Below, piece by piece: positions 1 to 64,000 of a stretch of DNA of 64,000 bases. Position 1 is the first letter of the stretch, and every line of letters begins with the position of its first letter. The notes beneath the pieces are model-generated. The model was given only the letters and a program-made list of their open reading frames with translations. It had not been told where the DNA came from and did no database searches. The DNA is from a bacterium (lineage in GTDB: Bacteria; Zhuqueibacterota; Zhuqueibacteria; Residuimicrobiales; Oceaniaggregativiventaceae): the NCBI GenBank assembly GCA_029565675.1, contig JAKQNP010000002.1, positions 1-64,000 of the forward strand, read 5' to 3'. Position numbers and translations under genes: made by a program.

Positions 1-1
1 G

Positions 2-103
2 AGCTTCGGCCGCGGCCTGCTGGAGACCCGGGCCGGCCAGTTGTTCATCGGCATCGGGGCGGATCTGTATGAGGTTTTAAGAGCAGTGAGGCGAGACCAC
101 TAA
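2..103 (+). CDS. C-terminal fragment of an unknown protein (5' end outside window)
   Basis: Frame 2 is open from the window edge to a TAA at 101-103 and encodes about 33 residues ending in EVLRAVRRDH. The codons have G/C-rich third positions like the surrounding real genes, which suggests a true coding tail. Too little is visible to name a family. It precedes the inverted-repeat element by about 60 bases. Confidence 0.5.
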   Translation, partial: SFGRGLLETRAGQLFIGIGADLYEVLRAVRRDH

Positions 104-161
104 TCTGTCACGGCTCTTGATCGCGAACCAGACGAACAAGCTTTTTTACAGGCGAAGCACA

Positions 162-189
162 ATCGGTGTCGGGGTCGCTATCGGAATCG
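162..189. repeat. Left arm of inverted repeat flanking the four-helix-bundle gene
   Basis: This 28-base stretch is the reverse complement of 597-630 apart from a missing 6-base unit (CAATCG when read on this strand). It is built of degenerate GAT-NNC hexamers. Weaker complementarity continues outward: GCTTTTTTAC near 140-149 matches the reverse complement of GTAAGAAAAAGC in the right-hand unit. The arms enclose one gene, so the transcript could fold into a long stem with the gene in the loop. Confidence 0.8.
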
Positions 190-213
190 GTATCGAAATC
201 GAAAGGACAGCGA

Positions 214-675
214 ATGGGCTTTGGGCATGAAAAACTGGATGTATATCGCGCGGCGATCGAATACGTGGGTTGGGCGTATGCGTTTTGCGAGAATCTGAAA
301 GGCCACCGCAACGCCAAGGATCAGCTCCTTCGTGCGTCTCAGGCAATCCCGCTGAACATCGCCGAAGGCAATGGCAAGGCAACGGTCGGAGACCGACGAC
401 GCTATTTTGAGATTGCCCGTGGTTCCGCGTTGGAATGCGGCGCCGTGCAGGATGTCCTGCATGTGTGTGGTGCACTGTCCGGGGAGGACAACAAAAGCCG
501 AAAGGCCCTGCTCGATCGCATCGTGGCGATGTTGACAAAACTGGGGCAACGAGGATACACGGTTCATGAGGAACAAACGCAATACATAGCGGGAATCGAT
601 TCCGATAGCGATTGCGACCCCGACACCGATGGAAACCGGGAACAGAGTAAGAAAAAGCATACCCCATTGCTTTGA
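214..675 (+). CDS. Four-helix-bundle protein (S23 / 23S rRNA intervening-sequence protein family)
   Basis: A small protein of 153 residues. The body begins MGFGHEKLDVYRAAIEYVGW and contains the family-typical segments KDQLLRASQAIPLNIAEGNG and RRRYFEIARGSALECGAVQD, the signature of the four-helix-bundle proteins first found in 23S rRNA intervening sequences and related to the Avd factor of diversity-generating retroelements. The start at 214 is chosen because AAGGA at 203-207 precedes it and because the upstream in-frame extension only translates the repeat arm. From about residue 128 the tail (rich in Asp and Ser) is encoded by the right arm of the inverted repeat and the first tandem unit, so the protein is longer than the usual 110-130 residues. 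Molecular function of the family is not established; nucleic-acid binding is assumed. No rRNA or reverse transcriptase gene lies nearby. Confidence 0.85.
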   Translation: MGFGHEKLDVYRAAIEYVGWAYAFCENLKGHRNAKDQLLRASQAIPLNIAEGNGKATVGDRRRYFEIARGSALECGAVQDVLHVCGALSGEDNKSRKALLDRIVAMLTKLGQRGYTVHEEQTQYIAGIDSDSDCDPDTDGNREQSKKKHTPLL

Positions 676-926
676 TTTATCGTGTACCACTCGAGTTTGC
701 GGCAAATCGATTCCGATAGCGATTGCGACCCCGACACCGATTGGAACCGGAAACAGGGTAAGAAAAAGCATACCCCATTGCTTTGATTTGTCGTGTACCA
801 CTCGAGTTTGCGGCAAATCGATTCCGATAGCGATTGCGACCCCGACACCGATGGAAACCGGAAACAGGGTAAGAAAAAGTATTCCCCATTGCTTTGGTTT
901 GTCGTGTACCACTCGAGTTTGCGACA
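594..926. repeat. Tandem array, three near-identical 111 bp units
   Basis: Units start at 594, 705 and 816 and a few bases of a fourth at 927. Each unit opens with the inverted-repeat arm (GATTCCGATAGCG...CCGACACCGAT) followed by about 77 bases including GTAAGAAAAAGCATACCCC and CGTGTACCACTCGAG. Units differ at only a handful of positions, implying recent duplication. The period is exactly 37 codons, so several reading frames stay open through the array and create spurious long reading frames on both strands. Confidence 0.95.
597..630. repeat. Right arm of inverted repeat flanking the four-helix-bundle gene
   Basis: This 34-base stretch pairs with 162-189 (identical on the opposite strand except one 6-base insertion). 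Copies of the same arm recur at the head of each 111 bp unit (from 708 and 819), so only the right side of the element has been amplified. It overlaps the 3' end of the four-helix-bundle gene. Confidence 0.8.
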
Positions 927-952
927 AATCGAACACCAAGATGGAGGTTGTC

Positions 953-3193
953 ATGGTTCGGTCCAGGGCTTTAGCGCTGTTGGCGGCTGGCTTGTTGGTT
1001 GCCCTTTCCTGTTCGCCGCCGCCGTTGGCGATCGATTCCGGCTGGCAGATCATCGTCGACTGTGCAACCTTCTCTTCGCCGCAGGAAGCAGCCCAGGCTG
1101 AAGCGCAGATCGACTGGAGCAGCAACGACCTCGACCGAATGAATGCCTGCACGGAAGGCTTTGCCGCCCAGGAGTTGCACACCTATCTCGGCAGGCTCAG
1201 TGGTCTCGAACCGAGCGATTCGGCCTTTGCCGTGATCTGCCTTGCTGAAAACTTGCCGCCGCATGCGATCGTGCTGACTGATTTGAGCCAGCCGGCAAAC
1301 CATCCAGCCGTTGCGGCAGCAATTGCAGAACAAAGACTGCAAGAGTCTTTGACTGCAGCGGAAAGTTATGCGATTTTTCTCCATCACGGCCGACTGTTTA
1401 TCGTCGGCCGCGACCGTGTTGGCACTCTCTATGGAGTCTACCATTTCCTCGAAACGCTGGGTGTGCACTGGTATGCACCGGCCGCCGATGGTGAACACAT
1501 CCCGTCAAGGAAGCAGCTGGTTTTCCCCCCGCGCAAGAAGATAATTTCAGCTCCTCAATTTATCACCCGCGGATTCTGGGCATGGGAAGATCGCGGCAAT
1601 CCGGATTTCTATTTGTGGATGGCGCGCAATCGGCTCAATTATTGGACCACCGCCGAACCCGATCGTCCATTTTTGCGCAAACTGGGCATGCATCTGACCT
1701 ATGGCGGCCACGAACATTTTCATCGGTTCCTCAATCCGGACGGCGATTACCCCTATAATCACCCGCTCTTTCGCGGCGATGAGCGAAAACCGGCGGACCC
1801 CTATCGCATCAGCGCCAGCGAATACCGCGGCGACACGAATCTCGACGGCCATCTGACTTATTTCGAAGCCCATCCGGAATGGTACGGTCTGATCGCCGGC
1901 AAACGCACGCCCTTCGAGCGGGAGTTCGGCACAAATATCTGCACGTCCAATTCCGACGCGATCGACCATCTGTTGAAGGGTTTGGTCGCCGAGCTGGCCG
2001 AAGGGGAGTGGCGGGATGCCGGATCAATCAATTTCTGGCCGATCGATGGCGGCAAGTGGTGCGAGTGCGAAAACTGTACACCGCTGGGCAATCCGACCGA
2101 TCGCTTGTTGCTTCTGGTTCATCAGCTGCAAGAGGCGATCGAAGCGGCGCGCGCAAACGGCCGCATCAAACGGCCGATCGGCATCGTTTTCCCGATCTAT
2201 CACGAAACATTGGTTCCGCCATCTCGTCCTCTGCCGGAGGGCTTTGATTACCACACCTGCATCGGCACCTATTTCCCGATTCTGCGCTGCTACGTCCATT
2301 CTATCGACGACACCACCTGTACCGAATACAATGTGCCCTTATGGAATGCCCTTCTCGATTGGACGCAAGGCGAGCCGCGCTATTATCAGGGCCAATTTTT
2401 TGTCGGCGAGTACTACAATGTGTCGAAGATCAAGTCTTTGCCGGTCTTGTATACCCGCATCCTTGCGCACGAGATTCCGCTTTATTTTAGCCAGGGTGTG
2501 CGCCATTTTCATTATATGCATGTCAATACCCGTTTGTGGGGCATGAAGCGATTGAACAATTATCTCCTGGCAAAGTTGCTGTGGGATCCACAAGCGGATG
2601 TGGAACGGCTGACAAGCGCCTATTTCGATGATTTTTACGCGCCGGTTGCCGAAGAGATGCGTCGGCTCACTGCACAGTTGGAAACAGCGCTTTCGAATGT
2701 ACGGCAGGTCCGCGACTGGCAACATCTGCCCGATCGCATCAATCAGGACCTCGATCCGCTGTTTCACCGCCAGCATCTGCAGCTCGAGGAAACGCATTCA
2801 GCGATGAACGACGGCGTGGACCTGGCCGAAAGCGTTGCTGCCATGCACGCCTGCCGGGAAATCATGGATTCTCTGCTGCAGAAGGACCTGCCGCCGCTGT
2901 TGCGCGATCGGCTGCTGGAAGACGACCAGAACCTGCGCTACGGCGCCAATACGGTGTTCTTTTACGACGCGGTTATCCGCGCCATTTTGGCTGAGCGGGC
3001 AGGGGATTTGGCATCGGCGCGGCACCAACTCGAGCGCAGCATTCCCTATGCCCGCGCTCTGAGAGCGGAAACGGCGATTGTCCAGACCGCTTCGTCGCAC
3101 GCCAACGCCGCGGACGGGCTGGCAGCGACCGGCATCGAAGAGACCTATCGCAAAATGATCGGGCGTGTGCTGCCGGGGTTTGTGCCCGAATAG
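953..3193 (+). CDS. DUF4838 (GH67-like) putative glycoside hydrolase lipoprotein
   Basis: A 746-residue exported protein. The N-terminus is a signal peptide ending in a lipobox-like ALSC with Cys20, so probably a membrane-anchored lipoprotein. Residues about 100-175 hold the alpha-glucuronidase-type N-domain motif (GTLYGVYHFLETLGVHWYAP), and the centre carries the DUF4838 hallmarks GFWAWEDRGNPDFYLWMARN, ICTSNSDAI and the paired-Cys segment WCECENC near residue 370. DUF4838 proteins resemble GH67 alpha-glucuronidases, but the substrate is unknown. The start at 953 is set by GGAGG at 943-947 and the signal peptide; the in-frame upstream extension only reads the tandem repeat. A hybrid regulator gene follows 168 bases downstream, which suggests sugar-responsive control. 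Catalytic residues cannot be assigned by eye. Confidence 0.8.
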   Translation: MVRSRALALLAAGLLVALSCSPPPLAIDSGWQIIVDCATFSSPQEAAQAEAQIDWSSNDLDRMNACTEGFAAQELHTYLGRLSGLEPSDSAFAVICLAENLPPHAIVLTDLSQPANHPAVAAAIAEQRLQESLTAAESYAIFLHHGRLFIVGRDRVGTLYGVYHFLETLGVHWYAPAADGEHIPSRKQLVFPPRKKIISAPQFITRGFWAWEDRGNPDFYLWMARNRLNYWTTAEPDRPFLRKLGMHLTYGGHEHFHRFLNPDGDYPYNHPLFRGDERKPADPYRISASEYRGDTNLDGHLTYFEAHPEWYGLIAGKRTPFEREFGTNICTSNSDAIDHLLKGLVAELAEGEWRDAGSINFWPIDGGKWCECENCTPLGNPTDRLLLLVHQLQEAIEAARANGRIKRPIGIVFPIYHETLVPPSRPLPEGFDYHTCIGTYFPILRCYVHSIDDTTCTEYNVPLWNALLDWTQGEPRYYQGQFFVGEYYNVSKIKSLPVLYTRILAHEIPLYFSQGVRHFHYMHVNTRLWGMKRLNNYLLAKLLWDPQADVERLTSAYFDDFYAPVAEEMRRLTAQLETALSNVRQVRDWQHLPDRINQDLDPLFHRQHLQLEETHSAMNDGVDLAESVAAMHACREIMDSLLQKDLPPLLRDRLLEDDQNLRYGANTVFFYDAVIRAILAERAGDLASARHQLERSIPYARALRAETAIVQTASSHANAADGLAATGIEETYRKMIGRVLPGFVPE

Positions 3194-3361
3194 GTAAAAT
3201 GTGAGGGTGCGGATTTTGCGCTTGCCTGGAATTCTTAATCAGCCCTTAAACAGGGCGAACGCAGAACACGCACCATTGTGACAACACGCCGATGTGCAGT
3301 GCTGGTGTAATTTTTCTTCAAGCACATGGGAATCTAACCCTTTACGAGCCAAAGGCTTGAC

Positions 3362-6300
3362 ATGAGGGGTTTAAAAGTAAAAGAACAACCCTTTGAATGG
3401 ATCATGGCCATCGCTACTGGGGTTGTTGTGCTCTGCTCTTCTCTCCTGGCTCCGGCTGCCGCTTCTGCTGGCAGCCGAACATCCCCCTCCATCGTCTTTA
3501 ATCACCTGACCACCCTGGATGGACTCTCCAACAACAACGTGAACGACCTTTTACAGGACCGGTCGGGATTCTTGTGGTTCGCCACCGATGACGGACTGAA
3601 TCGCTTCGATGGATATGAGTTTCAAAACTTTCGCCATGTGCCGGGCAATGAAAATTCGCTAACAGACAATTGCATCTGGACGATCACCGAGGGCAGCGAT
3701 GGCCGCATCTGGGTCGGCACAAAAAGTGGGGTACTGAATTGTTATGATCCATTAACCGATCGATGGCTGACCTGGGAATTGGATTCCGACATAACCAGAG
3801 AGAATTCGATCACCTCTATTTATGAAGACAGCAATCGCCTTATCTGGATAGGGACCTACCGAAGCGGCTTGTACAAACTCAATCCGTTTAAAGACACAAT
3901 CGAGCATTGGCAATCAAATCCCGAGGATGGTGCTTCTCTCAGCAGCAATTATGTGACATCGATCGTTGAGGATAACAAGGGAAACATCTGGATCGCAACC
4001 TATTCTGGATTGAACAAGCTGTCCCTTAAACCAGGGAGCTTTTCTGCAGAATTTATCCGCTATTTTAAAGAATCCAGCAATCCCAACAGCATCAGCGATA
4101 ACCTGGTATGGAATCTTACGAGATCGGAGAACGAGCTGGCCAAAATCTATGTGGGAACCGCCGATGGCTTGACAATTTACGATTCAGAGGATGATGGGTT
4201 TACCCAAATTCAAATACCGAATCCGGACAGTCTGCAATTTGGCTCCTCGGCCGGGTCGGTTATCGAGGAAAGGATCGGCGGCGAGAAAATTCTGTGGATC
4301 GATTCTTTTGCTGGATTGCTCCGTTTTAATGTTGATCAAAGAAAATTTGAAAGATATACCTCTGATCGGGAAGATCATCAAAGTCTGATTCATAATCATA
4401 TCAATGGAATGGTCAGGGACAAATCCGGAGTTTTATGGCTGGCTACCGAAAACGGACTGGCCTGGTTTTCTTCGAAAAGCACCAAATTTAACAACTCTTT
4501 GTCCGGGAAATTCCGGTTCAACCAGGGGAAGGACCTCGAGAAAAATATCAGAGCCATAACCAGGAGCAGTGACGGCAGAATGTGGTTCGGCAGCGAGGAA
4601 GGTTTGTTTTATTCCGACCCAATCGGCGTGGATTTTGCCGAAAAAAGTCTAGCGATACATAAGCATGCCGATTCGGATGGAATAAACATCTGGTCGCTGG
4701 CGCCCGGTACATCGAATGACCTCTGGATTGGCACGTACGGTGCGGGATTGTTTCGGCTTGATCTGGATACTGGTCATTTGCGATCCATAAAAGCGCATGA
4801 AAAGTCCATCACCATTCCTTCGATCCAGTATAACAAGACAGTCTATTGCGATAGTCAAAACCAGATATGGATCGGTTTTTGGGGATATGGGTTGGCGCGC
4901 CTGGACCCGATTACAGGAAAATACGAGAGCTGGCATCATGATACCGATCGTCCAAACAGCCTCGGTCATAACGATGTGTGGGTGATATTTCAGGACAGCA
5001 AAGGCCGACTCTGGATCGGGACAAACGGCGGCGGCTTGAATCTTTTTGTGGAACAGGATGGGGGGAGATTTATCCGCTGGTATGCCGGAGAATCTCCCCA
5101 ATTCGCTATCGACAACGAGAATTGGACAGCAATCGGGAGCCTCAGCAGCAACAGCATCTATTCGATGTGTGAATCCACTGCCAGGCGTGGCGGGACATCG
5201 TCGCCGGACACGACGGTGCTGTGGATTGGTACAAATAATGGTTTGAACAAGTTGGTTGTGCAAAATCGCACCGATGCGCTTTTGCCTTTTCAGAATATAG
5301 CCATCTCTTTTTTCACAACCCAAGACGGTCTGGCGGACAATTCGATAAAAACGATTCTTGAAGATGAGAACGGCAATCTTTGGCTTGGCACGAGTGCGGG
5401 TATTTCTTTTTTCGACACCCAAAACAACACTTTTGCCAACTACAATGCCGCCGATGGGGTTATCGGCGGTGATTTTAATTTTACTTCCGCCTTCCGCGAT
5501 GAGTCGGGCATCATGTTTATGGGCAGCACGAGAGGATTGAACTTTTTCGAGCCTGCTGCCATCGATCGTTCTTGTTATCGCCCCCCTCTCTTGATAACCG
5601 ATTTACAAATTTTTAATCAATCCGCCACGGCTCGGGATCCGGCTTTAGGTGGGGATACAAGCATTCCCTATGCGGATCAGATCACTCTTTCGCACCGGCA
5701 AAATGTCTTCTCGTTCCAGCTCGCGGCGCTGGATTACAACTCGCCCTCTGCAATTGAATATGCCTATATGATGGGAGGTTTCGATGCCAACTGGATTTAT
5801 GGGAAATCGAGGCGTTTCATCACCTATACCAACCTGAATCCTGGCCAGTATCGCTTTAAAGCCAAATCGACCAACAGCGATGGGATATGGAATGATCAGG
5901 TTACCGAGATCAGCGTCATCATTAATCCCCCATGGTGGCAGACCGGGTGGGCGATGTTACTCTATCTCACGTTATTTTTCAGTGGTATTTATGGCATCAT
6001 CAGATTTCAGGCCAATCGCTCCAGGACACAGGCGATTATAAAGATGCAAGAGTTTGAATTCAAGCATCTCCGTGAAGTTGAGAATATGAAATCGCGGTTT
6101 TTTGCCAATTTGTCGCACGAGTTCCGCACTCCATTGACGTTGATCAAAGGACCGCTCGAACAACTGATCAGCGGCAGAATAAAAAAAAACAAAGTTGAAT
6201 ATTATCGAATGCTTTACCGAAACGCCGAGAAATTGCAGCACCTGATCGACCAGCTGCTTGAACTCTCGCAACTGGAAGCGGAAAAGATTCCGCTGCAAAC

Positions 6301-7762
6301 TGAAGAGCTCGATTTGATTCATTTGTTGCAGGGATTCGTCCATTCGTTTAGACCATTGGCCGAACAAAAGGATATTGCGTTTGCTTTTCATTCAAATGCC
6401 AGCTCGGTCAAGGCTCTGATCGACAAAGACAAGCTCGAAAAAATAATCAACAATTTGCTGAGCAATGCATTCAAGTTTACACCTGTCGGTGGAAGCGTCA
6501 GCGTGCAAGTGCGCTGCGAAGCCGAAAATGGTGGTAAAAATCAAACGGGTTCAAAAGTCGCTGTCGTGTCCGTTCGCGACAGCGGGATCGGCATTTCTGA
6601 AAAAAACAAGCAAGTTATCTTTAATCGATTTTTTCAGGTCGATGACTCGGCAAAAAGAAATTATGGCGGTTCGGGAATTGGTTTGGCCCTGGTTAAAGAA
6701 TTGGCGACCTTGCACAACTGGGAACTCGATGTCAGCAGTCAGGAGGGCAAAGGATCGGTTTTTAGCTTAAAGATACCGAATTATGAATATTCCCCCATTA
6801 TCCTTGCTCACGCGGATGAGATCTCCGGCACCTCTGTTGAAGGAGAAAAGAGAGAAGCGACCTTCTCGGAAAAAGAGAGGGAAGCCAGCGAACCGGTATC
6901 AGGCTTTGGAGGGGAAATCTCTTCTCTCGATTGCAGTTCTGCGAGCAAGAGACAGGTCGATCGACGAGATTTGCCGCCCACCAAGAACAAAAAAACTCAG
7001 CTGAAACCCTTCGTTCTTATCGTTGAAGATTCTGCCGATTTTCGCTTTTTTCTGACCAATTTGTTAGAGGCTGAGTATCAAATTGCAGAGGCCGAGAATG
7101 GTGAAGAGGCGATTGCTCTGGCAAAAGAAAAGATGCCCGATCTCGTCCTGAGCGATATTATGATGCCAGGAATGGATGGTATCGAATTTTGTCATCGTTT
7201 AAAAACCGATTGGCAGACCAGCCACATCCCGATCATATTGTTGACCGCCAAAGCATTGTCGGATGATAAAGTTGCCGGACTGGAAACCGGTGCTGATGAT
7301 TATATCACCAAACCTTTTAATTTTGCAGAACTCGTTGCACGGATCAAGAATCTCATCGAGCAGCGGAGGCGGTTGCGCGAAAAATTCAAGCAGGAATTGA
7401 ATCTGCAGCCGGAAACACTGGCGACCAATTCAATTGATAAAGAATTTATGCAAAAGCTGATGGATGCAACAGAGGGGAATCTGCATGATGAGGATTTCGA
7501 CACTGAGGTGCTTGCCCAAAAATTATTCGTAAGCAGGAGCCAGCTCTATCGCAAATTGGAGGCGATTGCGGGTCAGACACCTGGTGAGTTTATCCGCATG
7601 GTCAAGCTCAAGCGCGCCGCGCAAATGATTGTGGAAAACAAATTCAGCATAACCCAAATTGCCTACGAAGTCGGTTTTGCCAGTCCCGCCCAATTCACCC
7701 GCGCTTTCAAAAAAGCCTTTTCCTGTCTGCCCTCTGAATTTGCCAGCCGAACAGCAATGTAA
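3362..7762 (+). CDS. Hybrid two-component system protein (propeller sensor, kinase, receiver, AraC output)
   Basis: A 1466-residue one-protein signalling system. A signal/anchor segment (about residues 15-40) is followed by many Reg_prop blades (IWIGTYRSGLYKL, IWIATYSGLNKL and similar) to about residue 745, which form periplasmic seven-bladed propellers. Then come a Y_Y_Y domain (about 775-850), a transmembrane helix (about 862-880), HisKA with the phospho-acceptor His919 in NLSHEFRTPLTLIKGP, HATPase_c with NNLLSNAFKF and GGSGIGLALV, a receiver domain with Asp1265 in LVLSDIMMPGMDG, and an AraC HTH_18 output domain (about 1385-1465, ending QIAYEVGFASPAQFTRAFKK). In Bacteroidota such HTCS proteins sense oligosaccharides and switch on adjacent polysaccharide-use genes; the DUF4838 gene upstream and the surface protein downstream fit that role. 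The ligand is unknown. Confidence 0.95.
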   Translation: MRGLKVKEQPFEWIMAIATGVVVLCSSLLAPAAASAGSRTSPSIVFNHLTTLDGLSNNNVNDLLQDRSGFLWFATDDGLNRFDGYEFQNFRHVPGNENSLTDNCIWTITEGSDGRIWVGTKSGVLNCYDPLTDRWLTWELDSDITRENSITSIYEDSNRLIWIGTYRSGLYKLNPFKDTIEHWQSNPEDGASLSSNYVTSIVEDNKGNIWIATYSGLNKLSLKPGSFSAEFIRYFKESSNPNSISDNLVWNLTRSENELAKIYVGTADGLTIYDSEDDGFTQIQIPNPDSLQFGSSAGSVIEERIGGEKILWIDSFAGLLRFNVDQRKFERYTSDREDHQSLIHNHINGMVRDKSGVLWLATENGLAWFSSKSTKFNNSLSGKFRFNQGKDLEKNIRAITRSSDGRMWFGSEEGLFYSDPIGVDFAEKSLAIHKHADSDGINIWSLAPGTSNDLWIGTYGAGLFRLDLDTGHLRSIKAHEKSITIPSIQYNKTVYCDSQNQIWIGFWGYGLARLDPITGKYESWHHDTDRPNSLGHNDVWVIFQDSKGRLWIGTNGGGLNLFVEQDGGRFIRWYAGESPQFAIDNENWTAIGSLSSNSIYSMCESTARRGGTSSPDTTVLWIGTNNGLNKLVVQNRTDALLPFQNIAISFFTTQDGLADNSIKTILEDENGNLWLGTSAGISFFDTQNNTFANYNAADGVIGGDFNFTSAFRDESGIMFMGSTRGLNFFEPAAIDRSCYRPPLLITDLQIFNQSATARDPALGGDTSIPYADQITLSHRQNVFSFQLAALDYNSPSAIEYAYMMGGFDANWIYGKSRRFITYTNLNPGQYRFKAKSTNSDGIWNDQVTEISVIINPPWWQTGWAMLLYLTLFFSGIYGIIRFQANRSRTQAIIKMQEFEFKHLREVENMKSRFFANLSHEFRTPLTLIKGPLEQLISGRIKKNKVEYYRMLYRNAEKLQHLIDQLLELSQLEAEKIPLQTEELDLIHLLQGFVHSFRPLAEQKDIAFAFHSNASSVKALIDKDKLEKIINNLLSNAFKFTPVGGSVSVQVRCEAENGGKNQTGSKVAVVSVRDSGIGISEKNKQVIFNRFFQVDDSAKRNYGGSGIGLALVKELATLHNWELDVSSQEGKGSVFSLKIPNYEYSPIILAHADEISGTSVEGEKREATFSEKEREASEPVSGFGGEISSLDCSSASKRQVDRRDLPPTKNKKTQLKPFVLIVEDSADFRFFLTNLLEAEYQIAEAENGEEAIALAKEKMPDLVLSDIMMPGMDGIEFCHRLKTDWQTSHIPIILLTAKALSDDKVAGLETGADDYITKPFNFAELVARIKNLIEQRRRLREKFKQELNLQPETLATNSIDKEFMQKLMDATEGNLHDEDFDTEVLAQKLFVSRSQLYRKLEAIAGQTPGEFIRMVKLKRAAQMIVENKFSITQIAYEVGFASPAQFTRAFKKAFSCLPSEFASRTAM

Positions 7763-7917
7763 ATCCGAACATTTTGCCACAAAACAGCAAGAGATTGACA
7801 CAAATCAGCAATTTGTGGCCTTGCCAAATCGATAACTTGTAATTGTATCCCCTGATGGACGTTCAGGTGTCTTGGGCCAGCTCGAGTCGCAAGACAAATC
7901 AGGAAAGCAACGCCGAT

Positions 7918-8100
7918 ATGCAAATCAAAAGGCGAGATAAAAGAGTGCGGAAAACAACAGCAGCAGCTGCTGAAAAGTTGGATTTTGCAAAAATCTACCA
8001 GAAAGATCGGTTGTTCGCCATCGGTATTTACGCCCTAATGATCGTTGTAGCCATTTCTCTGATGATGCTTTTATTCAATGTGCTCATCAGGATGCAGTGA
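7918..8100 (+). CDS. Small single-pass membrane protein, unknown
   Basis: Sixty residues: a basic N-terminus (MQIKRRDKRVRK), an Ala-rich linker and one hydrophobic helix (about residues 37-57, IGIYALMIVVAISLMMLLF), with the N-terminus predicted in the cytoplasm. The start at 7918 follows AGGAAA at 7901 with rather long spacing; a longer version from 7843 is open but its first 25 residues look non-coding. It sits between the hybrid regulator and the giant surface protein and might be co-expressed with either. No family recognised. Confidence 0.4.
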   Translation: MQIKRRDKRVRKTTAAAAEKLDFAKIYQKDRLFAIGIYALMIVVAISLMMLLFNVLIRMQ

Positions 8101-8179
8101 TGGTGCTACCCTTAAAGCTTGCATCATACTGCTTCCATTCATTCCAAATGGCTGCTCCGATTTTTGGGCAGGAGGACTT

Positions 8180-11100
8180 ATGAAAGCGATGTCTCAGATT
8201 TTGAGCAGAACCGTCATCAATCTGGTCGCTCTATTCGCCATGATTGGTTTTATATTTCCGGTTTTTGTTTTTGCCCAATGTGTGGCGAATTTCACCGCCA
8301 AGCCGTCTTCGGGCTGTGTGCCGTTGGAGGTAGCGTATAGCGATGCTTCCAGCGGCGCCAGTTCCTGGAATTGGGTTTTCGCGGGAGGAACTCCGTCTTC
8401 CGCAACAGGAAAAGGGCCGCATAAAGTTGTCTATCATTCTCCCGGCAGTTATGATGCCGCATTGGTGATCCAATGCAAAGCAGGAACAGATGAAGAATAC
8501 AAGAAGGGTTTTATCCAGGCCACCGATTGCGGCTGCACAGCCAATTTTACCGCCAGTCCGACATCCGGGTGTGAAGGGTTGGAGGTGACGTTTACCGATG
8601 CCTCAGTCGGAGCGGTCTCCTGGGTCTGGCATTTCACCGGTGGCACACCTGACTATCTGGAAGGGAAAGGGCCGCACAAGGTCTTGTACAAGACAGCCGG
8701 CATTTATGATGTCGAGTTGGAGACCAAATGTTATAGCGGCGGTGACAACGAATACAAGAAGGGTCTGATCCAGGTACAGGATTGCGGCTGCGAGGCTGAT
8801 TTTACCGCCAGCCCGACATCGGGATGCGAAGGTCTTGAAGTGACCTTTACCGACGCTTCCTCAGGGGCGGTCTCCTGGAGCTGGCATTTCAACGGCGGCA
8901 CGCCAGACTATCTGGAAGGAAAAGGTCCGCACAAGGTGGTCTATAAAGCAGCTGGAACCTATGATGTGATATTGGAGATCAAATGCGATGATGTAGGAGA
9001 CAAAGAAGAGAAAAAGGGATTGATCCAGGTGAAGGATTGCACCTGTGAAGCCGATTTTTCCGGGAATCCAACTTCAGGCTATGCTCCCTTGACGGTTGTT
9101 TTTACCGACCATTCCACCCATGCCGTCAATTGGTTCTGGTCTTTTCCGGGCGGCACGCCTTCTTCCATGCAGGGCCAGGGGCCACATACGGTGGTGTACA
9201 ACGATCCGGGCGATTATGATGTCTCGCTGCAGATCAACTGCAGCGACGGCGAAGATTTGCTGGTGCGCGACGACTATGTCAGAGTCGAAGCGCTGCCTTT
9301 GCCTTATGATTACGGCGATGCACCGGAAGGCGTGATCGCTTATCCCGCAACCGGAGTGATCGGTGCATTTCCGACTTGTCGAACATCCGGGGCCGGAGGA
9401 TTCATCCGCCACCGCGGGGATATGGGCACATTTCTTGGCAACAAGGTGGATTACGAGACCGATGGCAATGCCGGGATGTGCTCGGGCGGCGGATTGTTCG
9501 ATCAGGATGAACTCTGCACTGAATACGATTCCGGCTTGTGGGCACCGGATCCTTTTACGATTAAGGACAGTGCCGGTGTCTTGCAGGTGAAGCCGCTGTG
9601 CGATGAATTTGCCGGCACATCGCTGGGTGAGCCGTGCGAAACGGCCGATTGGATTCACAATATCAGTCTCTACTATTATACGGATCATGTAGACGGAGGG
9701 GCATATGTCAATGTCTTGATCGACTGGGATCAGGATGGCAGCTGGGGCGGCTCGAGTGTGTGCGAGAGCGCAGCGACGCCGCGCACTACCGATGAGCACG
9801 TTTTGAAGAATTTCCCGGTACCGGGCGGTACCGCCGGTCACCTCGGAACCCTGGATCCACCCAACTTTTTGATCGGTCCGAATCCCGGCTACGTGTGGGC
9901 GCGGATGACCATAACCGAAACCCCAATTCCGTTGCCGTGGGACGGCTCTGGAAGTTTCGATGAAGGGGAGACCGAGGATGTTCTGCTCAAGATCGCGCCT
10001 GAATACCGGTTGTTCGATTTCGGCGACGCGCCGTTTTTAAGCCTGCTGGCCGATGACGGTGCACGGCATCGCTTTTTCCAGAACATCTGTCTCGGTTCTG
10101 TTATCGATCCGGAAGAAGACGGTCAGCCTGATGATGAGGCGATGGGGGATGATCGACATGGTCAGGATGACGAAGATGGTGTGGAGTTTCTGCAGACCGA
10201 ATGGCTTGCCGGCGATACCATCCAGGTGGCTGTCACTGCTTCGGTCGGTGGAATGCTGAAAGCCTGGGTTGATTTCAACCAGGATCGGGATTGGAACGAT
10301 GCCGGTGAAATAGTGCTCAACACGCAGCTGGCCGCCGGCAGGAATATTTTAAATATAGGGATTCCGGCCGATGCCAAAGAAGATTCGACCTATGCGCGAT
10401 TTCGCTTCAGTCTGCAACCGATCGCCGGTCCCGGCGGATTGGTCTTGGATGGCGAAGTCGAGGATTATCGAGTCTTTGTTCGCGTTCCGCACCACGATTA
10501 CGGCGACGCACCAGTGCCGTTTCCGACTCGTCAGGCGGATGCGGGAGCCCGCCACTTGATCTCTGATCTTTATTTCGGCAAGTCAGTGGACTGGGAAGCG
10601 GACGGCGTACCTTCGGCAAACGCGGATGCGGATGATATAATCGGAATGGACGACGAAGATGGCATCGAGGTTATCCCGCCATTGATCCCCGGTTATTATT
10701 TTGACTATACAATTTTTGTCTCTGCACCAGGCTATGTAACCGCATGGATCGATTTCAACGGCGATGGCAATTGGGAGTTTCAAGAACAAGTCAAACTGGG
10801 AAGAACGCTCTATGAACCGCGCACCGATCATCCGGAAATGCCGCACCGCTTTTCAACACGATTACCGGAATCTGCGGTGGTGGGCGATGTAATGGCACGT
10901 TTCCGCATCAGTTCAACGCCGGAACTGCCTTGTTTCGGACCAGCCGATGATGGAGAAGTAGAAGATTATCTCGTCCCGATCGGCGCGGGCATGGATTCGC
11001 TGGATTGGGGTGATGCCCCGGATCCGCCCTATCCGACTCTCGCTGCCAACAATGGCGCGCGTCACATTATCAGCGACTGGCGGGTCAGTTTTGGGACTGT

Positions 11101-13147
11101 CGATAACGAGCCGGACGGGCAGCCTACGACATTGGCTGACGGTGATGATCAAAATGGATTAAATGATGAATTGAATCACTATTTCTTTCTTACGCCCCTT
11201 ATCACCGGCGAAACCGCTTCGATCGAGTTTTTATCGATAGAAAATAGCTACATCAATGGCTGGATCGATTTCAACGCCGACGGCGATTGGGATGACCCGT
11301 TGGAGCACTGTCTGGTGGACCATGCCTCTTCCGGTCTTCTGGAGATGGACACCGCTGTCGTCAGGGTGCCGATAGATGCGATCACCGGCTATTCCTATGG
11401 CCGTTTTCGCATGAGCGCGGATGCGGGAATCGGGTATTCGGGTTTGGCGGTTTTCGGCGATGTCGAAGATCATCGCATCTTTTTGGGCGATCCGTCAACC
11501 TGTTTAAACGACTCGCTGGCCCTGGTCGCGCTGTATCACAGCACCAACGGCGACGAGTGGACGGATCACAGCAACTGGCTGACCGGCCCGCTTTCGAGTT
11601 GGTATGGAATCGAGTTGGACGGTTGTCGGGTCGTCAGGGTGATTTTGGGGAACAACAACCTGACCGGCACCCTGCCGCCGGAAATCGGTGATCTCACAGC
11701 CATGCAAATGCTCTATTTGCGCGACAATGAAATGGGCGGGACGCTTCCTCCTGAGCTCGGCCTGTGCACCTCTTGCGTTGAAATGGATTTGTCGAATAGC
11801 CTGATCAGTGGACCGATTCCGCCAGAGTTGGGAAACATGAGCTCACTTGAAAAATTGATCATCGAGAACTGCAGGCTTACCGGCACCCTTCCACCTGAAA
11901 TCGGCAATCTCATTCATTTGTATCATCTGAGTTTGGATATGAATGACCTTGAAGGAGAAATTCCTTCTACCTTCTATGATTTAATCGATTTGCAAGTCTT
12001 GCATCTGGGGAGCAACCGTTTGAATGGAACGATCCCGCCGGATCTCGGCGATCTGGCGAATCTGCGCTACCTGAATCTGAGCAACAACCTTTTGCAGGGG
12101 ACTTTGCCGGAAGAGCTGTTCAACCTGACCCAATTGACCACTCTGAGTCTGTCAGGCAACGAGTTCAGCGGCATGCTTTCTGCAAACATCGGCAATCTCA
12201 ACCATATGATGAACTTGGATCTATACAGCAACCAGCTGGAAGGCGAACTGCCGGCGGAATTGTACCATTTAACCAAAATGAGATATCTGAATCTGGTTCG
12301 CAATCGATTCAACGGTAAGATCTCTTCGTCAATTGGTGCGCTAACCGATCTCGAGGAGCTCTTTCTGGCCGGCAATGGTTTCGGCGGTGAATTCCCCGAA
12401 GAGGTCGCCGGTTTAAACAGTCTCAACTATATTGAGGTGACGAGCAATCGATTTACCCATTTTCCGGATGTTTCAGCTCTGCCGTTGTTGGCCACTCTGC
12501 GCGTTGGGATAAATCGCCTGACTTTTGGCGATATCGAGCCGAATATGGGCGTGGCTATTTTTGATTATGCTCCGCAAGACAGCCTCGGTGTTCAGCGGGA
12601 CACGACGCTGGCGCCCGGCATGCCGCTCGAGTTGCAAGTCTCTGTGGATGGAACTGCGAATGTTTATCAGTGGCAACACAATGATGTTGATCTGCCCGGC
12701 GCCAACAGTGCAGTGTTGTTCCTTCCGGCAGTGTCAGAGGCCGACACGGGCAATTATATCTGCCGGATCACCAATACCATTGCGGTTCGTCTGACCCTCT
12801 ATACCCGGCCCGTGCATCTGTTTGTCAACGGTGGGACAGCAGTTCAGGATCAGAGCGATGACATCCCGGAGCGCTATTGCCTCGAACAGAATTACCCCAA
12901 CCCGTTCAATCCGGACACCTATATCGAGTATCACCTGCCACAGCCATCACAGGTTATGCTGGCGATTTATAACCTGCAGGGACAGCGGATCCGCTTGCTG
13001 GCGGATGGAAACCAGGATGCGGGCATCAAGCATGCTGTTTGGGACGGATGTGACGACTACGGCAAGAAGTTGAGTTCAGGTCTTTATTTCTATCGTTTGC
13101 AGGCCGGCGATTATCACGCGGTCAGAAAAATGGTTTTGCTGCAGTAG
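8180..13147 (+). CDS. Giant secreted surface protein: PKD, GEVED, LRR, Ig-like, T9SS sorting domain
   Basis: A 1655-residue exported protein with a clear mosaic. After a signal peptide (residues 1-32) come four Cys-containing PKD domains (about 36-370; three are close copies with FTASPTSGCEGLEVTF). Four GEVED modules follow (about 375-1103), each opening with D-[YFW]-GDAP and ending GEVEDYRVF-like. A plant-type leucine-rich-repeat block comes next (about 1107-1450, e.g. LSGNEFSGMLSANIGNL), then an Ig-like domain (about 1475-1545, ADTGNYICRI), then a C-terminal sorting domain beginning NYPNPFNPDTYIEYHL near residue 1571 and ending SGLYFYRLQAGDYHAVRKM. This end marks it as a Type IX secretion cargo placed at the cell surface or released. 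The start is fixed by GGAGGACTT before ATG 8180. Adhesion or substrate binding is inferred; no catalytic domain is seen. Confidence 0.92.
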   Translation: MKAMSQILSRTVINLVALFAMIGFIFPVFVFAQCVANFTAKPSSGCVPLEVAYSDASSGASSWNWVFAGGTPSSATGKGPHKVVYHSPGSYDAALVIQCKAGTDEEYKKGFIQATDCGCTANFTASPTSGCEGLEVTFTDASVGAVSWVWHFTGGTPDYLEGKGPHKVLYKTAGIYDVELETKCYSGGDNEYKKGLIQVQDCGCEADFTASPTSGCEGLEVTFTDASSGAVSWSWHFNGGTPDYLEGKGPHKVVYKAAGTYDVILEIKCDDVGDKEEKKGLIQVKDCTCEADFSGNPTSGYAPLTVVFTDHSTHAVNWFWSFPGGTPSSMQGQGPHTVVYNDPGDYDVSLQINCSDGEDLLVRDDYVRVEALPLPYDYGDAPEGVIAYPATGVIGAFPTCRTSGAGGFIRHRGDMGTFLGNKVDYETDGNAGMCSGGGLFDQDELCTEYDSGLWAPDPFTIKDSAGVLQVKPLCDEFAGTSLGEPCETADWIHNISLYYYTDHVDGGAYVNVLIDWDQDGSWGGSSVCESAATPRTTDEHVLKNFPVPGGTAGHLGTLDPPNFLIGPNPGYVWARMTITETPIPLPWDGSGSFDEGETEDVLLKIAPEYRLFDFGDAPFLSLLADDGARHRFFQNICLGSVIDPEEDGQPDDEAMGDDRHGQDDEDGVEFLQTEWLAGDTIQVAVTASVGGMLKAWVDFNQDRDWNDAGEIVLNTQLAAGRNILNIGIPADAKEDSTYARFRFSLQPIAGPGGLVLDGEVEDYRVFVRVPHHDYGDAPVPFPTRQADAGARHLISDLYFGKSVDWEADGVPSANADADDIIGMDDEDGIEVIPPLIPGYYFDYTIFVSAPGYVTAWIDFNGDGNWEFQEQVKLGRTLYEPRTDHPEMPHRFSTRLPESAVVGDVMARFRISSTPELPCFGPADDGEVEDYLVPIGAGMDSLDWGDAPDPPYPTLAANNGARHIISDWRVSFGTVDNEPDGQPTTLADGDDQNGLNDELNHYFFLTPLITGETASIEFLSIENSYINGWIDFNADGDWDDPLEHCLVDHASSGLLEMDTAVVRVPIDAITGYSYGRFRMSADAGIGYSGLAVFGDVEDHRIFLGDPSTCLNDSLALVALYHSTNGDEWTDHSNWLTGPLSSWYGIELDGCRVVRVILGNNNLTGTLPPEIGDLTAMQMLYLRDNEMGGTLPPELGLCTSCVEMDLSNSLISGPIPPELGNMSSLEKLIIENCRLTGTLPPEIGNLIHLYHLSLDMNDLEGEIPSTFYDLIDLQVLHLGSNRLNGTIPPDLGDLANLRYLNLSNNLLQGTLPEELFNLTQLTTLSLSGNEFSGMLSANIGNLNHMMNLDLYSNQLEGELPAELYHLTKMRYLNLVRNRFNGKISSSIGALTDLEELFLAGNGFGGEFPEEVAGLNSLNYIEVTSNRFTHFPDVSALPLLATLRVGINRLTFGDIEPNMGVAIFDYAPQDSLGVQRDTTLAPGMPLELQVSVDGTANVYQWQHNDVDLPGANSAVLFLPAVSEADTGNYICRITNTIAVRLTLYTRPVHLFVNGGTAVQDQSDDIPERYCLEQNYPNPFNPDTYIEYHLPQPSQVMLAIYNLQGQRIRLLADGNQDAGIKHAVWDGCDDYGKKLSSGLYFYRLQAGDYHAVRKMVLLQ

Positions 13148-13154
13148 AAAAAAG

Positions 13155-13186
13155 ACGTGGCACGGCAAACACTTGCCGTGCCACGT
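13155..13186. terminator. Hairpin terminator between convergent genes
   Basis: A perfect 14 bp stem (ACGTGGCACGGCAA, loop 13169-13172) lies between the ends of the plus-strand surface protein and the minus-strand hydrolase. Read on the minus strand it is followed by a run of six T (complement of 13148-13153), giving an intrinsic terminator for the minus gene; for the plus gene the hairpin lacks a T run. Confidence 0.75.
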
Positions 13187-13260
13187 TCGGCTATCCTCGC
13201 TCGTTGAACGCCGACATTATGCGGTCCACAGACGCTGGGGGCATCGTCGGCAGCTGAGTT

Positions 13261-15276
13261 CTACTCCACCACCACCGCTGTATGGATCTCCAGCCGCGGC
13301 AAATCGATTTCCAGCCGGCCGTCAATAGTCCGATATTCGCAATCGCCGCCATCCGGTGCCAGCCAGACGCGTGCCGGTTTTTCAGCTGCCGCGATGGACA
13401 GATGCAACGGCCCCAAGGGCGGGATCTGGTCATGGACAAAGACCTCGTCGTTGTCGTGCGGTCCGCTGGTGTTGACCAGGTTGACGATGAGCTTGCCGTC
13501 CAGCCGGTTGACCGACACATCGACGTCGTGTGAACCGGTGACCTTGACCACCGGATCGGAAAAAAGCTCGCGCACCAGGCCGTTGAGGAAATCGCGCGCC
13601 ACCGTGGTGCGGGCATGATAGTAACGCTCGCCCAGGTCGAGAAAGACCGCGGCGATGCGGCCTTTGCCGTAGGGGAGAATCGCTGCCGCCGGGTCGGATG
13701 GACCGTCAAAGCTGTTGTCGGAATAGATTTGCCCAAAACCGCGCACTGTATCGGAAAGCACGACTCTCTGAAAAGCCGAGTTGACACCGGCTATCCAACC
13801 TTCCCAGCCCAGACCATTGACCTGCACCACCGGCTCGCCTTCAAATTCGAACTGCAGCACATCGTTGAAATTGCGCACCGCTTGTGGACCGATGATCAGC
13901 AGGTTGCCGCCTTTTTTCGCATAGTTCAACAGATAATCTTTCATTACTGAATCAAGGGTTGCCCATTCCGGATAGACCAGAACGGGATAATGGTGTCCTT
14001 CGTCGAGCAGCTGGTGGGTCATCAGGATATCGACGGAATTCTGGCCATTGAGCAAACAGTTGAGCACGCCTTGCAGCGGGTCGAGTTCCTGAAATCGGGC
14101 GGCGAACAGCCGGATGTTGGCGCGATAAAAGGCATCGGTATCGTAGATCAGCCCGATTTGCGGCACCGGTTGGGCGCGGTGGCAGATCGCCTGCCGGGCG
14201 CGGCAGAATTTGGCCGTCTCTTTCATCAGTTGCATCTGCCAGAGACGCACCGATCCATCTGGCCGCTGCGGGAAATAGGCCTGAAACCCGCCGCCCAGCG
14301 CCAGCACCAGCGCGGCTTCCCGCTGCAGTTGCGGCAGGGTCTTGGTGCTGAACAGGCCATCGGTCCAGCTGAAACTCCAGGCCATCAGATCCCAGGGTTT
14401 GCCCTGTTTCTGGATGCACCGTCCTTCCAGCCGGGCGCTGTTGACGCTGTTGTAGGCGGAATAATCACCTGAGATGAAATCCACATCGATTGAAACAGGC
14501 TCCGGCATCATCGAAGAAAACGCCCAATTGCTCGCCACCTGGAATTCGGGATGGAGGTTGTGCATCTCGTCGACCCAGTGCCGCAAATAGTCGCGATAAG
14601 CCTGGCGGCAGAATTCCGAATATTCGTACCAGTAGGGATCTTGCGGTGAGCGGGGAATCTGCTCGATGCCGGTCAGGGCTGAAAAGCGATCGATCACGGT
14701 GTCAGCGAAATCATGTTCGGTTGCCCAGCAATCGCCGTCTACCCAGACGCCGTCCATGCCATAGTCGGCGGCCAGTTCGCTGAGTTGGGGGATCAGCAGT
14801 TCATCGACATAAGGGCCAAAGGTCGAGACCAGACGGTCGTCCGGCTTGCCGTTTTCGTCGATGCGGGCCCATTCGGGATGCAGCTCGACCGCTTTGTTCT
14901 CCCAGATACCGGAATAATGCAGATAGAGGGAGACTCCGTGTTCAGCGGTTACCTCGCGCCAGATTTTGAGCACATCCTTGTCGATGCATGGCGCCGGATT
15001 GCCGACGCGGGTGGGGTAACTGGAGATGCCGCTGTGGCCCTTGCAATCGGTTTGCAGATAGTCGGGCTGCACCTGATCGATGATGAACTCGACCATCTGG
15101 CGGTCGACGTTTTTGCCGATGGCGATACACGAGTCGCGCGCATGAAAATCAAAATGGACACCGAGAAAGCTTTCCGACCGTTTGAGGCGCTTGGGCAGAT
15201 CGGCGGCGAATAGAAACCGCGGCAACAGCAAGAGCAATAAAAACAGCAATAAAAGCAGATAAACATAGGATTTCAT
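13261..15276 (-). CDS. Putative (beta/alpha)8 glycoside hydrolase with GATase-like trimerisation region
   Basis: A 671-residue protein with an unusually Leu-rich signal peptide (LLLLLFLLLLLLPRF). The catalytic-type barrel includes HSGISSYPTRVGNPAPC, YLHYSGIWENKAVELHPEWA and YGMDGVWVDGDCW (about residue 174-182), like the alpha-L-fucosidase / GHL6 group of putative glycoside hydrolases. The middle part (RANIRLFAARFQELDPLQG to GKGRIAAVFLDLGERYY) resembles the glutamine-amidotransferase-like domain of GH42-type beta-galactosidases. The C-terminus is beta-rich. The start at 15276 is chosen because GGGAGGTCTT precedes that ATG, while the Met 12 bases upstream falls inside the ribosome binding site. 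It is convergent with the giant surface protein and alone on its strand. The exact substrate is not visible. Confidence 0.7.
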   Translation of the reverse strand: MKSYVYLLLLLFLLLLLLPRFLFAADLPKRLKRSESFLGVHFDFHARDSCIAIGKNVDRQMVEFIIDQVQPDYLQTDCKGHSGISSYPTRVGNPAPCIDKDVLKIWREVTAEHGVSLYLHYSGIWENKAVELHPEWARIDENGKPDDRLVSTFGPYVDELLIPQLSELAADYGMDGVWVDGDCWATEHDFADTVIDRFSALTGIEQIPRSPQDPYWYEYSEFCRQAYRDYLRHWVDEMHNLHPEFQVASNWAFSSMMPEPVSIDVDFISGDYSAYNSVNSARLEGRCIQKQGKPWDLMAWSFSWTDGLFSTKTLPQLQREAALVLALGGGFQAYFPQRPDGSVRLWQMQLMKETAKFCRARQAICHRAQPVPQIGLIYDTDAFYRANIRLFAARFQELDPLQGVLNCLLNGQNSVDILMTHQLLDEGHHYPVLVYPEWATLDSVMKDYLLNYAKKGGNLLIIGPQAVRNFNDVLQFEFEGEPVVQVNGLGWEGWIAGVNSAFQRVVLSDTVRGFGQIYSDNSFDGPSDPAAAILPYGKGRIAAVFLDLGERYYHARTTVARDFLNGLVRELFSDPVVKVTGSHDVDVSVNRLDGKLIVNLVNTSGPHDNDEVFVHDQIPPLGPLHLSIAAAEKPARVWLAPDGGDCEYRTIDGRLEIDLPRLEIHTAVVVE

Positions 15277-15667
15277 AAGACCTCCCAAAAAAGGCGAAAA
15301 TTGTGGATTGGGTTAAGGAAATATAGCATAATCACGGAAACATTATAGGATTTTTTCATCTTTTATTGGCTGCTTTCAGGCCAAATTGCAATGGCAATGG
15401 CTTGTCCTGCACATTGCCTCGTCGAGACTGAGTCATGCGGTCAGGTGCCCGTCCAAGGTCGCCGATGTCAGGAAGAGGTGATTTCCCCGATCATCACCCG
15501 GGTTCAATGCCCTCTGTCGATTTGAGCAATAGGGATTGGATGTTTGAGTTGAAAGATTTAGATTACGGAAAGGTGATGCTCCAATGAAAAAGATCACTCA
15601 ACCTGGCCGAAATAATCCCTGATGACAGAAACAGAATCCCTACAGATTTGTTGATTAAATTCAGACT
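15277..15667. other. Intergenic region between divergent genes
   Basis: 391 bases separating the minus-strand hydrolase from the plus-strand response regulator. Besides a candidate promoter near the right edge and a 12-codon ATG frame at 15583 with no supporting evidence, no gene, RNA or repeat was recognised. Confidence 0.6.
15536..15564 (+). promoter_or_regulatory. Candidate sigma70-type promoter of the response regulator/kinase pair
   Basis: TTGGAT at 15536-15541 and TAGATT at 15559-15564 are separated by 17 bases, about 100 bases ahead of the response regulator ATG. Spacing and box pattern match the other candidate promoters in this window. Confidence 0.4.
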
Positions 15668-16348
15668 ATGAAACTATTGCTGGTTGAAGACAATCTCATT
15701 CTGGCTGCGGATCTGCAGCGGTTTTTGCAGGAAAACCGTTTTGTGGTCGAACACGCGGCCACTCTAGCCGCTGCGAGCGAAAAACTCGGCGTCTACGAAT
15801 ACGATGTGGCGATCATCGATATCGGTTTGCCGGACGGCAATGGTCTGGATCTGATCAGCGAGATCAAACAGCAACAATTGCGCACGGCGATTTTGATTCT
15901 GACCGCCCGCGATGCGCTAGAGGACAAGGTTGCCGGCCTGGAGCTCGGTGCTGACGATTATCTGACCAAACCCTTTCACCTGGCTGAACTCAACGCGCGC
16001 ATCCGCTCGATCGTCCGCCGCGATCACTTTAACCGCAGCAATCTTATAAAAGCTGGCGAACTCTACATCGACACGCTTGCCTCAGAGGCATATGTCGGAA
16101 AGACCAAACTCATTCTGACGCGCAAGGAATACGATCTGTTGCTCTACCTCATGGTCAACCAAAACCGTTTGTTGACGCGCGAGAGCATCGCCGAGCATCT
16201 GTGGGGCGATCATATCGATGACGCCGACAGCTTTGATTTTCTCTACAACCATATCAAAAACCTGCGAAAAAAAATCGTCCAGGCCGGCGGCCGCAACCCG
16301 ATCCGGGCAATGTACGGTATGGGATACAAATTTTTAGGCGATGAGTGA
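15668..16348 (+). CDS. OmpR/PhoB-family response regulator
   Basis: A 226-residue regulator. The receiver domain (residues 1-115) has the acidic pocket VEDN, phospho-acceptor Asp51 in IIDIGLPDGNG, the T of LILTARD and the Lys of YLTKPFH. The C-terminal winged helix (about 125-224) has the typical LTRKEYDLLLYLM and RKKIVQAGGRNPIRAMYGMG elements. The kinase gene starts three bases after its stop, so the two form a two-component pair. The next gene is a beta-barrel receptor, a plausible target, but no operator was identified. Confidence 0.95.
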   Translation: MKLLLVEDNLILAADLQRFLQENRFVVEHAATLAAASEKLGVYEYDVAIIDIGLPDGNGLDLISEIKQQQLRTAILILTARDALEDKVAGLELGADDYLTKPFHLAELNARIRSIVRRDHFNRSNLIKAGELYIDTLASEAYVGKTKLILTRKEYDLLLYLMVNQNRLLTRESIAEHLWGDHIDDADSFDFLYNHIKNLRKKIVQAGGRNPIRAMYGMGYKFLGDE

Positions 16349-16351
16349 TCC

Positions 16352-17626
16352 ATGAAACATCGACACACCTTTAAACTCTTGTCCAAAACCACACTAATCT
16401 ATCTGCTGTTTACCTTTTTCGCTTTTTTTGCCAGTGCGCTTTTGCTCATGCGCAACACTGACCGGTTTATCGATAACGAACTGGAAGGCTATTTCCGCTA
16501 CTATGAACATCGGGTGCAGCGATTCATCAAGAGCGATCGAAAGCTTGAGGAGGTCAAGCGCTATCCCTTTATTCTGTCGATCGAACCGACGGCGCAAGCC
16601 GATCTGACCCCGGTCTATTCGGATACGCTGGTTGTCAATGCCGATACCGAAGCCAAACAGCCGTTTCGCATCAAAACCCTGGTGATGCAGATCGATGAGC
16701 AGGCCTATCTGGTCTCTTTGATGCGCAACAGCGAGGATTTCTACAAGTTAAAAGAGATGATTTTTCGCGCCTTGATTCAGGTGTTTGTGGTTTTGGCGCT
16801 GGTCATTGTTCTGTTCAACACCCTGCTCTCCGGCCATTTTTTCCGACCTTTTAACAGGATTCTGCAACAGATGAAGAACTATAAGGTCGGAAGCGGCGCA
16901 ACGCTGCAGCACGTGAATACCAATACCGTCGAATTTGTCCGCATGCAACAGCTCTTTTCCACCATGGTCGAACGCATCGAAAACGACTATCAAAATCTCA
17001 AAGAATATACCGAAGACATGGCGCATGAATTGCAGACGCCTCTGGCGGTCCTGCGCAGCAAGACCGAGACGCTGATGGCTGACGAGCAGGTGATGCGGCG
17101 ACACCGCACCGCCGTCAAGACCCTGGCCGACGAAATCAGCCATCTGTCCAAATTGGGCAATACGCTCAATTTGCTGACCAAAATCGAAAACAAGGAATTT
17201 GACAATCGTGAACGGCTCGTGACTCGTCCAATCATCGAACGCCACATCGAGGCCATAGCGGAGTTGGTGACGCTCAAATCGATGACAATCGAAGCGCAAT
17301 TGGCGGATGATCATTCTCTCGTGATCGACCCATTTTTGTTCGATATCGTTCTGAAAAACTTGTTCCGCAACGCCATCTCTTACGGCTCTGCTGCAGGGCC
17401 GATTCGCGTGATTTCATCTGACCGCATTCTCCGGGTAAGCAATTTTGGCCCACCCCTGGCATTCCCTGCCGACAAACTTTTTGTGCGTTTTTCCAACCGC
17501 AATGGACAACACACTTCCCTGGGGCTTGGCTTGTCCCTGGTTAAAAAGATTTGCGAAGTGAGCGGCATCGAAATCGATTATGCCTATCGGGAAGGACAGC
17601 ACATTTTTTCCCTCCAGAGTTTGTAA
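16352..17626 (+). CDS. Sensor histidine kinase paired with the upstream regulator
   Basis: A 424-residue inner-membrane kinase with a transmembrane helix at about 13-31, a periplasmic sensor of about 100 residues, a second helix (about 140-160) and a HAMP-like linker. HisKA follows with His225 in MAHELQTPLAVLRSK, then an ATPase domain with N box NLFRNAISYG and G2 box SLGLGLSLVKKI. The G1 box reads VSNFGPPLAF, so the usual DxGxG aspartate is replaced by Asn. Gene order (regulator, kinase, outer-membrane barrel) suggests envelope or metal/nutrient sensing. Start ATG at 16352 lies directly after the regulator stop, indicating translational coupling. Confidence 0.93.
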   Translation: MKHRHTFKLLSKTTLIYLLFTFFAFFASALLLMRNTDRFIDNELEGYFRYYEHRVQRFIKSDRKLEEVKRYPFILSIEPTAQADLTPVYSDTLVVNADTEAKQPFRIKTLVMQIDEQAYLVSLMRNSEDFYKLKEMIFRALIQVFVVLALVIVLFNTLLSGHFFRPFNRILQQMKNYKVGSGATLQHVNTNTVEFVRMQQLFSTMVERIENDYQNLKEYTEDMAHELQTPLAVLRSKTETLMADEQVMRRHRTAVKTLADEISHLSKLGNTLNLLTKIENKEFDNRERLVTRPIIERHIEAIAELVTLKSMTIEAQLADDHSLVIDPFLFDIVLKNLFRNAISYGSAAGPIRVISSDRILRVSNFGPPLAFPADKLFVRFSNRNGQHTSLGLGLSLVKKICEVSGIEIDYAYREGQHIFSLQSL

Positions 17627-18032
17627 AAGGGCACCTGCTGATCATCTCGACGCTTTTTAACCGGTCTGCTCGCCAGTCGAACGGCGGCACAGCGCTATGC
17701 GCTTGGGTCCAATCACTGCCACAACTCAAAAATCGATTTTGCACAACGGCTCGCAAATGGATGAAAAAGGGTGCCCGGGTAATCGTTCAGCTGCGTGAAT
17801 CGGGGGATTGGGGTGAGGTGAGCAGAGCAGAATTTCTACAGTTTTATTCCGTATCTTGATCAGGAATTTTTGAACCGCAATGACTGTCTAAGAGAAAATA
17901 TTTATCGCCAATCGTGTACCGACAAAAGACAGGGCATGACTGATTGATCGCCTAAACTCAATTTGCCTTGGCCGATGCAGGGAACAGCGAACTGAGAACT
18001 GGCGAGTTAAATTTCAACTGAATGGAGCTTTA
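17627..18032. other. Intergenic region upstream of the beta-barrel receptor
   Basis: About 400 bases with no convincing gene: the open frames that cross it share no family motif and lack ribosome binding sites. No hairpin terminator with a T run and no convincing promoter boxes were found by eye, although the receptor must be transcribed from here or from the kinase operon. Confidence 0.5.
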
Positions 18033-20471
18033 ATGAAAAGGATCTGTGTCTTTCTCTTTTTTATTTTATCGGTGGTCACGTCAGCTGTTGCAGCTCTGCC
18101 TGCTGAGGGAGCGGCGCCGCGCGGCACGACATTGACCGGCACGGTGACCGACTCTTTGCTCGACCGGCCGGTGGAATATGCCAATGTGGTTTTGTTCCAA
18201 CAGAGCACGCGCAAGCAAGTGACCGGCACCGTGACCAATCCCAGCGGACGCTTTGAATTGCCGCGTGTTCAGCCGGGCGAATATATTCTGACCGTTAAAT
18301 TTATCGGGTATGAGAGAAGCGTCTTGCAGGGCGTGGTCGTGCGCGAGGGGCAGCCCTTGCTGGATGTGGGCGAAATTTTCCTGCAACAGGCCGTGATCAT
18401 GCTGGATGGCGTACAGACGACGGCGGAACGAGCCGCGATCGAGTACCAAATCGACCGCAAGGTGATCAATGTCAGCAAACAATACACCGCAGCCTCAGGC
18501 TCGGCGGTCGATGTACTGGAGAATGTTCCGGCGGTGACCGTGGACATCGAGGGAAACGTGACCTTGCGCGGCAGTTCGAGCTTTACCGTCCTGATCGATG
18601 GCCGTCCGAGTGTGCTCGACGCCAATGATGCTCTGCGCCAGATACCCGCCAGCAGCATCGAGAACATCGAAATCATTACCAATCCATCTGCCAAATACGA
18701 CCCCGAGGGCACGGCTGGAATTATCAACATTATTTCGAAAAAGAACAGCCTCAACGGCGTTAATGGCCTGATCAGCGCCAATGTCGGCGATAAAAACCGC
18801 TACGGCGCCGATGTGCTGCTCAACTATCGCACTTCGAGTTTCAATATCTACGGAGGCATGGATTACAACAAGTACGGCCATCCCGGCAGTTCCAGGCAGG
18901 AGAGCCGCACATTCCATCAGGACACCACCAACTATATCCTGTCACAGGGTCAAAGCGAGCGTTCGTTTGACAGCTGGAGTCTCCGCGGAGGTTTTGACTG
19001 GAACGTGAGCAAGAGCGATCTCCTGGGCCTGGGCTTGCGTTACGGCAATCGCGACGGCGGCGGCGACAGCCGGATGGCTTATGAAGAATGGCGCGTACCT
19101 GGAGATCCACTGCGTCAGCGTTTTACCAGCCTCAACAGTTCCGAACGCGGTGGCAAATTTGGTTCAGCGAATTTGAATTTTAAACACGATTTTGCGGACA
19201 AGGGCCACCAAATGCTGGCAGAGGTCCATTATCGGCATAACGGCGGAGAAGAAAACGCTTCCGATGAGCTGTTGGATGAGCTGGGAGCGCTGCAAAGCGG
19301 CAGACGAACCGAGGCAGAGGGGCCGGGCAACCATGTGCGCCTAAAACTCGATTACACCCGTCCTTTTTCCAAAGAGAGCAAACTCGAAGCCGGTTACCAG
19401 AGTGAACTCGGCCGCTCCAGCGATGAAACGCGAATGCAGGAATACAATCCGAAAACAGGGTTGTATGAAGATCAACCTCTCTTTTCGCACAAAATCGACT
19501 ATCAGAACAATATCCACGCCATATACGCCACCTACGCCGGCAAGATCGGTGAACTCGGTTTTCAAGGCGGTTTGCGCAACGAGTACAATTACCGCACTGT
19601 CGAGCTGAGCGGTGAGCGGGGGAAATATACCCTCGATCGCTGGGATTTTTTCCCGACCGCCCACTTTTCCTATCATTTCAATGCAGAAAATCAGGCGATG
19701 GCCAGCTATACCCGCCGTATCGTTCGGCCGCGCGGATGGTCTCTGGAGCCGTTCATCACCTGGGTCGATGCCTACAATGTGCGGCAGGGCAACCCGGACC
19801 TCAAACCGGAAACGATCGACTCTTATGAAATGGGATATCAGAAAAATTTCGGCCGCAATCTCGTATCCCTTGAAGGATATTACCGCATCACCCATAACAA
19901 GGTCGAGCGTATCCAACAGGTCTATCAGGACAACGTCATGCTCAGCACCATCACCAACGTCGGCAGAGACTACACGTTTGGCACCGAACTTATGCTGACC
20001 ATGGATCTCTTTCCCTGGTGGAACCTCAACTGGATGGGCAATCTCTACGATTACCGCATTGAAGGCATTCTGGGGGATCGGGATTTTTCGCGAAAGAGCA
20101 CCAACTGGAGCATGCGCTTGAACCAGTCGCTGAAGTTGATCGCCGACAGCCGGCTGCAGGTCAATGTTATCTACAACAGTCCGAGCCAGAGTGCTCAAGG
20201 CCGACGTGAAGATTTTGTCGTCACCAATCTGGCTCTTAAAAAAGGTTTTCTCGACGATCATCTCGAAGTCATCGCTCAGGTGCGCGATGTTTTCTCCACC
20301 GGCAAATTCGAATCTGTTGCCGAGGGATGGGACTTTTATCGCTATTCTTATTTCACCCACGAAGCACCTCTCTACAGTCTAACCGTCAATTATCTGATCA
20401 ACAATTACAAGCAGAAGCGCCAGCGGGAAAACGGCGACAATGACCTGGAAATGGAATTCGAAGAGATGTAG
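18033..20471 (+). CDS. TonB-dependent-like outer-membrane beta-barrel protein
   Basis: An 812-residue outer-membrane protein. After the signal peptide (about 1-26) there is a carboxypeptidase-like regulatory domain (about 33-115, TLTGTVTDSLLDRPVEYANV to GYERSVLQGV), a plug (about 140-225, SGSAVDVLENVPAVTVDIEG, SSIENIEIITNPSAKYDPEG, IINIISKK) and a long C-terminal barrel of the OMP_b-brl_3 type with alternating aromatic strands (YTRRIVRPRGWSLEPF, QGNPDLKPETIDSYEMGYQK). Such proteins import or sense ligands across the outer membrane. It follows an OmpR-type two-component pair, likely its regulator. Start ATG 18033 is preceded by GGAGCTTTA. The ligand is unknown. Confidence 0.9.
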   Translation: MKRICVFLFFILSVVTSAVAALPAEGAAPRGTTLTGTVTDSLLDRPVEYANVVLFQQSTRKQVTGTVTNPSGRFELPRVQPGEYILTVKFIGYERSVLQGVVVREGQPLLDVGEIFLQQAVIMLDGVQTTAERAAIEYQIDRKVINVSKQYTAASGSAVDVLENVPAVTVDIEGNVTLRGSSSFTVLIDGRPSVLDANDALRQIPASSIENIEIITNPSAKYDPEGTAGIINIISKKNSLNGVNGLISANVGDKNRYGADVLLNYRTSSFNIYGGMDYNKYGHPGSSRQESRTFHQDTTNYILSQGQSERSFDSWSLRGGFDWNVSKSDLLGLGLRYGNRDGGGDSRMAYEEWRVPGDPLRQRFTSLNSSERGGKFGSANLNFKHDFADKGHQMLAEVHYRHNGGEENASDELLDELGALQSGRRTEAEGPGNHVRLKLDYTRPFSKESKLEAGYQSELGRSSDETRMQEYNPKTGLYEDQPLFSHKIDYQNNIHAIYATYAGKIGELGFQGGLRNEYNYRTVELSGERGKYTLDRWDFFPTAHFSYHFNAENQAMASYTRRIVRPRGWSLEPFITWVDAYNVRQGNPDLKPETIDSYEMGYQKNFGRNLVSLEGYYRITHNKVERIQQVYQDNVMLSTITNVGRDYTFGTELMLTMDLFPWWNLNWMGNLYDYRIEGILGDRDFSRKSTNWSMRLNQSLKLIADSRLQVNVIYNSPSQSAQGRREDFVVTNLALKKGFLDDHLEVIAQVRDVFSTGKFESVAEGWDFYRYSYFTHEAPLYSLTVNYLINNYKQKRQRENGDNDLEMEFEEM

Positions 20472-20514
20472 GGTGTGTCCCCACCGGTTGCAGGGCGAAT
20501 AGAGTTCTGTTTAT

Positions 20515-20555
20515 AAAAAAAGCCGCCGAGTTGTCTTCATTCGGCGGCTTTTTTT
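20515..20555 (+). terminator. Intrinsic terminator after the beta-barrel gene
   Basis: A perfect 15 bp inverted repeat: A7 GCCGCCGA at 20515-20529 pairs with TCGGCGGC T7 at 20541-20555, with an 11-base loop. The symmetrical A and T runs make it able to work in both directions. Confidence 0.9.
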
Positions 20556-20591
20556 GCATTCCTGGCCTTGGTCGATGAGTCCAGAAAGGGG

Positions 20592-20620
20592 TTGTCTGTT
20601 TCTGTTGGTGGTTGTATATT
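20592..20620 (+). promoter_or_regulatory. Candidate sigma70-type promoter of xylA
   Basis: TTGTCT at 20592-20597 and TATATT at 20615-20620 with a 17-base spacer, directly after the upstream terminator and about 54 bases ahead of the xylose isomerase start. The open frame that continues upstream of the start would include this promoter, which supports the later ATG. Confidence 0.6.
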
Positions 20621-20673
20621 GCATTACAGCAATCCGACATCAACCTATCAGCCATTTTGAGAGGAGCGTTCGT

Positions 20674-22011
20674 ATGCCGATTACCGTCACAACCGGAGAG
20701 AAAGAATATTTCCCTGGCATCGGGCAAATTCCGTTCGAAGGGCCGGATTCAGACAATCCGTTGGCATTCAAATTTTACGATGCCGATCGTATCGTTGCCG
20801 GCAAAACCATGCGCGACCATTTCCGTTTCGCCATTGCCTATTGGCACACCTTCTGCAATACCGGCGATGACCCGTTTGGCCCGGGTACACAGCCGTTGCC
20901 CTGGCTCGAAGGCGGCGATCCCATGCAGATCGCCCGGCAAAAGCTCGATGCGGCTTTTGAGTTCATCAGCAAACTGGGAGTGCCGTTCTATTGTTTTCAC
21001 GATCGCGATATGGCACCGGAAGGAAAAACAGTGCCAGAATCGGAAAAGAATCTGCAGGTTCTGGTGGAGTTGGCCAAAGCCAAGCAAAAGGCTTCGGGAA
21101 TCAAGCTGTTATGGGGTACGGCAAACGTCTTTGGCAATCCCCGTTACATGAACGGTGCGGCGACCAATCCCGATTTTCACGTGCTCACGCATGCGGCGGC
21201 GCAGGTCAAGGCAGCGTTGGAGGCCACCGTTGCCCTGGGCGGTGAAAACTATGTTTTTTGGGGTGGCCGCGAGGGCTATTTTACCCTGCTCAACACCCAG
21301 ATGAAACGCGAGATCGATCATCTGGCCATGTTTTTGCAAAAGGCGCGTGATTACGGGCGAAAAATCGGCTTCAAGGGCACTTTTCTGATCGAGCCCAAAC
21401 CTATGGAACCAACCAAGCACCAATACGATTATGATGTGTCGACCGTGATCGGTTTTCTGCGCCACTACGGGCTGGATCGCGATTTCAAGATCAACATCGA
21501 GAACAACCACGCCACTCTGGCCGGTCACACTTTTGCCCATGAGGTCCAGACTGCAGCAGATGCTGGTTTGTTCGGCAGCCTCGATGTCAATCAGGGCGAT
21601 CCTTACAACGGTTGGGACACCGACGAGTTCCTCCACAATCTCTATGACGCCGTGGAATTGATGCTGGTGATGCTGCGGGTAGGCGGATTGGGCCACGGTG
21701 GTATGAATTTTGACGCCAAAACCCGGCGCTGCTCCACGGATCTGGACGATATTTTTATCGCCCACATCAGTTCAATAGATACGCTTGCCCGGGCGCTGGT
21801 GATCGCCGATGATATTTTACAAAAATCCAATTTCCTCGCCAAACGCCGCGAACGCTATGCCAGTTTTGATAGCGGCAAAGGTCTGGCCTTTGAGCAGGGG
21901 AAAGTCGGTCTGGATGAGTTGGCCGAATTGGCGGCTGAGTGGGGAGAACCCAAATTGATCAGCGCCAAGCAGGAATGGTACGAAAGCCTGATCAACCAAT
22001 ATTTGCGCTAA
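20674..22011 (+). CDS. xylA: Xylose isomerase
   Basis: A 445-residue cytoplasmic enzyme converting D-xylose to D-xylulose, the entry to the pentose phosphate pathway. It has the class II length and motifs: catalytic His109 in [17 protein letters not shown], the metal ligand Glu240 in [33 protein letters not shown], and [17 protein letters not shown]. The start at 20674 has GAGGAG eight bases upstream and gives the normal N-terminus ([20 protein letters not shown]). No xylulokinase or xylose transporter gene lies beside it; the gene has its own promoter and terminator, so it is probably monocistronic. It fits the plant-saccharide theme of the window. Confidence 0.98.
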
Positions 22012-22017
22012 AAAAGC

Positions 22018-22052
22018 GGGCAGAGGGATTCTCTCTGCCCGGTAGTTTTTTC
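22018..22052. terminator. Bidirectional terminator between xylA and the arfB operon
   Basis: GGGCAGAG (22018-22025) pairs with CTCTGCCC (22033-22040); a T run follows on the plus strand (22046-22051) and the complement of the A run at 22010-22015 gives a T run on the minus strand. It can therefore end both xylA and the convergent minus-strand operon. Confidence 0.85.
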
Positions 22053-22106
22053 ATCTATTCTATAGCGGCCCAACAAGCCGGCTGCCTGCCTTGAAATCCT
22101 TTATTT

Positions 22107-22529
22107 CTATTGCTCCCAATCAACTCGATTGCGTCGACTTTTGCGCTCGCTGTGCTGCCGTTTCGCCTCCAACCGCCGCTGTTTGGCGGCAAAGGAAGTC
22201 GGCTTTTTTTTGCGCGGCGGGTGTACCGTTAAAGATTTGCGCAAGAGCGCGGTGAATTTCTCGAGCGCTGTGATGCGATTGGCCAGCTGAGTCCGCTCGG
22301 ACTGTGACGAAATCTGCAGCACGCCATCTTGACTGATGCGTCTGGTCAACCGCTCGCGCAGCCGTGCTTTTTGTTCCTCGGATAAAGCCTCAGATGCCTC
22401 GATATCGAAATAGAGCGTGACGCGGGTATTGACTTTATTGACGTTTTGTCCGCCCGGACCGCTGCTGCGGCTGGCGGTAAAACGCACCTCATTTTCAGGA
22501 ATAGACAACCACGGAAAAATTTCGATCAT
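22107..22529 (-). CDS. arfB: Alternative ribosome-rescue factor ArfB (peptidyl-tRNA hydrolase)
   Basis: A 140-residue protein with the release-factor GGQ motif at 26-28 inside TASRSSGPGGQNVNKVNT, which hydrolyses peptidyl-tRNA on stalled ribosomes. The C-terminal tail is strongly basic (VHPPRKKKPTSFAAKQRRLE), as needed for insertion into the empty mRNA channel. Length matches the family. Its ATG overlaps the stop of the upstream protease gene by four bases (ATGA), indicating translational coupling as last gene of a four-gene operon. Confidence 0.93.
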   Translation of the reverse strand: MIEIFPWLSIPENEVRFTASRSSGPGGQNVNKVNTRVTLYFDIEASEALSEEQKARLRERLTRRISQDGVLQISSQSERTQLANRITALEKFTALLRKSLTVHPPRKKKPTSFAAKQRRLEAKRQHSERKSRRNRVDWEQ

Positions 22530-23782
22530 GCGGCTCTCTCCCCGATCAGCCGGCGAACCGCATGAATTCGCTGCAGCACCGGAGGGTGCGAGTAGTTCAG
22601 AAATACGGTAAAGGGATGTGGACTCAGGTTGCTGAGGTTGTGCAGCGACAGCTTTTTCAGGGCGGCGATGAACGATTCCCCCTCGTCCGTGGTTTCAACC
22701 ACAAAGCGGTCGGCTTCAAACTCATGCCGACGGGAAAAGACCGACAGGATGACAGAGAGCACGAGCTCAATGGGCGTGTACAAGAGGCCAAAAAAGATCA
22801 GCCCGGCATAGATCGATACCTCTTCGACGTAAAAAGCGGCAAACAGTCCGGAGTGGCGAAGAAAGATCGACAGCAGGAAAAAAAGTACACCCATGTGCAG
22901 GATGCCGGCAATCAGGTTTTTTATGATATGTTTCTTTTTGTAATGTCCGATTTCGTGCGCCAGCACGCTGACCAATTCGCCGACGGTATGTTTTTCGATC
23001 AGGGTGTCATACAGGGCGATGCGCTTGTGTCGTCCAAAGCCGGTGAAAAAGGCATTGGATTTGCCGGAGCGCTTCGATCCATCCATGACAAACACGCCCT
23101 GCAGAGGGAAATGCACCGATTCGCTGTAACTGCGAATGCGCTGCAAGAGCTCACCGTCTGCAAGCGGAGTGAATTTGTTGAACAGCGGCATGATCCAAAC
23201 CGGTGCAACAAATTGAATCAAAAGGGTAAAAATCGTCACTCCGATCCAGCAGTAGAGCCAGGCCCAGGTTCCACCATATTGGAAGATGGCCAATACGCCG
23301 GCCAGCAAGGGCGCGCCGACGGCGATGCTCAGCGCCGTGCCTTTGATCAGGTCGAGGATAAATGTTTTGATGGTGGTTCGGTTGAAGCCGAACCGCTCTT
23401 CGATGACAAAAGTTGAATAGATCGCAAAGGGCAAGGACAAAACTCCGTGTGCGAACATCAGCACGCCGATATAGATCAGACCGGTGATGATGGGATGCAG
23501 GGCAAAAGCGCGCACCTGCTGGTCGAGCCAACCGAATCCGCCGGCAAACCAAAAAGCGAGCAAAAAAAGCAGTTCGAGTGTCGAGACGACAAGTCCGAAT
23601 CGGGTCTTGACGCGCGTATAATCTTGTGATCGCGCATAGGCGATTTCATCATAGACGCCCTGAAATTCAGCAGGTAGTTGCGGTTTCAACGCGCGCAGAT
23701 TGAGTTGATCGGCGATGAAATTGAGCACTGCCTCGAACAAGAGGGTGAGAAGCACGATCCATGCGTAGATATTCATTTGCAC
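22526..23782 (-). CDS. M48 family (Ste24/CAAX protease-like) membrane metallopeptidase
   Basis: A 418-residue integral-membrane zinc protease. The first 240 residues carry several hydrophobic helices of the Peptidase_M48_N type. The zinc site is SVLAHEIGHYKKKH (near residue 275), with the third ligand in RRHEFEADRFVVET, as in Ste24/CAAX prenyl protease 1. Bacterial members act in membrane-protein quality control, since the host has no farnesylated CAAX proteins. It lies three bases after manA and overlaps arfB by four bases. Confidence 0.92.
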   Translation of the reverse strand: MQMNIYAWIVLLTLLFEAVLNFIADQLNLRALKPQLPAEFQGVYDEIAYARSQDYTRVKTRFGLVVSTLELLFLLAFWFAGGFGWLDQQVRAFALHPIITGLIYIGVLMFAHGVLSLPFAIYSTFVIEERFGFNRTTIKTFILDLIKGTALSIAVGAPLLAGVLAIFQYGGTWAWLYCWIGVTIFTLLIQFVAPVWIMPLFNKFTPLADGELLQRIRSYSESVHFPLQGVFVMDGSKRSGKSNAFFTGFGRHKRIALYDTLIEKHTVGELVSVLAHEIGHYKKKHIIKNLIAGILHMGVLFFLLSIFLRHSGLFAAFYVEEVSIYAGLIFFGLLYTPIELVLSVILSVFSRRHEFEADRFVVETTDEGESFIAALKKLSLHNLSNLSPHPFTVFLNYSHPPVLQRIHAVRRLIGERAA

Positions 23783-23785
23783 CGC

Positions 23786-25030
23786 CTAACGGGTTTGGGG
23801 TACTCGCGCCAAATAGCAGCAACCGGCCGATTTGGCGCAGAGCTGCAGAACCGTGTTCGCCGGCAAAAACAGAGCGGTGCCGGGTTGCCAGTCAAGCACT
23901 GTGCGTTCGTTTTGGGCTGTGCCTCGGCCGCTGATAAAAACCAAGATCTCCGCACCGGGATTGTCTCCTGTTGTCCACCTCTCACCTGACTGCAAATCGA
24001 TGCGACACAACTCGAATTCCGCAGTCGGGGTGGGGAAAACGGTTTCTCCGGTTGCTGTTTTTACTCCGTCGATAATTGCAGGTCGACTGCCGTCAAATCT
24101 CAGCGCCTTGAGCAGTTCCGGCACGTCGATGTGTTTCGGAGTCAGCCCGGCGCGCAGCACATTATCCGAGTTGGCCATGAGCTCGACATTGATCCCCTGC
24201 AGATAGGCATGCGGTACACCGGCGGCCTGAAACGTGCCCTGCCCCGGCGCCAGGCGGACGAGATTGAGCAGGTAGATGGAGAAAAGTCCGCGGTCGCGCC
24301 GACCTTCGGGCAGTGCAAAGTTCTGGCCGGCAAGCCTGGCCCAGTAGTCGGGATTCTCCTTGTCGGACAAGGTCATCCCGGCAAGTCTGGCGAGGAGAGG
24401 ATGGAGCATGGCATCCACCTCGTCCTGCGGCAGGGTCATGAGGGTGTGATAAAGGCGCCGCAGATCGTTGCCGGCAAAAGCCGGCAACAACGGCGCGAAT
24501 TCGGGTGTGGAGCGCAGAACCTGGGAGATTTCCTCGTCAGTTCGAAACCCGTGCAACATCCAAAAATCGGTGAGCGCCACATGCACTTCGGGTTTGTGGT
24601 GTTGGTCTTTATAGCTGCGGTGCGGCGCGTCCCACGGAATTCCGGCCGCTTCTTCGCGGGCAAATCCCTCTCGGGCTTGTGCCGCCGAAGGGTGTACCTG
24701 GATGGAAAGCATATCGCGGGCATCGAGAATCTTCAGCAGATAGGGAAGCGATGGCCCCAGTTTTACAATGTTGTCGCGGCCGAGAATTTTCTCCGGCGCC
24801 GCAGCGATCAACTCGTCTAGGCCCAGGGTCGTGTCGTTCAAGACCGCCCTGGATGGCGCTTGTGGGTGCGCACCCATCCAAAGTTCGGCAAAGGGTTGGT
24901 TTTGCGGATTGGGAATTCCCAAAAGTTTTGGAATAAAGTGCGTTCCGCCCCAGGCATAATGCCGGACGATGCCGTTCAACAACACGGGATATGGATGTTT
25001 GATGAATTTTTTGATTGGATCTTTGGCCAT
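23786..25030 (-). CDS. manA: Mannose-6-phosphate isomerase, class I
   Basis: A 414-residue cytoplasmic zinc enzyme interconverting mannose 6-phosphate and fructose 6-phosphate. Motifs: NGIVRHYAWGGTHFIPKLLG, AELWMGAHPQAPS, the zinc-binding LSIQVHPSAAQAREGF, QHHKPEVHVALTDFWMLHGF, and the active-site VPHAYLQGINVELMANSDNV. The start at 25030 follows GGAG seven bases upstream; a longer open frame reaches into the CDF gene in another frame and is not coding. It is the second gene of the CDF-manA-protease-arfB operon. It may serve mannose catabolism or provide mannose 6-phosphate for GDP-mannose. Confidence 0.95.
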   Translation of the reverse strand: MAKDPIKKFIKHPYPVLLNGIVRHYAWGGTHFIPKLLGIPNPQNQPFAELWMGAHPQAPSRAVLNDTTLGLDELIAAAPEKILGRDNIVKLGPSLPYLLKILDARDMLSIQVHPSAAQAREGFAREEAAGIPWDAPHRSYKDQHHKPEVHVALTDFWMLHGFRTDEEISQVLRSTPEFAPLLPAFAGNDLRRLYHTLMTLPQDEVDAMLHPLLARLAGMTLSDKENPDYWARLAGQNFALPEGRRDRGLFSIYLLNLVRLAPGQGTFQAAGVPHAYLQGINVELMANSDNVLRAGLTPKHIDVPELLKALRFDGSRPAIIDGVKTATGETVFPTPTAEFELCRIDLQSGERWTTGDNPGAEILVFISGRGTAQNERTVLDWQPGTALFLPANTVLQLCAKSAGCCYLARVPQTR

Positions 25031-25064
25031 AACCTGTCTCCAGAAGGAAAGGTTTTGGTTGGTC

Positions 25065-25943
25065 TCAGCAATCCTCCAGATCGCAGGATTCGCCTGCCAG
25101 TTCGATTTCGAGGGTCGAATGAGCGACGCCCAGTTGCCGCATCTGCGCCACGATGCGCTGTTTGAGCTCGACGATTTGTCGGCGCTCGAGAGAATTGTCC
25201 ACCACCACATGCACAGTGAGAACATGGTAGGCGCCGTCCAGCGACCAGAGATGGAGATCGTGTATGCCCAACACATCCTTGTTTTGCGCCAGGCGGGCGG
25301 TGATCTTGTCCGGATCCAGGTCGGACGGCGTCGATTGCAAAAAGATCATCCAGATCCGTTTGAATTGGATCGCAACCTGGCGCAGAATAAAGAGGGTAAA
25401 AGCGATCGACACCAGCGGATCGAGGATTGGCCAATCGACAAAGCGCAGGACAATGCCGGTAACCAGGATGGCAACCCAACCAAACACATCCTCGAGCAGA
25501 TGCCAGCTGACCACCGACTCATTGAGCGTTCGCCCCCTTCGCAGCCGCAGCGCTGCCATGCCGTTGACAACGATTCCCAACGCGGCCAGCAACATCATGC
25601 CGTGGGCGGAAACCGGCTGCGGATCGAAAAGGCGCGGCACCGCCCGGCTGAGGACGATCATCGAGCCAGCAATGAGTATGCTGCTGCTGATCAGGGCAGC
25701 CAACAGCGAGAAGCGGCGATAACCATAGGAAAAAACAGAGTCGCGTTTGCGTGCTGCCACGCGCTCCAGGTAATAGGAAAAACCGAGAGTCAGCGAATCG
25801 CCCAGATCGTGGATCGCATCGGCGAAGATGGCCAGGCTGTTGGTCAGCACAGCCCCGGCGATCTCGACGGCGGTGAAACCGACGTTGAGCCAAAAGGCCA
25901 GGGCGATATTTTTGCCGGAATCGGGTGAGTGGTGATGATGCAT
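25065..25943 (-). CDS. Cation diffusion facilitator family metal exporter (CzcD/ZitB-like)
   Basis: A 292-residue inner-membrane protein with six helices that exports Zn2+ or similar divalent cations against protons. The two transport-site pairs are of the zinc-type HxxxD form: His45/Asp49 in FADAIHDLGDS and His148/Asp152 in SWHLLEDVFGW. An N-terminal MHHHHSPDSG stretch and a cytoplasmic C-domain (about 205-292, GIHDLHLWSLDGAYHVLTVH) are typical. First gene of a minus-strand operon, divergent from a Cys-rich metal-binding protein gene, which supports a metal-homeostasis role for this locus. Confidence 0.94.
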   Translation of the reverse strand: MHHHHSPDSGKNIALAFWLNVGFTAVEIAGAVLTNSLAIFADAIHDLGDSLTLGFSYYLERVAARKRDSVFSYGYRRFSLLAALISSSILIAGSMIVLSRAVPRLFDPQPVSAHGMMLLAALGIVVNGMAALRLRRGRTLNESVVSWHLLEDVFGWVAILVTGIVLRFVDWPILDPLVSIAFTLFILRQVAIQFKRIWMIFLQSTPSDLDPDKITARLAQNKDVLGIHDLHLWSLDGAYHVLTVHVVVDNSLERRQIVELKQRIVAQMRQLGVAHSTLEIELAGESCDLEDC

Positions 25944-25991
25944 GAATCCTTCCGATAAACTCTGATAAAGGTTTGATTGGTGATGCTTTCA

Positions 25992-26020
25992 AAGATAGCG
26001 AATTTGTGCATAGGATTCAA
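25992..26020 (-). promoter_or_regulatory. Candidate sigma70-type promoter of the CDF-manA-protease-arfB operon
   Basis: Read on the minus strand: TTGAAT (26020-26015), 17-base spacer, TATCTT (25997-25992), about 49 bases ahead of the CDF start codon. Confidence 0.5.
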
Positions 26021-26108
26021 GGGTCTTGCGACAGCTGAGGGGGGGATTGCGAGCACCGTTCTTCTGCCGGCAAAATACGGCAGTTTGAAAAACAGGTGCA
26101 TCTTTTTG

Positions 26109-26137
26109 TTGCCGTCGGCATAAAAATAGTCTATATT
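26109..26137 (+). promoter_or_regulatory. Candidate sigma70-type promoter of the HMA protein gene
   Basis: TTGCCG at 26109-26114 and TATATT at 26132-26137 with a 17-base spacer, about 48 bases ahead of the start codon. It is back-to-back with the CDF operon promoter, about 90 bases apart, so a shared metal sensor could act between them. Confidence 0.55.
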
Positions 26138-26184
26138 TATCCCCTTGCAATCCATCTGTCTGAATAACGAACTCGGGAGGTCGA

Positions 26185-26640
26185 ATGAACAAGTTTTTAT
26201 TTATCGCCGCTATACTGGCTGCACTTTTCGCTGTGTATCGTACGGCATGGGCAGGGCCGGAAACTGTCACCATCAAAGTCGAAGGCATGAGCTGTCCCCA
26301 TTGTACCGAACGCGTCAGCCAGGCGGTGAAAACCATTCCGGGTGTCGATTCGGTCGCGGTTTCTCTGGACGACAAGACGGCAGTGGTGGTGTTTGATGGC
26401 AAAAAGACCAACATCAAAGCGCTTGAAAAAGCGATTGCCGGTGCAGGTTATAACGCCGGCTCGACCAAGACAGACAATCCCCACAAATGCACGGATTGCG
26501 CCCACGCCAAAGGAGCCCAGGTCCGCTGCGGTGAACAAGCCGCTCAAACGCCTTGCGGCCAGCAGAGCACCAAGGCTCCCTGCAGATCGGCCAAGTCCGG
26601 ATGCAGCAAGAAAGCCCCTTGTTGCGGCGACAAAAAATAG
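26185..26640 (+). CDS. Exported heavy-metal-associated (HMA) protein with Cys-rich tail
   Basis: A 151-residue protein: signal peptide (about 1-23), one HMA domain (about 25-93) with the CxxC metal site Cys37/Cys40 in EGMSCPHCTERVSQAV, then a low-complexity tail (about 97-151) with eight further cysteines (e.g. KCTDCAHAKG, KAPCCGDKK). The domain is MerP/CopZ-like and binds soft metals such as Cu+, Hg2+ or Zn2+; export to the periplasm makes it a MerP-like scavenger. GGGAGG precedes the ATG. It is divergent from the CDF exporter operon and followed by its own terminator. Confidence 0.88.
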   Translation: MNKFLFIAAILAALFAVYRTAWAGPETVTIKVEGMSCPHCTERVSQAVKTIPGVDSVAVSLDDKTAVVVFDGKKTNIKALEKAIAGAGYNAGSTKTDNPHKCTDCAHAKGAQVRCGEQAAQTPCGQQSTKAPCRSAKSGCSKKAPCCGDKK

Positions 26641-26662
26641 GACTGATTTTTCTAACGAAATC

Positions 26663-26705
26663 AAAAGCTCATTTGGTGAGAATGCACCGAATGAGCTTTT
26701 TTTTT
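26663..26705 (+). terminator. Intrinsic terminator after the HMA gene
   Basis: A 16 bp stem (26663-26678 with 26685-26700, one G-T wobble; arms AAAAGCTCATTTGGTG and CACCGAATGAGCTTTT), a 6-base loop and a run of nine T. Confidence 0.9.
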
Positions 26706-26782
26706 GGTCTGATTGCTCTTTCTGGTGGACGGAAGAGACGCACGCGGCCATGGATCATGCTGAGCGGGAATTGATGGCCTGA

Positions 26783-26820
26783 AAAGGAATGGGCGGACAC
26801 ATCGGTCCGCCCATTCCTTT
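26783..26820 (-). terminator. Hairpin terminator for the minus-strand T9SS cargo gene
   Basis: A perfect 16 bp stem (arms AAAGGAATGGGCGGAC at 26783-26798 and its complement at 26805-26820) with a 6-base loop, located 90 bases beyond the minus-strand stop at 26911. A short T run follows on the minus strand. No plus-strand gene needs it. Confidence 0.65.
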
Positions 26821-26910
26821 AATGGAGTCATGAGTACGCGGAAGGTGCCGATCGCCATCTGCAGTTTTCGGCATATCCCACGAATCGTGTTTTTGGGTGG
26901 ATCATTTTCC

Positions 26911-27864
26911 TTATTTCAACAACATCATCTTTTTGACCTGCCGAAAATCGCCGGCCTGCATGGCATAGAAATAAAGGCCGGATGGCATGGCGCGGCCGTC
27001 AAAGCTGAGCTTATGGGTGCCGGCTTTCATCGTCTGATCGAGCAGGGTAGCGGTTTCTCGGCCGAGGATGTCATAAACCTTGATCGTGACCCGTCCTTCC
27101 TGTTTGACCTGGAAGGCGATATGCGTTTCCGGATTAAAGGGATTGGGATAATTCTGGCTGAGCGCATATTCCTGCGGTGGCATTACGGTCACCTGCACGA
27201 TCTCAGAATAGGTAAACGAACCATCGGTGTCGATCTGTTTGAGACGATAGCGATAGCTGCCGACTTGTACATCGCGGTCCTCAAAACGATAAGCCTGCGC
27301 CTGGTTGGTCGATCCGGCTCCGGCGATAAAACCGATGTTGACAAACTCTTGCCCGGCGCCGGCCTTTTCGACCTGAAATCCGAGATTATTGGATTCCCCG
27401 ACAGTGCGCCAACTGAGCACCACCAGGTCCTCGGTTTGGTCGTTTTCGGCCTGTGCTTCGAAGAGGGTGAGCTCGACGGGCAACACCACATCGCCGACTT
27501 GCTGGAATTCGTCATTGGTCGTTCGATGGGTGATCTTGTAATTCATGCCGTCGAACGAGCCGCCAGCGATATTTTTGAACAGCACAACCAGTGTATCCCC
27601 GGCGGTCCAGGATTTCCCAAGGGCATTGAAATCCATCAAACTGACCGCCCATCCACCTTTGTCGGCACACGAGTCGGTGGCCGTGGTATCGTCTATTTCG
27701 CTGGTCAGATAGGCGCAAAAAGCCCATTCATCTGCTTTGGGGAGAGTGGCATCTGGATTGAGCACTTTGCCGGTCACCAGCTTGATGAGGAGTTGGGCCT
27801 GCCCGGCTGACGCCAGGGTCAGCATGGCGAGTACCAAAATCGCACTCCAGATTTTAACTTTCAT
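26911..27864 (-). CDS. Secreted T9SS type A sorting-domain protein, unknown function
   Basis: A 317-residue exported protein: signal peptide (about 1-23, ending SAGQAQ), an unassigned N-domain with WAFCAYLTSEIDDTTATDSC, a fibronectin-like segment (about 125-222, LTLFEAQAENDQTEDLVVLS and VGSYRYRLKQIDTDGSFTYS), and a C-terminal sorting domain from NYPNPFNPETHIAF (about residue 233) to SGLYFYAMQAGDFRQVKKM. The LxxFxAxxxxxxVxLxW pattern before the sorting domain is common in T9SS cargo. GGAGG precedes the ATG. Downstream on the minus strand of the 1557-residue protein, 96 bases away, so possibly co-transcribed. Confidence 0.88.
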   Translation of the reverse strand: MKVKIWSAILVLAMLTLASAGQAQLLIKLVTGKVLNPDATLPKADEWAFCAYLTSEIDDTTATDSCADKGGWAVSLMDFNALGKSWTAGDTLVVLFKNIAGGSFDGMNYKITHRTTNDEFQQVGDVVLPVELTLFEAQAENDQTEDLVVLSWRTVGESNNLGFQVEKAGAGQEFVNIGFIAGAGSTNQAQAYRFEDRDVQVGSYRYRLKQIDTDGSFTYSEIVQVTVMPPQEYALSQNYPNPFNPETHIAFQVKQEGRVTIKVYDILGRETATLLDQTMKAGTHKLSFDGRAMPSGLYFYAMQAGDFRQVKKMMLLK

Positions 27865-27901
27865 CGTTGACCTCCGATCGAAGGTTTTATCAAGTTATTG
27901 A

Positions 27902-27940
27902 TTTGCAGAGGAGGCAGAATCGAACCGTCTCCTCTGCAAA
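27902..27940. repeat. Inverted repeat between two minus-strand genes
   Basis: TTTGCAGAGGAG (27902-27913) is perfectly complementary to 27929-27940. A run of six T follows on the plus strand only, where no gene needs ending. On the coding minus strand the hairpin has no T run, so it may be an mRNA stabilising or processing structure rather than a terminator. Confidence 0.5.
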
Positions 27941-27960
27941 GTTTTTTCTGAAAGCGACTT

Positions 27961-30900
27961 TTACAGTCCGGCGTTTGGCCAGACATCCGGCGCCTGCTGG
28001 TTGACCAGCAACAGCACCGGTTCGCCGGGTTGAATGGCAAATGGAGTTCCTGCGCCGGTCGAAACCACGTAATAGGTATTGAACATGTTGCTGTCCGGAT
28101 CCAGCTTGTAGATCACCTCGACCCCGCCGATCGCTTTCGCCAGTTTATCGGCGGTGTTCAGATCCGCACGGTCAAGCGGCACGATGATTTCGTTGTAGGT
28201 GAAAAAGTTGTTCTTGCGCAAGTTGAACGAAACCGAGCCGGCTTTGGGAACAAGGCCGCTGTAGAACCAGGACGGTTCCTCGGAACCCTGGCTCGAGACC
28301 AGCACCGGCATGCCGCTGTGAATCGGGAAATTGGTGCCGAAGCCGTTCAGGGCCACATAGTAGCGGCTGAACTGGTTGGCGACCGGATCCAATTGGTAGA
28401 CCACAGCTGTGCCGGGTACCTGCTCGGCGAGGTTGGATGCTTTGGCGTTTGTCAGCATCTCGTTTTCCAAGGGCAGCGACAGATAATTGTACGCTGTTTT
28501 GTGGCTGCGGTTCAATTCAAAACCGTATTTGCCAACCCGTTTATCGGCCGCCGACAGGTTGTCGCTGTCCTGGGCCAGCACACAGTAGAAACGACACAAA
28601 TCGGTGCCGGTTTCGATATAGGCGGTGTCCGTCACCGTCGCAAGGAGAATGCCCTCGCTCAATGGATTAAAGTAGGCATTGTTCGAGTGTGCATAGACCG
28701 CATACTGAACTCCGAACTGTTCGGGTGTGCCGTTTATGCCCTGGGTTACCGCTTGCCAGCTCAACTGCAGGGCTGTACCCTGGCGGGCGACACGGATTCT
28801 GGCGGGCGATTGTGGCGGAATGTTGTCGATTGCCCTTCCCATTCCCATCACTGCGCCGGAGAGCATGGGAGCATCGGCTCCACCGTCGATTGTTGCCCAA
28901 TCGCCTGAAACGGTGCGTTTTAGCACGACATTCTTTTCCCGGCGTTCATAGATCTGAAAAGCCGGTTCCTCGACTGCAACCAGACCTTTGGGCAAAGTTC
29001 GCATTGAAGTCAGCCGCGGCAGGTCCGCCTGGGCAGCGGTGATATCGCGCACGGCGCGCACCCAAAAGACCGAGGGCCGATTGTCACCGACATAGAGCAG
29101 GACGCGCATCGAATCGATGCCAGTCTGATTGACGTCATGCGCCAGGATCGGTGGATCGAGTTGATAGGGATTGCCGTCGATTTCACGATAGATGACATAA
29201 TAGTTGATCAGGTTGTAATCGCCGACTCCGGGATGGTTGGCGGAGAAATCCCAAACGAGTTCGACTTGTCCGCCCTGATCGCCTTCGCCGTCAAGGCCGC
29301 GATAGTCGCGCACGATCAGGGTATCGGGCGTGTCGATGGTTGCTTCTTCGACGATGATCGGGGCGGAGTCGGAGAAATAGCGCGCCAGCCGGTCATTGGC
29401 GAAGGACACGCTGATGACCAACGGTGGAAGTACGGTGGTCGGCGCTTTGCAGGTGATGCCAAAAGTGCCGATACCTTTCTGCAGGCTCTGCGAGCCTATC
29501 GGCAGATCGATTTGTGCTGCCGGCCAGTTGCTGGACAAATTGATGCGTTCCGGAAAGTTGTCATCGATTTGCCCATTGTTGTCCAGGGCAGCTACCCGAA
29601 TCTGGAACGGCACACCTGCAACCGGATTGCCTGGATAGAGCAAAGTGATGGCAAAATGGTTGGCGATGCGGTCGTTGACAGAAATCGCATGGGTCTGGTC
29701 ATTGCCATTGATGAAGGGTTGCGAGATCGGGTTATCGCTAACCGCACCTGCATAGGCGAACTTGACCTCGCCAATGGTTTCCGGCAACCAATAGAACTGA
29801 TCGCGGGCAGTCAAGATCACCCTTCCTTGGGCGTTGTTCACCGGCACAGGATCGATCTCTTCGACCGTGAAAAGGGGGATCACGGTGGTCAGCGGGAAAT
29901 CGCCGCCCATGCGGAGCTCAAAATCGTCGCGATTGACGGTTTCATTGCGCAGGTCTTCGCTGATCAGCGCTTCGACTTCGGTTGTGCTGATCGATTTGGC
30001 GGCGGTAATCGCAGGTCCGGCGCCGTCGGTTTCGGGCAGAAATTCCATCAACCGCAGTTCGCGCATGGCATTGCCGGCCCAGTCGGTGAATCCGGCGCCG
30101 GCGCCGACGATCACATCGGGCCTGTCGCCGGTGTCTCCAAAGTAGGGCCGGTTGATCAAAGTGTCGGTGGGGGTCTCTTCGAATTGCATATAGACCTCGA
30201 GTGTATCGCCGCCGACCACATTGAACATCCATTCATTGAGGCCGATGATCGGTTTCAGGTTGCGCAGGTAAAAGGAATTGATTTTCCAGTTCGCCGGATT
30301 GAACGACGTCTTGGGATAGATGGCCGAAGTGTCGTCGAAGACAAAACGGTAATGATCGATGCGGCCGTTGTGGTCCAGATCGACTGTTTCCAGAGTGACA
30401 AGATTGGGCGGAATATTATCGCGGCGAATCTTGACGTCCGAGCCGGTGAGCTGCATGGTGGATGCGATCAAGCTGTTATCGTTATCCCACTGATCGTTGA
30501 TGTTGCCATTCAGATCGCGCACTGCGCCGGGAACGATAAAGTTGATCGCGCCGTCGTCGTCCTTGGTCCAGGCGCTGCTGTTGTGATTGAGATAGAACAC
30601 ATCGTCATACGGTTCGCTGTTGAATCCCGAGAAATAGATCTGAACACCGGAAACCGAAGCGATGTTGGTCGGGCTGCTCTTGACATACCACTGAAATTTC
30701 TGGTTGGCCGGCAGAGTATAAGGCAAACCGCTGCGCAACGGCCAGGCGTCGGCAAAGGGATAGGTGAGATCAACCAACTCGCTCATGGTGATGCGTATTT
30801 TGTTGGTGCCGGCTGTGTAGGAGAGAACAATAGCCGGCCCCGCTTTATCGAGTATATCGACGGCATTGTAGCAGTTCGGATTGCCCGGATACTCGTAGAT

Positions 30901-32634
30901 ATCGCTGAAAAGCAGGTTTTCGGTGTAACCGTGCAACAGATAATCCATTGAACCGTTGCTGCCAAATGGATTGTTGTAGCTCACCTGAGGAATGACGCCG
31001 GTATTGGCCAGTTTGGGCGAACTGGCGGTCAATGGAACACGGAATGTATAGGTATCGATCCAGATGCCCAGGGGCCCAACCCCGGCGATTCCGCTCCCTT
31101 CGACGATGAATCCTTCGGTGCTTTTGCGGGTGGTGTCCATCGCGTGGTCAAAAGTGATATCGACCCAATCGAGATAGCCCCAGCCGTTTGCGCCACCGCT
31201 CGCCAGTTCCGATGTATAGCTCGTGATGCGCGCATATTGGGGGAATTTTTCCGCTGAGGGAGGCGGTCCCCAGATGAGAATGGCATCGCGGGTTTGCACA
31301 AGCAAAATATTGGGATTGATGCCGTCTTTGACCGGCACCACCGGCCCAAGCCGGATCGCTGGATCGGTGGGCGGATTGGGCGGTCTCAAAGCGGTAAAGT
31401 TGCCGTTGTAATTGCCCTGGGTGTCGGCTAGCCGGTTGGCGGCGCTGAATTGAACGAGGCCGGTATCGTTCTCGGTGACGAAAATGCTGTCGAGAACAAA
31501 TTCAAACATCTGACTGTTGCCATGGGCTGGGTAAACGATGCTCTGGATGCCTTGAATGATGCCCGGGAAACCCGACATTCGGAAATTCAAGGTGGTATCG
31601 CCCAGGGCAAGGGTGGAGCGGTCAACCACTTCGCTGAAAGTGACCTGAACACGCCGGCTGAGCAGAGCGTCGGCCAGCGGTTGCCGGCGCTTGCCGTAGG
31701 CGCGCACGGTTTTTGCGGACACCACAGCCGGACCAGCGTTGTCGATCACCACCGCCGTATGCATTTCGGCGGAATAGCGCAAACCGGCTTCGCTGTATAT
31801 ATTGGCCGCTTTGAACTGCTCTGACTCGTTCACCGGTGGTGTGTAGGTGATATTCATGGCAACACCGGTGTTCGGCTGAGAGGAGGTGACGAAGAGAGTC
31901 AACCGACGGTAGTTGTTGGTCATGACAAACAGTTTATACCATTGCCCGATCGGTTCGACTGCATGGATCGTCGTCCCCAGCCCCGTGAACATTCCCGCTT
32001 GGATGTCGGTTATGCTCGGATCCATTGGTTCGCTCCAGATCAGATCGATGCGATCGATATAACCGTCAAAGGCGGTTTGATTGCCCATCGGCGCACTGGC
32101 TGAGGGAGCGGTGTGGCCGCTGCCGTCATCATAGTAATAGGCGCGATAGATTCTCGGCTTGATGCCGTCGGTACAGCGGAAGAAATCGGTATCGACTGCG
32201 ATCGAGTAGAGGAAAACACCGCTGCCGATCCGAAGAGCGCCGGAAGAGGTCAGCTTAACCCGAGGTCGAATGCTGGTCACATGGTCGCCGCGGATCGGCA
32301 GATAGATAAACTGATCACGGCGGCCATCAAAGTTGTTCCAGTGGGTTTTGATCGAATCACCGGAGATGACGTAATTGGTTCCCGGTGGATCGTTGGCAGG
32401 ATTGCCATCGCCGTCCAGATCCAGATTGATCTTGAAAGACATCCCGCTGAAATCATCGTTGAGTTGGTTTGACCCTCCCGCTGAATTTTCCAGGGTCAAT
32501 TTAATCCACCGCGCCGTCCCGATATTTTCCGGGTCAGCGGTGATGCGCTCGGTGATGGTTCCCCATTGCGCATAACCGGCTTGTACCAGAAGACAGGTCA
32601 AGAACACGGCGATGAGTAGCGATTTGAGCCTCAT
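27961..32634 (-). CDS. Very large secreted protein with Ig-like/fibronectin regions and duplicated C-terminal module
   Basis: A 1557-residue exported protein with a signal peptide (1-22, ending GYAQ). The body contains repeated Big/SwmB-like segments of the type LIWSEPMDPSITDIQ, VQVTFSEVVDRSTLALGD and VDITFDHAMDTTRKSTEG, each followed by beta-rich sequence, and a fibronectin-type region (about 1200-1290, YNLINYYVIYREIDGNPYQ). The last 180 residues hold two copies of a module: YNYLSLPLENEM...VVYQLDPVANQFSRYYVALN and FTYNEIIVPLDRADL...VIYKLDPDSNMFNTYYVVST. There is no PNPFNP sorting domain, so the secretion route is unclear. Start is set by GGAGGAAAAC before ATG 32634. Probably a surface or extracellular structural protein; no enzyme domain recognised. 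Confidence 0.82.
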   Translation of the reverse strand: MRLKSLLIAVFLTCLLVQAGYAQWGTITERITADPENIGTARWIKLTLENSAGGSNQLNDDFSGMSFKINLDLDGDGNPANDPPGTNYVISGDSIKTHWNNFDGRRDQFIYLPIRGDHVTSIRPRVKLTSSGALRIGSGVFLYSIAVDTDFFRCTDGIKPRIYRAYYYDDGSGHTAPSASAPMGNQTAFDGYIDRIDLIWSEPMDPSITDIQAGMFTGLGTTIHAVEPIGQWYKLFVMTNNYRRLTLFVTSSQPNTGVAMNITYTPPVNESEQFKAANIYSEAGLRYSAEMHTAVVIDNAGPAVVSAKTVRAYGKRRQPLADALLSRRVQVTFSEVVDRSTLALGDTTLNFRMSGFPGIIQGIQSIVYPAHGNSQMFEFVLDSIFVTENDTGLVQFSAANRLADTQGNYNGNFTALRPPNPPTDPAIRLGPVVPVKDGINPNILLVQTRDAILIWGPPPSAEKFPQYARITSYTSELASGGANGWGYLDWVDITFDHAMDTTRKSTEGFIVEGSGIAGVGPLGIWIDTYTFRVPLTASSPKLANTGVIPQVSYNNPFGSNGSMDYLLHGYTENLLFSDIYEYPGNPNCYNAVDILDKAGPAIVLSYTAGTNKIRITMSELVDLTYPFADAWPLRSGLPYTLPANQKFQWYVKSSPTNIASVSGVQIYFSGFNSEPYDDVFYLNHNSSAWTKDDDGAINFIVPGAVRDLNGNINDQWDNDNSLIASTMQLTGSDVKIRRDNIPPNLVTLETVDLDHNGRIDHYRFVFDDTSAIYPKTSFNPANWKINSFYLRNLKPIIGLNEWMFNVVGGDTLEVYMQFEETPTDTLINRPYFGDTGDRPDVIVGAGAGFTDWAGNAMRELRLMEFLPETDGAGPAITAAKSISTTEVEALISEDLRNETVNRDDFELRMGGDFPLTTVIPLFTVEEIDPVPVNNAQGRVILTARDQFYWLPETIGEVKFAYAGAVSDNPISQPFINGNDQTHAISVNDRIANHFAITLLYPGNPVAGVPFQIRVAALDNNGQIDDNFPERINLSSNWPAAQIDLPIGSQSLQKGIGTFGITCKAPTTVLPPLVISVSFANDRLARYFSDSAPIIVEEATIDTPDTLIVRDYRGLDGEGDQGGQVELVWDFSANHPGVGDYNLINYYVIYREIDGNPYQLDPPILAHDVNQTGIDSMRVLLYVGDNRPSVFWVRAVRDITAAQADLPRLTSMRTLPKGLVAVEEPAFQIYERREKNVVLKRTVSGDWATIDGGADAPMLSGAVMGMGRAIDNIPPQSPARIRVARQGTALQLSWQAVTQGINGTPEQFGVQYAVYAHSNNAYFNPLSEGILLATVTDTAYIETGTDLCRFYCVLAQDSDNLSAADKRVGKYGFELNRSHKTAYNYLSLPLENEMLTNAKASNLAEQVPGTAVVYQLDPVANQFSRYYVALNGFGTNFPIHSGMPVLVSSQGSEEPSWFYSGLVPKAGSVSFNLRKNNFFTYNEIIVPLDRADLNTADKLAKAIGGVEVIYKLDPDSNMFNTYYVVSTGAGTPFAIQPGEPVLLLVNQQAPDVWPNAGL

Positions 32635-33015
32635 GTTTTCCTCCAAATTTAGGTCGCCAATCCACATGTCTGAACAGAATGCGTGCGGATATGGGATGGT
32701 CCGTTGGTCTGATGAACGCAAAATCAATGCCAGGATCGCAGCGCGATTCAAGTCGCCCAAAAAGCATGGAGCGCATATTGATGCATGGCATAACCTGATG
32801 ATATTATGAATGTAATAAATCTCCCGGGGTATCGGGTCTTTTGACTGATCTGAACTTTGTCTGCGGGATTTCGTGTATGGGTGAAACATTTGTGCTTACA
32901 TGAGACAGTCGCAAGCCTGCCGGAAAAATATTGTGATTGAGCTTTATTCTGCTATATTTAATTGTCTGACGGCTGTCAGCGGCAAATTCAACGACTTTAT
33001 TCTGCAGGGAAGCGT
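32635..33015. other. Divergent intergenic region
   Basis: About 380 bases between the minus-strand giant gene and the plus-strand ABC1 kinase gene. It holds the candidate promoter at 32931-32958; no convincing minus-strand promoter, RNA or repeat was found. Confidence 0.55.
32931..32958 (+). promoter_or_regulatory. Candidate promoter of the ABC1/UbiB-like gene
   Basis: TTGTGA at 32931-32936 and TATATT at 32953-32958 with a 16-base spacer. Transcription would start near 32965, after the possible TTG at 32962, which favours the TTG at 33016 as translation start. Confidence 0.5.
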
Positions 33016-34692
33016 TTGAAATTTTACCGTTTCGACAAAGGTTATCGCTATTTGCGCCGTTATCACCGGATCGTGAGCGTGTTCGGCAAGTATGGCTTTG
33101 CCCAGTTTCTCGATCAGTTGAATTTGAGCGGATTTTTGCACATTCCGGCCCGACTGCGCAAGGCTGGCCGACCGGTGAAAAATCGATCGGTCGCCGCACG
33201 TTTGCGCATGGCCCTTGAGGAGTTGGGGCCGACTTTTATTAAACTCGGTCAGTTGTTGAGCACGCGTTCTTTTCTATTGCCCCCGTCATTCATCGAGGAA
33301 TTGGCTTGTTTGCAGGACAATGTCAAGCCGGTCGATTTCGAGTCGGTGCGCCAAATTCTGCAGGACGAGATTGGAGATTTAAGCGTCTGTTTTTCCTCGT
33401 TTGATCCCAACCCGATCGCCTCTGCATCCATTGCGCAGGTCTATCGGGCGACCTTGCCGAACGGCGAAGCGGTTATCGTTAAAGTTCAACGGCCGCAGCT
33501 CAACCGTCTCATCCAGGTCGACATGGACATCCTGCACGATCTGGCAACCCTGGTGCAACGCCATGTGGAAGAGGCCGAACAGATCAATCCGGTCGGCATG
33601 ATCGACGAATTGCGCCGCAGCATGCTGCTGGAACTCGATTTTACCAATGAAGCGCGCAACATCGAACTTTTTGCTGCGCAACACAGCCACAATCCGCATG
33701 TGCGCTTGCCCCGGCTTTATTGGGACTTGTGCAGCCCCCGGGTGATTACGATGGAGTATATCGACGGTATCAAAGTCACCCAATTCGAAGAGTTGCGCAA
33801 CGCCGGAATTTCTCTGCAAGAGTTGGCTCATCTCGGCGCTCAATTTATTTTTTCCCAGATTTTTGACAACGGTTTTTTTCACGCCGATCCGCATCCAGGC
33901 AATCTTTTCGTCACCCGCGACGGCCGCCTGGCACCGGTCGATTATGGCATTATGGGCCGCCTGGATCAATGGATGATCGCCAAGATCTCGGATTTGACGA
34001 TCGGTCTGTGGCGGCGGGATGTCGAACTGCTCATCAGCGTGTTGGTTGACCTGGGTGCTTTGTCGATCGATATCGATCACCGCGCTCTTCAGTTCGATCT
34101 TGCCGAGTATTTACATCGCTACTACGGCCTGCCTCTCAACCGTATCGATATGAGGCAGCTGCTGCAACATGGCGTCGATCTGATCAATCGGCACCACTTG
34201 CACATCCCCGCCAACCTGATGTTGTTGGGAAAGACCATCGGCGCCTATGAGGATTTGGCCCGGAAACTGGATCCGGATTTCAATTTGCTCGCAGAAATTC
34301 AGCCTTTTATCAAAAAAATGATCCTGCGGCGCCTCGATGTTGGCAAAGCTCTGTATGAATCCACCAAAACGCTGCGCGATCTCTACGATCTGGCCAAAAC
34401 AGCGCCGCGCGAATTTGAATGGATCCTGCGCCGCATGCGACAGGGCCGATTTGCCATCGAATTGCAGCACCGCGGCATTCAGACTTTTATCCAGGAAATG
34501 GATCGTTCCTTTAATCGGCTTTCTCTCAGCTTGATCATCGCCGCTCTGGTGATTGCCTCTTCCATGATCATGATGCTCGATCGCGGACCTCTTTTGCTGG
34601 GTTATCCGTTTCTTGGCATGATCGGTTACCTTTTTGCAGCTATTTTGGGAATCGGCCTGATCCTCACCATCTTGCGCCGCGGCAAATTTTGA
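33016..34692 (+). CDS. ABC1/UbiB-family atypical kinase
   Basis: A 558-residue protein of the UbiB/ADCK family. Hallmarks: the KxGQ motif in PTFIKLGQLLSTRSFLLPP, the Ala-rich nucleotide loop ASIAQVYRATL, the VIVKVQRP lysine (Lys156), the catalytic HADPHPGN (from about residue 289), the VDYGIMGRLD segment, and two C-terminal membrane helices (about 505-550). Family members support isoprenoid quinone synthesis or lipid homeostasis; the polyprenyl synthase and UbiA prenyltransferase genes about 11 kb downstream fit, but this is indirect. I chose the TTG at 33016 because AGGGA lies five bases upstream; a TTG at 32962 would add 18 residues but sits at the promoter. Confidence 0.92.
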   Translation: MKFYRFDKGYRYLRRYHRIVSVFGKYGFAQFLDQLNLSGFLHIPARLRKAGRPVKNRSVAARLRMALEELGPTFIKLGQLLSTRSFLLPPSFIEELACLQDNVKPVDFESVRQILQDEIGDLSVCFSSFDPNPIASASIAQVYRATLPNGEAVIVKVQRPQLNRLIQVDMDILHDLATLVQRHVEEAEQINPVGMIDELRRSMLLELDFTNEARNIELFAAQHSHNPHVRLPRLYWDLCSPRVITMEYIDGIKVTQFEELRNAGISLQELAHLGAQFIFSQIFDNGFFHADPHPGNLFVTRDGRLAPVDYGIMGRLDQWMIAKISDLTIGLWRRDVELLISVLVDLGALSIDIDHRALQFDLAEYLHRYYGLPLNRIDMRQLLQHGVDLINRHHLHIPANLMLLGKTIGAYEDLARKLDPDFNLLAEIQPFIKKMILRRLDVGKALYESTKTLRDLYDLAKTAPREFEWILRRMRQGRFAIELQHRGIQTFIQEMDRSFNRLSLSLIIAALVIASSMIMMLDRGPLLLGYPFLGMIGYLFAAILGIGLILTILRRGKF

Positions 34693-34909
34693 CCGCCGGC
34701 ATACAGCCTGGCAACTTCAGGTCGATCATTCGAATGCCGGATCAGCTAACAATACATGATGCAGCTTGCAGGATCTTTGAGGTTAAAAAAGGATTAATTG
34801 GTCCACCCTCGAAAAGGATGGATAGGTGGAATTTTATCTGCACGGGTTTTGGTGCGCGATCGGCACCGCCTGAAACTGCGGAACGAATTCGGTTCGTCGG
34901 AGGAGAGGC

Positions 34910-36340
34910 TTGCGGCAGAAAAAGGCTCTAGGCGCACAACAGATCGAGCAGATCGATAATCAGCTGTTTCGTTTGATCGGTGCAGTTGCAGATCAGATGG
35001 GACTTCCGGTTTATGTGGTAGGCGGCTTTGTCCGCGATCTTTTGCTCGGCAAGACGGTCAAGGATATCGATTTCGTGGTTGTAGGCGACGGACCCAAATT
35101 CGCCAAAGCAGTGGCTCGGGCGCTGGGATGCAAACAATTGACAGTTTATCGCCATTTCGGCACTGCGATGTTGCAACACCAGGATCAAGTGCTGGAATTT
35201 GTCGGTGCGCGCAAAGAGAGCTATCATCAGGAATCGCGACGGCCGCAAGTGGAAAGCGCTGATCTGGCTACTGATCTGGCGCGCCGCGATTTCACCATCA
35301 ATGCGCTCGCCATCGAGTTGAACAGCGACCACTTTGGCCAGTTGATCGATCCCTTCGACGGATACCGCGATCTCAAACACAAAATACTGCGCACGCCGGT
35401 GCCGCCGGAAACCACCTTTTTCGACGATCCCTTGCGCGTCATGCGCGCGATCCGTTTCGCCTGTCAGCTTCATTTTCAAATCGAACCCCTGACCAGGCAG
35501 GCTTTGGCAAAAGAAAAGCATCGTCTGTCGATCATCTCACAGGAACGCATCACCGACGAACTTGTCAAGATTTTACAGAGCAAACAACCGTCAATCGGTC
35601 TTTTTCTCATGGACGAGACCGGCGTGTTGGACGTGGTTTTGCCAGAAATCGCCCAACTGCGCGGTTTTGAGCGGATCGGAAAATATCAGCATAAAGATGT
35701 CTTTCGGCATACCTGCAAGGTTGTGGACAATGTTGCCCGGATTTCGGATTCTCTGCCTCTGCGCTTTGCCGCTCTCTATCACGATGTCGCCAAGCCGACC
35801 ACCAAAGAGTTCAATCCAGAGGCCGGCTGGACTTTTCACGGCCACGAGGAAATCGGTGCTCGCATGCTGGATCGCATTGGCAAACGCCTCAGAATATCCA
35901 AGAGTATCATCACTTATACGAAAAAGATGATTCGTCTGCACCTGCGGCCGATTCATCTGGCGGAGGAGGGCGTTACCGATTCGGCGATCCGGCGTTTGGT
36001 GGTGCAGGCCGGCGAAGATCTGGATGATCTGTTGATTCTCTGCCGGGCGGATATCACATCGGAAAATCCGCGGCGGGTGGCGCAACATCTGGCCAATTTT
36101 GACTACCTGGTCGAGCGGATCGAGGAAATCGCTGAAAAAGACCGACTGCGAGCCTTCCAGTCCCCGGTGCGTGGAGACGAAATCATGCAGCTGTGCAAAC
36201 TGTCTGCAGGCCCGCAGGTGGGACGGCTGAAAAGGGCGATCGAGGAAGCCATACTCAATGGGGTGATTGCCAACGATCACGACGCAGCATTGGCTTATTT
36301 GCTGCGTGTGAAAGACGAAATACTCGAATCCACGGACTGA
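34910..36340 (+). CDS. CCA tRNA nucleotidyltransferase / poly(A) polymerase family protein with HD domain
   Basis: A 476-residue cytoplasmic enzyme. The class II nucleotidyltransferase head has VVGGFVRDLLLGKTVKDIDF (residues 36-55) with the catalytic DID, RRDFTINALAIEL, IDPFDGYRDLKHKILRT and FFDDPLRVMRAIRFACQL. An HD domain follows (LYHDVAKPTTKEFNP, about 288-302; GHEEIGARM). The combination matches bacterial tRNA CCA-adding or A-adding enzymes that maintain tRNA 3' ends. Start is the TTG at 34910 with GGAGGAGAGG immediately upstream. CCA-adding and poly(A) polymerase activity cannot be told apart by eye. Confidence 0.92.
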   Translation: MRQKKALGAQQIEQIDNQLFRLIGAVADQMGLPVYVVGGFVRDLLLGKTVKDIDFVVVGDGPKFAKAVARALGCKQLTVYRHFGTAMLQHQDQVLEFVGARKESYHQESRRPQVESADLATDLARRDFTINALAIELNSDHFGQLIDPFDGYRDLKHKILRTPVPPETTFFDDPLRVMRAIRFACQLHFQIEPLTRQALAKEKHRLSIISQERITDELVKILQSKQPSIGLFLMDETGVLDVVLPEIAQLRGFERIGKYQHKDVFRHTCKVVDNVARISDSLPLRFAALYHDVAKPTTKEFNPEAGWTFHGHEEIGARMLDRIGKRLRISKSIITYTKKMIRLHLRPIHLAEEGVTDSAIRRLVVQAGEDLDDLLILCRADITSENPRRVAQHLANFDYLVERIEEIAEKDRLRAFQSPVRGDEIMQLCKLSAGPQVGRLKRAIEEAILNGVIANDHDAALAYLLRVKDEILESTD

Positions 36341-36638
36341 CCAGGCCGCCGCACAAAGCCAAATCCGAAACTTTTTTTTGCCCTTTTCGTCCCTATACAA
36401 GACATTTCCAGGCATCATTCAGCTGCGCAAAGGGTCATTCATTATTCTTGAACAATTTCCGATTCGTCATCGTTTTTTTGATAGGTCGCTTCAGTGCGCC
36501 GCTGATTTTTCGCATGCGGGTGCAAGGATCTTTCAAGTACCCGTATTCGGTGCGGAGCACCGGATCCCACAGAAAATCAAGCTGATAGCAATACCCTGAG
36601 GGTGAAATAAAGAGGGTCCCACTTTTTCAGAGGAAACC
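36341..36638. other. Intergenic leader of the YIP1-family gene
   Basis: About 300 bases. No gene is supported. It contains the palindromic element at 36545-36565 shared with two other leaders; no clear promoter boxes or T-run hairpin were seen. Confidence 0.55.
36545..36565. repeat. Palindromic element, copy 1
   Basis: ATTCGGTGC (36545-36553) and GCACCGGAT (36557-36565) form an imperfect inverted repeat. Read on the minus strand, the similarity to the copy at 48600-48622 extends outward over about 20 more bases (TTTTCTGTG followed by GAT[TC]CGGTGCTC). Located about 75 bases ahead of the YIP1 start codon. Confidence 0.75.
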
Positions 36639-37409
36639 ATGATGGATGAAATGACACCGAACCCGAAACCAGCTGCATCGCAGGACCTGGGTCTGATCTC
36701 CCGCATCATCAACGTGTTTGCCGCGCCCCAACTGACTTTTAGAGCCGTGCAGATCAGACCGGCCTGGGTTATACCGCTGATTGTTCTGATCCTCATCGGA
36801 GTTTTGGTGGGTGAAGTGGTGGGTCCAATCGCTATGCGGGAACAGACTGAAAAAGCCATCGACATGTTGCGCGCACGCGACATGAGTCAGGAGCAAATCG
36901 ATGCCGCCATGCAGGCGATGGAAAACAATCCCATGACAAAAGCGATGCGACATCCTGTAGCCCGAGCGCTGGTGATTGTTTTGGTCAGCCTGCTCAGCGT
37001 TTTTTTTCTCGCCGCTCTGTGGCTGTTGGTCGGCAAGGTGATATTTGAGGGGAGGGTTACATTTGGGCAAATGCTCGGCCTGGTCACTTATCACTCGTTT
37101 ATCAGCACCCTCGGCGGTTTGATCAAACTGCCGCTGATGGTTGCCAAATCGAGTGTGGATGTCCATTTCAGCCTGGCCACCTTCCTCAACATCACCCCAA
37201 CGGGATTTCTGCAGAATTTTTTCTATGCCCTGATGTCGAAAATTGAGATATTTTCCATCTGGTCTCTGGCGGTGTTGGCCATCGGGCTGGCGGTGTTGGT
37301 GAGCAAACCGCTCAAGTCGGTTTTGCCGTGGGTCATTGGAATCTATGCGATTTATTATCTGGGCTCATCGGCTTTTTATGCTCTGGGCGCCATGTTGGGC
37401 GGCATGTAG
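36639..37409 (+). CDS. YIP1-family membrane protein
   Basis: A 256-residue integral-membrane protein with a cytoplasmic N-terminus (ISRIINVFAAPQLTFRAVQI, the usual YIP1-domain opening) and about five hydrophobic helices: residues 43-63, 105-130, 136-158, around 200-225 and 232-252. Between the first two helices a charged segment (ARDMSQEQIDAAMQAMENNP) is typical of bacterial YIP1 proteins. The function of bacterial members is unknown. AGAGGAAACC precedes the double ATG. It sits 59 bases ahead of the TolC gene and could be the first gene of the export operon. Confidence 0.8.
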   Translation: MMDEMTPNPKPAASQDLGLISRIINVFAAPQLTFRAVQIRPAWVIPLIVLILIGVLVGEVVGPIAMREQTEKAIDMLRARDMSQEQIDAAMQAMENNPMTKAMRHPVARALVIVLVSLLSVFFLAALWLLVGKVIFEGRVTFGQMLGLVTYHSFISTLGGLIKLPLMVAKSSVDVHFSLATFLNITPTGFLQNFFYALMSKIEIFSIWSLAVLAIGLAVLVSKPLKSVLPWVIGIYAIYYLGSSAFYALGAMLGGM

Positions 37410-37468
37410 AAATCGACACTGATGTTATCCGCACTAAACCGTAGATTAATCGAGTCGGGAGTTTTGGC

Positions 37469-38830
37469 ATGACGGGAAAAACTTTACTGCGCAGCGTTTC
37501 TTTGTTGTTTGCCTTGGTTGGAACAGGCTTTGGTCAGCTTGTGAGTCTGGATGAATGCATCGAAATTGCGCTGAAAAACAATTCGACGCTGCGCAACGCG
37601 GAACGCCGGGAGCAGGCGGCCGGAACCCAGGTCACGGACGCCTGGTCAGCCTTTTTGCCGACGATTTCGACATCGCTGTCGGCGGGCAAGTCGATCCGGG
37701 GTGCCCGGGTGGATCAGGAAAATGTGCCGGTGGGCTACGATTCTTCGACCAATCGCATGTTGTTCGATCAACAACAAATTACCCAGCCGCGCAGCGAGTT
37801 CAATTCACATTCGGCATCGATATCACTGAACCAAAATTTATGGGATTTTGGCCGCAGCAGCAATGTGATCCGTCAGAGCAAGGCGTTGCAATCGGCGTCC
37901 CGTTTTTCGAGGGAACAGACGGAGCTGGATGTGGTTTTGCAAGTCAAGATCGCTTATTTTGAATTGCTCAAGCAACTCCACCTGCAGGAGGTCTATGAAA
38001 AGGCAGTGGCTTTGGCACAACAGCAATTGGATGAAGCACAGACGCGGCTGGATATCGGTTTGGTTTCAAAGGCCGAGGTTTATGCCGCACGGGTCAATTT
38101 GGGCAGCAACCGCGCCGCTCTGCTTGAACAGCAGAATTTGGTCGAGTTTGGCCGAGCGGATCTCAATTACGCCATAGGGCGGGATCCAGGAACGCCAATC
38201 GAAGTCACCGAGGACCGCAGCGAACCGATTTTTCCCGATCAGCATATCGAACAGGCGGTCGAAACTGCGATTGCCGGCAACAAAACAATAAAAATATTCG
38301 AGTTAGAGGCAAGAAGCAATCTCTTTGCCTATCAGGCTGCAAAAGCACGCTATATGCCGGCGTTGGGGTTTGGTGCGTCCTACAGCCGCGCCAACGACGA
38401 TTACAGCCGGGTTTACTCGAGCAATTTGGATGAGGATTATTCAGTAAACCTGGGTCTTTCTTTTCAGCTGAATTTGTTCAATGGTTTTACCGATCAAGCC
38501 GCGATTCAGCGCCAGCAGTTGAGCTATGAAATCGCACTGGAAGATTTAACCGAAGCGAGACGGATCGTGATCGCCAACGTCAAACAGTATTTCCTTCGTC
38601 TTGCTGCCTATCGGGATTTGCTCGAAATCAACCGTGAAAACATCGAGGCGGCTGAGGAAAACTTGCGGTTGCAGCAAGAAAGACGCCGAGTCGGCTCTGG
38701 CACCGAGCTCGAAGTGGCACAGGCGCAGGTTCAATTGACGGAAGCCCACAGCAGCTATGTGCGCGCCGAATATGATGCCAAAATCGCCCGCGCGCGATTG
38801 GAGTCGGTTTTGGGAATAAGCAGTCGTTGA
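37469..38830 (+). CDS. TolC-family outer-membrane efflux protein
   Basis: A 453-residue protein: signal peptide (1-21), then two homologous OEP halves of coiled-coil helices and short barrel strands (LDECIEIALKNNSTLRNAER; LQVKIAYFELLKQLHLQEVY; ARYMPALGFGASYSRANDDY; LNLFNGFTDQAAIQRQQLSY; LEVAQAQVQLTEAHSSYVRA). These form the trimeric outer-membrane channel of tripartite exporters. It is followed by adaptor, ATPase and two permease genes, so it is the exit duct of that system. Confidence 0.95.
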   Translation: MTGKTLLRSVSLLFALVGTGFGQLVSLDECIEIALKNNSTLRNAERREQAAGTQVTDAWSAFLPTISTSLSAGKSIRGARVDQENVPVGYDSSTNRMLFDQQQITQPRSEFNSHSASISLNQNLWDFGRSSNVIRQSKALQSASRFSREQTELDVVLQVKIAYFELLKQLHLQEVYEKAVALAQQQLDEAQTRLDIGLVSKAEVYAARVNLGSNRAALLEQQNLVEFGRADLNYAIGRDPGTPIEVTEDRSEPIFPDQHIEQAVETAIAGNKTIKIFELEARSNLFAYQAAKARYMPALGFGASYSRANDDYSRVYSSNLDEDYSVNLGLSFQLNLFNGFTDQAAIQRQQLSYEIALEDLTEARRIVIANVKQYFLRLAAYRDLLEINRENIEAAEENLRLQQERRRVGSGTELEVAQAQVQLTEAHSSYVRAEYDAKIARARLESVLGISSR

Positions 38831-38851
38831 TGCAAAGAACGGAGTTCAGGC

Positions 38852-40063
38852 ATGTCGAAAAGAAAAAAAGCGTTGTTGTTTCTCTGCCTGTTTTTGTTGA
38901 TCGCGGTCATGGCGGTGGTTACTTTAAAACGGGACAACGGCGGTACGATCGATGTTTCGGTTGAGGAGGTCAAGCGTGGTGATATCACGCGCACGGTTTC
39001 GGGATCGGGTTATATACAATCGGCCGTCGATGTGGATATTTCGGCGCGCATTCCTGCGGAGATCGTGACCATCCACGTGCGTGAAGGGGATACCGTCAAA
39101 CAAGGCCAGCTGTTGGTCGATTTGGACCGCACCCGGTATGAGGCGGCCCTGGAGCAAACTGAATCGCAGTTGCTTTCGGCGCGAGCGGATTTTAAGAAGG
39201 CGAACGCCGATTTTAGGCGTATTCAAGACTTGTTTGATAAAAACCTGACCTCGCAGGCAGACCTGGATGCGGCGGAAGCGCGCTTGTTGTCGTCTGAAAG
39301 TGCGGTACGGCAGATGGAGGCGTTGTTGCGCCAGGCAAAAGATGATTTGAGCAAAGCCCGGTTGTTGTCGCCCATGAACGGCACAGTGATCAAACGCTAC
39401 AAAGAGGTGGGTGAGATCGTAACCGGATCGCAATTTCAAGCCGATCCCATCCTCAATGTGGCCGATCTCAGCCGCATGGAAGTTTTGACCGAGATCGATG
39501 AAAACGATGTGGTTTTTGTCAAAATCGGCGACGAATGCCGAATCGAGGTCGATGCGATCCAGGATACCATTCTGCCGGGTCGGGTGTCGGAGATTGCTCA
39601 CATGGCAACCACCCGCGGCCGCGGGACCCAGGAGCAGGTGACCAATTTCGAGGTCAAGACGGCGGTGATCGAAGGGCATGCGAAATTGCGGCCGGGCATG
39701 TCGGCTACCGTCGATATTGCCACCGAAACCCGCTCCGGTGTTTTGTATCTCCCCATACAATGTGTAACAGCCCGGGAGGCGAAAAAGGACAGCGCTGCCA
39801 ATTCGCCGACTGCATCCCCGTCACTGTCGGGTGAAGGAAAGACCGATACACAAGAAGTCGTCTTTGTGGTCGAGGGAGATTCGGTGCGCATGGCCAAGGT
39901 CGAGACCGGTATCAGCGACGATACCAGTATCGAAATCATCAGCGGAGTACAGGAAGGTGAAAAAGTGGTATCGGGTAATTATAGAGCCTTGTCGAGCCAG
40001 TTGCAAGCAGGCAGCCGTGTAAAGGTCAAAAAAGATCTCGGCTATCGCAAGCCGTCAGATTGA
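38852..40063 (+). CDS. Periplasmic adaptor (HlyD/MacA-like membrane fusion protein)
   Basis: A 403-residue adaptor anchored by one N-terminal helix (about 7-25). The lipoyl/barrel-sandwich half-motifs are [20 protein letters not shown] and [20 protein letters not shown], separated by a coiled-coil hairpin (about 85-165). A beta-barrel and a membrane-proximal domain ([20 protein letters not shown]) follow. It bridges the ABC permeases and TolC. It ends 11 bases before the ATPase start and so is co-translated with it. Confidence 0.95.
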
Positions 40064-40074
40064 GAGAGGACTCT

Positions 40075-40764
40075 ATGTTGATCCAATTGGAAAACATCAC
40101 CAAAAATTATCAAGTCGGAACAGTTACAGTCACTGCGCTGCAAGGTATCAGAATGGACATCGATCACAACGAATATGTGGCGATCATGGGTCCTTCAGGT
40201 TCCGGAAAATCGACCTTGATGAATATCCTGGGGTGCCTGGATACTCCGTCTTCGGGTTCTTATCTGCTCAACAACAATCGGATCAGCGATTTGGACGATG
40301 ATCGATTGGCGGAGATTCGCAATCGGGAGATCGGGTTTGTCTTTCAAACCTTTAATCTTTTGCCGCGTGCGAATGCTCTGCAAAACGTCGAATTGCCATT
40401 GATTTACCGCGGTTTGCCGGCAGCCAAACGGCGGACGCAAGCCAGAGATGCTTTGGCAAGTGTGGGCTTGGCTGACCGCATGGATCACAAACCGAACGAA
40501 CTGTCAGGCGGGCAGCGCCAGCGGGTTGCCATAGCCCGCGCTTTGGTCAACAATCCATCGATTATTCTGGCCGACGAACCGACCGGCAATCTCGACAGCA
40601 GAACCGGCGATGAGATCATGGAAATCTTTGAAGGGTTGCACGAAGCGGGAAACACCATCATCCTGGTTACCCACGAAGAATATATTGCTGAACATACCGA
40701 CCGCATCGTGCGTCTGCGCGACGGACTGATCGAACGCGATGAAGCCGCCAACGGCGGCCATTGA
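40075..40764 (+). CDS. ABC transporter ATP-binding protein (MacB/LolD type)
   Basis: A 229-residue stand-alone ATPase. Walker A is [18 protein letters not shown], the Q-loop [11 protein letters not shown], the signature [16 protein letters not shown], Walker [17 protein letters not shown], and the H-loop ILVTHEEY. It belongs to the lipoprotein/macrolide-export branch of ATPases that work with FtsX-like permeases. Start ATG 40075 follows GAGAGGACTCT; an upstream TTG overlapping the adaptor stop is possible but weaker. Confidence 0.96.
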
Positions 40765-40829
40765 GTTGCACCTGTTGTTGGCTTGTGCAGCGACAGGTTG
40801 TTTGTGTGCCGAATCAAACGGACTGATCT

Positions 40830-42062
40830 ATGAAAATTGTGATCGCTATCTGGGAAGGCATGAAAATCGCCTTCGATGCCTTGCGCTCTTATAAGATGCG
40901 TTCGACTTTGACCACTCTGGGCATCATAATCGGCGTGACGACTGTGATTACCATCGTGGCGCTGATCCAGGGGTTGAACAAAGCGTTTACCAATCAGATC
41001 AGTTCTTTGGGAAGCGATACTCTGTATATCGCAAAATTCCCCTGGATGATGGAGGGCAACTCTTTCTGGGTTTATCGGAATCGCCGCAACATCACGGTCA
41101 AAGAGGCTGAAAAACTCGCTGACCTGTCGACGTTGGCGCAAGCAGTAGCACCGACCTTGTATACCAATCGGCCGATCAAATTTCAGGAGAATCAACTCGA
41201 GGGCGCGATCATCGTCGGAACCACGGAACAATATTTGATCACCGCGGGTTTCGTGCCTGAATACGGCCGTTTTTTAACTGCCAATGATGTCAGCCACAAT
41301 CGGCCGGTAGTGGTGCTGGGCAGTGAAATTGCCGAAAAGTTGTTTCCCAACTCCGATCCGCTGGGCAAGCGCATTACCCTTGGCGGTCACAAATTTCGCG
41401 TCATCGGAGTGCGCGAAAAACGGGGGACCTTTTTCGGCAACAATCTCGATGCGTATGCCTATATCCCGATCGGTGCGTTCCAGTCTCGTTTCGGAGCGCA
41501 ATTTCGGTCGGTGGAGATTGCGGTCAAGGTCAAATCACCCGAACTGCTGGATGAGGCGGAGCTCGAATTGACCGGTTTGATGCGGCGTATTCGGGGATTG
41601 AGCGGCGACAAGGAAAACGATTTTGCCGTCAACAAACAAGTCGCCTTGCAGGACACCTATCAGCGGCTCACCGGTGTCTTGTGGGCGGTGGCGATCGGGG
41701 TGGGGGCGATTTCTCTTTTGGTCGGCGGCATCGGCATCATGAATATCCTTCTGGTTTCGGTCACCGAAAGGACCCGCGAGATCGGTGTGCGCAAAGCGGT
41801 CGGCGCCCGGCGCGGGGATATTCTGCTGCAATTTCTCATCGAATCGGTGATGATTTGTGCGCTGGGGGTGACCATAGGAGTTGTTTTGGCGATCGGATTG
41901 GCCAAGGTGATTTCGGTGACCACGCCGTTGCCGGCATCGATTCAACTGTGGGTGGTTTTTCTCGGCCTTGGTTTTGTTTTTGCGATCGGTCTTTTTTTTG
42001 GGATCTATCCGGCGAGCAAGGCGGCGCGTCTCAACCCGATCGAGGCGTTGCGCTATGAATAG
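40830..42062 (+). CDS. ABC transporter permease (MacB/FtsX family), first of two
   Basis: A 410-residue permease with the MacB topology: helix 1 near residues 28-50 (TLTTLGIIIGVTTVITIVAL), a large periplasmic MacB_PCD domain (about 50-270), and three C-terminal helices in an FtsX domain (about 282-402). The conserved inner loop is LVSVTERTREIGVRKAVGAR and the end is PASKAARLNPIEALRYE. It pairs with the ATPase upstream and with a second, diverged permease downstream, so the functional permease is probably a heterodimer. Confidence 0.95.
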   Translation: MKIVIAIWEGMKIAFDALRSYKMRSTLTTLGIIIGVTTVITIVALIQGLNKAFTNQISSLGSDTLYIAKFPWMMEGNSFWVYRNRRNITVKEAEKLADLSTLAQAVAPTLYTNRPIKFQENQLEGAIIVGTTEQYLITAGFVPEYGRFLTANDVSHNRPVVVLGSEIAEKLFPNSDPLGKRITLGGHKFRVIGVREKRGTFFGNNLDAYAYIPIGAFQSRFGAQFRSVEIAVKVKSPELLDEAELELTGLMRRIRGLSGDKENDFAVNKQVALQDTYQRLTGVLWAVAIGVGAISLLVGGIGIMNILLVSVTERTREIGVRKAVGARRGDILLQFLIESVMICALGVTIGVVLAIGLAKVISVTTPLPASIQLWVVFLGLGFVFAIGLFFGIYPASKAARLNPIEALRYE

Positions 42063-42102
42063 TGCAAACACAACGAAGGGTGATCAAAGCTAGAGGTGGG
42101 TT

Positions 42103-43329
42103 GTGCAACTGGCTGAAAACATTCCAATCGCCCTGACGGCGGTGCGCGCGAATAAAATGCGCTCCATATTGACGTTGCTGGGAATAATTATCGGTGTTAT
42201 GACGATTATTACTATGCAATCCCTCATAACCGGCCTGCGCAAGAGCATTCACGAGCAGGTTACGGCGTTGGGCTCGAACGTCTTTCAGGTGCAAAAATTT
42301 CCGGCGATTCACACCGGCGGCGATATGTTCCGCAAGTACCGCAATCGGAAAAACATCACCCTGAAAGAGTACGAAGCGGTCAAAGAGCACGTCACTGCAG
42401 CCAAGAGCGTCGGCGCAGAATATTGGATGGGAGGCCAGGAGCTCCGGCACGGTGAACACAAAACTTTGCCGATCATCAGCGTGTGCGGTGGTACGCCAGA
42501 GTTTATCGACAACAACGGCTATGAAATCGGCGATGGCCGTTTCATCACCCCGCAGGACGTTGATCACAATCGGCAATATGTGGTGCTCGGTGCCGATGTG
42601 GCCAGGCAGCTTTTCCCCTATGATGATCCGCTGCAAAAAGAGATCAAAATCAGCGGCCGACGCTTTGAAGTGATTGGCGTTTTGCAATCGCGCGGCAGCA
42701 CTTTCGGCCAATCGCGCGATACCTATGTGGTGATCCCGATCGGTTCGTTCATCAAAGTGTTCGGCAAAGAGCGTTCGCTGAATATCACGGTTCAGGCCAT
42801 AAGTGCAGAGCTGTACAACACCGCGATGGAACAGACCACGGGGGTTATGCGCGTTGTGCGCAAAGTGCCGCCTGGCGAACCGAACGATTTCGATATTTTT
42901 TCCAACGATACATTGATCGAATTTTTTGACAATTTAACCCGCTATGTGCGCATTGTGGCGATTGCCATCGCCTCGATTTCTCTTCTGGTCGCCGGAATCG
43001 GTATCATGAATATCATGCTGGTCTCGGTAACGGAGCGAACCCGAGAGATCGGCATCCGCAAGTCGATCGGCGCCAAGCGACGCGATGTGCTGTGGCAGTT
43101 TTTGATCGAGGCGATTGTCTTATCTGAAGCGGGAGGCGTGATCGGCATTGTTCTCGGTTTGACGCTGGCCAGATTGGTCGCTTTGGTTTCACCGGTTCCG
43201 GCTGCTGTGCCGATCTGGACAGTGGTTTTGGGATTGCTCTTTTGTTCGGCTGTGGGTTTGATTTTTGGCGTCTATCCGGCGACAAAGGCCGCCCGCCTGG
43301 ATCCGATTGTTGCTCTGCGTTTTGAGTGA
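42103..43329 (+). CDS. ABC transporter permease (MacB/FtsX family), second of two
   Basis: A 408-residue permease of the same architecture as its upstream neighbour: ILTLLGIIIGVMTIITMQSL near the N-terminus, a periplasmic domain, IGIMNIMLVSVTERTREIGI in the FtsX part and the end PATKAARLDPIVALRFE. Start is GTG at 42103 after AGAGGTGGGTT. Sequence similarity to the first permease points to an old gene duplication with divergence in the periplasmic domain. Confidence 0.95.
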   Translation: MQLAENIPIALTAVRANKMRSILTLLGIIIGVMTIITMQSLITGLRKSIHEQVTALGSNVFQVQKFPAIHTGGDMFRKYRNRKNITLKEYEAVKEHVTAAKSVGAEYWMGGQELRHGEHKTLPIISVCGGTPEFIDNNGYEIGDGRFITPQDVDHNRQYVVLGADVARQLFPYDDPLQKEIKISGRRFEVIGVLQSRGSTFGQSRDTYVVIPIGSFIKVFGKERSLNITVQAISAELYNTAMEQTTGVMRVVRKVPPGEPNDFDIFSNDTLIEFFDNLTRYVRIVAIAIASISLLVAGIGIMNIMLVSVTERTREIGIRKSIGAKRRDVLWQFLIEAIVLSEAGGVIGIVLGLTLARLVALVSPVPAAVPIWTVVLGLLFCSAVGLIFGVYPATKAARLDPIVALRFE

Positions 43330-43398
43330 TCCAAAATCGGTCCGCCGAGTGGAATAGGCGGTCTGCAGGGACATCGAGAAATGATCTCTGGAGGAGAT

Positions 43399-43737
43399 AT
43401 GCAAGTCACGGAAAAGATGATCGGGGATGTATTGGTTTTACAGCTCGAGGGTGAATTGATGGGTGGCGGCGAGATGGACCGTTTTCGCAAGACTGTTGAC
43501 CAGGCGATTGAGAATGAAACAGTCGACGTGGTCGTCGATATGGCCAAGGTGAGCTGGATGAACAGCTCAGGGTTGGGAATGCTGATCAGCGCGCTGACCA
43601 GTTTGCGAAGCAGCGGCGGTGATCTCAAGTTGGCCAATCTCAACGATCGTTTGCGCAGGCCGATCCAAATCACCAAGCTTGATTCCATCTTTAAAGAGTT
43701 CGATTCTGTGGAGAGCGCAGTGAAAAGTTTTAAATAG
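43399..43737 (+). CDS. STAS-domain anti-sigma factor antagonist
   Basis: A 112-residue single-domain protein of the SpoIIAA/RsbV type. The phospho-acceptor loop is VSWMNSSGLGML (Ser56/Ser57); the more common Asp before the serines is Asn here. Such proteins free a sigma factor or act in partner-switch signalling after dephosphorylation. Start at 43399 is set by GGAGGAG. No anti-sigma kinase, phosphatase or sigma factor gene is visible next to it; the pentapeptide-repeat gene begins 10 bases later and is probably co-transcribed. Confidence 0.9.
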   Translation: MQVTEKMIGDVLVLQLEGELMGGGEMDRFRKTVDQAIENETVDVVVDMAKVSWMNSSGLGMLISALTSLRSSGGDLKLANLNDRLRRPIQITKLDSIFKEFDSVESAVKSFK

Positions 43738-43747
43738 GGGAAAGCTT

Positions 43748-44320
43748 ATGCCAGCATTGACACGAGAACAAGCCCTTGAACGAATTCGAAGCGGTCAATC
43801 GATGGCCGGCCTCGATCTGCGCAATATCGATCTCTCCTACGAGTCGATGCGAAAAATTGATTTCACCGGCGCAGATTTGACCGATGCTCATTTGCAAAAT
43901 TCCAATCTGGAAGAGGCCGACTTCAGCCGCGCCAACCTGAGCGGTTCATTTATGTTCGGCTGCAATTTGTACGGCGCCCGTCTTGACGGTGCGATGCTGG
44001 AAAATACCAATCTTCAGGACAGCAACCTCGAAAAGGCATCTCTGCGCGGCGCCAACATGAACCACATCAGTTTGTTCGGCTCCTCGCTGGAGGAAGCTGA
44101 TCTTGGGGATGCCGATCTTTCCCGTGCGCGAATGAAACGCGCCAATCTCAAAAATGCCAACCTGGACCATGCCAATCTGCAAAGCGCTCATCTCGAGCGC
44201 GCCGATCTGAGCGGCGCTTCTTTTGTCGATGCAAATCTGGCAGAGGCCTCTCTCAAGAGCGCGCGTTTTCAGCCGCAGCAGTTTGCCAAAAGCCATATCG
44301 ATGGGGTACAAGGTTTGTAA
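43748..44320 (+). CDS. Pentapeptide-repeat protein
   Basis: A 190-residue protein made almost entirely of A(D/N)LXX repeats from residue 20 (e.g. FTGADLTDAHLQNSNLEEAD, RANLKNANLDHANLQSAHLE), which fold into a right-handed quadrilateral beta-helix. No signal peptide is present, so it is cytoplasmic. The N-terminus (LTREQALERIRSGQSMAGLD) is a usual cap. Function is unknown; some family members mimic DNA and bind gyrase, most are uncharacterised. Directly downstream of the STAS gene. Confidence 0.9.
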   Translation: MPALTREQALERIRSGQSMAGLDLRNIDLSYESMRKIDFTGADLTDAHLQNSNLEEADFSRANLSGSFMFGCNLYGARLDGAMLENTNLQDSNLEKASLRGANMNHISLFGSSLEEADLGDADLSRARMKRANLKNANLDHANLQSAHLERADLSGASFVDANLAEASLKSARFQPQQFAKSHIDGVQGL

Positions 44321-44422
44321 GGCTGTCCTCTGCAAAGCTGGAGCGGCCACACGACCTGCCGATCACTCGACGGCCGCGATGATCTGGTTGTAGGCTCTCG
44401 ATGCTTAAATCGAAGGAATGCA

Positions 44423-45406
44423 ATGAAAGAAGCGAACCGTTTGAAAATCGATGTTTGGCGCGAGAGCATTGATCGCCGAATGCTGGCATGGATCGATAGC
44501 CAGGAGCCTGCTTCGCTCTATGAACCGATGCGCTATGCAGTCACGGCTGGCGGCAAAAAGCTGCGACCGCTGTTGCTGTTGTTGTTTGGTGAGGCCGTCG
44601 GCAGTGACCCTGAGACTCTTTTCGATGCGGCGGCGGCCATCGAACTGGTACACGATTTCTCTCTGGTGCACGATGACATCATGGATCACGATAGTTTGCG
44701 CCGGGGGAGGCCGACTGTTCATGCGCAATGGGACGAAAGCATCGCCATCCTTGCAGGAGATTGCCTGTTGGTCTATGCATTTCGGGTTCTTTCCTCTGTT
44801 CCTTCTCCACACGCCATTGCCGCAGTTCAGCGCTTTGCCGAGGATATCATCGGGGTTTGCGAAGGCCAGGCCTATGACAAAGCCTTCGAGAACCGCGATT
44901 CGGTTGCCATCAAAGAATACACCAACATGATCGGTCTGAAAACCGGCAGACTTTTTGCCCTTTGCTGTGAATTGGGAGTGTTGTTGGGGCAGGGTACTCC
45001 CGAAGAACAGAAACAAGCCCGGCAGTATGGCCTGCAACTCGGTTTTGCTTTTCAGGTGCAGGATGATCTGCTCGACCTGGTCGGCAAACAAGAGATTCTG
45101 GGGAAAGATGTGGGCAGCGATCTCAAAGAGGGCAAGAAGACCTTTCTGATTCTGCATGCGCTGGAAAATGGAACACCTGAACTTTGCCGCCAGCTCTACG
45201 CTTTTCTCCATCAAAAAAATCTCGATGAGCGGGACATTCAGCAGGTTATCGGGCTGTTGACCGAGACCGGCACGCTGCAGCAGACAAAGAAAGTGATTGC
45301 AGATGCTTTGACGAAAGCTCGCGCCGCACTGGAAGTGTTTCGCCTCACACCGGCGCGCGGAATCTTGTCCGAGGTATTGGAACTGGTCGAAGAGCGTCAG
45401 GCCTAG
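44423..45406 (+). CDS. Polyprenyl diphosphate synthase (trans-isoprenyl diphosphate synthase)
   Basis: A 327-residue enzyme chaining isopentenyl diphosphate onto an allylic primer. First Asp-rich motif: Asp84, Asp85 and Asp88 in SLVHDDIMDHDSLRRGRPTV; the substrate loop is AGGKKLRPLL; the second motif is FQVQDDLLDLVG. The small insertion in the first motif (DDIMD) is of the short/medium-chain bacterial type (FPP/GGPP). Product chain length cannot be read reliably. The convergent UbiA prenyltransferase about 2 kb downstream could use a related product in menaquinone synthesis. Confidence 0.93.
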   Translation: MKEANRLKIDVWRESIDRRMLAWIDSQEPASLYEPMRYAVTAGGKKLRPLLLLLFGEAVGSDPETLFDAAAAIELVHDFSLVHDDIMDHDSLRRGRPTVHAQWDESIAILAGDCLLVYAFRVLSSVPSPHAIAAVQRFAEDIIGVCEGQAYDKAFENRDSVAIKEYTNMIGLKTGRLFALCCELGVLLGQGTPEEQKQARQYGLQLGFAFQVQDDLLDLVGKQEILGKDVGSDLKEGKKTFLILHALENGTPELCRQLYAFLHQKNLDERDIQQVIGLLTETGTLQQTKKVIADALTKARAALEVFRLTPARGILSEVLELVEERQA

Positions 45407-45463
45407 GCCAACCGCGACCGACTAGACCGATGACTTGTGAACGTCAATCGCTTTTCAGCCCGC

Positions 45464-46627
45464 CTACCTTTTTTCGAATTGTCCGGATTGGATTTCTTTT
45501 ATCAATTGATCGAGCAAAGTGGCGCCTTCCCGTGCCTCCTGTGTCCTGTTCTGCAGCACCAGGTATCTTCGCCATGTTTGCAGGTGGTTGGTTATGAGTC
45601 GGGCGTCGTTGGAATCGAGGATATCCAGGGCCAACAGCTCCTCGGTCAGCCGGCGTGATTCCGGCCAATTCTTGACTTGCCAAAAACGATTCATGGAGAG
45701 AAAATAAGCGGCTTTGCAGTTTTTTGCAAATTCCTCGCTATCCCAATAACGAAAAGTGGCATCGGCGAGGATTTGGAAAGCCAAGGAGTAATTTTGTTCG
45801 TCGAATAGAGCTCTGCCCCAGGTTTGATAGAGAGAGACTTCGAAACGCACATTCGAGCGGGAGTCGGCGTTAAAACTCTGGGCCAGCAGCACATACTCGT
45901 AGGCCGTGGTGTAGTCCTGATTTTCTTTGCTCAGGTACGCCCGGTTGTAAGCCAGCAAGCCGAGCAATTCGGTATTGTTGATGATCCGGCCTTTTGAATT
46001 TTCATAGGCGTATAGACGATCAAACCCGATCTGCGCAGCTTCGTTTTGCGGATAAAAGCGGCGCAAATAAACTGAATAATCGTGCAGATTGCGCATGATG
46101 TCAAAACCCATGGGCGTTGTGTTTTCCACCGCGATCTGCTCGGTAAAATTGTGAAACAGCGTGTAGGTGTGCGAAGGGGTTTCAAATGCCTCAGTGCTCC
46201 AGCCGAGATCATCACAGACCAGATTGAAGAGGATGGTGCCGGCAACACAGTTGAACTGCCTGCGCCGCACCACGTCGATCAGGGTGGTGGCTTGCTCGCG
46301 ATAGGTCAGCAACCAGTTGGCATGCAGATAGGAAAAGACTTTGGCGGCTGAACCGACTCGATCAGCGGAGTCGAAGTGGTAATCGCGCAGACTTTGCAGC
46401 AGCTCGTCATACCAGCGGCGATAAAAAGCGAGCGAATCGGGGTGGTCGACTCCAGAGAGGATGAACGCCGCTTCGATCAACAAAAAGTCATCGAGACGGT
46501 GATCGGCGATATCGGACTGCAGATGGATTTCCAACTCTGAAAGGACCGGAGTCGATGACCGGATTTGTCCGCTGGCAAAACCGAGCAACAGAAGAATTGC
46601 TGAAACGAGCGATTTTTGGTTGAACAA
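45464..46627 (-). CDS. Exported transglutaminase-like (SirB1-type) protein with helical repeat C-terminus
   Basis: A 387-residue protein with a signal peptide (1-20). The transglutaminase-like core has the triad candidates Cys127 in RQFNCVAGTILFNLVCDDLG, His153 in SHTYTLFHNF and the acidic/amide pair in VENTTPMGFD (about 168). The C-terminal half (about 215-385) is helical and TPR-like (AYNRAYLSKENQDYTTAYEY). It is the last gene of a minus-strand operon with UbiA and CPBP genes. Peptidase or structural role unknown. Confidence 0.75.
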   Translation of the reverse strand: MFNQKSLVSAILLLLGFASGQIRSSTPVLSELEIHLQSDIADHRLDDFLLIEAAFILSGVDHPDSLAFYRRWYDELLQSLRDYHFDSADRVGSAAKVFSYLHANWLLTYREQATTLIDVVRRRQFNCVAGTILFNLVCDDLGWSTEAFETPSHTYTLFHNFTEQIAVENTTPMGFDIMRNLHDYSVYLRRFYPQNEAAQIGFDRLYAYENSKGRIINNTELLGLLAYNRAYLSKENQDYTTAYEYVLLAQSFNADSRSNVRFEVSLYQTWGRALFDEQNYSLAFQILADATFRYWDSEEFAKNCKAAYFLSMNRFWQVKNWPESRRLTEELLALDILDSNDARLITNHLQTWRRYLVLQNRTQEAREGATLLDQLIKEIQSGQFEKR

Positions 46628-46664
46628 GACTTACCTCATATTCAAAAAACAATCGACAAGCGCC

Positions 46665-47294
46665 TCAGGCGACCGGCATCCAGACGAATATCCAGGGATC
46701 CCAGAGCATGTGCGAAATCAGGGGGATCCACAGATTGCCGGTCTTCCAGTAGATGCCGCCCCAAAACAGGCCACCGACCAGGGCGGCAATCAGCAAAACC
46801 GTATTGCCGGTCACCAGATGGACAGCCGTATAGAGCAAGGTGGCCATGATAAAAGCGGTGCCGGCCGAGTGATGCTCGGCAAATGTCTTTTGCACGAGAC
46901 CGCGCCAAAAAAGTTCCTCCCCGAAACCGATCGGAAAAATCAGCAGCAATGCGATCAGGGGCAGCGGCAGCGAGTTGCGGTCACCATAGACGGCCTGAAT
47001 TTGCGCTTCGCTGCGGCCAAAAAGAAGCGGCCACCTTTCGGCGAGCAGATCGAGGAACAGGCGGCCGGCGAAAAAAATGGTGTAGAGCAGAACTGCCGCG
47101 GCGACACCGAAACAAAAATCGCGAAACGTCGGTTTGGCATGGGGCTGTAGCGGCCGACCAGTTGTGACCGCAATTGCCATCAACAGCAAAGTGCTGGCGC
47201 TCATCAAGATCCAGAAATTGAACGGTTTCCAAACAAACACCATCGCCCAAAGGCCAACGGCGAGAGCGATGGAAGAATAGAAGCGGATCTTCAT
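46665..47294 (-). CDS. CPBP-family intramembrane metalloprotease (CAAX protease-like)
   Basis: A 209-residue multi-pass membrane protein. The Abi/CPBP motifs are GFGEELFWRGLVQ (Glu126, Glu127, Arg131), His159 in YTAVHLVTGN, and His194-region PLISHMLWD. Members are Rce1-like glutamic/metal-dependent proteases of mostly unknown substrate. I start it at 47294, where the UbiA stop and this start overlap in TAATG; an in-frame ATG 12 bases upstream is an alternative. Confidence 0.88.
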   Translation of the reverse strand: MKIRFYSSIALAVGLWAMVFVWKPFNFWILMSASTLLLMAIAVTTGRPLQPHAKPTFRDFCFGVAAAVLLYTIFFAGRLFLDLLAERWPLLFGRSEAQIQAVYGDRNSLPLPLIALLLIFPIGFGEELFWRGLVQKTFAEHHSAGTAFIMATLLYTAVHLVTGNTVLLIAALVGGLFWGGIYWKTGNLWIPLISHMLWDPWIFVWMPVA

Positions 47295-48208
47295 TACCCT
47301 ACCCATAGATCCAGCAGCAACGCTGCGATGAACAAAAGGCCAAAAACCGAATGCAGTTGTGCGGTTTCCGCGTCGATGCGGCTGAATTCTGGTTTCGGCA
47401 ATTCGGCCTGGGCTTTCACTTTCTTGCCCAGTCGGAGAGCGAGAGGTATCGAGATAAAGGTCGAGGCAGCCCACCAGGCGAGTCCGGCAAAAATGATGAG
47501 AACCAGAATGAGAAGGTATGAACCGTACACCAGCAGTGCATAGATGCGTTGTCCTTGTTTTGCTCCGACAACGATCGGCAGCGTTTGGATGCCGGCGATT
47601 TTGTCGTTGTCGATATCGCGCAGGTTGTTGCTGTGCAGAATGGCATCGACCAGCAATGCCAGGGGCAGGATGTAGAGCACTGGTGGCCAGGCAAAACGGC
47701 CGGTCTGGACCCAATAAGCGCCCAGGCTCATGGCCGGTCCAAACGAAATGAAAACCGCGATATCACCGAGGGCGTGGTATTTCCATGCGAACGGGCCGAA
47801 AGTGTAAAAGATTCCGAGAACCGCGCCGAGCAGGATCAGCCAGAGCAGTGCGAGACCATTGGGAGTGACCAGGACAAAATAGATTGCGATAAGCAGGGCG
47901 ATCCCGTAGGCTACCACCGCGCCGCGCAGCAGTTGTGCTGGTTGCATCAGATTCGCAGTTAAAAGACCGCTGGAGCCATAGGTGCCCTGACGATCGACAT
48001 GGGCACGGAAATCCATGCAGTCGGAGAGCATGTTCGATCCGGCGTGGGCAAGAACGCATCCCAACAAGGCCAGCACAAAATGGGGGAAATGCAGTCTCAG
48101 AGCAGGATTTTCCACCGCGGCGATCAACCCGCCGATGATAGGCGGCATGATGCTGACGGTTAATGAGAAAGGCCGTGCAGCTTGAAACCATAGTCGAGTG
48201 CGTTTCAT
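47294..48208 (-). CDS. UbiA-family prenyltransferase (MenA-like)
   Basis: A 304-residue membrane enzyme with eight or nine helices. The two Asp-rich substrate motifs are AGSNMLSDCMDFRAHVDR (Asn59-Asp66 region) and HSNNLRDIDNDKIAG (about 192-206). Length and motif forms resemble 1,4-dihydroxy-2-naphthoate polyprenyltransferase, which would make demethylmenaquinone; the neighbouring polyprenyl synthase supports this, but no other men genes are in view. First gene of the minus-strand operon with CPBP and transglutaminase-like genes. Confidence 0.88.
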   Translation of the reverse strand: MKRTRLWFQAARPFSLTVSIMPPIIGGLIAAVENPALRLHFPHFVLALLGCVLAHAGSNMLSDCMDFRAHVDRQGTYGSSGLLTANLMQPAQLLRGAVVAYGIALLIAIYFVLVTPNGLALLWLILLGAVLGIFYTFGPFAWKYHALGDIAVFISFGPAMSLGAYWVQTGRFAWPPVLYILPLALLVDAILHSNNLRDIDNDKIAGIQTLPIVVGAKQGQRIYALLVYGSYLLILVLIIFAGLAWWAASTFISIPLALRLGKKVKAQAELPKPEFSRIDAETAQLHSVFGLLFIAALLLDLWVG

Positions 48209-48441
48209 TCCTTCTCCTGGGCCGTTGGTGCAGCCGACGCTCTTTTGGTGTGGATCGACTTATGAAATAAAACGCCGAGTGGGATGGCAGTATTTCCGGA
48301 TTTTTATTTGAATCTTGGTGCATCTCATTCGGAAGGGGAGAGACTGGGGCGGATGGACTTTGATTAATAAGATATATTAGATATTTACTTAAATAATTAA
48401 AGAAATATAGCAATAAAAAGTAATAAAACCAAGAAAATATC

Positions 48442-48470
48442 TTGAAAGATAGAAAAAAAGGTCATATATT
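48442..48470 (+). promoter_or_regulatory. Candidate sigma70-type promoter of the glutamine synthetase gene
   Basis: TTGAAA (48442-48447), 17 bases, TATATT (48465-48470), behind an A/T-rich upstream stretch that could act as an UP element. The predicted leader is about 200 bases. Confidence 0.6.
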
Positions 48471-48599
48471 GTCTTTATCGGCTTTCCTGCGCTCGTTGTT
48501 AACCGAATCAAAAAAACATTCAATCGGTTATTCTTTATGCAGTTGCGAAAATCGTACTTTTAAACCTTTGTGCGTTTCTATCGGATTGGTTTTCTGTGT

Positions 48600-48622
48600 G
48601 ATTCGGTGCTCAGCACCGAATC
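48600..48622. repeat. Palindromic element, copy 2 (perfect arms)
   Basis: GATTCGGTGCT and AGCACCGAATC form a perfect 11 bp inverted repeat with a single central base, inside the leader of the glutamine synthetase gene, 57 bases before its start. Similarity to copy 1 (minus strand) continues about 20 bases upstream, including TTTTCTGTG. Confidence 0.85.
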
Positions 48623-48678
48623 TTCGTTTAATCAGAGTGTTGCAAGGGCTCCCACGAAAAAAGAGAGGAGAAGGGAAT

Positions 48679-50862
48679 ATGTCATCGTTGCGACAGCAGG
48701 TGATGCTCAAGATTGCCGCGAATGGTCAATCTGAAGGCCGCCCGGATGGCGTGAGGGCGATGTCCATCTTTGGCATCAACCAGTTTTCCGATAAGGTGAT
48801 GCACGAGCTGTTGCCCAAGGATGTTTATCGCAAGTTGCGCGATACGATCCGTCGGGGCAGCAAGCTCGATATGGCCATTGCCAACAGTGTCGCCCATGCG
48901 ATGAAAGAGTGGGCCATCAGCAAAGGGTGCACCCATTTCACTCATTGGTTTCAGCCGCAAACCGGGTCAACTGCTGAGAAACATGATTCCTTTCTGGAAT
49001 TCGACGAGGGCGAGCCGTTGGAGCGTTTTCGCGGCGAGCAGCTGGTGCAGGGAGAGCCAGACGCATCTTCTTTTCCCAGCGGCGGCATGCGGACGACATT
49101 TGAAGCGCGCGGTTATACGATGTGGGACCCATCGAGTCCGGCATTTATCATGCAGGGGCCGAAAAGCGGCATTCTGTGTATTCCTTCGGTATTTATCAGC
49201 TACAACGGCGAAGCGCTCGATAAAAAAACGCCGCTTTTGCGTTCGATGGAAGCGGTCAATCGCGCCGCATTGCGGGTCCTGCAATTGTTCGGCAATCAAA
49301 GCGCGACGCGGGTGGTTCCGACTCTTGGCACCGAACAAGAGTATTTTCTTCTCGACAAAGCGTTTTATAACCTACGGCCTGATCTGCGCATTACCGGTCG
49401 CACTCTGATGGGCGCCAAGCCTCCCAAGGGTCAAGATTTGGAGGACCACTATTTCGGTTCGATCCGGGAAAGGGTGCTCGCCTTTATGGACAGAGCCGAA
49501 GAAGAGCTCTACAAAATGGGAGTACCAGCCAAGACTCGGCACAACGAGGTGGCACCGCTGCAATTCGAGATCGCCTTGATCTATGGTGAAGCCAATGTGG
49601 GTGCGGACCGCAACCATCAGGTTATGGAAATATTGAAAAAGATTGCCAACCGCATGAACCTGTCTTTGTTGTTGCATGAAAAGCCATTTGCCGGAGTCAA
49701 CGGCAGCGGCAAACACAACAACTGGTCGCTGGAGGATTCGGACGGCAACAATCTGTTCGATCCGGGCAAGACGCCGGAAGAAAACCTGCAGTTTTTGGTC
49801 TTTTTAACTGCCGTTATACAAGCCGTACACGAATACGGCGATCTGTTGCACGCATCGATCGCTTCGGCGAGCAACGATCACCGCCTGGGTGCCAACGAAG
49901 CGCCGCCTGCGATCATGTCGGTCTATCTCGGCCGACATCTGAGCCAGGCGCTGGATTACATCCGCACCGGCAAAAAACGCGCCCAGACTGCGACCGACTT
50001 TATCATCGATCTCGGCATCAGCAAGCTGCCGTCGATCCTGCGCGACAATACCGACCGCAACCGCACCTCGCCTTTTGCTTTTACCGGGACAAAGTTCGAG
50101 TTTCGCGCTGTGGGCTCTTCGTCGTCTGTTTCGCTGCCGAATACGGTGCTGAATGCTGCGGTTGCCGATGCACTCGATCAAACCATCGATTTAATTGAAA
50201 AGCGAGTTTCTGCGGGCATTGAGCTGAATGCTGCGGTGCTCGAGGTTCTGCGAAAAAAGATCGATGCTCATTCAGCGGTACTGTTCGAGGGAAACAATTA
50301 CGACCGGGCCTGGGAAGAAGAAGCGATTCGCCGCGGCTTGTGCCACTGTAAAAATACCGCCTATGCCGTCGATGCTTTGCTGGCCAAGAAGAATGTCGAG
50401 CTCCTGGAGAGACAACGAGTTTTCAGCGCCGATGAACTCTATGCGCGCTTCCACACCAAGCTGGAGCAATACATCAAGACTTTAGAAATCGAGGTCGTGA
50501 CTTTCATCGATATGGCGAAAACCATTGTCCTGCCTGCTGCATTTGCCTATGAAACGCAATTGTTGCAGGTGATCAAGGGATTGCGCGAGGTGCTCGGCGA
50601 TGGTACCGCTGTCCGGGAAGTAGCGTTGCTGCGCGAGATCCAGGAGCAAATCGAAAAATTGGCCGGTTATACTGAACAGCTCAACAGTGAGTTGGTCAGG
50701 GTGCAGAGCATCGACGACCTCTCTCAGTGCGCCAAGGCAGTCGGCGATCATGTGGTCAGCCTGCTGGCGGAGGCGCGCGTTCCGGCTGATGCGCTCGAAC
50801 AGCTGATCGATGATTCGCTTTGGCCGCTGCCGAAATATTCAGAAATGCTTTTTATCCTCTAA
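48679..50862 (+). CDS. glnN: Glutamine synthetase type III
   Basis: A 727-residue enzyme making glutamine from glutamate, ammonia and ATP. The length and the motifs are those of GSIII: RAMSIFGINQFSDKVMHELL, VVPTLGTEQEYFLLD, TRHNEVAPLQFEIALIYGEA, GSGKHNNWSLEDSDGNNLFD, RLGANEAPPAIMSVYLG and NRTSPFAFTGTKFEFRAVGS. It is the glutamine synthetase type common in Bacteroidota and some other FCB lineages. The start at 48679 follows GAGAGGAGAAGGG and matches family N-termini. It has its own promoter with a long leader and a hairpin after the stop, so it is likely monocistronic; nitrogen control is expected but no operator is identified. Confidence 0.97.
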   Translation: MSSLRQQVMLKIAANGQSEGRPDGVRAMSIFGINQFSDKVMHELLPKDVYRKLRDTIRRGSKLDMAIANSVAHAMKEWAISKGCTHFTHWFQPQTGSTAEKHDSFLEFDEGEPLERFRGEQLVQGEPDASSFPSGGMRTTFEARGYTMWDPSSPAFIMQGPKSGILCIPSVFISYNGEALDKKTPLLRSMEAVNRAALRVLQLFGNQSATRVVPTLGTEQEYFLLDKAFYNLRPDLRITGRTLMGAKPPKGQDLEDHYFGSIRERVLAFMDRAEEELYKMGVPAKTRHNEVAPLQFEIALIYGEANVGADRNHQVMEILKKIANRMNLSLLLHEKPFAGVNGSGKHNNWSLEDSDGNNLFDPGKTPEENLQFLVFLTAVIQAVHEYGDLLHASIASASNDHRLGANEAPPAIMSVYLGRHLSQALDYIRTGKKRAQTATDFIIDLGISKLPSILRDNTDRNRTSPFAFTGTKFEFRAVGSSSSVSLPNTVLNAAVADALDQTIDLIEKRVSAGIELNAAVLEVLRKKIDAHSAVLFEGNNYDRAWEEEAIRRGLCHCKNTAYAVDALLAKKNVELLERQRVFSADELYARFHTKLEQYIKTLEIEVVTFIDMAKTIVLPAAFAYETQLLQVIKGLREVLGDGTAVREVALLREIQEQIEKLAGYTEQLNSELVRVQSIDDLSQCAKAVGDHVVSLLAEARVPADALEQLIDDSLWPLPKYSEMLFIL

Positions 50863-50865
50863 ACC

Positions 50866-50901
50866 AACAAGATCCGGAGGATATCACCTTCGGATCTTGT
50901 T
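50866..50901 (+). terminator. Hairpin after the glutamine synthetase gene
   Basis: A 14 bp stem (AACAAGATCCGGAG with CTTCGGATCTTGTT, one G-T wobble) with an 8-base loop begins four bases after the stop codon. The following stretch is only moderately T-rich (CCCCTTCTT), so termination may be partial. Confidence 0.7.
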
Positions 50902-51441
50902 CCCCTTCTTGTCCATCGACTGCAGCGACGACCCAAGTTTGGCGCAGGCCTTCTTGTCATGCCTGCACCGGGGCGATCTGATGGAACGTCGGCTCCATTT
51001 CCAATTCTTACGAACTCCACAAAACGTGCTTCTGCCAAAAAAACACAATAATTATTTAGATATTACACCCCATTGATATGAAATAATTTAATATTCCTGT
51101 CGATTTCTTTTATGAAATTTATCTAGAATGGCCTTTGACTAAAAAAACTAAAACATTAATCGGTTATAAAATACCTGCTTTTATGAACTTATGGTTTATT
51201 TCCCTAAAAAATATCTTGACTTTTTGCTCGAAAAGGACTAAGCTATAATTACCTGTATTTTGTATTGATTCTCTGACATACCCAATTTTTCCGATCGTAT
51301 CTTTCGAAATATTCGCGACTGGTCAACGACAAACCGAACGGGTGAAAAGGATTTGCCCGGCGACCCACAAACAGTTCGGATCTGACGCGATGAGCTTGCC
51401 TGAAAATCACATTCTCCATCCTTAAATTTGGAGGTTATGCA
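50902..51441. other. A/T-rich intergenic region upstream of the TonB receptor gene
   Basis: 540 bases with no supported gene. The part 51040-51250 is very A/T-rich and ends in a promoter whose sequence recurs at 63131-63159. It also holds AAACATTAATCGGTTAT (51151-51167), nearly identical to 48514-48531 in the glutamine synthetase leader. Confidence 0.6.
51216..51244 (+). promoter_or_regulatory. Promoter of the TonB receptor cluster (shared type)
   Basis: TTGACT (51216-51221), 17 bases, TAAGCT (51239-51244). The boxes, the T run after the -35 box, the spacer length and the preceding ATC are the same as at 63131-63159; a TATAAT overlaps downstream at 51244-51249 at a less likely spacing. Predicted leader is about 190 bases. 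Confidence 0.65.
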
Positions 51442-54400
51442 ATGAGATCGTGGCTATCTCTGTTGCTCGTAATGGCATTGGTGCCGTCTCTGTTGTTGGC
51501 GGCGACTACCGGCAAGATCGCTGGCAAGGTGACCGATGCGCAGACGGGTGAGCCTTTACCCGGGGTCAATGTGGTGATCGAGGGGACGACCATGGGGGCG
51601 GCTACCAATCTGGACGGCAATTATGTCATACTCAACGTGCAGCCTGGTGTTTATTCGTTAAGGGCGACCATGATCGGGTATTCTCCCTACACCGTACAGA
51701 ACGTGCGCGTTGACATCGAATTGACCACCCGCATCGATATGAGGATTCAAACCGAGGTGATCTCCGGTCAGGAAGTGACAGTGGTCGCAACCCGGCCGGT
51801 GGTGGTGCAGGACATTTCCTCCAGCCAGGTCAATATCGAAGCCTCGCAGGTCGAAGTGCTGCCGATCCAGCGCGTCTCCGAGGTGGTCGGTGTGCAGGCC
51901 GGCATTGTTGGCCTGGAAGTGCGCGGCGGCGGTGCCGATCAGCTGGCTTTCATGCTCGACGGCGTCACCATGCGCGACGAACGCACCAACCAGCCGATCA
52001 CCAATCTGGCTCTCAGCTCGGTGCAGGCGGTCAAGGTCGAAACCGGCGGTTTTAACGCCGAATACGGCAATGTGCGCAGCGGTGTGGTCAATGTGGTCAC
52101 CAAAGAGGGCGAGCGCGACCGCTATACCGGATCATTCCGCTATGAACACAGCCCGGCTGCGCAGAAACATTTCGATATCTCGCCTTATGATCCGATGTCA
52201 TTCTGGAACCGGCCCTATCTCGACGATGCCGTATGCTGGACCGGTACCAACAACGGCGCCTGGGATGAACATATGCAGGATCAGTATCCGGCTTTTGATG
52301 GATGGAACGAAGTGTCCCGCCGCACCTTGACCGATGACGATCCCACCAACGATCTGACTCCCTGGGGAGCGCAGCGGGTCTATCGCTGGCAGCACCGCAA
52401 ACAGGGCGATATCAAGGATCCGGACTGGATCTTTGACGGCAGTTTCGGCGGGCCGCTACCCTACCTCAGCGACAAACTCGGCGATCTGCGCTTTTATGTT
52501 TCCCACAAACGCGAACGCGAATATTTTCTCTTTCCTCTGGTGCGCGAATATTACAGCGACAACACCACCCAGCTCAAACTGACCTCCAATCTCAATCGCG
52601 ATATCAAGTTGATGCTGACCGCCAATTACGGCGAAGTGGCCTCGCTTAACAACAACAACAATGGGCTTTCCGGTTATCTGCGCTCGACGGATGGCCTGGC
52701 CAGCCTCGTCTACGGCAACACCTACCAGGATGCCATCGTCTACGGCACCGACTATTGGTGTCCGACCGATATCTATAACCATATGTTTGCCGCCAAAATG
52801 ACGCATACACTGACCCCGAAGACCTTTTACGAAGTTTCTCTCGAACGCACCGGGGTTCTCTACCGCACCGAGCCGGCCAGATTGCGCGACACCTCGCCGG
52901 CCATCACTATCGGCAACGATTACTGGCTCGATGAGGCTCCTTACGGTTTCCAGCCCTTGCCGAGCAGCGGTATCAACGGTATCCGCATGGGCGTGGGCAT
53001 GAGCAATTCGCGCGACTATTCAAAGATCTACTCCACCGTTTTTCGCACCGATCTGACCAGCCAGGTCAACGACAACAACCAGATCAAGAGCGGCATCGAG
53101 TTGGTCTACAACGACCACCAGGTGGAATACGGGTCGATCGATATCACGTTGCCATCTGGACGGCCCTGGTCGATCTGGGACAAGAATCCGATCCGCGGTG
53201 CCATCTATGCGCAGGACAAGATCGAGTTCAAGGGCATGATTGCCAATCTCGGTCTGCGAGTCGATTATTCGGATGCCAACGATCAATGGTACGACCTGGC
53301 CACCTATGACCGCGCGTTTTTCTCCTCGCAATGGAATCAAGAACTCGAAGAAGCGATCGAGAAGAAGGATACCGAATCCAAGGTCTACATCAGTCCGCGT
53401 CTGGGCATCTCGCATCCGATCACGGTCAATTCGAAAATCTATTTCAATTACGGTCACTTCCGTTCCATGCCGGTTGCCGAACGCCTCTATACGGTGCGGC
53501 GTTTCACCGACAATTCGGTGAGTCAGATCGGCGATCCCAACCTCGATCTGAGCAAAACCGTGGCCTATGAGCTTGGCTACGAGCACAATATCTACAACCA
53601 GTTCCTCCTGCGCCTGGCTGCCTACTATCGCGATATTTCGGATCAACCGAACCTGGTCTATTTTCAGAGTTCGGACAACAAGGTCAGCTATTATCGCGCC
53701 TCGTCCAATTATTACGAGGATATCCGCGGTTTTGAAGTATCGTTGGAGCGTCGGGTCGGGGAATGGATAACCGGCTTAATCAACTACACCTATATGGTCA
53801 GCACTTATGGCTACTTTGGCCGGCGTGAGGTCTATGAAAACGGCGCTGATCAACGCGCATATGACCGCTTGAACGAATACCAGATCAAACCGATTCCGCG
53901 GCCCTATTTCAAAGCCAATATCGCTCTGCGAACGCCGATGAACTTTGGTCCCAAAGTTTACCGGTGCAATCCGCTCGCCGATTGGATCACCAGTTTTCAA
54001 TTCTACTGGCGTCAGGGCAGTTACTACACCTGGACCGGCGGCGGCACCGTGGCCGGCGTGAACAACAACACCAAATACCCGAATTATTACAACATGGATA
54101 TGCGCATCAGCAAACGGGTCAATGTCAAGCGCATGAACTTTGAGCTCTATATGACCATCAACAATGTTCTCAACACCAAGATTCTCTCGACCTATGCATT
54201 TTCCTACGGCGGCAACGATCGGCGCGATTACCTCAATTCGCTGCATTGGGATCGGGAAGTCGGCCGTCATCTCGGCGGTTACGGCATGTACGGTCTGGAC
54301 TATGGGGACGACAAGTACGGTGATCTGCGGCCCGACGGCGTCGCCTACGATCCCTTTGAGCGCCTGCTCGACAATCCCGACGACGATGCGGCTATTGCAG

Positions 54401-54534
54401 CACAAAACGCAGAAATTGCCGCGCGCAACAAGCAACGGGCTGAGACCAAATCGTACATCAACAATCCCAATCTCAGATGGCTCTATTATCTCAATCCGCG
54501 CGACATCTTTTTCGGGATCAAAATCGATTTTTAA
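51442..54534 (+). CDS. TonB-dependent receptor with carboxypeptidase-like N-domain
   Basis: A 1030-residue outer-membrane transporter. Signal peptide 1-20; carboxypeptidase-like regulatory domain about 23-105 (GKVTDAQTGEPLPGVNVVIE, YSLRATMIGYSPYTVQNVRV); plug domain about 110-230 (LDGVTMRDERTNQPITNLAL, VETGGFNAEYGNVRSGVVNV); then a large barrel ending in a terminal Phe (DIFFGIKIDF), as required for barrel assembly. It is SusC-like in size, but no SusD gene is adjacent. First gene of a cluster with a secreted FlgD-domain protein, a PorV-like protein and a TIG lipoprotein. GGAGG precedes the start. The ligand is unknown; a saccharide is inferred from context. Confidence 0.93.
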   Translation: MRSWLSLLLVMALVPSLLLAATTGKIAGKVTDAQTGEPLPGVNVVIEGTTMGAATNLDGNYVILNVQPGVYSLRATMIGYSPYTVQNVRVDIELTTRIDMRIQTEVISGQEVTVVATRPVVVQDISSSQVNIEASQVEVLPIQRVSEVVGVQAGIVGLEVRGGGADQLAFMLDGVTMRDERTNQPITNLALSSVQAVKVETGGFNAEYGNVRSGVVNVVTKEGERDRYTGSFRYEHSPAAQKHFDISPYDPMSFWNRPYLDDAVCWTGTNNGAWDEHMQDQYPAFDGWNEVSRRTLTDDDPTNDLTPWGAQRVYRWQHRKQGDIKDPDWIFDGSFGGPLPYLSDKLGDLRFYVSHKREREYFLFPLVREYYSDNTTQLKLTSNLNRDIKLMLTANYGEVASLNNNNNGLSGYLRSTDGLASLVYGNTYQDAIVYGTDYWCPTDIYNHMFAAKMTHTLTPKTFYEVSLERTGVLYRTEPARLRDTSPAITIGNDYWLDEAPYGFQPLPSSGINGIRMGVGMSNSRDYSKIYSTVFRTDLTSQVNDNNQIKSGIELVYNDHQVEYGSIDITLPSGRPWSIWDKNPIRGAIYAQDKIEFKGMIANLGLRVDYSDANDQWYDLATYDRAFFSSQWNQELEEAIEKKDTESKVYISPRLGISHPITVNSKIYFNYGHFRSMPVAERLYTVRRFTDNSVSQIGDPNLDLSKTVAYELGYEHNIYNQFLLRLAAYYRDISDQPNLVYFQSSDNKVSYYRASSNYYEDIRGFEVSLERRVGEWITGLINYTYMVSTYGYFGRREVYENGADQRAYDRLNEYQIKPIPRPYFKANIALRTPMNFGPKVYRCNPLADWITSFQFYWRQGSYYTWTGGGTVAGVNNNTKYPNYYNMDMRISKRVNVKRMNFELYMTINNVLNTKILSTYAFSYGGNDRRDYLNSLHWDREVGRHLGGYGMYGLDYGDDKYGDLRPDGVAYDPFERLLDNPDDDAAIAAQNAEIAARNKQRAETKSYINNPNLRWLYYLNPRDIFFGIKIDF

Positions 54535-54561
54535 TCGCACCCTTTATAAAGGAATCTGGAA

Positions 54562-56685
54562 ATGAGACATTCAGTTCACAAGCCAATGACGAGCGTTGTT
54601 TGGATGGCCGTACTGGCGGTTTTGCTGGCTTTTTCGACCGGCCGGGTGCTGGCGCAGGCAGTTTTACAGCTCAAAATCGGCACGCTGCAGAGTTGGTATT
54701 TTGAGCCCGGTTGCGAACCCGAAGAAGCTTTTCTCAAGATTCAGCAGACAGGTCTGGAATGGCCGGCTCTCTATGCCAATCAGGATCACCAGGCAGCCAA
54801 GGCGCTATGGATCGGCACCACCAATTTTACCGATCATCCCCAATACGGCGGTCTGACCTATGAAAACAAAGTGGTGCATTGTGGTCCGCGCGTCTGGGAT
54901 ACCCAGCGGGAAACCATCCCGATAGCGTTCAAGCTTTATGGCCGTTACGATCATCCCAGTGTCCTGGTCGATGGCCTTTCACAGGTCACAGAACTGATCA
55001 ATACCGAAGCCCTGGATGGGGTCGATGCCGATCTTATCGCCGATCGCGTGATCCACAATGTCGTCAATACCAGCATCGGCGTGACCATGACCCGGCGCAT
55101 TTATGCCTGGGGGCAGAAAGAGCACGATACCTATTTCATCTATGATTATGTCTTTAAAAATACCGGTAACATCGATGCAGATCCCGAAATCGAAATGCCG
55201 GGTAAAACCCTGACCGATGTGTGGTTCTTTTATCAGTATCGCTATGTCGGCGCTCGTGAAGGTACAGATTGGGCCATCAACAGCGCTCGCTGGGGCATCA
55301 ACCAGACGCTGAAGAATCTGGGCGAGTTCAAAGCTTCAGACAGCGAAGGCCCCTATATCTATCCGGGTGACTATGAGGACTATCTCAATGGTGTTGCCGG
55401 TGCCGATTCCATGCGCTGCACTTACGCCTGGATGGGCAGACACTCGGGGCTGCAATACGATGTGATCGGTTCACCGGACATCACCCACAAGACCGGCCGC
55501 CTGGGTACACCGGGTTTTGTCGGTTCCATCACTTTGCACGCCGACAAGTCTGCCAGCGATAAGACCGACAATCCGCGCCAACCGGCCACCACCACCTGGC
55601 AGCAGTCGGATGATCCGCCGACCCGAGCCAACAGCGCTTTTGACCGCGAACAGATGCGCCTGGAGTGGCAATGGATCACCCGCGGCCATCGCAAACCCCG
55701 CCATTATGAGCAGGTCGGCAGCGGATATCCGGACAAACTGGAAGGCACCCCGGGTGGTTTTTCCAATTGTATCGGCTATGGACCTTACACCCTGGCGCCA
55801 GGCGACAGCATTCACATCGTCATGGCTGAAGGAGTCAATGGGCTCAACCGACAGATGTGCGAAGATATCGGCAAACAGTGGTACGACGAATACAGCGGCA
55901 AGGTGAGCAGCGCCACTTATAACCTGCCGGATGGTTCGACCACCACCAACAAGGATGAATTCAAGAACGCCTGGGTGATGACCGGCGAAGACTCACTGCT
56001 CAAGGTTTTCAGCAAGGCCAGACAGAATTTCAGCAGCGGCTATTCCCTGGTTACCCCGCCCCCACCACCAGATCTTTTTGAGGTGAATTCCGGCGGCGAT
56101 CGCATTTTCCTCAGCTGGTCGAACAGCGCCGAGAGCGCAACGAATTTTGGCGGCTATCGGGTTTATCGCGCCATCGCCAAACCGGATACGACCTATGAAA
56201 TGATTTTTGAATGCGGTGAAGGTACCGCCAATCCTGTGGTCAACAATTTTGAAGACACCACGCCGATCCGTCAAGTCTCCTATTATTACTATGTGGTCAG
56301 CGTCGATGACAGCCCACAGAAACAGGAAAGCAGCTTGTTCTGGACGCAAACCATCGAGCCGGCCCGCTTGAAGCGGCAGGCAGGCGCCAGCCTGGAAGAC
56401 ATCCGCGTTGTGCCCAATCCGTTTATCGCCCGCAACAAGGAACTGCAATACCCCGGCGAGCCGGATAAAATCGCTTTTCTCGATATTCCCGGGCAATGTA
56501 CCATCCGGATCTATACGGAGCGCGGCGACTTGATCAAGACCATCGAGCACACCGACGGCAGCGGGGATCACGCCTGGAATTCGAACACCGACTATGGCCA
56601 GGTGGTGGTCAGCGGCATCTACATCGCCGTTTTTGAAACGCCGGATGGTCAAAGAGCGATTCGCAAGTTCGTCGTTATCCGTTGA
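54562..56685 (+). CDS. Secreted protein with fibronectin-like and T9SS/FlgD-like C-terminal domains
   Basis: A 707-residue exported protein, 27 bases after the TonB receptor. The signal peptide ends near residue 31 (STGRVLAQ). Residues about 40-500 form an unassigned beta-rich domain with many aromatic residues (YDYVFKNTGNIDADPEIEMP is typical of this group). A fibronectin-type domain (about 508-595, FLSWSNSAESATNFGGYRVY) is followed by a C-terminal FlgD/T9SS-like domain starting DIRVVPNPFIARNKEL (about 612) and ending GQRAIRKFVVIR. No catalytic motif is recognised. Its place beside the receptor suggests a surface partner, possibly taking the position SusD holds elsewhere, but this is speculation. 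Confidence 0.82.
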   Translation: MRHSVHKPMTSVVWMAVLAVLLAFSTGRVLAQAVLQLKIGTLQSWYFEPGCEPEEAFLKIQQTGLEWPALYANQDHQAAKALWIGTTNFTDHPQYGGLTYENKVVHCGPRVWDTQRETIPIAFKLYGRYDHPSVLVDGLSQVTELINTEALDGVDADLIADRVIHNVVNTSIGVTMTRRIYAWGQKEHDTYFIYDYVFKNTGNIDADPEIEMPGKTLTDVWFFYQYRYVGAREGTDWAINSARWGINQTLKNLGEFKASDSEGPYIYPGDYEDYLNGVAGADSMRCTYAWMGRHSGLQYDVIGSPDITHKTGRLGTPGFVGSITLHADKSASDKTDNPRQPATTTWQQSDDPPTRANSAFDREQMRLEWQWITRGHRKPRHYEQVGSGYPDKLEGTPGGFSNCIGYGPYTLAPGDSIHIVMAEGVNGLNRQMCEDIGKQWYDEYSGKVSSATYNLPDGSTTTNKDEFKNAWVMTGEDSLLKVFSKARQNFSSGYSLVTPPPPPDLFEVNSGGDRIFLSWSNSAESATNFGGYRVYRAIAKPDTTYEMIFECGEGTANPVVNNFEDTTPIRQVSYYYYVVSVDDSPQKQESSLFWTQTIEPARLKRQAGASLEDIRVVPNPFIARNKELQYPGEPDKIAFLDIPGQCTIRIYTERGDLIKTIEHTDGSGDHAWNSNTDYGQVVVSGIYIAVFETPDGQRAIRKFVVIR

Positions 56686-56720
56686 TGAGAGAGAAACCAA
56701 GTTCATTGAGGAGCTTTGAG

Positions 56721-57746
56721 ATGAAGAGAATCACGCACATTGCGTTGATAGCGGTTTTGGCGCTTGGCCTCTCCATTCCGGCTGTACAGGCGGAGAAAAA
56801 GCTGGCGCAAACCGGAATGCAATTTCTCAGCGTTGGCATCGATGCCCGAGCGACGGCCATGGGCGACGCCTATACGACCATCGATGCCGGCGCGAGCAGC
56901 ATCTTTTACAATCCGGCCTGTATGGCCCTGTTCAACACCACCCTGGATTTCACCGCATCCCAGATGACCTGGATCGCCGATATCAACTATTTTGCCGGCG
57001 CCCTCGCCTATCGGCCGAAACGCGGTCTCTATGGCGTATTGGGAATCAGTTTTGTGTCGGTGGACTATGGCGACTTTCTGGGCACCACGTTCAGTCGCCA
57101 GCTGGAAATCGGCTATGAAGACACCGGTGTTTTTTCTCCCAGCGCCATGGCCATCGGTGTTACATACGCCAATTCGCTTACCGATAGATTTTCCATAGGC
57201 GGCACCGTCAAAGCCGTCTATCAAGATCTCGGTTCGCATACGGTCGTTGTCGACGAACAGATGAAATATGATGACATCACCGAAGAGGATCTGACGTCGG
57301 AAAAATTCGATATGAGCGTGGCCGCGTTCGATTTCGGCACCTTTTATCGCACCGGTTTCAAAAGCCTGGTCTTCGGCATGTCGGTGCGCAATTTTTCCAA
57401 TGAAGTCGAATATGAAAAAGAGAGTTTTCAACTGCCGCTGACCTTTCGCATCGGTATTTCCGCCGATGTGCTCGACTTTCTTCCGTTTGACCTGGAGGGA
57501 CAATCCTTCATCGTGTCGATCGATGCCGCGCATCCGCGTTCTTTTCCCGAATATATCAGCATCGGCGGCGAATACAATTTATTGGACATTCTGTCTCTGC
57601 GTGCCGGCTATGTCGGCAATCAGGATGATTATGGGTTGACCGCCGGATTCGGCGTGCAAAAATACGGCGTTGGCATTCATTACAGCTATTCGCCGTTTGA
57701 TGTGTTCGACGATATCAGCAGGATTTCGGTACGTCTATCCTTGTAA
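56721..57746 (+). CDS. PorV/PorQ-family outer-membrane protein, copy 1
   Basis: A 341-residue barrel protein with a signal peptide (1-22). The family opening is AQTGMQFLSVGIDARATAMG followed by SSIFYNPACMALFN and SQMTWIADINYF, as in PorV and UPF0164/PorQ-like proteins. The C-terminus (YGVGIHYSYSPFDVFDDISR...VRLSL) is a final barrel strand. In T9SS, PorV shuttles cargo at the outer membrane; this copy lies among cargo genes. Start at 56721 follows GAGGAGCTTTGAG; an earlier in-frame ATG overlapping the upstream stop lacks a signal peptide directly after it. Confidence 0.88.
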   Translation: MKRITHIALIAVLALGLSIPAVQAEKKLAQTGMQFLSVGIDARATAMGDAYTTIDAGASSIFYNPACMALFNTTLDFTASQMTWIADINYFAGALAYRPKRGLYGVLGISFVSVDYGDFLGTTFSRQLEIGYEDTGVFSPSAMAIGVTYANSLTDRFSIGGTVKAVYQDLGSHTVVVDEQMKYDDITEEDLTSEKFDMSVAAFDFGTFYRTGFKSLVFGMSVRNFSNEVEYEKESFQLPLTFRIGISADVLDFLPFDLEGQSFIVSIDAAHPRSFPEYISIGGEYNLLDILSLRAGYVGNQDDYGLTAGFGVQKYGVGIHYSYSPFDVFDDISRISVRLSL

Positions 57747-57906
57747 GAAACAGGCGGCAGCGATTGCCGTCGATTATAATCCCGTTCGGCCGACCGGTCG
57801 ACAAACCCCGATGCCTCCGTACACCGCAATCGGGAGGTGATGCAACATCGACCAGGACGATTCGGTCGCTTTCGAATAAGGGGAAAAATGTGAGGGAAAA
57901 CCTATT

Positions 57907-59151
57907 ATGAAAACGATTGACAATGCCGTGAGACTTTTGCTCAGTCTGGGCCTGGCACTGCTGGTATTCGTCGGATGCGAAAACGACTATCCGGACAGTG
58001 TCTTTGACCCCAATGCCGAAGGAACGACGGCACCGACCATCAGCGAGGTCAATGCACAGCCGACATATAACGGCAGCATCATGGCAGGCCTTTCGGTCGT
58101 GACCCTGAGCGGGCAAAACTTTTCTGCAGTAGCGGAAGAAAATTTTGTCTACTTTAACGATTTTCGTGCGCAGGTGCTGAACGCCTCAGCCACACAGGTG
58201 CAGGTGTTGGCGCCAGGAAACGCCATCGGCGACAGCGTGCGCTTGCGCACCACCGTGTTCGGCTCGGAATTTTTTACCGATTTGATCTATTTGAAAATCA
58301 TTCCCACTGTGCAGGAGCACGGCACGTTTGTCTCCACCGATATCGGGATCAGGGTGGCTGCAGATATTGATGAGAATGTCTATGTGGGAATGCGCGCGAA
58401 CATGATTAAAAAAATCGATCCCTTGGGCGAAACCATTGAATGGGCTGCCAAACCCATCATCAACGGCAACGACATGAAAATGGGCCCGGGCAATCTCCTC
58501 TACATGAGTTTCGTTATTCCCCCCCGCGTACGCATCCTGGCGCGTTTCAAACCCGACGGCACTGAAGAGTCGCGTATCAGCGTTGGCAAGGCACCTATGG
58601 GATTCGATTTTGATGAAGCCGACAACGGTTGGGTGGCTGGCACCAATTATCTGATGCTGGTCAGACCCAACGGCACAAGCGCAGATGCGATGCAACTGCC
58701 GGCCAATCTCGGCCCTGTTCGAGTTTTCAATGGTTATGTCTATGCCGGCGCCTACAACGCTGCCAGCCAGGAACAAAAAATATGGAAGTGTCAGATTCAG
58801 GGCGAAGCGCTCGGTGCACCTGAAGAAGTGCTGTCACTAACGGCTTCTGATTGGCTCGAGGGAAAAGAGATCAAATCGATCACCTTTTCCGCCAGCGGTG
58901 ATATGCTTCTCGGCACCACTCATCACAACGGTCTATTCCGCTATCGCGAATCTGACGGCAGTCACCAGGCTGTCTATTCCAATTTGCTCGGTTCTCCTGC
59001 CGGGACGGTGGTCTCTTACGAGTCGATTACCTGGGGAAACGATGTGTTTCTCTATGCAATTCAAAAATTTGGCAGCGAGCCGTCAGAGACCTTCAAATTG
59101 TGGAAAATAAACATGCTTGAGCAAGGAGCACCCTACTACGGACGAAATTAA
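57907..59151 (+). CDS. IPT/TIG-domain lipoprotein
   Basis: A 414-residue exported protein with a lipobox (VFVGC, Cys24), so a lipoprotein. An IPT/TIG immunoglobulin-like domain spans about 40-130 (PTISEVNAQPTYNGSIMAGL, VVTLSGQNFSA). The remainder (about 140-414) looks like an NHL/SMP-30-like beta-propeller with strands such as IAADIDENVYVG-type repeats (actual text VAADIDENVYVGMRANMIKK, GFDFDEADNGWVAGTNYLML). SusE/SusF-like or SGBP-like carbohydrate binding on the outer membrane is a reasonable guess from the TonB receptor context. 160 bases separate it from the PorV-like gene. Confidence 0.82.
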   Translation: MKTIDNAVRLLLSLGLALLVFVGCENDYPDSVFDPNAEGTTAPTISEVNAQPTYNGSIMAGLSVVTLSGQNFSAVAEENFVYFNDFRAQVLNASATQVQVLAPGNAIGDSVRLRTTVFGSEFFTDLIYLKIIPTVQEHGTFVSTDIGIRVAADIDENVYVGMRANMIKKIDPLGETIEWAAKPIINGNDMKMGPGNLLYMSFVIPPRVRILARFKPDGTEESRISVGKAPMGFDFDEADNGWVAGTNYLMLVRPNGTSADAMQLPANLGPVRVFNGYVYAGAYNAASQEQKIWKCQIQGEALGAPEEVLSLTASDWLEGKEIKSITFSASGDMLLGTTHHNGLFRYRESDGSHQAVYSNLLGSPAGTVVSYESITWGNDVFLYAIQKFGSEPSETFKLWKINMLEQGAPYYGRN

Positions 59152-59226
59152 ATCGGAAAGGAGGTGAGCGGATCCATCTTTTTTTTGCTCAATCAAACAA
59201 CTTAAAAATGAACCGAGGAGGGAAAG

Positions 59227-61413
59227 ATGAAGAAACTTTTTGTTACCGTACTGGTTCTGCTCGTCGCCGTGCCCGCGATGGCTATCGAGTGGAAAGAAGC
59301 GACCATCGAATACGCTTATGAAGCGATCTTTGATTCCGCTGCCGGTTGCCACGGTGTGGCTGTCGACAAATACGGACGCGTGTGGTCAGCCAACTATTAC
59401 GATCCGATCCGCATTATGGATGCCGACGGCAACCTGGTTGCGACCATCGACTCGCTGCTGGTGCCTGGACTGGGCGAAGGTGGCGCTGCCGGCTGGCGCA
59501 AGACCAACACCAATGCGCGCGGCATCGAAGTGGATTTGAACGGGAATATGGTCTATGCCAACGGCGGTTGGGTGATCAACATCAATGTCGACAGCTATGA
59601 TGTGATCGCTGCCTATCCGATGCCCGCCGGCAGTGTGGCGGGACCGGCTATCGATGCGGATGGTTTTATCTACGTCGGACAAGTGGTCGGCGCAAATCCG
59701 ATTCTCGTTATTGATCCGGCCGACTATTCTTTGGCCGGTCAATACCAACTGACCAATGTCCCGGGTTACACTCGCGATCTGCAGGTCAGCGATGATGGTT
59801 CGGCCATCTACATGGGTGATATTTCAGGCTCAAAGGATGGCATTCAGGTTCATACGACAGAGGACTATATCACCTACGTCAATACCGACAGCCTTTTCGT
59901 CGACGTCGATGGCGATACCATCTTTTCGGCTCAGAAAACCGCTCTAGACTGGGATCCGATGGGGCGTCTGTGGGTTTCGATGGACGATGCCTATGCCGCT
60001 GTCGGCGCACCTCAGCTGGTCAACGCGCTCGTGGTGTTCGATTTCAGCACCGAACAGTACGGATACGTGTGGATGCCCGATCCAGGCGAAGACAAATATA
60101 ACGGTCCTCGTGGTGTTGCTTTCAGCGAAGACGGCGAAACCGCTTATGTTGGTGGTTTTAACGGCAACGTCGTGTACAAATACGTCAAGACCGCGATGGG
60201 CCCGGTATCTGAGTGGAAAGAGGTTCCCTCGGGTTGGGAATATGTGGCGATTTTCGATTCGTCGCACGGAAGCCACGGTGTGGCCGTTGACAAGTACGAC
60301 CGTCTGTGGTCAGCCAATTACTACGATCCGATCCGCATCATCGATGCCGAGGGCAACCTGGTCAAAACCATCGACTCGCTGTTGGTTCCTGGAGCAGGTG
60401 CGGATGGCTCTGCTGCCTGGTTAGCGACCAACACCAATGCCCGCGGTATCGAGGTCGACCCGAATGGCAATATCGTCTATTGCCGCGGCGGTCGCCTCAT
60501 CAATATCGATGTCGACACCTATGAAGTCCTTGCTGCCTATGCCATGCCTGCTGGCAGTGTGGCTGGTGTGGGAATTGACTCCGAAGGTTTTATCTATACC
60601 GGGCAGGTGGTGGGCACGAACCCGATCCTGGTTATCGATCCGGCGGACTATTCGTTGGCCGCACAGTACACGCTGACCAACGTGCCTTCCTACACGCGCG
60701 ATATCCAGGTCAATTCCGATGGTTCGGCGATCTATGTGGGCGATATCGGTGACAATTCCAACCCCATCAAGATCCACACGACCACCGACTATATCACCTA
60801 CCAATACACCGACAGCCTGTACAGCGACAACAAGGGCAAATTGATCTTCAAGACCATGAAAACGGCGCTGGATTGGGATCGAGACGGCAAATTGTGGATC
60901 TCGCAGGATGCTGCCTATGCCCCGGCTGGTCCGGATCAGAAGATCAACAGCCTGGTTGCCTTTGATTTCGAAAAGAAAGAGTACAGCTATACCATGATGC
61001 CGGATCCGGGCGAATCCAACTATACCGGACCTCGCGGTGTGGCCTTCAGCCAGGACGGCAACACCGCCTATTCTGGCGTCTACAACGGCTATGTGATCTA
61101 CAAGTTCGTCTACAATCCGGTTTCCGTCAGAGATCGGGAAACTCTGCCGATCGATTTTGAGCTCGGCCAGAATTATCCGAACCCGTTCAACCCGACGACC
61201 ACTATTCCGTTTACTCTTAAAAATGACGGAAGCGTCGAATTGACGGTTTTTGACATCACCGGACGCCAGGTGGCCAAATTGGTCGATGACCAGATGACGG
61301 CAGGGTCGCATTCCGTGACTTTTGATGCCACCATGCAGGCGACAGGCATGTACTATTACCGCCTCAATGTCAACGGCCAGATGTTGACCAAAAAAATGCT
61401 GTTCGTCAAATAA
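59227..61413 (+). CDS. T9SS cargo: tandemly duplicated beta-propeller protein
   Basis: A 728-residue secreted protein. Signal peptide 1-19. Two homologous halves, about residues 21-328 and 329-636, repeat with a period of 308 residues; both contain HGVAVDKY, the identical WSANYYDPIRI, TNTNARGIEVD, the identical NPILVIDPADYSLA, KTALDWD and the identical YTGPRGVAFS-type ending (first copy YNGPRGVAFS). They are probably propeller domains. The C-terminal sorting domain starts FELGQNYPNPFNPTTTIPF (about 643) and ends MYYYRLNVNGQMLTKKM. GGAGG lies ahead of the start. A strong terminator follows, ending the cluster that begins with the TonB receptor or the TIG lipoprotein. Ligand binding rather than catalysis is inferred. 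Confidence 0.9.
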   Translation: MKKLFVTVLVLLVAVPAMAIEWKEATIEYAYEAIFDSAAGCHGVAVDKYGRVWSANYYDPIRIMDADGNLVATIDSLLVPGLGEGGAAGWRKTNTNARGIEVDLNGNMVYANGGWVININVDSYDVIAAYPMPAGSVAGPAIDADGFIYVGQVVGANPILVIDPADYSLAGQYQLTNVPGYTRDLQVSDDGSAIYMGDISGSKDGIQVHTTEDYITYVNTDSLFVDVDGDTIFSAQKTALDWDPMGRLWVSMDDAYAAVGAPQLVNALVVFDFSTEQYGYVWMPDPGEDKYNGPRGVAFSEDGETAYVGGFNGNVVYKYVKTAMGPVSEWKEVPSGWEYVAIFDSSHGSHGVAVDKYDRLWSANYYDPIRIIDAEGNLVKTIDSLLVPGAGADGSAAWLATNTNARGIEVDPNGNIVYCRGGRLINIDVDTYEVLAAYAMPAGSVAGVGIDSEGFIYTGQVVGTNPILVIDPADYSLAAQYTLTNVPSYTRDIQVNSDGSAIYVGDIGDNSNPIKIHTTTDYITYQYTDSLYSDNKGKLIFKTMKTALDWDRDGKLWISQDAAYAPAGPDQKINSLVAFDFEKKEYSYTMMPDPGESNYTGPRGVAFSQDGNTAYSGVYNGYVIYKFVYNPVSVRDRETLPIDFELGQNYPNPFNPTTTIPFTLKNDGSVELTVFDITGRQVAKLVDDQMTAGSHSVTFDATMQATGMYYYRLNVNGQMLTKKMLFVK

Positions 61414-61436
61414 CTCTCTTTTGGACCAGCAATCGG

Positions 61437-61472
61437 CCGGACCGATCTTGATCGATCGGTCCGGTTTTTTTT
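61437..61472 (+). terminator. Intrinsic terminator after the propeller T9SS cargo gene
   Basis: CCGGACCGATC (61437-61447) pairs perfectly with 61454-61464 around a 6-base loop, followed by eight T. Confidence 0.93.
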
Positions 61473-61577
61473 ATCTTTTTGGCGCCTTTTTCAACCAGGT
61501 GTTTTGGAACGTTGTTGCCATAGGCGTGGAATACAGATCTTTGAGGATTTTGTCCTACACCAGAAGAGGTTTGAGCT

Positions 61578-63041
61578 TTGCGGAAAAGAATAGGAAAGAT
61601 TTGCAGCGCCGGACTTTTTGTGGTATTTTTTGCATCATTTTCGCCGATTTACAGCCAGCCGGAAGATTGGCGAGCCAATTTACCAGAACCTGTTTTGGCG
61701 GACGAGCCAGGATGGATTGCTCTCTATTACGAAACATGGCGGTTGGCTGACATGAACCGCATCCAGACGCCGGCCGGCTGGGCAATCGGCGACTGCCGCA
61801 AGGCTGGAACCCTGACTTCCTGGGCGCAGGCGTTTGTGGCGGGATTCGGCAAATACCTGCAAAACGCCCATCCACAGATCGATCACCCGATGGATGGCCT
61901 GGACGCTTTTTATGCTCTGCAGGAACCAGACGGCACAATCCCTTTAATCCTGGATGAGCCGAATCAAAACCGCATCCAGATGCCGATTTTTGCCTGGGCG
62001 GAATGGCAGTACTATCTGCAAACCAGCGATCTCGACCGGTTGCGGCAAATATTGCCGGTGCTGGACCGCTTTTATGGTGCTGTCAAGAGACTGCACGGCA
62101 CGCAAGCGGGACCCTATACCAGCGGCTATGCAGGCAACGGCATGAGCAATCGACCGCTCGGCACGCGGCTGATCGATCTGACCGCACAGCAAGCTCTGAA
62201 CGCCTACCTGCTGAACAAGATGGCCGTGCAATGCGGCGAGCCGAAATTGGCACAAAAATATGAACGCGAACACGTTTTTCTGTCCCGGGCCATCAACTCG
62301 ATGATGTGGAACGACGATGATCGATTCTATGGCGATCTGATCCGCGATATTTTGCCGATCAACCACTGGAGCATCGCCGGCTATTGGCCGCTCTTGGCCC
62401 GGGTTGCCGAAAAAAAACATGTCGCCGGCTTGCTCGCCGCTCTACAGGATCCGACCAATTTCAACACGCCGCACCGCATCCCAACCCTGGGCAAACATTC
62501 CATCGACTATTCCCCGCACGGCGATTTCTGGCGCGGCTCGGTTTATCCGCCGATGAATTATATGGTCATCAAAGGATTGGATGCCAATGGCCTCACGCAA
62601 CAAGCCACAGAGATTGCTGAAAACCATTTGTTGGCGATCTATCTCACCACTATCTCATATGGAATGCTGTATGAGAGCTACCATCAGGCCACCCTCTACT
62701 ATCCCAGCAATCGCAGCCGGGTCGATTTCGTCGGATGGACGGGCCTGAGCACCATCGCCTTGCTGATCGAAAATGTGATCGGCGTCCAGGTCAACGCTCC
62801 AGAGCAGTTGATTCGCTGGGTTCTGCACCGCAATGACCAACACGGGATCAAGAATCTCCGCTGGGGACCGGATTGCGCTTTTCGCGCCGATCTGTTGGCA
62901 CAAGCGCGGCAAGCGGGTGATCCTTCCTATCGAATCTTCGCAAAAGGAAATACCGACTTTACTCTGGAATTGATTTGCGACAATCAAAGCAAGCGCTATA
63001 AAATATCTGCAGAAAAAGAGCGGGAAATCCATTTTCCCTAG
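61578..63041 (+). CDS. Exported GH63/MGH1-like (alpha/alpha)6 glycoside hydrolase
   Basis: A 487-residue protein with a signal peptide (1-26, ending IYSQ). Sequence features of the mannosylglycerate hydrolase/GH63-like six-hairpin fold are present: GTLTSWAQAFVAGFGKYLQN, YALQEPDGTIPL, PIFAWAEWQYYLQTSDLDRL, INSMMWNDDDRFYGDL, GDFWRGSVYPPMNYMVIKGL, and VDFVGWTGLSTIALLIENVI near the end. In this fold one acid lies in the centre and one in the C-terminal third. Substrate (an alpha-glucoside or similar) is not determined. The start is the TTG at 61578 with AAGAGG upstream. It follows a terminator, so it has a separate promoter, not located. Confidence 0.8.
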   Translation: MRKRIGKICSAGLFVVFFASFSPIYSQPEDWRANLPEPVLADEPGWIALYYETWRLADMNRIQTPAGWAIGDCRKAGTLTSWAQAFVAGFGKYLQNAHPQIDHPMDGLDAFYALQEPDGTIPLILDEPNQNRIQMPIFAWAEWQYYLQTSDLDRLRQILPVLDRFYGAVKRLHGTQAGPYTSGYAGNGMSNRPLGTRLIDLTAQQALNAYLLNKMAVQCGEPKLAQKYEREHVFLSRAINSMMWNDDDRFYGDLIRDILPINHWSIAGYWPLLARVAEKKHVAGLLAALQDPTNFNTPHRIPTLGKHSIDYSPHGDFWRGSVYPPMNYMVIKGLDANGLTQQATEIAENHLLAIYLTTISYGMLYESYHQATLYYPSNRSRVDFVGWTGLSTIALLIENVIGVQVNAPEQLIRWVLHRNDQHGIKNLRWGPDCAFRADLLAQARQAGDPSYRIFAKGNTDFTLELICDNQSKRYKISAEKEREIHFP

Positions 63042-63130
63042 TTGAAGATTATGGCCGAATCTGGAGAAAGATAAAAAGCCATAAACCACTATAAATAAAC
63101 TAAATAAGAAGGATGTTGCTAAAATAAATC

Positions 63131-63159
63131 TTGACTTTTTGCAGCAAATAGGCTAAGCT
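63131..63159 (+). promoter_or_regulatory. Promoter of the second PorV-like gene (shared type)
   Basis: TTGACT (63131-63136), 17 bases, TAAGCT (63154-63159). The core ATCTTGACTTTTTGC and the TAAGCT box with identical spacing are also found at 51213-51244 ahead of the TonB receptor. Confidence 0.65.
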
Positions 63160-63315
63160 TAATAAGGATGCACCCTGTTGCTGGATTTCATTTAATAAAT
63201 CAAATCAAAAAAGGCTCTGTTTGCACAAAAACATGGATTATCGATTCAACAGGCAAGCAATGCTGTTCGGGGAGTATCGGGTTGCTGTGCTTTTTAAGCG
63301 GAACTATTCATCCCT

Positions 63316-63340
63316 GGATTCGGTCTGAAGCACCGAATCC
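63316..63340. repeat. Palindromic element, copy 3
   Basis: GGATTCGGT (63316-63324) and ACCGAATCC (63332-63340) with a 7-base centre. On the minus strand it reads GGATTCGGTGCTTCAGACCG, close to the core of copy 2. It lies in the leader of the second PorV-like gene, about 140 bases before the start. Confidence 0.75.
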
Positions 63341-63477
63341 CCAATAAACACAGCAAGGTATTTGCACCAGGCGAATGGAAACGGTTCTTGCTGCAAATGC
63401 AATAAAGACAACATAATAGATATCGATGGATTCTGTTGGCACAGAACCCGGATCATCAAAGAAAGAATGGTAGGCCG

Positions 63478-64000
63478 ATGAAAAAGCTGATACTATTTGT
63501 TGCGATAATCCTGTCGATTTCATGTGGTTTGTCTTTGGCACAGGACAAGTGGGCTCAGACCGGCTTTCAGTTCCTGAGCGTCAAAACTAACGCCAGGGCA
63601 ACGGCAATGGCAGAGGCTTTTTCTACCATTGAATCGACCAGTGAGGCTTTATTTTACAATCCAGCAGGTCTGGCCCGCATGAATACGACGTATGATGTTT
63701 CCATCAGCCAAATGCAGTGGATTGCTGATATCGATTACTTTTCCATAACCGCAGCTTTTAGATCCTGGAAGAGCCAGAATGGTGTAATCGGTTTTTCTCT
63801 GCAGGCTGTTGACTATGGTGATTTTTATTTTACTCAGGTTGCAAACAATGAGCAAGGTTTTGAAGATATTGAAGGCTGGAAAGGCCCCAGTGCCCTGATG
63901 TTCGGCTTGGCTTATGCCCGGGAATTATCGGACAAGTTTGCTGTCGGTGGACAGGTGAAATGTGCGAATCAGAATCTGGGCAACAGCATTGTCCCGGTTT
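63478..64000 (+). CDS. PorV/PorQ-family outer-membrane protein, copy 2 (3' end outside window)
   Basis: The first 174 codons are in view. Signal peptide about 1-21 (MKKLILFVAIILSISCGLSL), then the family opening AQTGFQFLSVKTNARATAMA, SEALFYNPAGLARMNTTYDV and SQMQWIADIDYFS, clearly paralogous to the protein at 56721-57746 (FYNPAG here against FYNPAC there). The middle VDYGDFYFTQ and the match to FALGLAYARELSDKF-type barrel strands are conserved. It has its own promoter and likely starts another cluster beyond the window. Confidence 0.85.
   Translation, partial: MKKLILFVAIILSISCGLSLAQDKWAQTGFQFLSVKTNARATAMAEAFSTIESTSEALFYNPAGLARMNTTYDVSISQMQWIADIDYFSITAAFRSWKSQNGVIGFSLQAVDYGDFYFTQVANNEQGFEDIEGWKGPSALMFGLAYARELSDKFAVGGQVKCANQNLGNSIVPV

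Follow-up and report, generated by a model that had tools for sequence, protein, structure and literature searches.

The first kilobase of the window, meaning the whole 64,000-nucleotide stretch of bacterial DNA that was analysed, probably holds a one-gene mobile unit, a reading to which a probability of roughly 60% is given. Arrays of a short-period repeat would form the arms of a long quasi-palindrome, with a gene of the S23 family in its loop, and these arms would be renewed by a process acting on DNA. The features of the locus are as follows.

1–103, forward strand: 3' end of the upstream gene, read from the sequence; the contig begins at base 1.
160–196, forward strand: 5' arm, a degenerate hexamer array; inverted match (89%) to 596–630, 707–743 and 818–852.
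163–630, forward strand: the putative mobile unit, made up of the 5' arm, the S23 gene and the first 3' arm; 468 bp, with limits set by blastn homology.
202–207, forward strand: likely ribosome-binding site AAAGGA, 6 nt 5' of the ATG, judged from the sequence.
214–675, forward strand: S23 (four-helix-bundle) gene, 153 aa from the ATG at 214; profiles PF05635 and TIGR02436.
559–672, forward strand: C-terminal tail of the S23 protein, TVHEEQTQYIAGIDSDSDCDPDTDGNREQSKKKHTPLL; net charge −5, core +4.
594–932, forward strand: tandem duplication of about 111 bp, 3' arm plus 76-nt spacer; copies at 634–744, 745–852 and 856–932.
596–630, forward strand: 3' arm copy 1, within the S23 reading frame; inverted match to the 5' arm.
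707–743, forward strand: 3' arm copy 2, noncoding; inverted match to the 5' arm.
818–852, forward strand: 3' arm copy 3, noncoding; inverted match to the 5' arm.
941–3193, forward strand: downstream host gene, DUF4838 lipoprotein-like; PF16126, 91 bits.

As the initial annotation of this DNA had it, the arms enclose one gene of the S23 family. Its protein scores 68.6 bits against PF05635 (cut-off 33.8), its sole Pfam domain, and 61.9 bits against TIGR02436 (cut-off 24), and it matches PDB entry 2gsc (XCC0516) with E=3.5e-10. The gene is the only ORF inside the unit, and could also start further upstream at GTG 166, inside the 5' arm (ORF 166–675, same frame). Read as its reverse complement, the 5' arm at 160–196 is CGATAC CGATTC CGATAG CGACCC CGACAC CGATTG. 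The complementary arms of the initial annotation are real, with 162–196 and 596–630 complementary at 31 of 35 positions (89%), but the six-base indel with which they had been paired is unnecessary, as the pairing is free of gaps; a second, shifted register pairs 27 nt. The 3' arm is moreover present three times, beyond the single pair first described, and the match of 160–196 to 707–743 (37 nt) is as good as that to 596–630. Upstream and downstream flanks give an inverted alignment score of 27, compared with at most 13.5 for shuffled flank pairs (n=258) and a 99th percentile of 15.5 for control ORFs (n=105). Positions 594–630, ahead of the tandem copies of about 111 bp, form the 37-nt end of another copy; these repeats have no copies elsewhere in the window's genome and may have arisen by local amplification with the arm as primer. 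Two further claims, that the 3' arm encodes the Asp-rich tail of the protein (...GIDSDSDCDPDTDGN...) and that the locus holds no rRNA, both stand, the Rfam search of positions 1–6000 having returned neither rRNA nor any other RNA. Base 1 of the window is the end of a 749-kb contig, and the DNA upstream of it is therefore missing. Downstream of the DUF4838 gene, positions 3362–7762 hold an ORF of 1466 aa that resembles a hybrid two-component sensor/AraC-type regulator.

Scanning GTDB genomes gave 465 stretches coding for relatives of the S23 protein, and the best 80 of these 465 loci were analysed. The nearest protein among them, 91% identical, is from Desulfonatronospira (Thermodesulfobacteriota), and further proteins of the window type, 83–89% identical, are assigned to Kiritimatiellota, Acidobacteriota, Verrucomicrobiota and Gammaproteobacteria, where single phylum labels may be wrong because many of the loci come from metagenome bins. 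The arm–gene–arm unit was seen in bacteria of at least 10 phyla. Within the window's own class, the window-type gene is present in 1 of 63 genomes and the next best proteins are 44% identical; a search of plasmids and viral contigs for it gave no match. On the S23 tree, which is poorly resolved, the phylum labels need 42 changes (shuffled mean 48.6) where 12 would suffice, so the gene tracks host phylogeny weakly. The seven pairs nearest to the window gene have pN of 0.05–0.12 and pS of 0.66–0.79, a contrast in substitution rates that marks the protein as being under strong purifying selection; since synonymous sites are near saturation, the transfer was not very recent. Homology by blastn between the window and the loci L136 (Desulfonatronospira), L137, L141 and others extends from about −51 to +72 of the S23 core, with unrelated flanks beyond, and at the Desulfonatronospira locus corresponds to window positions 163–630. 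For pairs of loci with unrelated flanks, the DNA homology spans about −35/−60 to +60/+100 round the core, that is, from arm to arm or slightly beyond. Comparison of these loci shows horizontal spread of the unit between phyla.

The arms of the 80 homologues are alike in kind and different in spelling. Flanks are complementary (inverted score of at least 12) at 71 of the 80 loci, and the array upstream of most homologues is of the hexamer type, its spelling varying by locus: CGATNN, CGAAAT, TCGTAC/GTACGA, TCGTAT/ATACGA, TTCTCG/CGAGAA or ATCGTG/CACGAT. Mean complementarity is 21.5 for a locus's own arms versus 13.6 for arms swapped between loci (permutation z=18). Part of this covariation is inherited within clades, an effect of shared ancestry that is lessened when arms are swapped with the nearest protein relative; in that test the own arms were better in 45 pairs and worse in 16 (p=1.8e-5).

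Matched stems of this kind might be kept at the level of RNA, the unit being a relocated rRNA intervening sequence (IVS) whose stem is selected as an RNA helix cut by RNase III. Its size, layout and gene are those of the Coxiella and Leptospira IVSs (PMC4990558), and the RNA of positions 100–720 has a folding z of −2.7 (versus 20 shuffles), with both arms paired in the predicted MFE structure. Furthermore, an S23 gene of the class shares its direction with the upstream neighbour in 72 of 81 cases and with the downstream one in 68 of 83, where the baseline is 70%. Selection on an RNA stem predicts, however, that G·U mismatches outnumber A·C, and the counts are 43 to 45 in the CGAT clade, 61 to 57 at 40 S23 loci of the class and 104 to 102 for both sets pooled, which is no G·U excess and does not support selection on RNA as the reason why the arms match. 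As G·U does not exceed A·C, the matching must be kept by a strand-blind process, and the arm pairing seems, on these counts, to be maintained on DNA. No rRNA was found near the window unit or at 20 S23 loci of the class, and the units L312 and L313 lie antisense to both of their neighbours, so that descent by way of a selected RNA stem is judged improbable. The folding of the transcript round its coding region, which the initial annotation put forward, is thus predicted, but the likeness of the arms does not depend on it. The IVS and the window unit share an architecture; descent of the unit from an IVS is not supported by the results.

The 3' arm differs from the 5' arm in that it also codes. 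All 55 arrays of at least three units that lie inside the ORF share a single frame, which yields (D/E)X dipeptides in tails such as DTDPD, EYEY, ENEN and DHDC, whereas the 16 arrays that follow the stop codon fall into all three frames (6, 6 and 4). The constancy of the frame is partly explained by descent. Across the homologues, the mean charge is +2.8 for the core and −6.6 for the tail. A class-wide look at the CGAT-array pattern was set aside, most single matches appearing to be ordinary Asp-rich protein-coding repeats. The arms of the window's clade have period 6, not the 7-nt units of heptanucleotide STRR-type arrays; among the flanks of the class's other S23 genes, 39 have a strong period, most often 7 (26 of the 39), compared with 4 strongly periodic flanks among 156 controls. 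Period 6 in the window's clade is attributed to the 3' arm doubling as coding sequence. An earlier view, reported in PMC4679880, is that repeat units in multiples of 3 are favoured in coding DNA.

Genes of the S23 family are common among the relatives, being present in 53 of 60 with up to 15 per genome. The inverted flank score exceeds the control 99th percentile at 37 of 86 S23 genes of the class (p=9e-14), the controls being ORF-based, uncurated genes. The initial annotation had tied its idea to relatives that share the arms; the closest loci largely do, as the 71 with complementary flanks attest, but about half of the class S23 genes have no significant arms, and arms are therefore not obligatory. 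The window's genome has three S23 genes, namely that of the window, L002, which has 7-mer arrays on either side, and L001, which has no arms. In L002 (1152–2050; G000:C36), arrays of 7-bp TTTCGAA/TTTCGGA units, several hundred bases in extent, surround the gene on both sides, and its neighbours are an SDR-like gene and a 6-phosphogluconate dehydrogenase-like gene. In several genera (L046, L053, L058, L061) an S23 gene occupies the same place just 5' of an ABC-transporter ATPase gene, with differing arm motifs. At L048, Acido-Lenti-1 RNAs at 2474–2519 and 3047–3092 lie less than 2 kb from an S23 gene with repeat arrays.

Comparison of orthologous sites shows that, in other members of the family, the unit is gained or lost as arm–gene–arm. 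At three sites on Nostoc-type plasmids, S23 and its arms are present in some replicons and both missing from others whose flanks are about 90–94% identical. At site A, the replicon L327 (flanks 88% identical) has the arms and no S23 gene, and a possible target-site duplication, TTCTA, was seen at cyanobacterial site C only. Within the class, G030, G044 and G053 carry S23 at the L120 site, where G050 has a gene-free hairpin of another heptamer family; S23 is missing from the L121 site in G041. The two arm families recur in G044 at dozens of S23-free places, several of them as short-loop hairpins. The solo arrays and hairpins inspected there (L263–L266, L268, L269, L271 and L274) include (ACTCTT)n loop (AAGAGT)n and (GATGCTG)n and lie at or near gene boundaries. 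A lone intergenic CGAT arm is found in the same-genus sister genome G001 (L311 3422–3460; G001:C295 ~4921–4959); it is 90% identical to the window's 5' arm over 39 nt, in a genome without a window-type S23 gene.

The mobile, free-standing, IVS-like hairpin–gene unit of the initial annotation is largely supported by this spread, by the arm-to-arm homology and by the empty and occupied sites of other members, but not by the window site itself. A search yielded no convincing second copy of the arm in the window's genome, which the initial annotation had envisaged; the next matches are at chance level, such as one on contig C56 inside another gene. Orthologues of the DUF4838 gene in L217 (60% identical) and L218 (57%) have no S23 gene upstream, and their upstream neighbours differ from that of the window. 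The window's exact site yielded no clean empty counterpart, as the contig stops at base 1 and the DUF4838 neighbour gene is missing from the same-genus genome. For L002, no conserved flank pair that would mark an empty site was found in the same genus and family.

If the arms were ordinary intergenic simple-sequence repeats produced by slippage, S23 genes would stand among them by chance. Heptamer arrays occur commonly in a number of bacteria (PMC4679880), and the solo arrays of G044 are abundant. Chance placement is nevertheless at odds with the 37 of 86 S23 flanks that surpass controls drawn from genes of the same loci, with arms that are inverted and matched locus by locus, with cross-phylum homology that stops at the arms and with empty sites that miss arms and gene together; slippage as the whole explanation is accordingly given a distinctly low probability.

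A doubtful reading, albeit one of some weight, is that S23 supplies the catalytic or helper function in a pair like that of REP and RAYT, mobilising dispersed hairpins in trans. The dozens of solo hairpins in G044, of the same repeat families as its S23 units, fit this, as do the [hairpin]-S23-[hairpin] layouts of L138, L148, L187, L194 and L205, the lone arm of G001 and the gene-free arms at the S23 site of L327. REPIN/RAYT systems require a HuH (Y1 tyrosine) transposase, and in S23 the sole domain is PF05635, with no HuH/tyrosine nuclease; nor are arms dispersed in the window's genome. The likeness thus consists in a gene flanked by inverted-repeat hairpins and, in some genomes, further hairpins that lack the gene, and the difference in the missing transposase domain and in an arm sequence that varies from unit to unit. 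From insertion sequences and MITEs the S23 unit differs in having neither a transposase gene nor fixed terminal inverted repeats common to its copies.

Plasmid-borne S23 genes are mainly cyanobacterial (39 records). Among the 12 such loci inspected, 7 have flank scores of at least 15, and inverted heptamers (GGGAGTA, GGGAACA, GGGTGTA or CAGAAGT) can be made out by eye at about 11. The unit lies between cas6 and cas4 in two cyanobacterial plasmids (L314 and L322) and, in the Nostoc plasmid L313, between nrdB and nrdA, which encode ribonucleotide reductase subunits. Were the unit an integron cassette, it would move by way of attC and the arms would be incidental. A rough scan gave an attC-like score of at least 9 after S23 in 4 of 81 loci versus 0.7% of control windows, and L215 (Rhodopirellula) appears by eye to lie among cassette-like repeats. 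The great majority of loci, the window included, have no attC-like site in a relaxed scan, and the homology stops at the arms and not at attC sites; cassette movement is very unlikely in general and for the window is largely refuted.

The favoured reading remains the one-gene unit with arms renewed on DNA, and its steps can be outlined. During replication the arms would form a hairpin or cruciform; slippage would lengthen the repeats, and template switching would copy one arm onto the other, which is proposed as the reason that the arms stay inverted copies. Template switching in replication is described, in PMC8604942 and PMC8794818, as homogenising the arms of inverted repeats and as creating and maintaining hairpins. 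We infer that it renews the arms of S23 units as well. Template switching is usually short-range, and the loop of about 400 nt in the S23 unit is long, which counts against the proposal. As the unit has no transposase, its movement would depend on host functions that act on the hairpin. The protein of the S23 gene, a basic bundle of four helices of the Avd type, may bind the hairpin as DNA or RNA and aid its copying, insertion or tolerance; such binding may be regulated by the acidic tail that the 3' arm encodes. The stem of the transcript may be cut by RNase III, so that, as proposed, insertion between the genes of an operon would be tolerated. A part for the protein is made less likely by the Coxiella results, which suggest that S23p is not expressed (PMC4990558).

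The closest known relatives in form are the rRNA IVSs. That of Coxiella is 428–444 nt long, with 28-bp terminal inverted repeats round an S23 ORF (PMC4990558). The window unit, at 468 bp, resembles the IVSs of Coxiella and Leptospira in its S23 ORF within terminal inverted repeats, its hairpin loop and its sporadic horizontal distribution. It differs in lying outside rRNA, in arms that are hexamer or heptamer arrays of locus-specific spelling, in a 3' arm that codes for an acidic tail and in arm pairing without RNA-strand bias. S23 and the Avd protein of diversity-generating retroelements presumably belong to a homologous fold family, Avd being nucleic-acid-binding; unlike such a retroelement, the window unit is a single ORF with no reverse transcriptase inside it.

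The arms in turn recall repeats known from elsewhere. Degenerate heptanucleotide-repeat hairpins occur in P6b of the Nostoc tRNA-Leu intron (PMC3488679), TAACTGA heptamer arrays in Beggiatoaceae, cyanobacteria and Bacteroidetes (PMC4679880) and heptanucleotide elements in Geobacter (PMC2700814). For the TAACTGA arrays, horizontal transfer is suggested there and the mechanism is called not evident. Like the arms of S23 units, these are degenerate 7-nt repeats that fold into hairpins or are dispersed between genes; the window arms differ in having period 6. The passages searched in the three reports make no mention of S23, the term having 0 hits in PMC4679880 and PMC2700814, and no paper linking S23 genes to short-repeat arrays was found in the open-licence literature.

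It is possible, and offered tentatively, that S23 is the gene component of widespread 6/7-bp repeat hairpins and that its protein acts on hairpin tips. The rRNA IVSs, the cyanobacterial heptamer arrays and the free-standing units would then be one kind of transposase-free element with self-renewing, locus-specific arms, and arm–gene–arm units would be inserted, copied or maintained in intergenic and rRNA helix loops alike.

S23 genes and IVS elements have been known for more than 25 years, with function and origin described as unresolved in PMC4990558, and short heptamer arrays have repeatedly been noted without a cause. With the arm–S23–arm unit, whose sites are variously empty, solo or occupied, both questions can be put to the test. 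The unit also offers a natural example of inverted arms that stay matched while their sequence changes, apparently via a DNA process, and a natural case of an arm that also serves as coding sequence, here for a (D/E)X tail. The unit looks like a little-noticed mobile element that links the rRNA IVSs with the short-repeat arrays of bacterial genomes.
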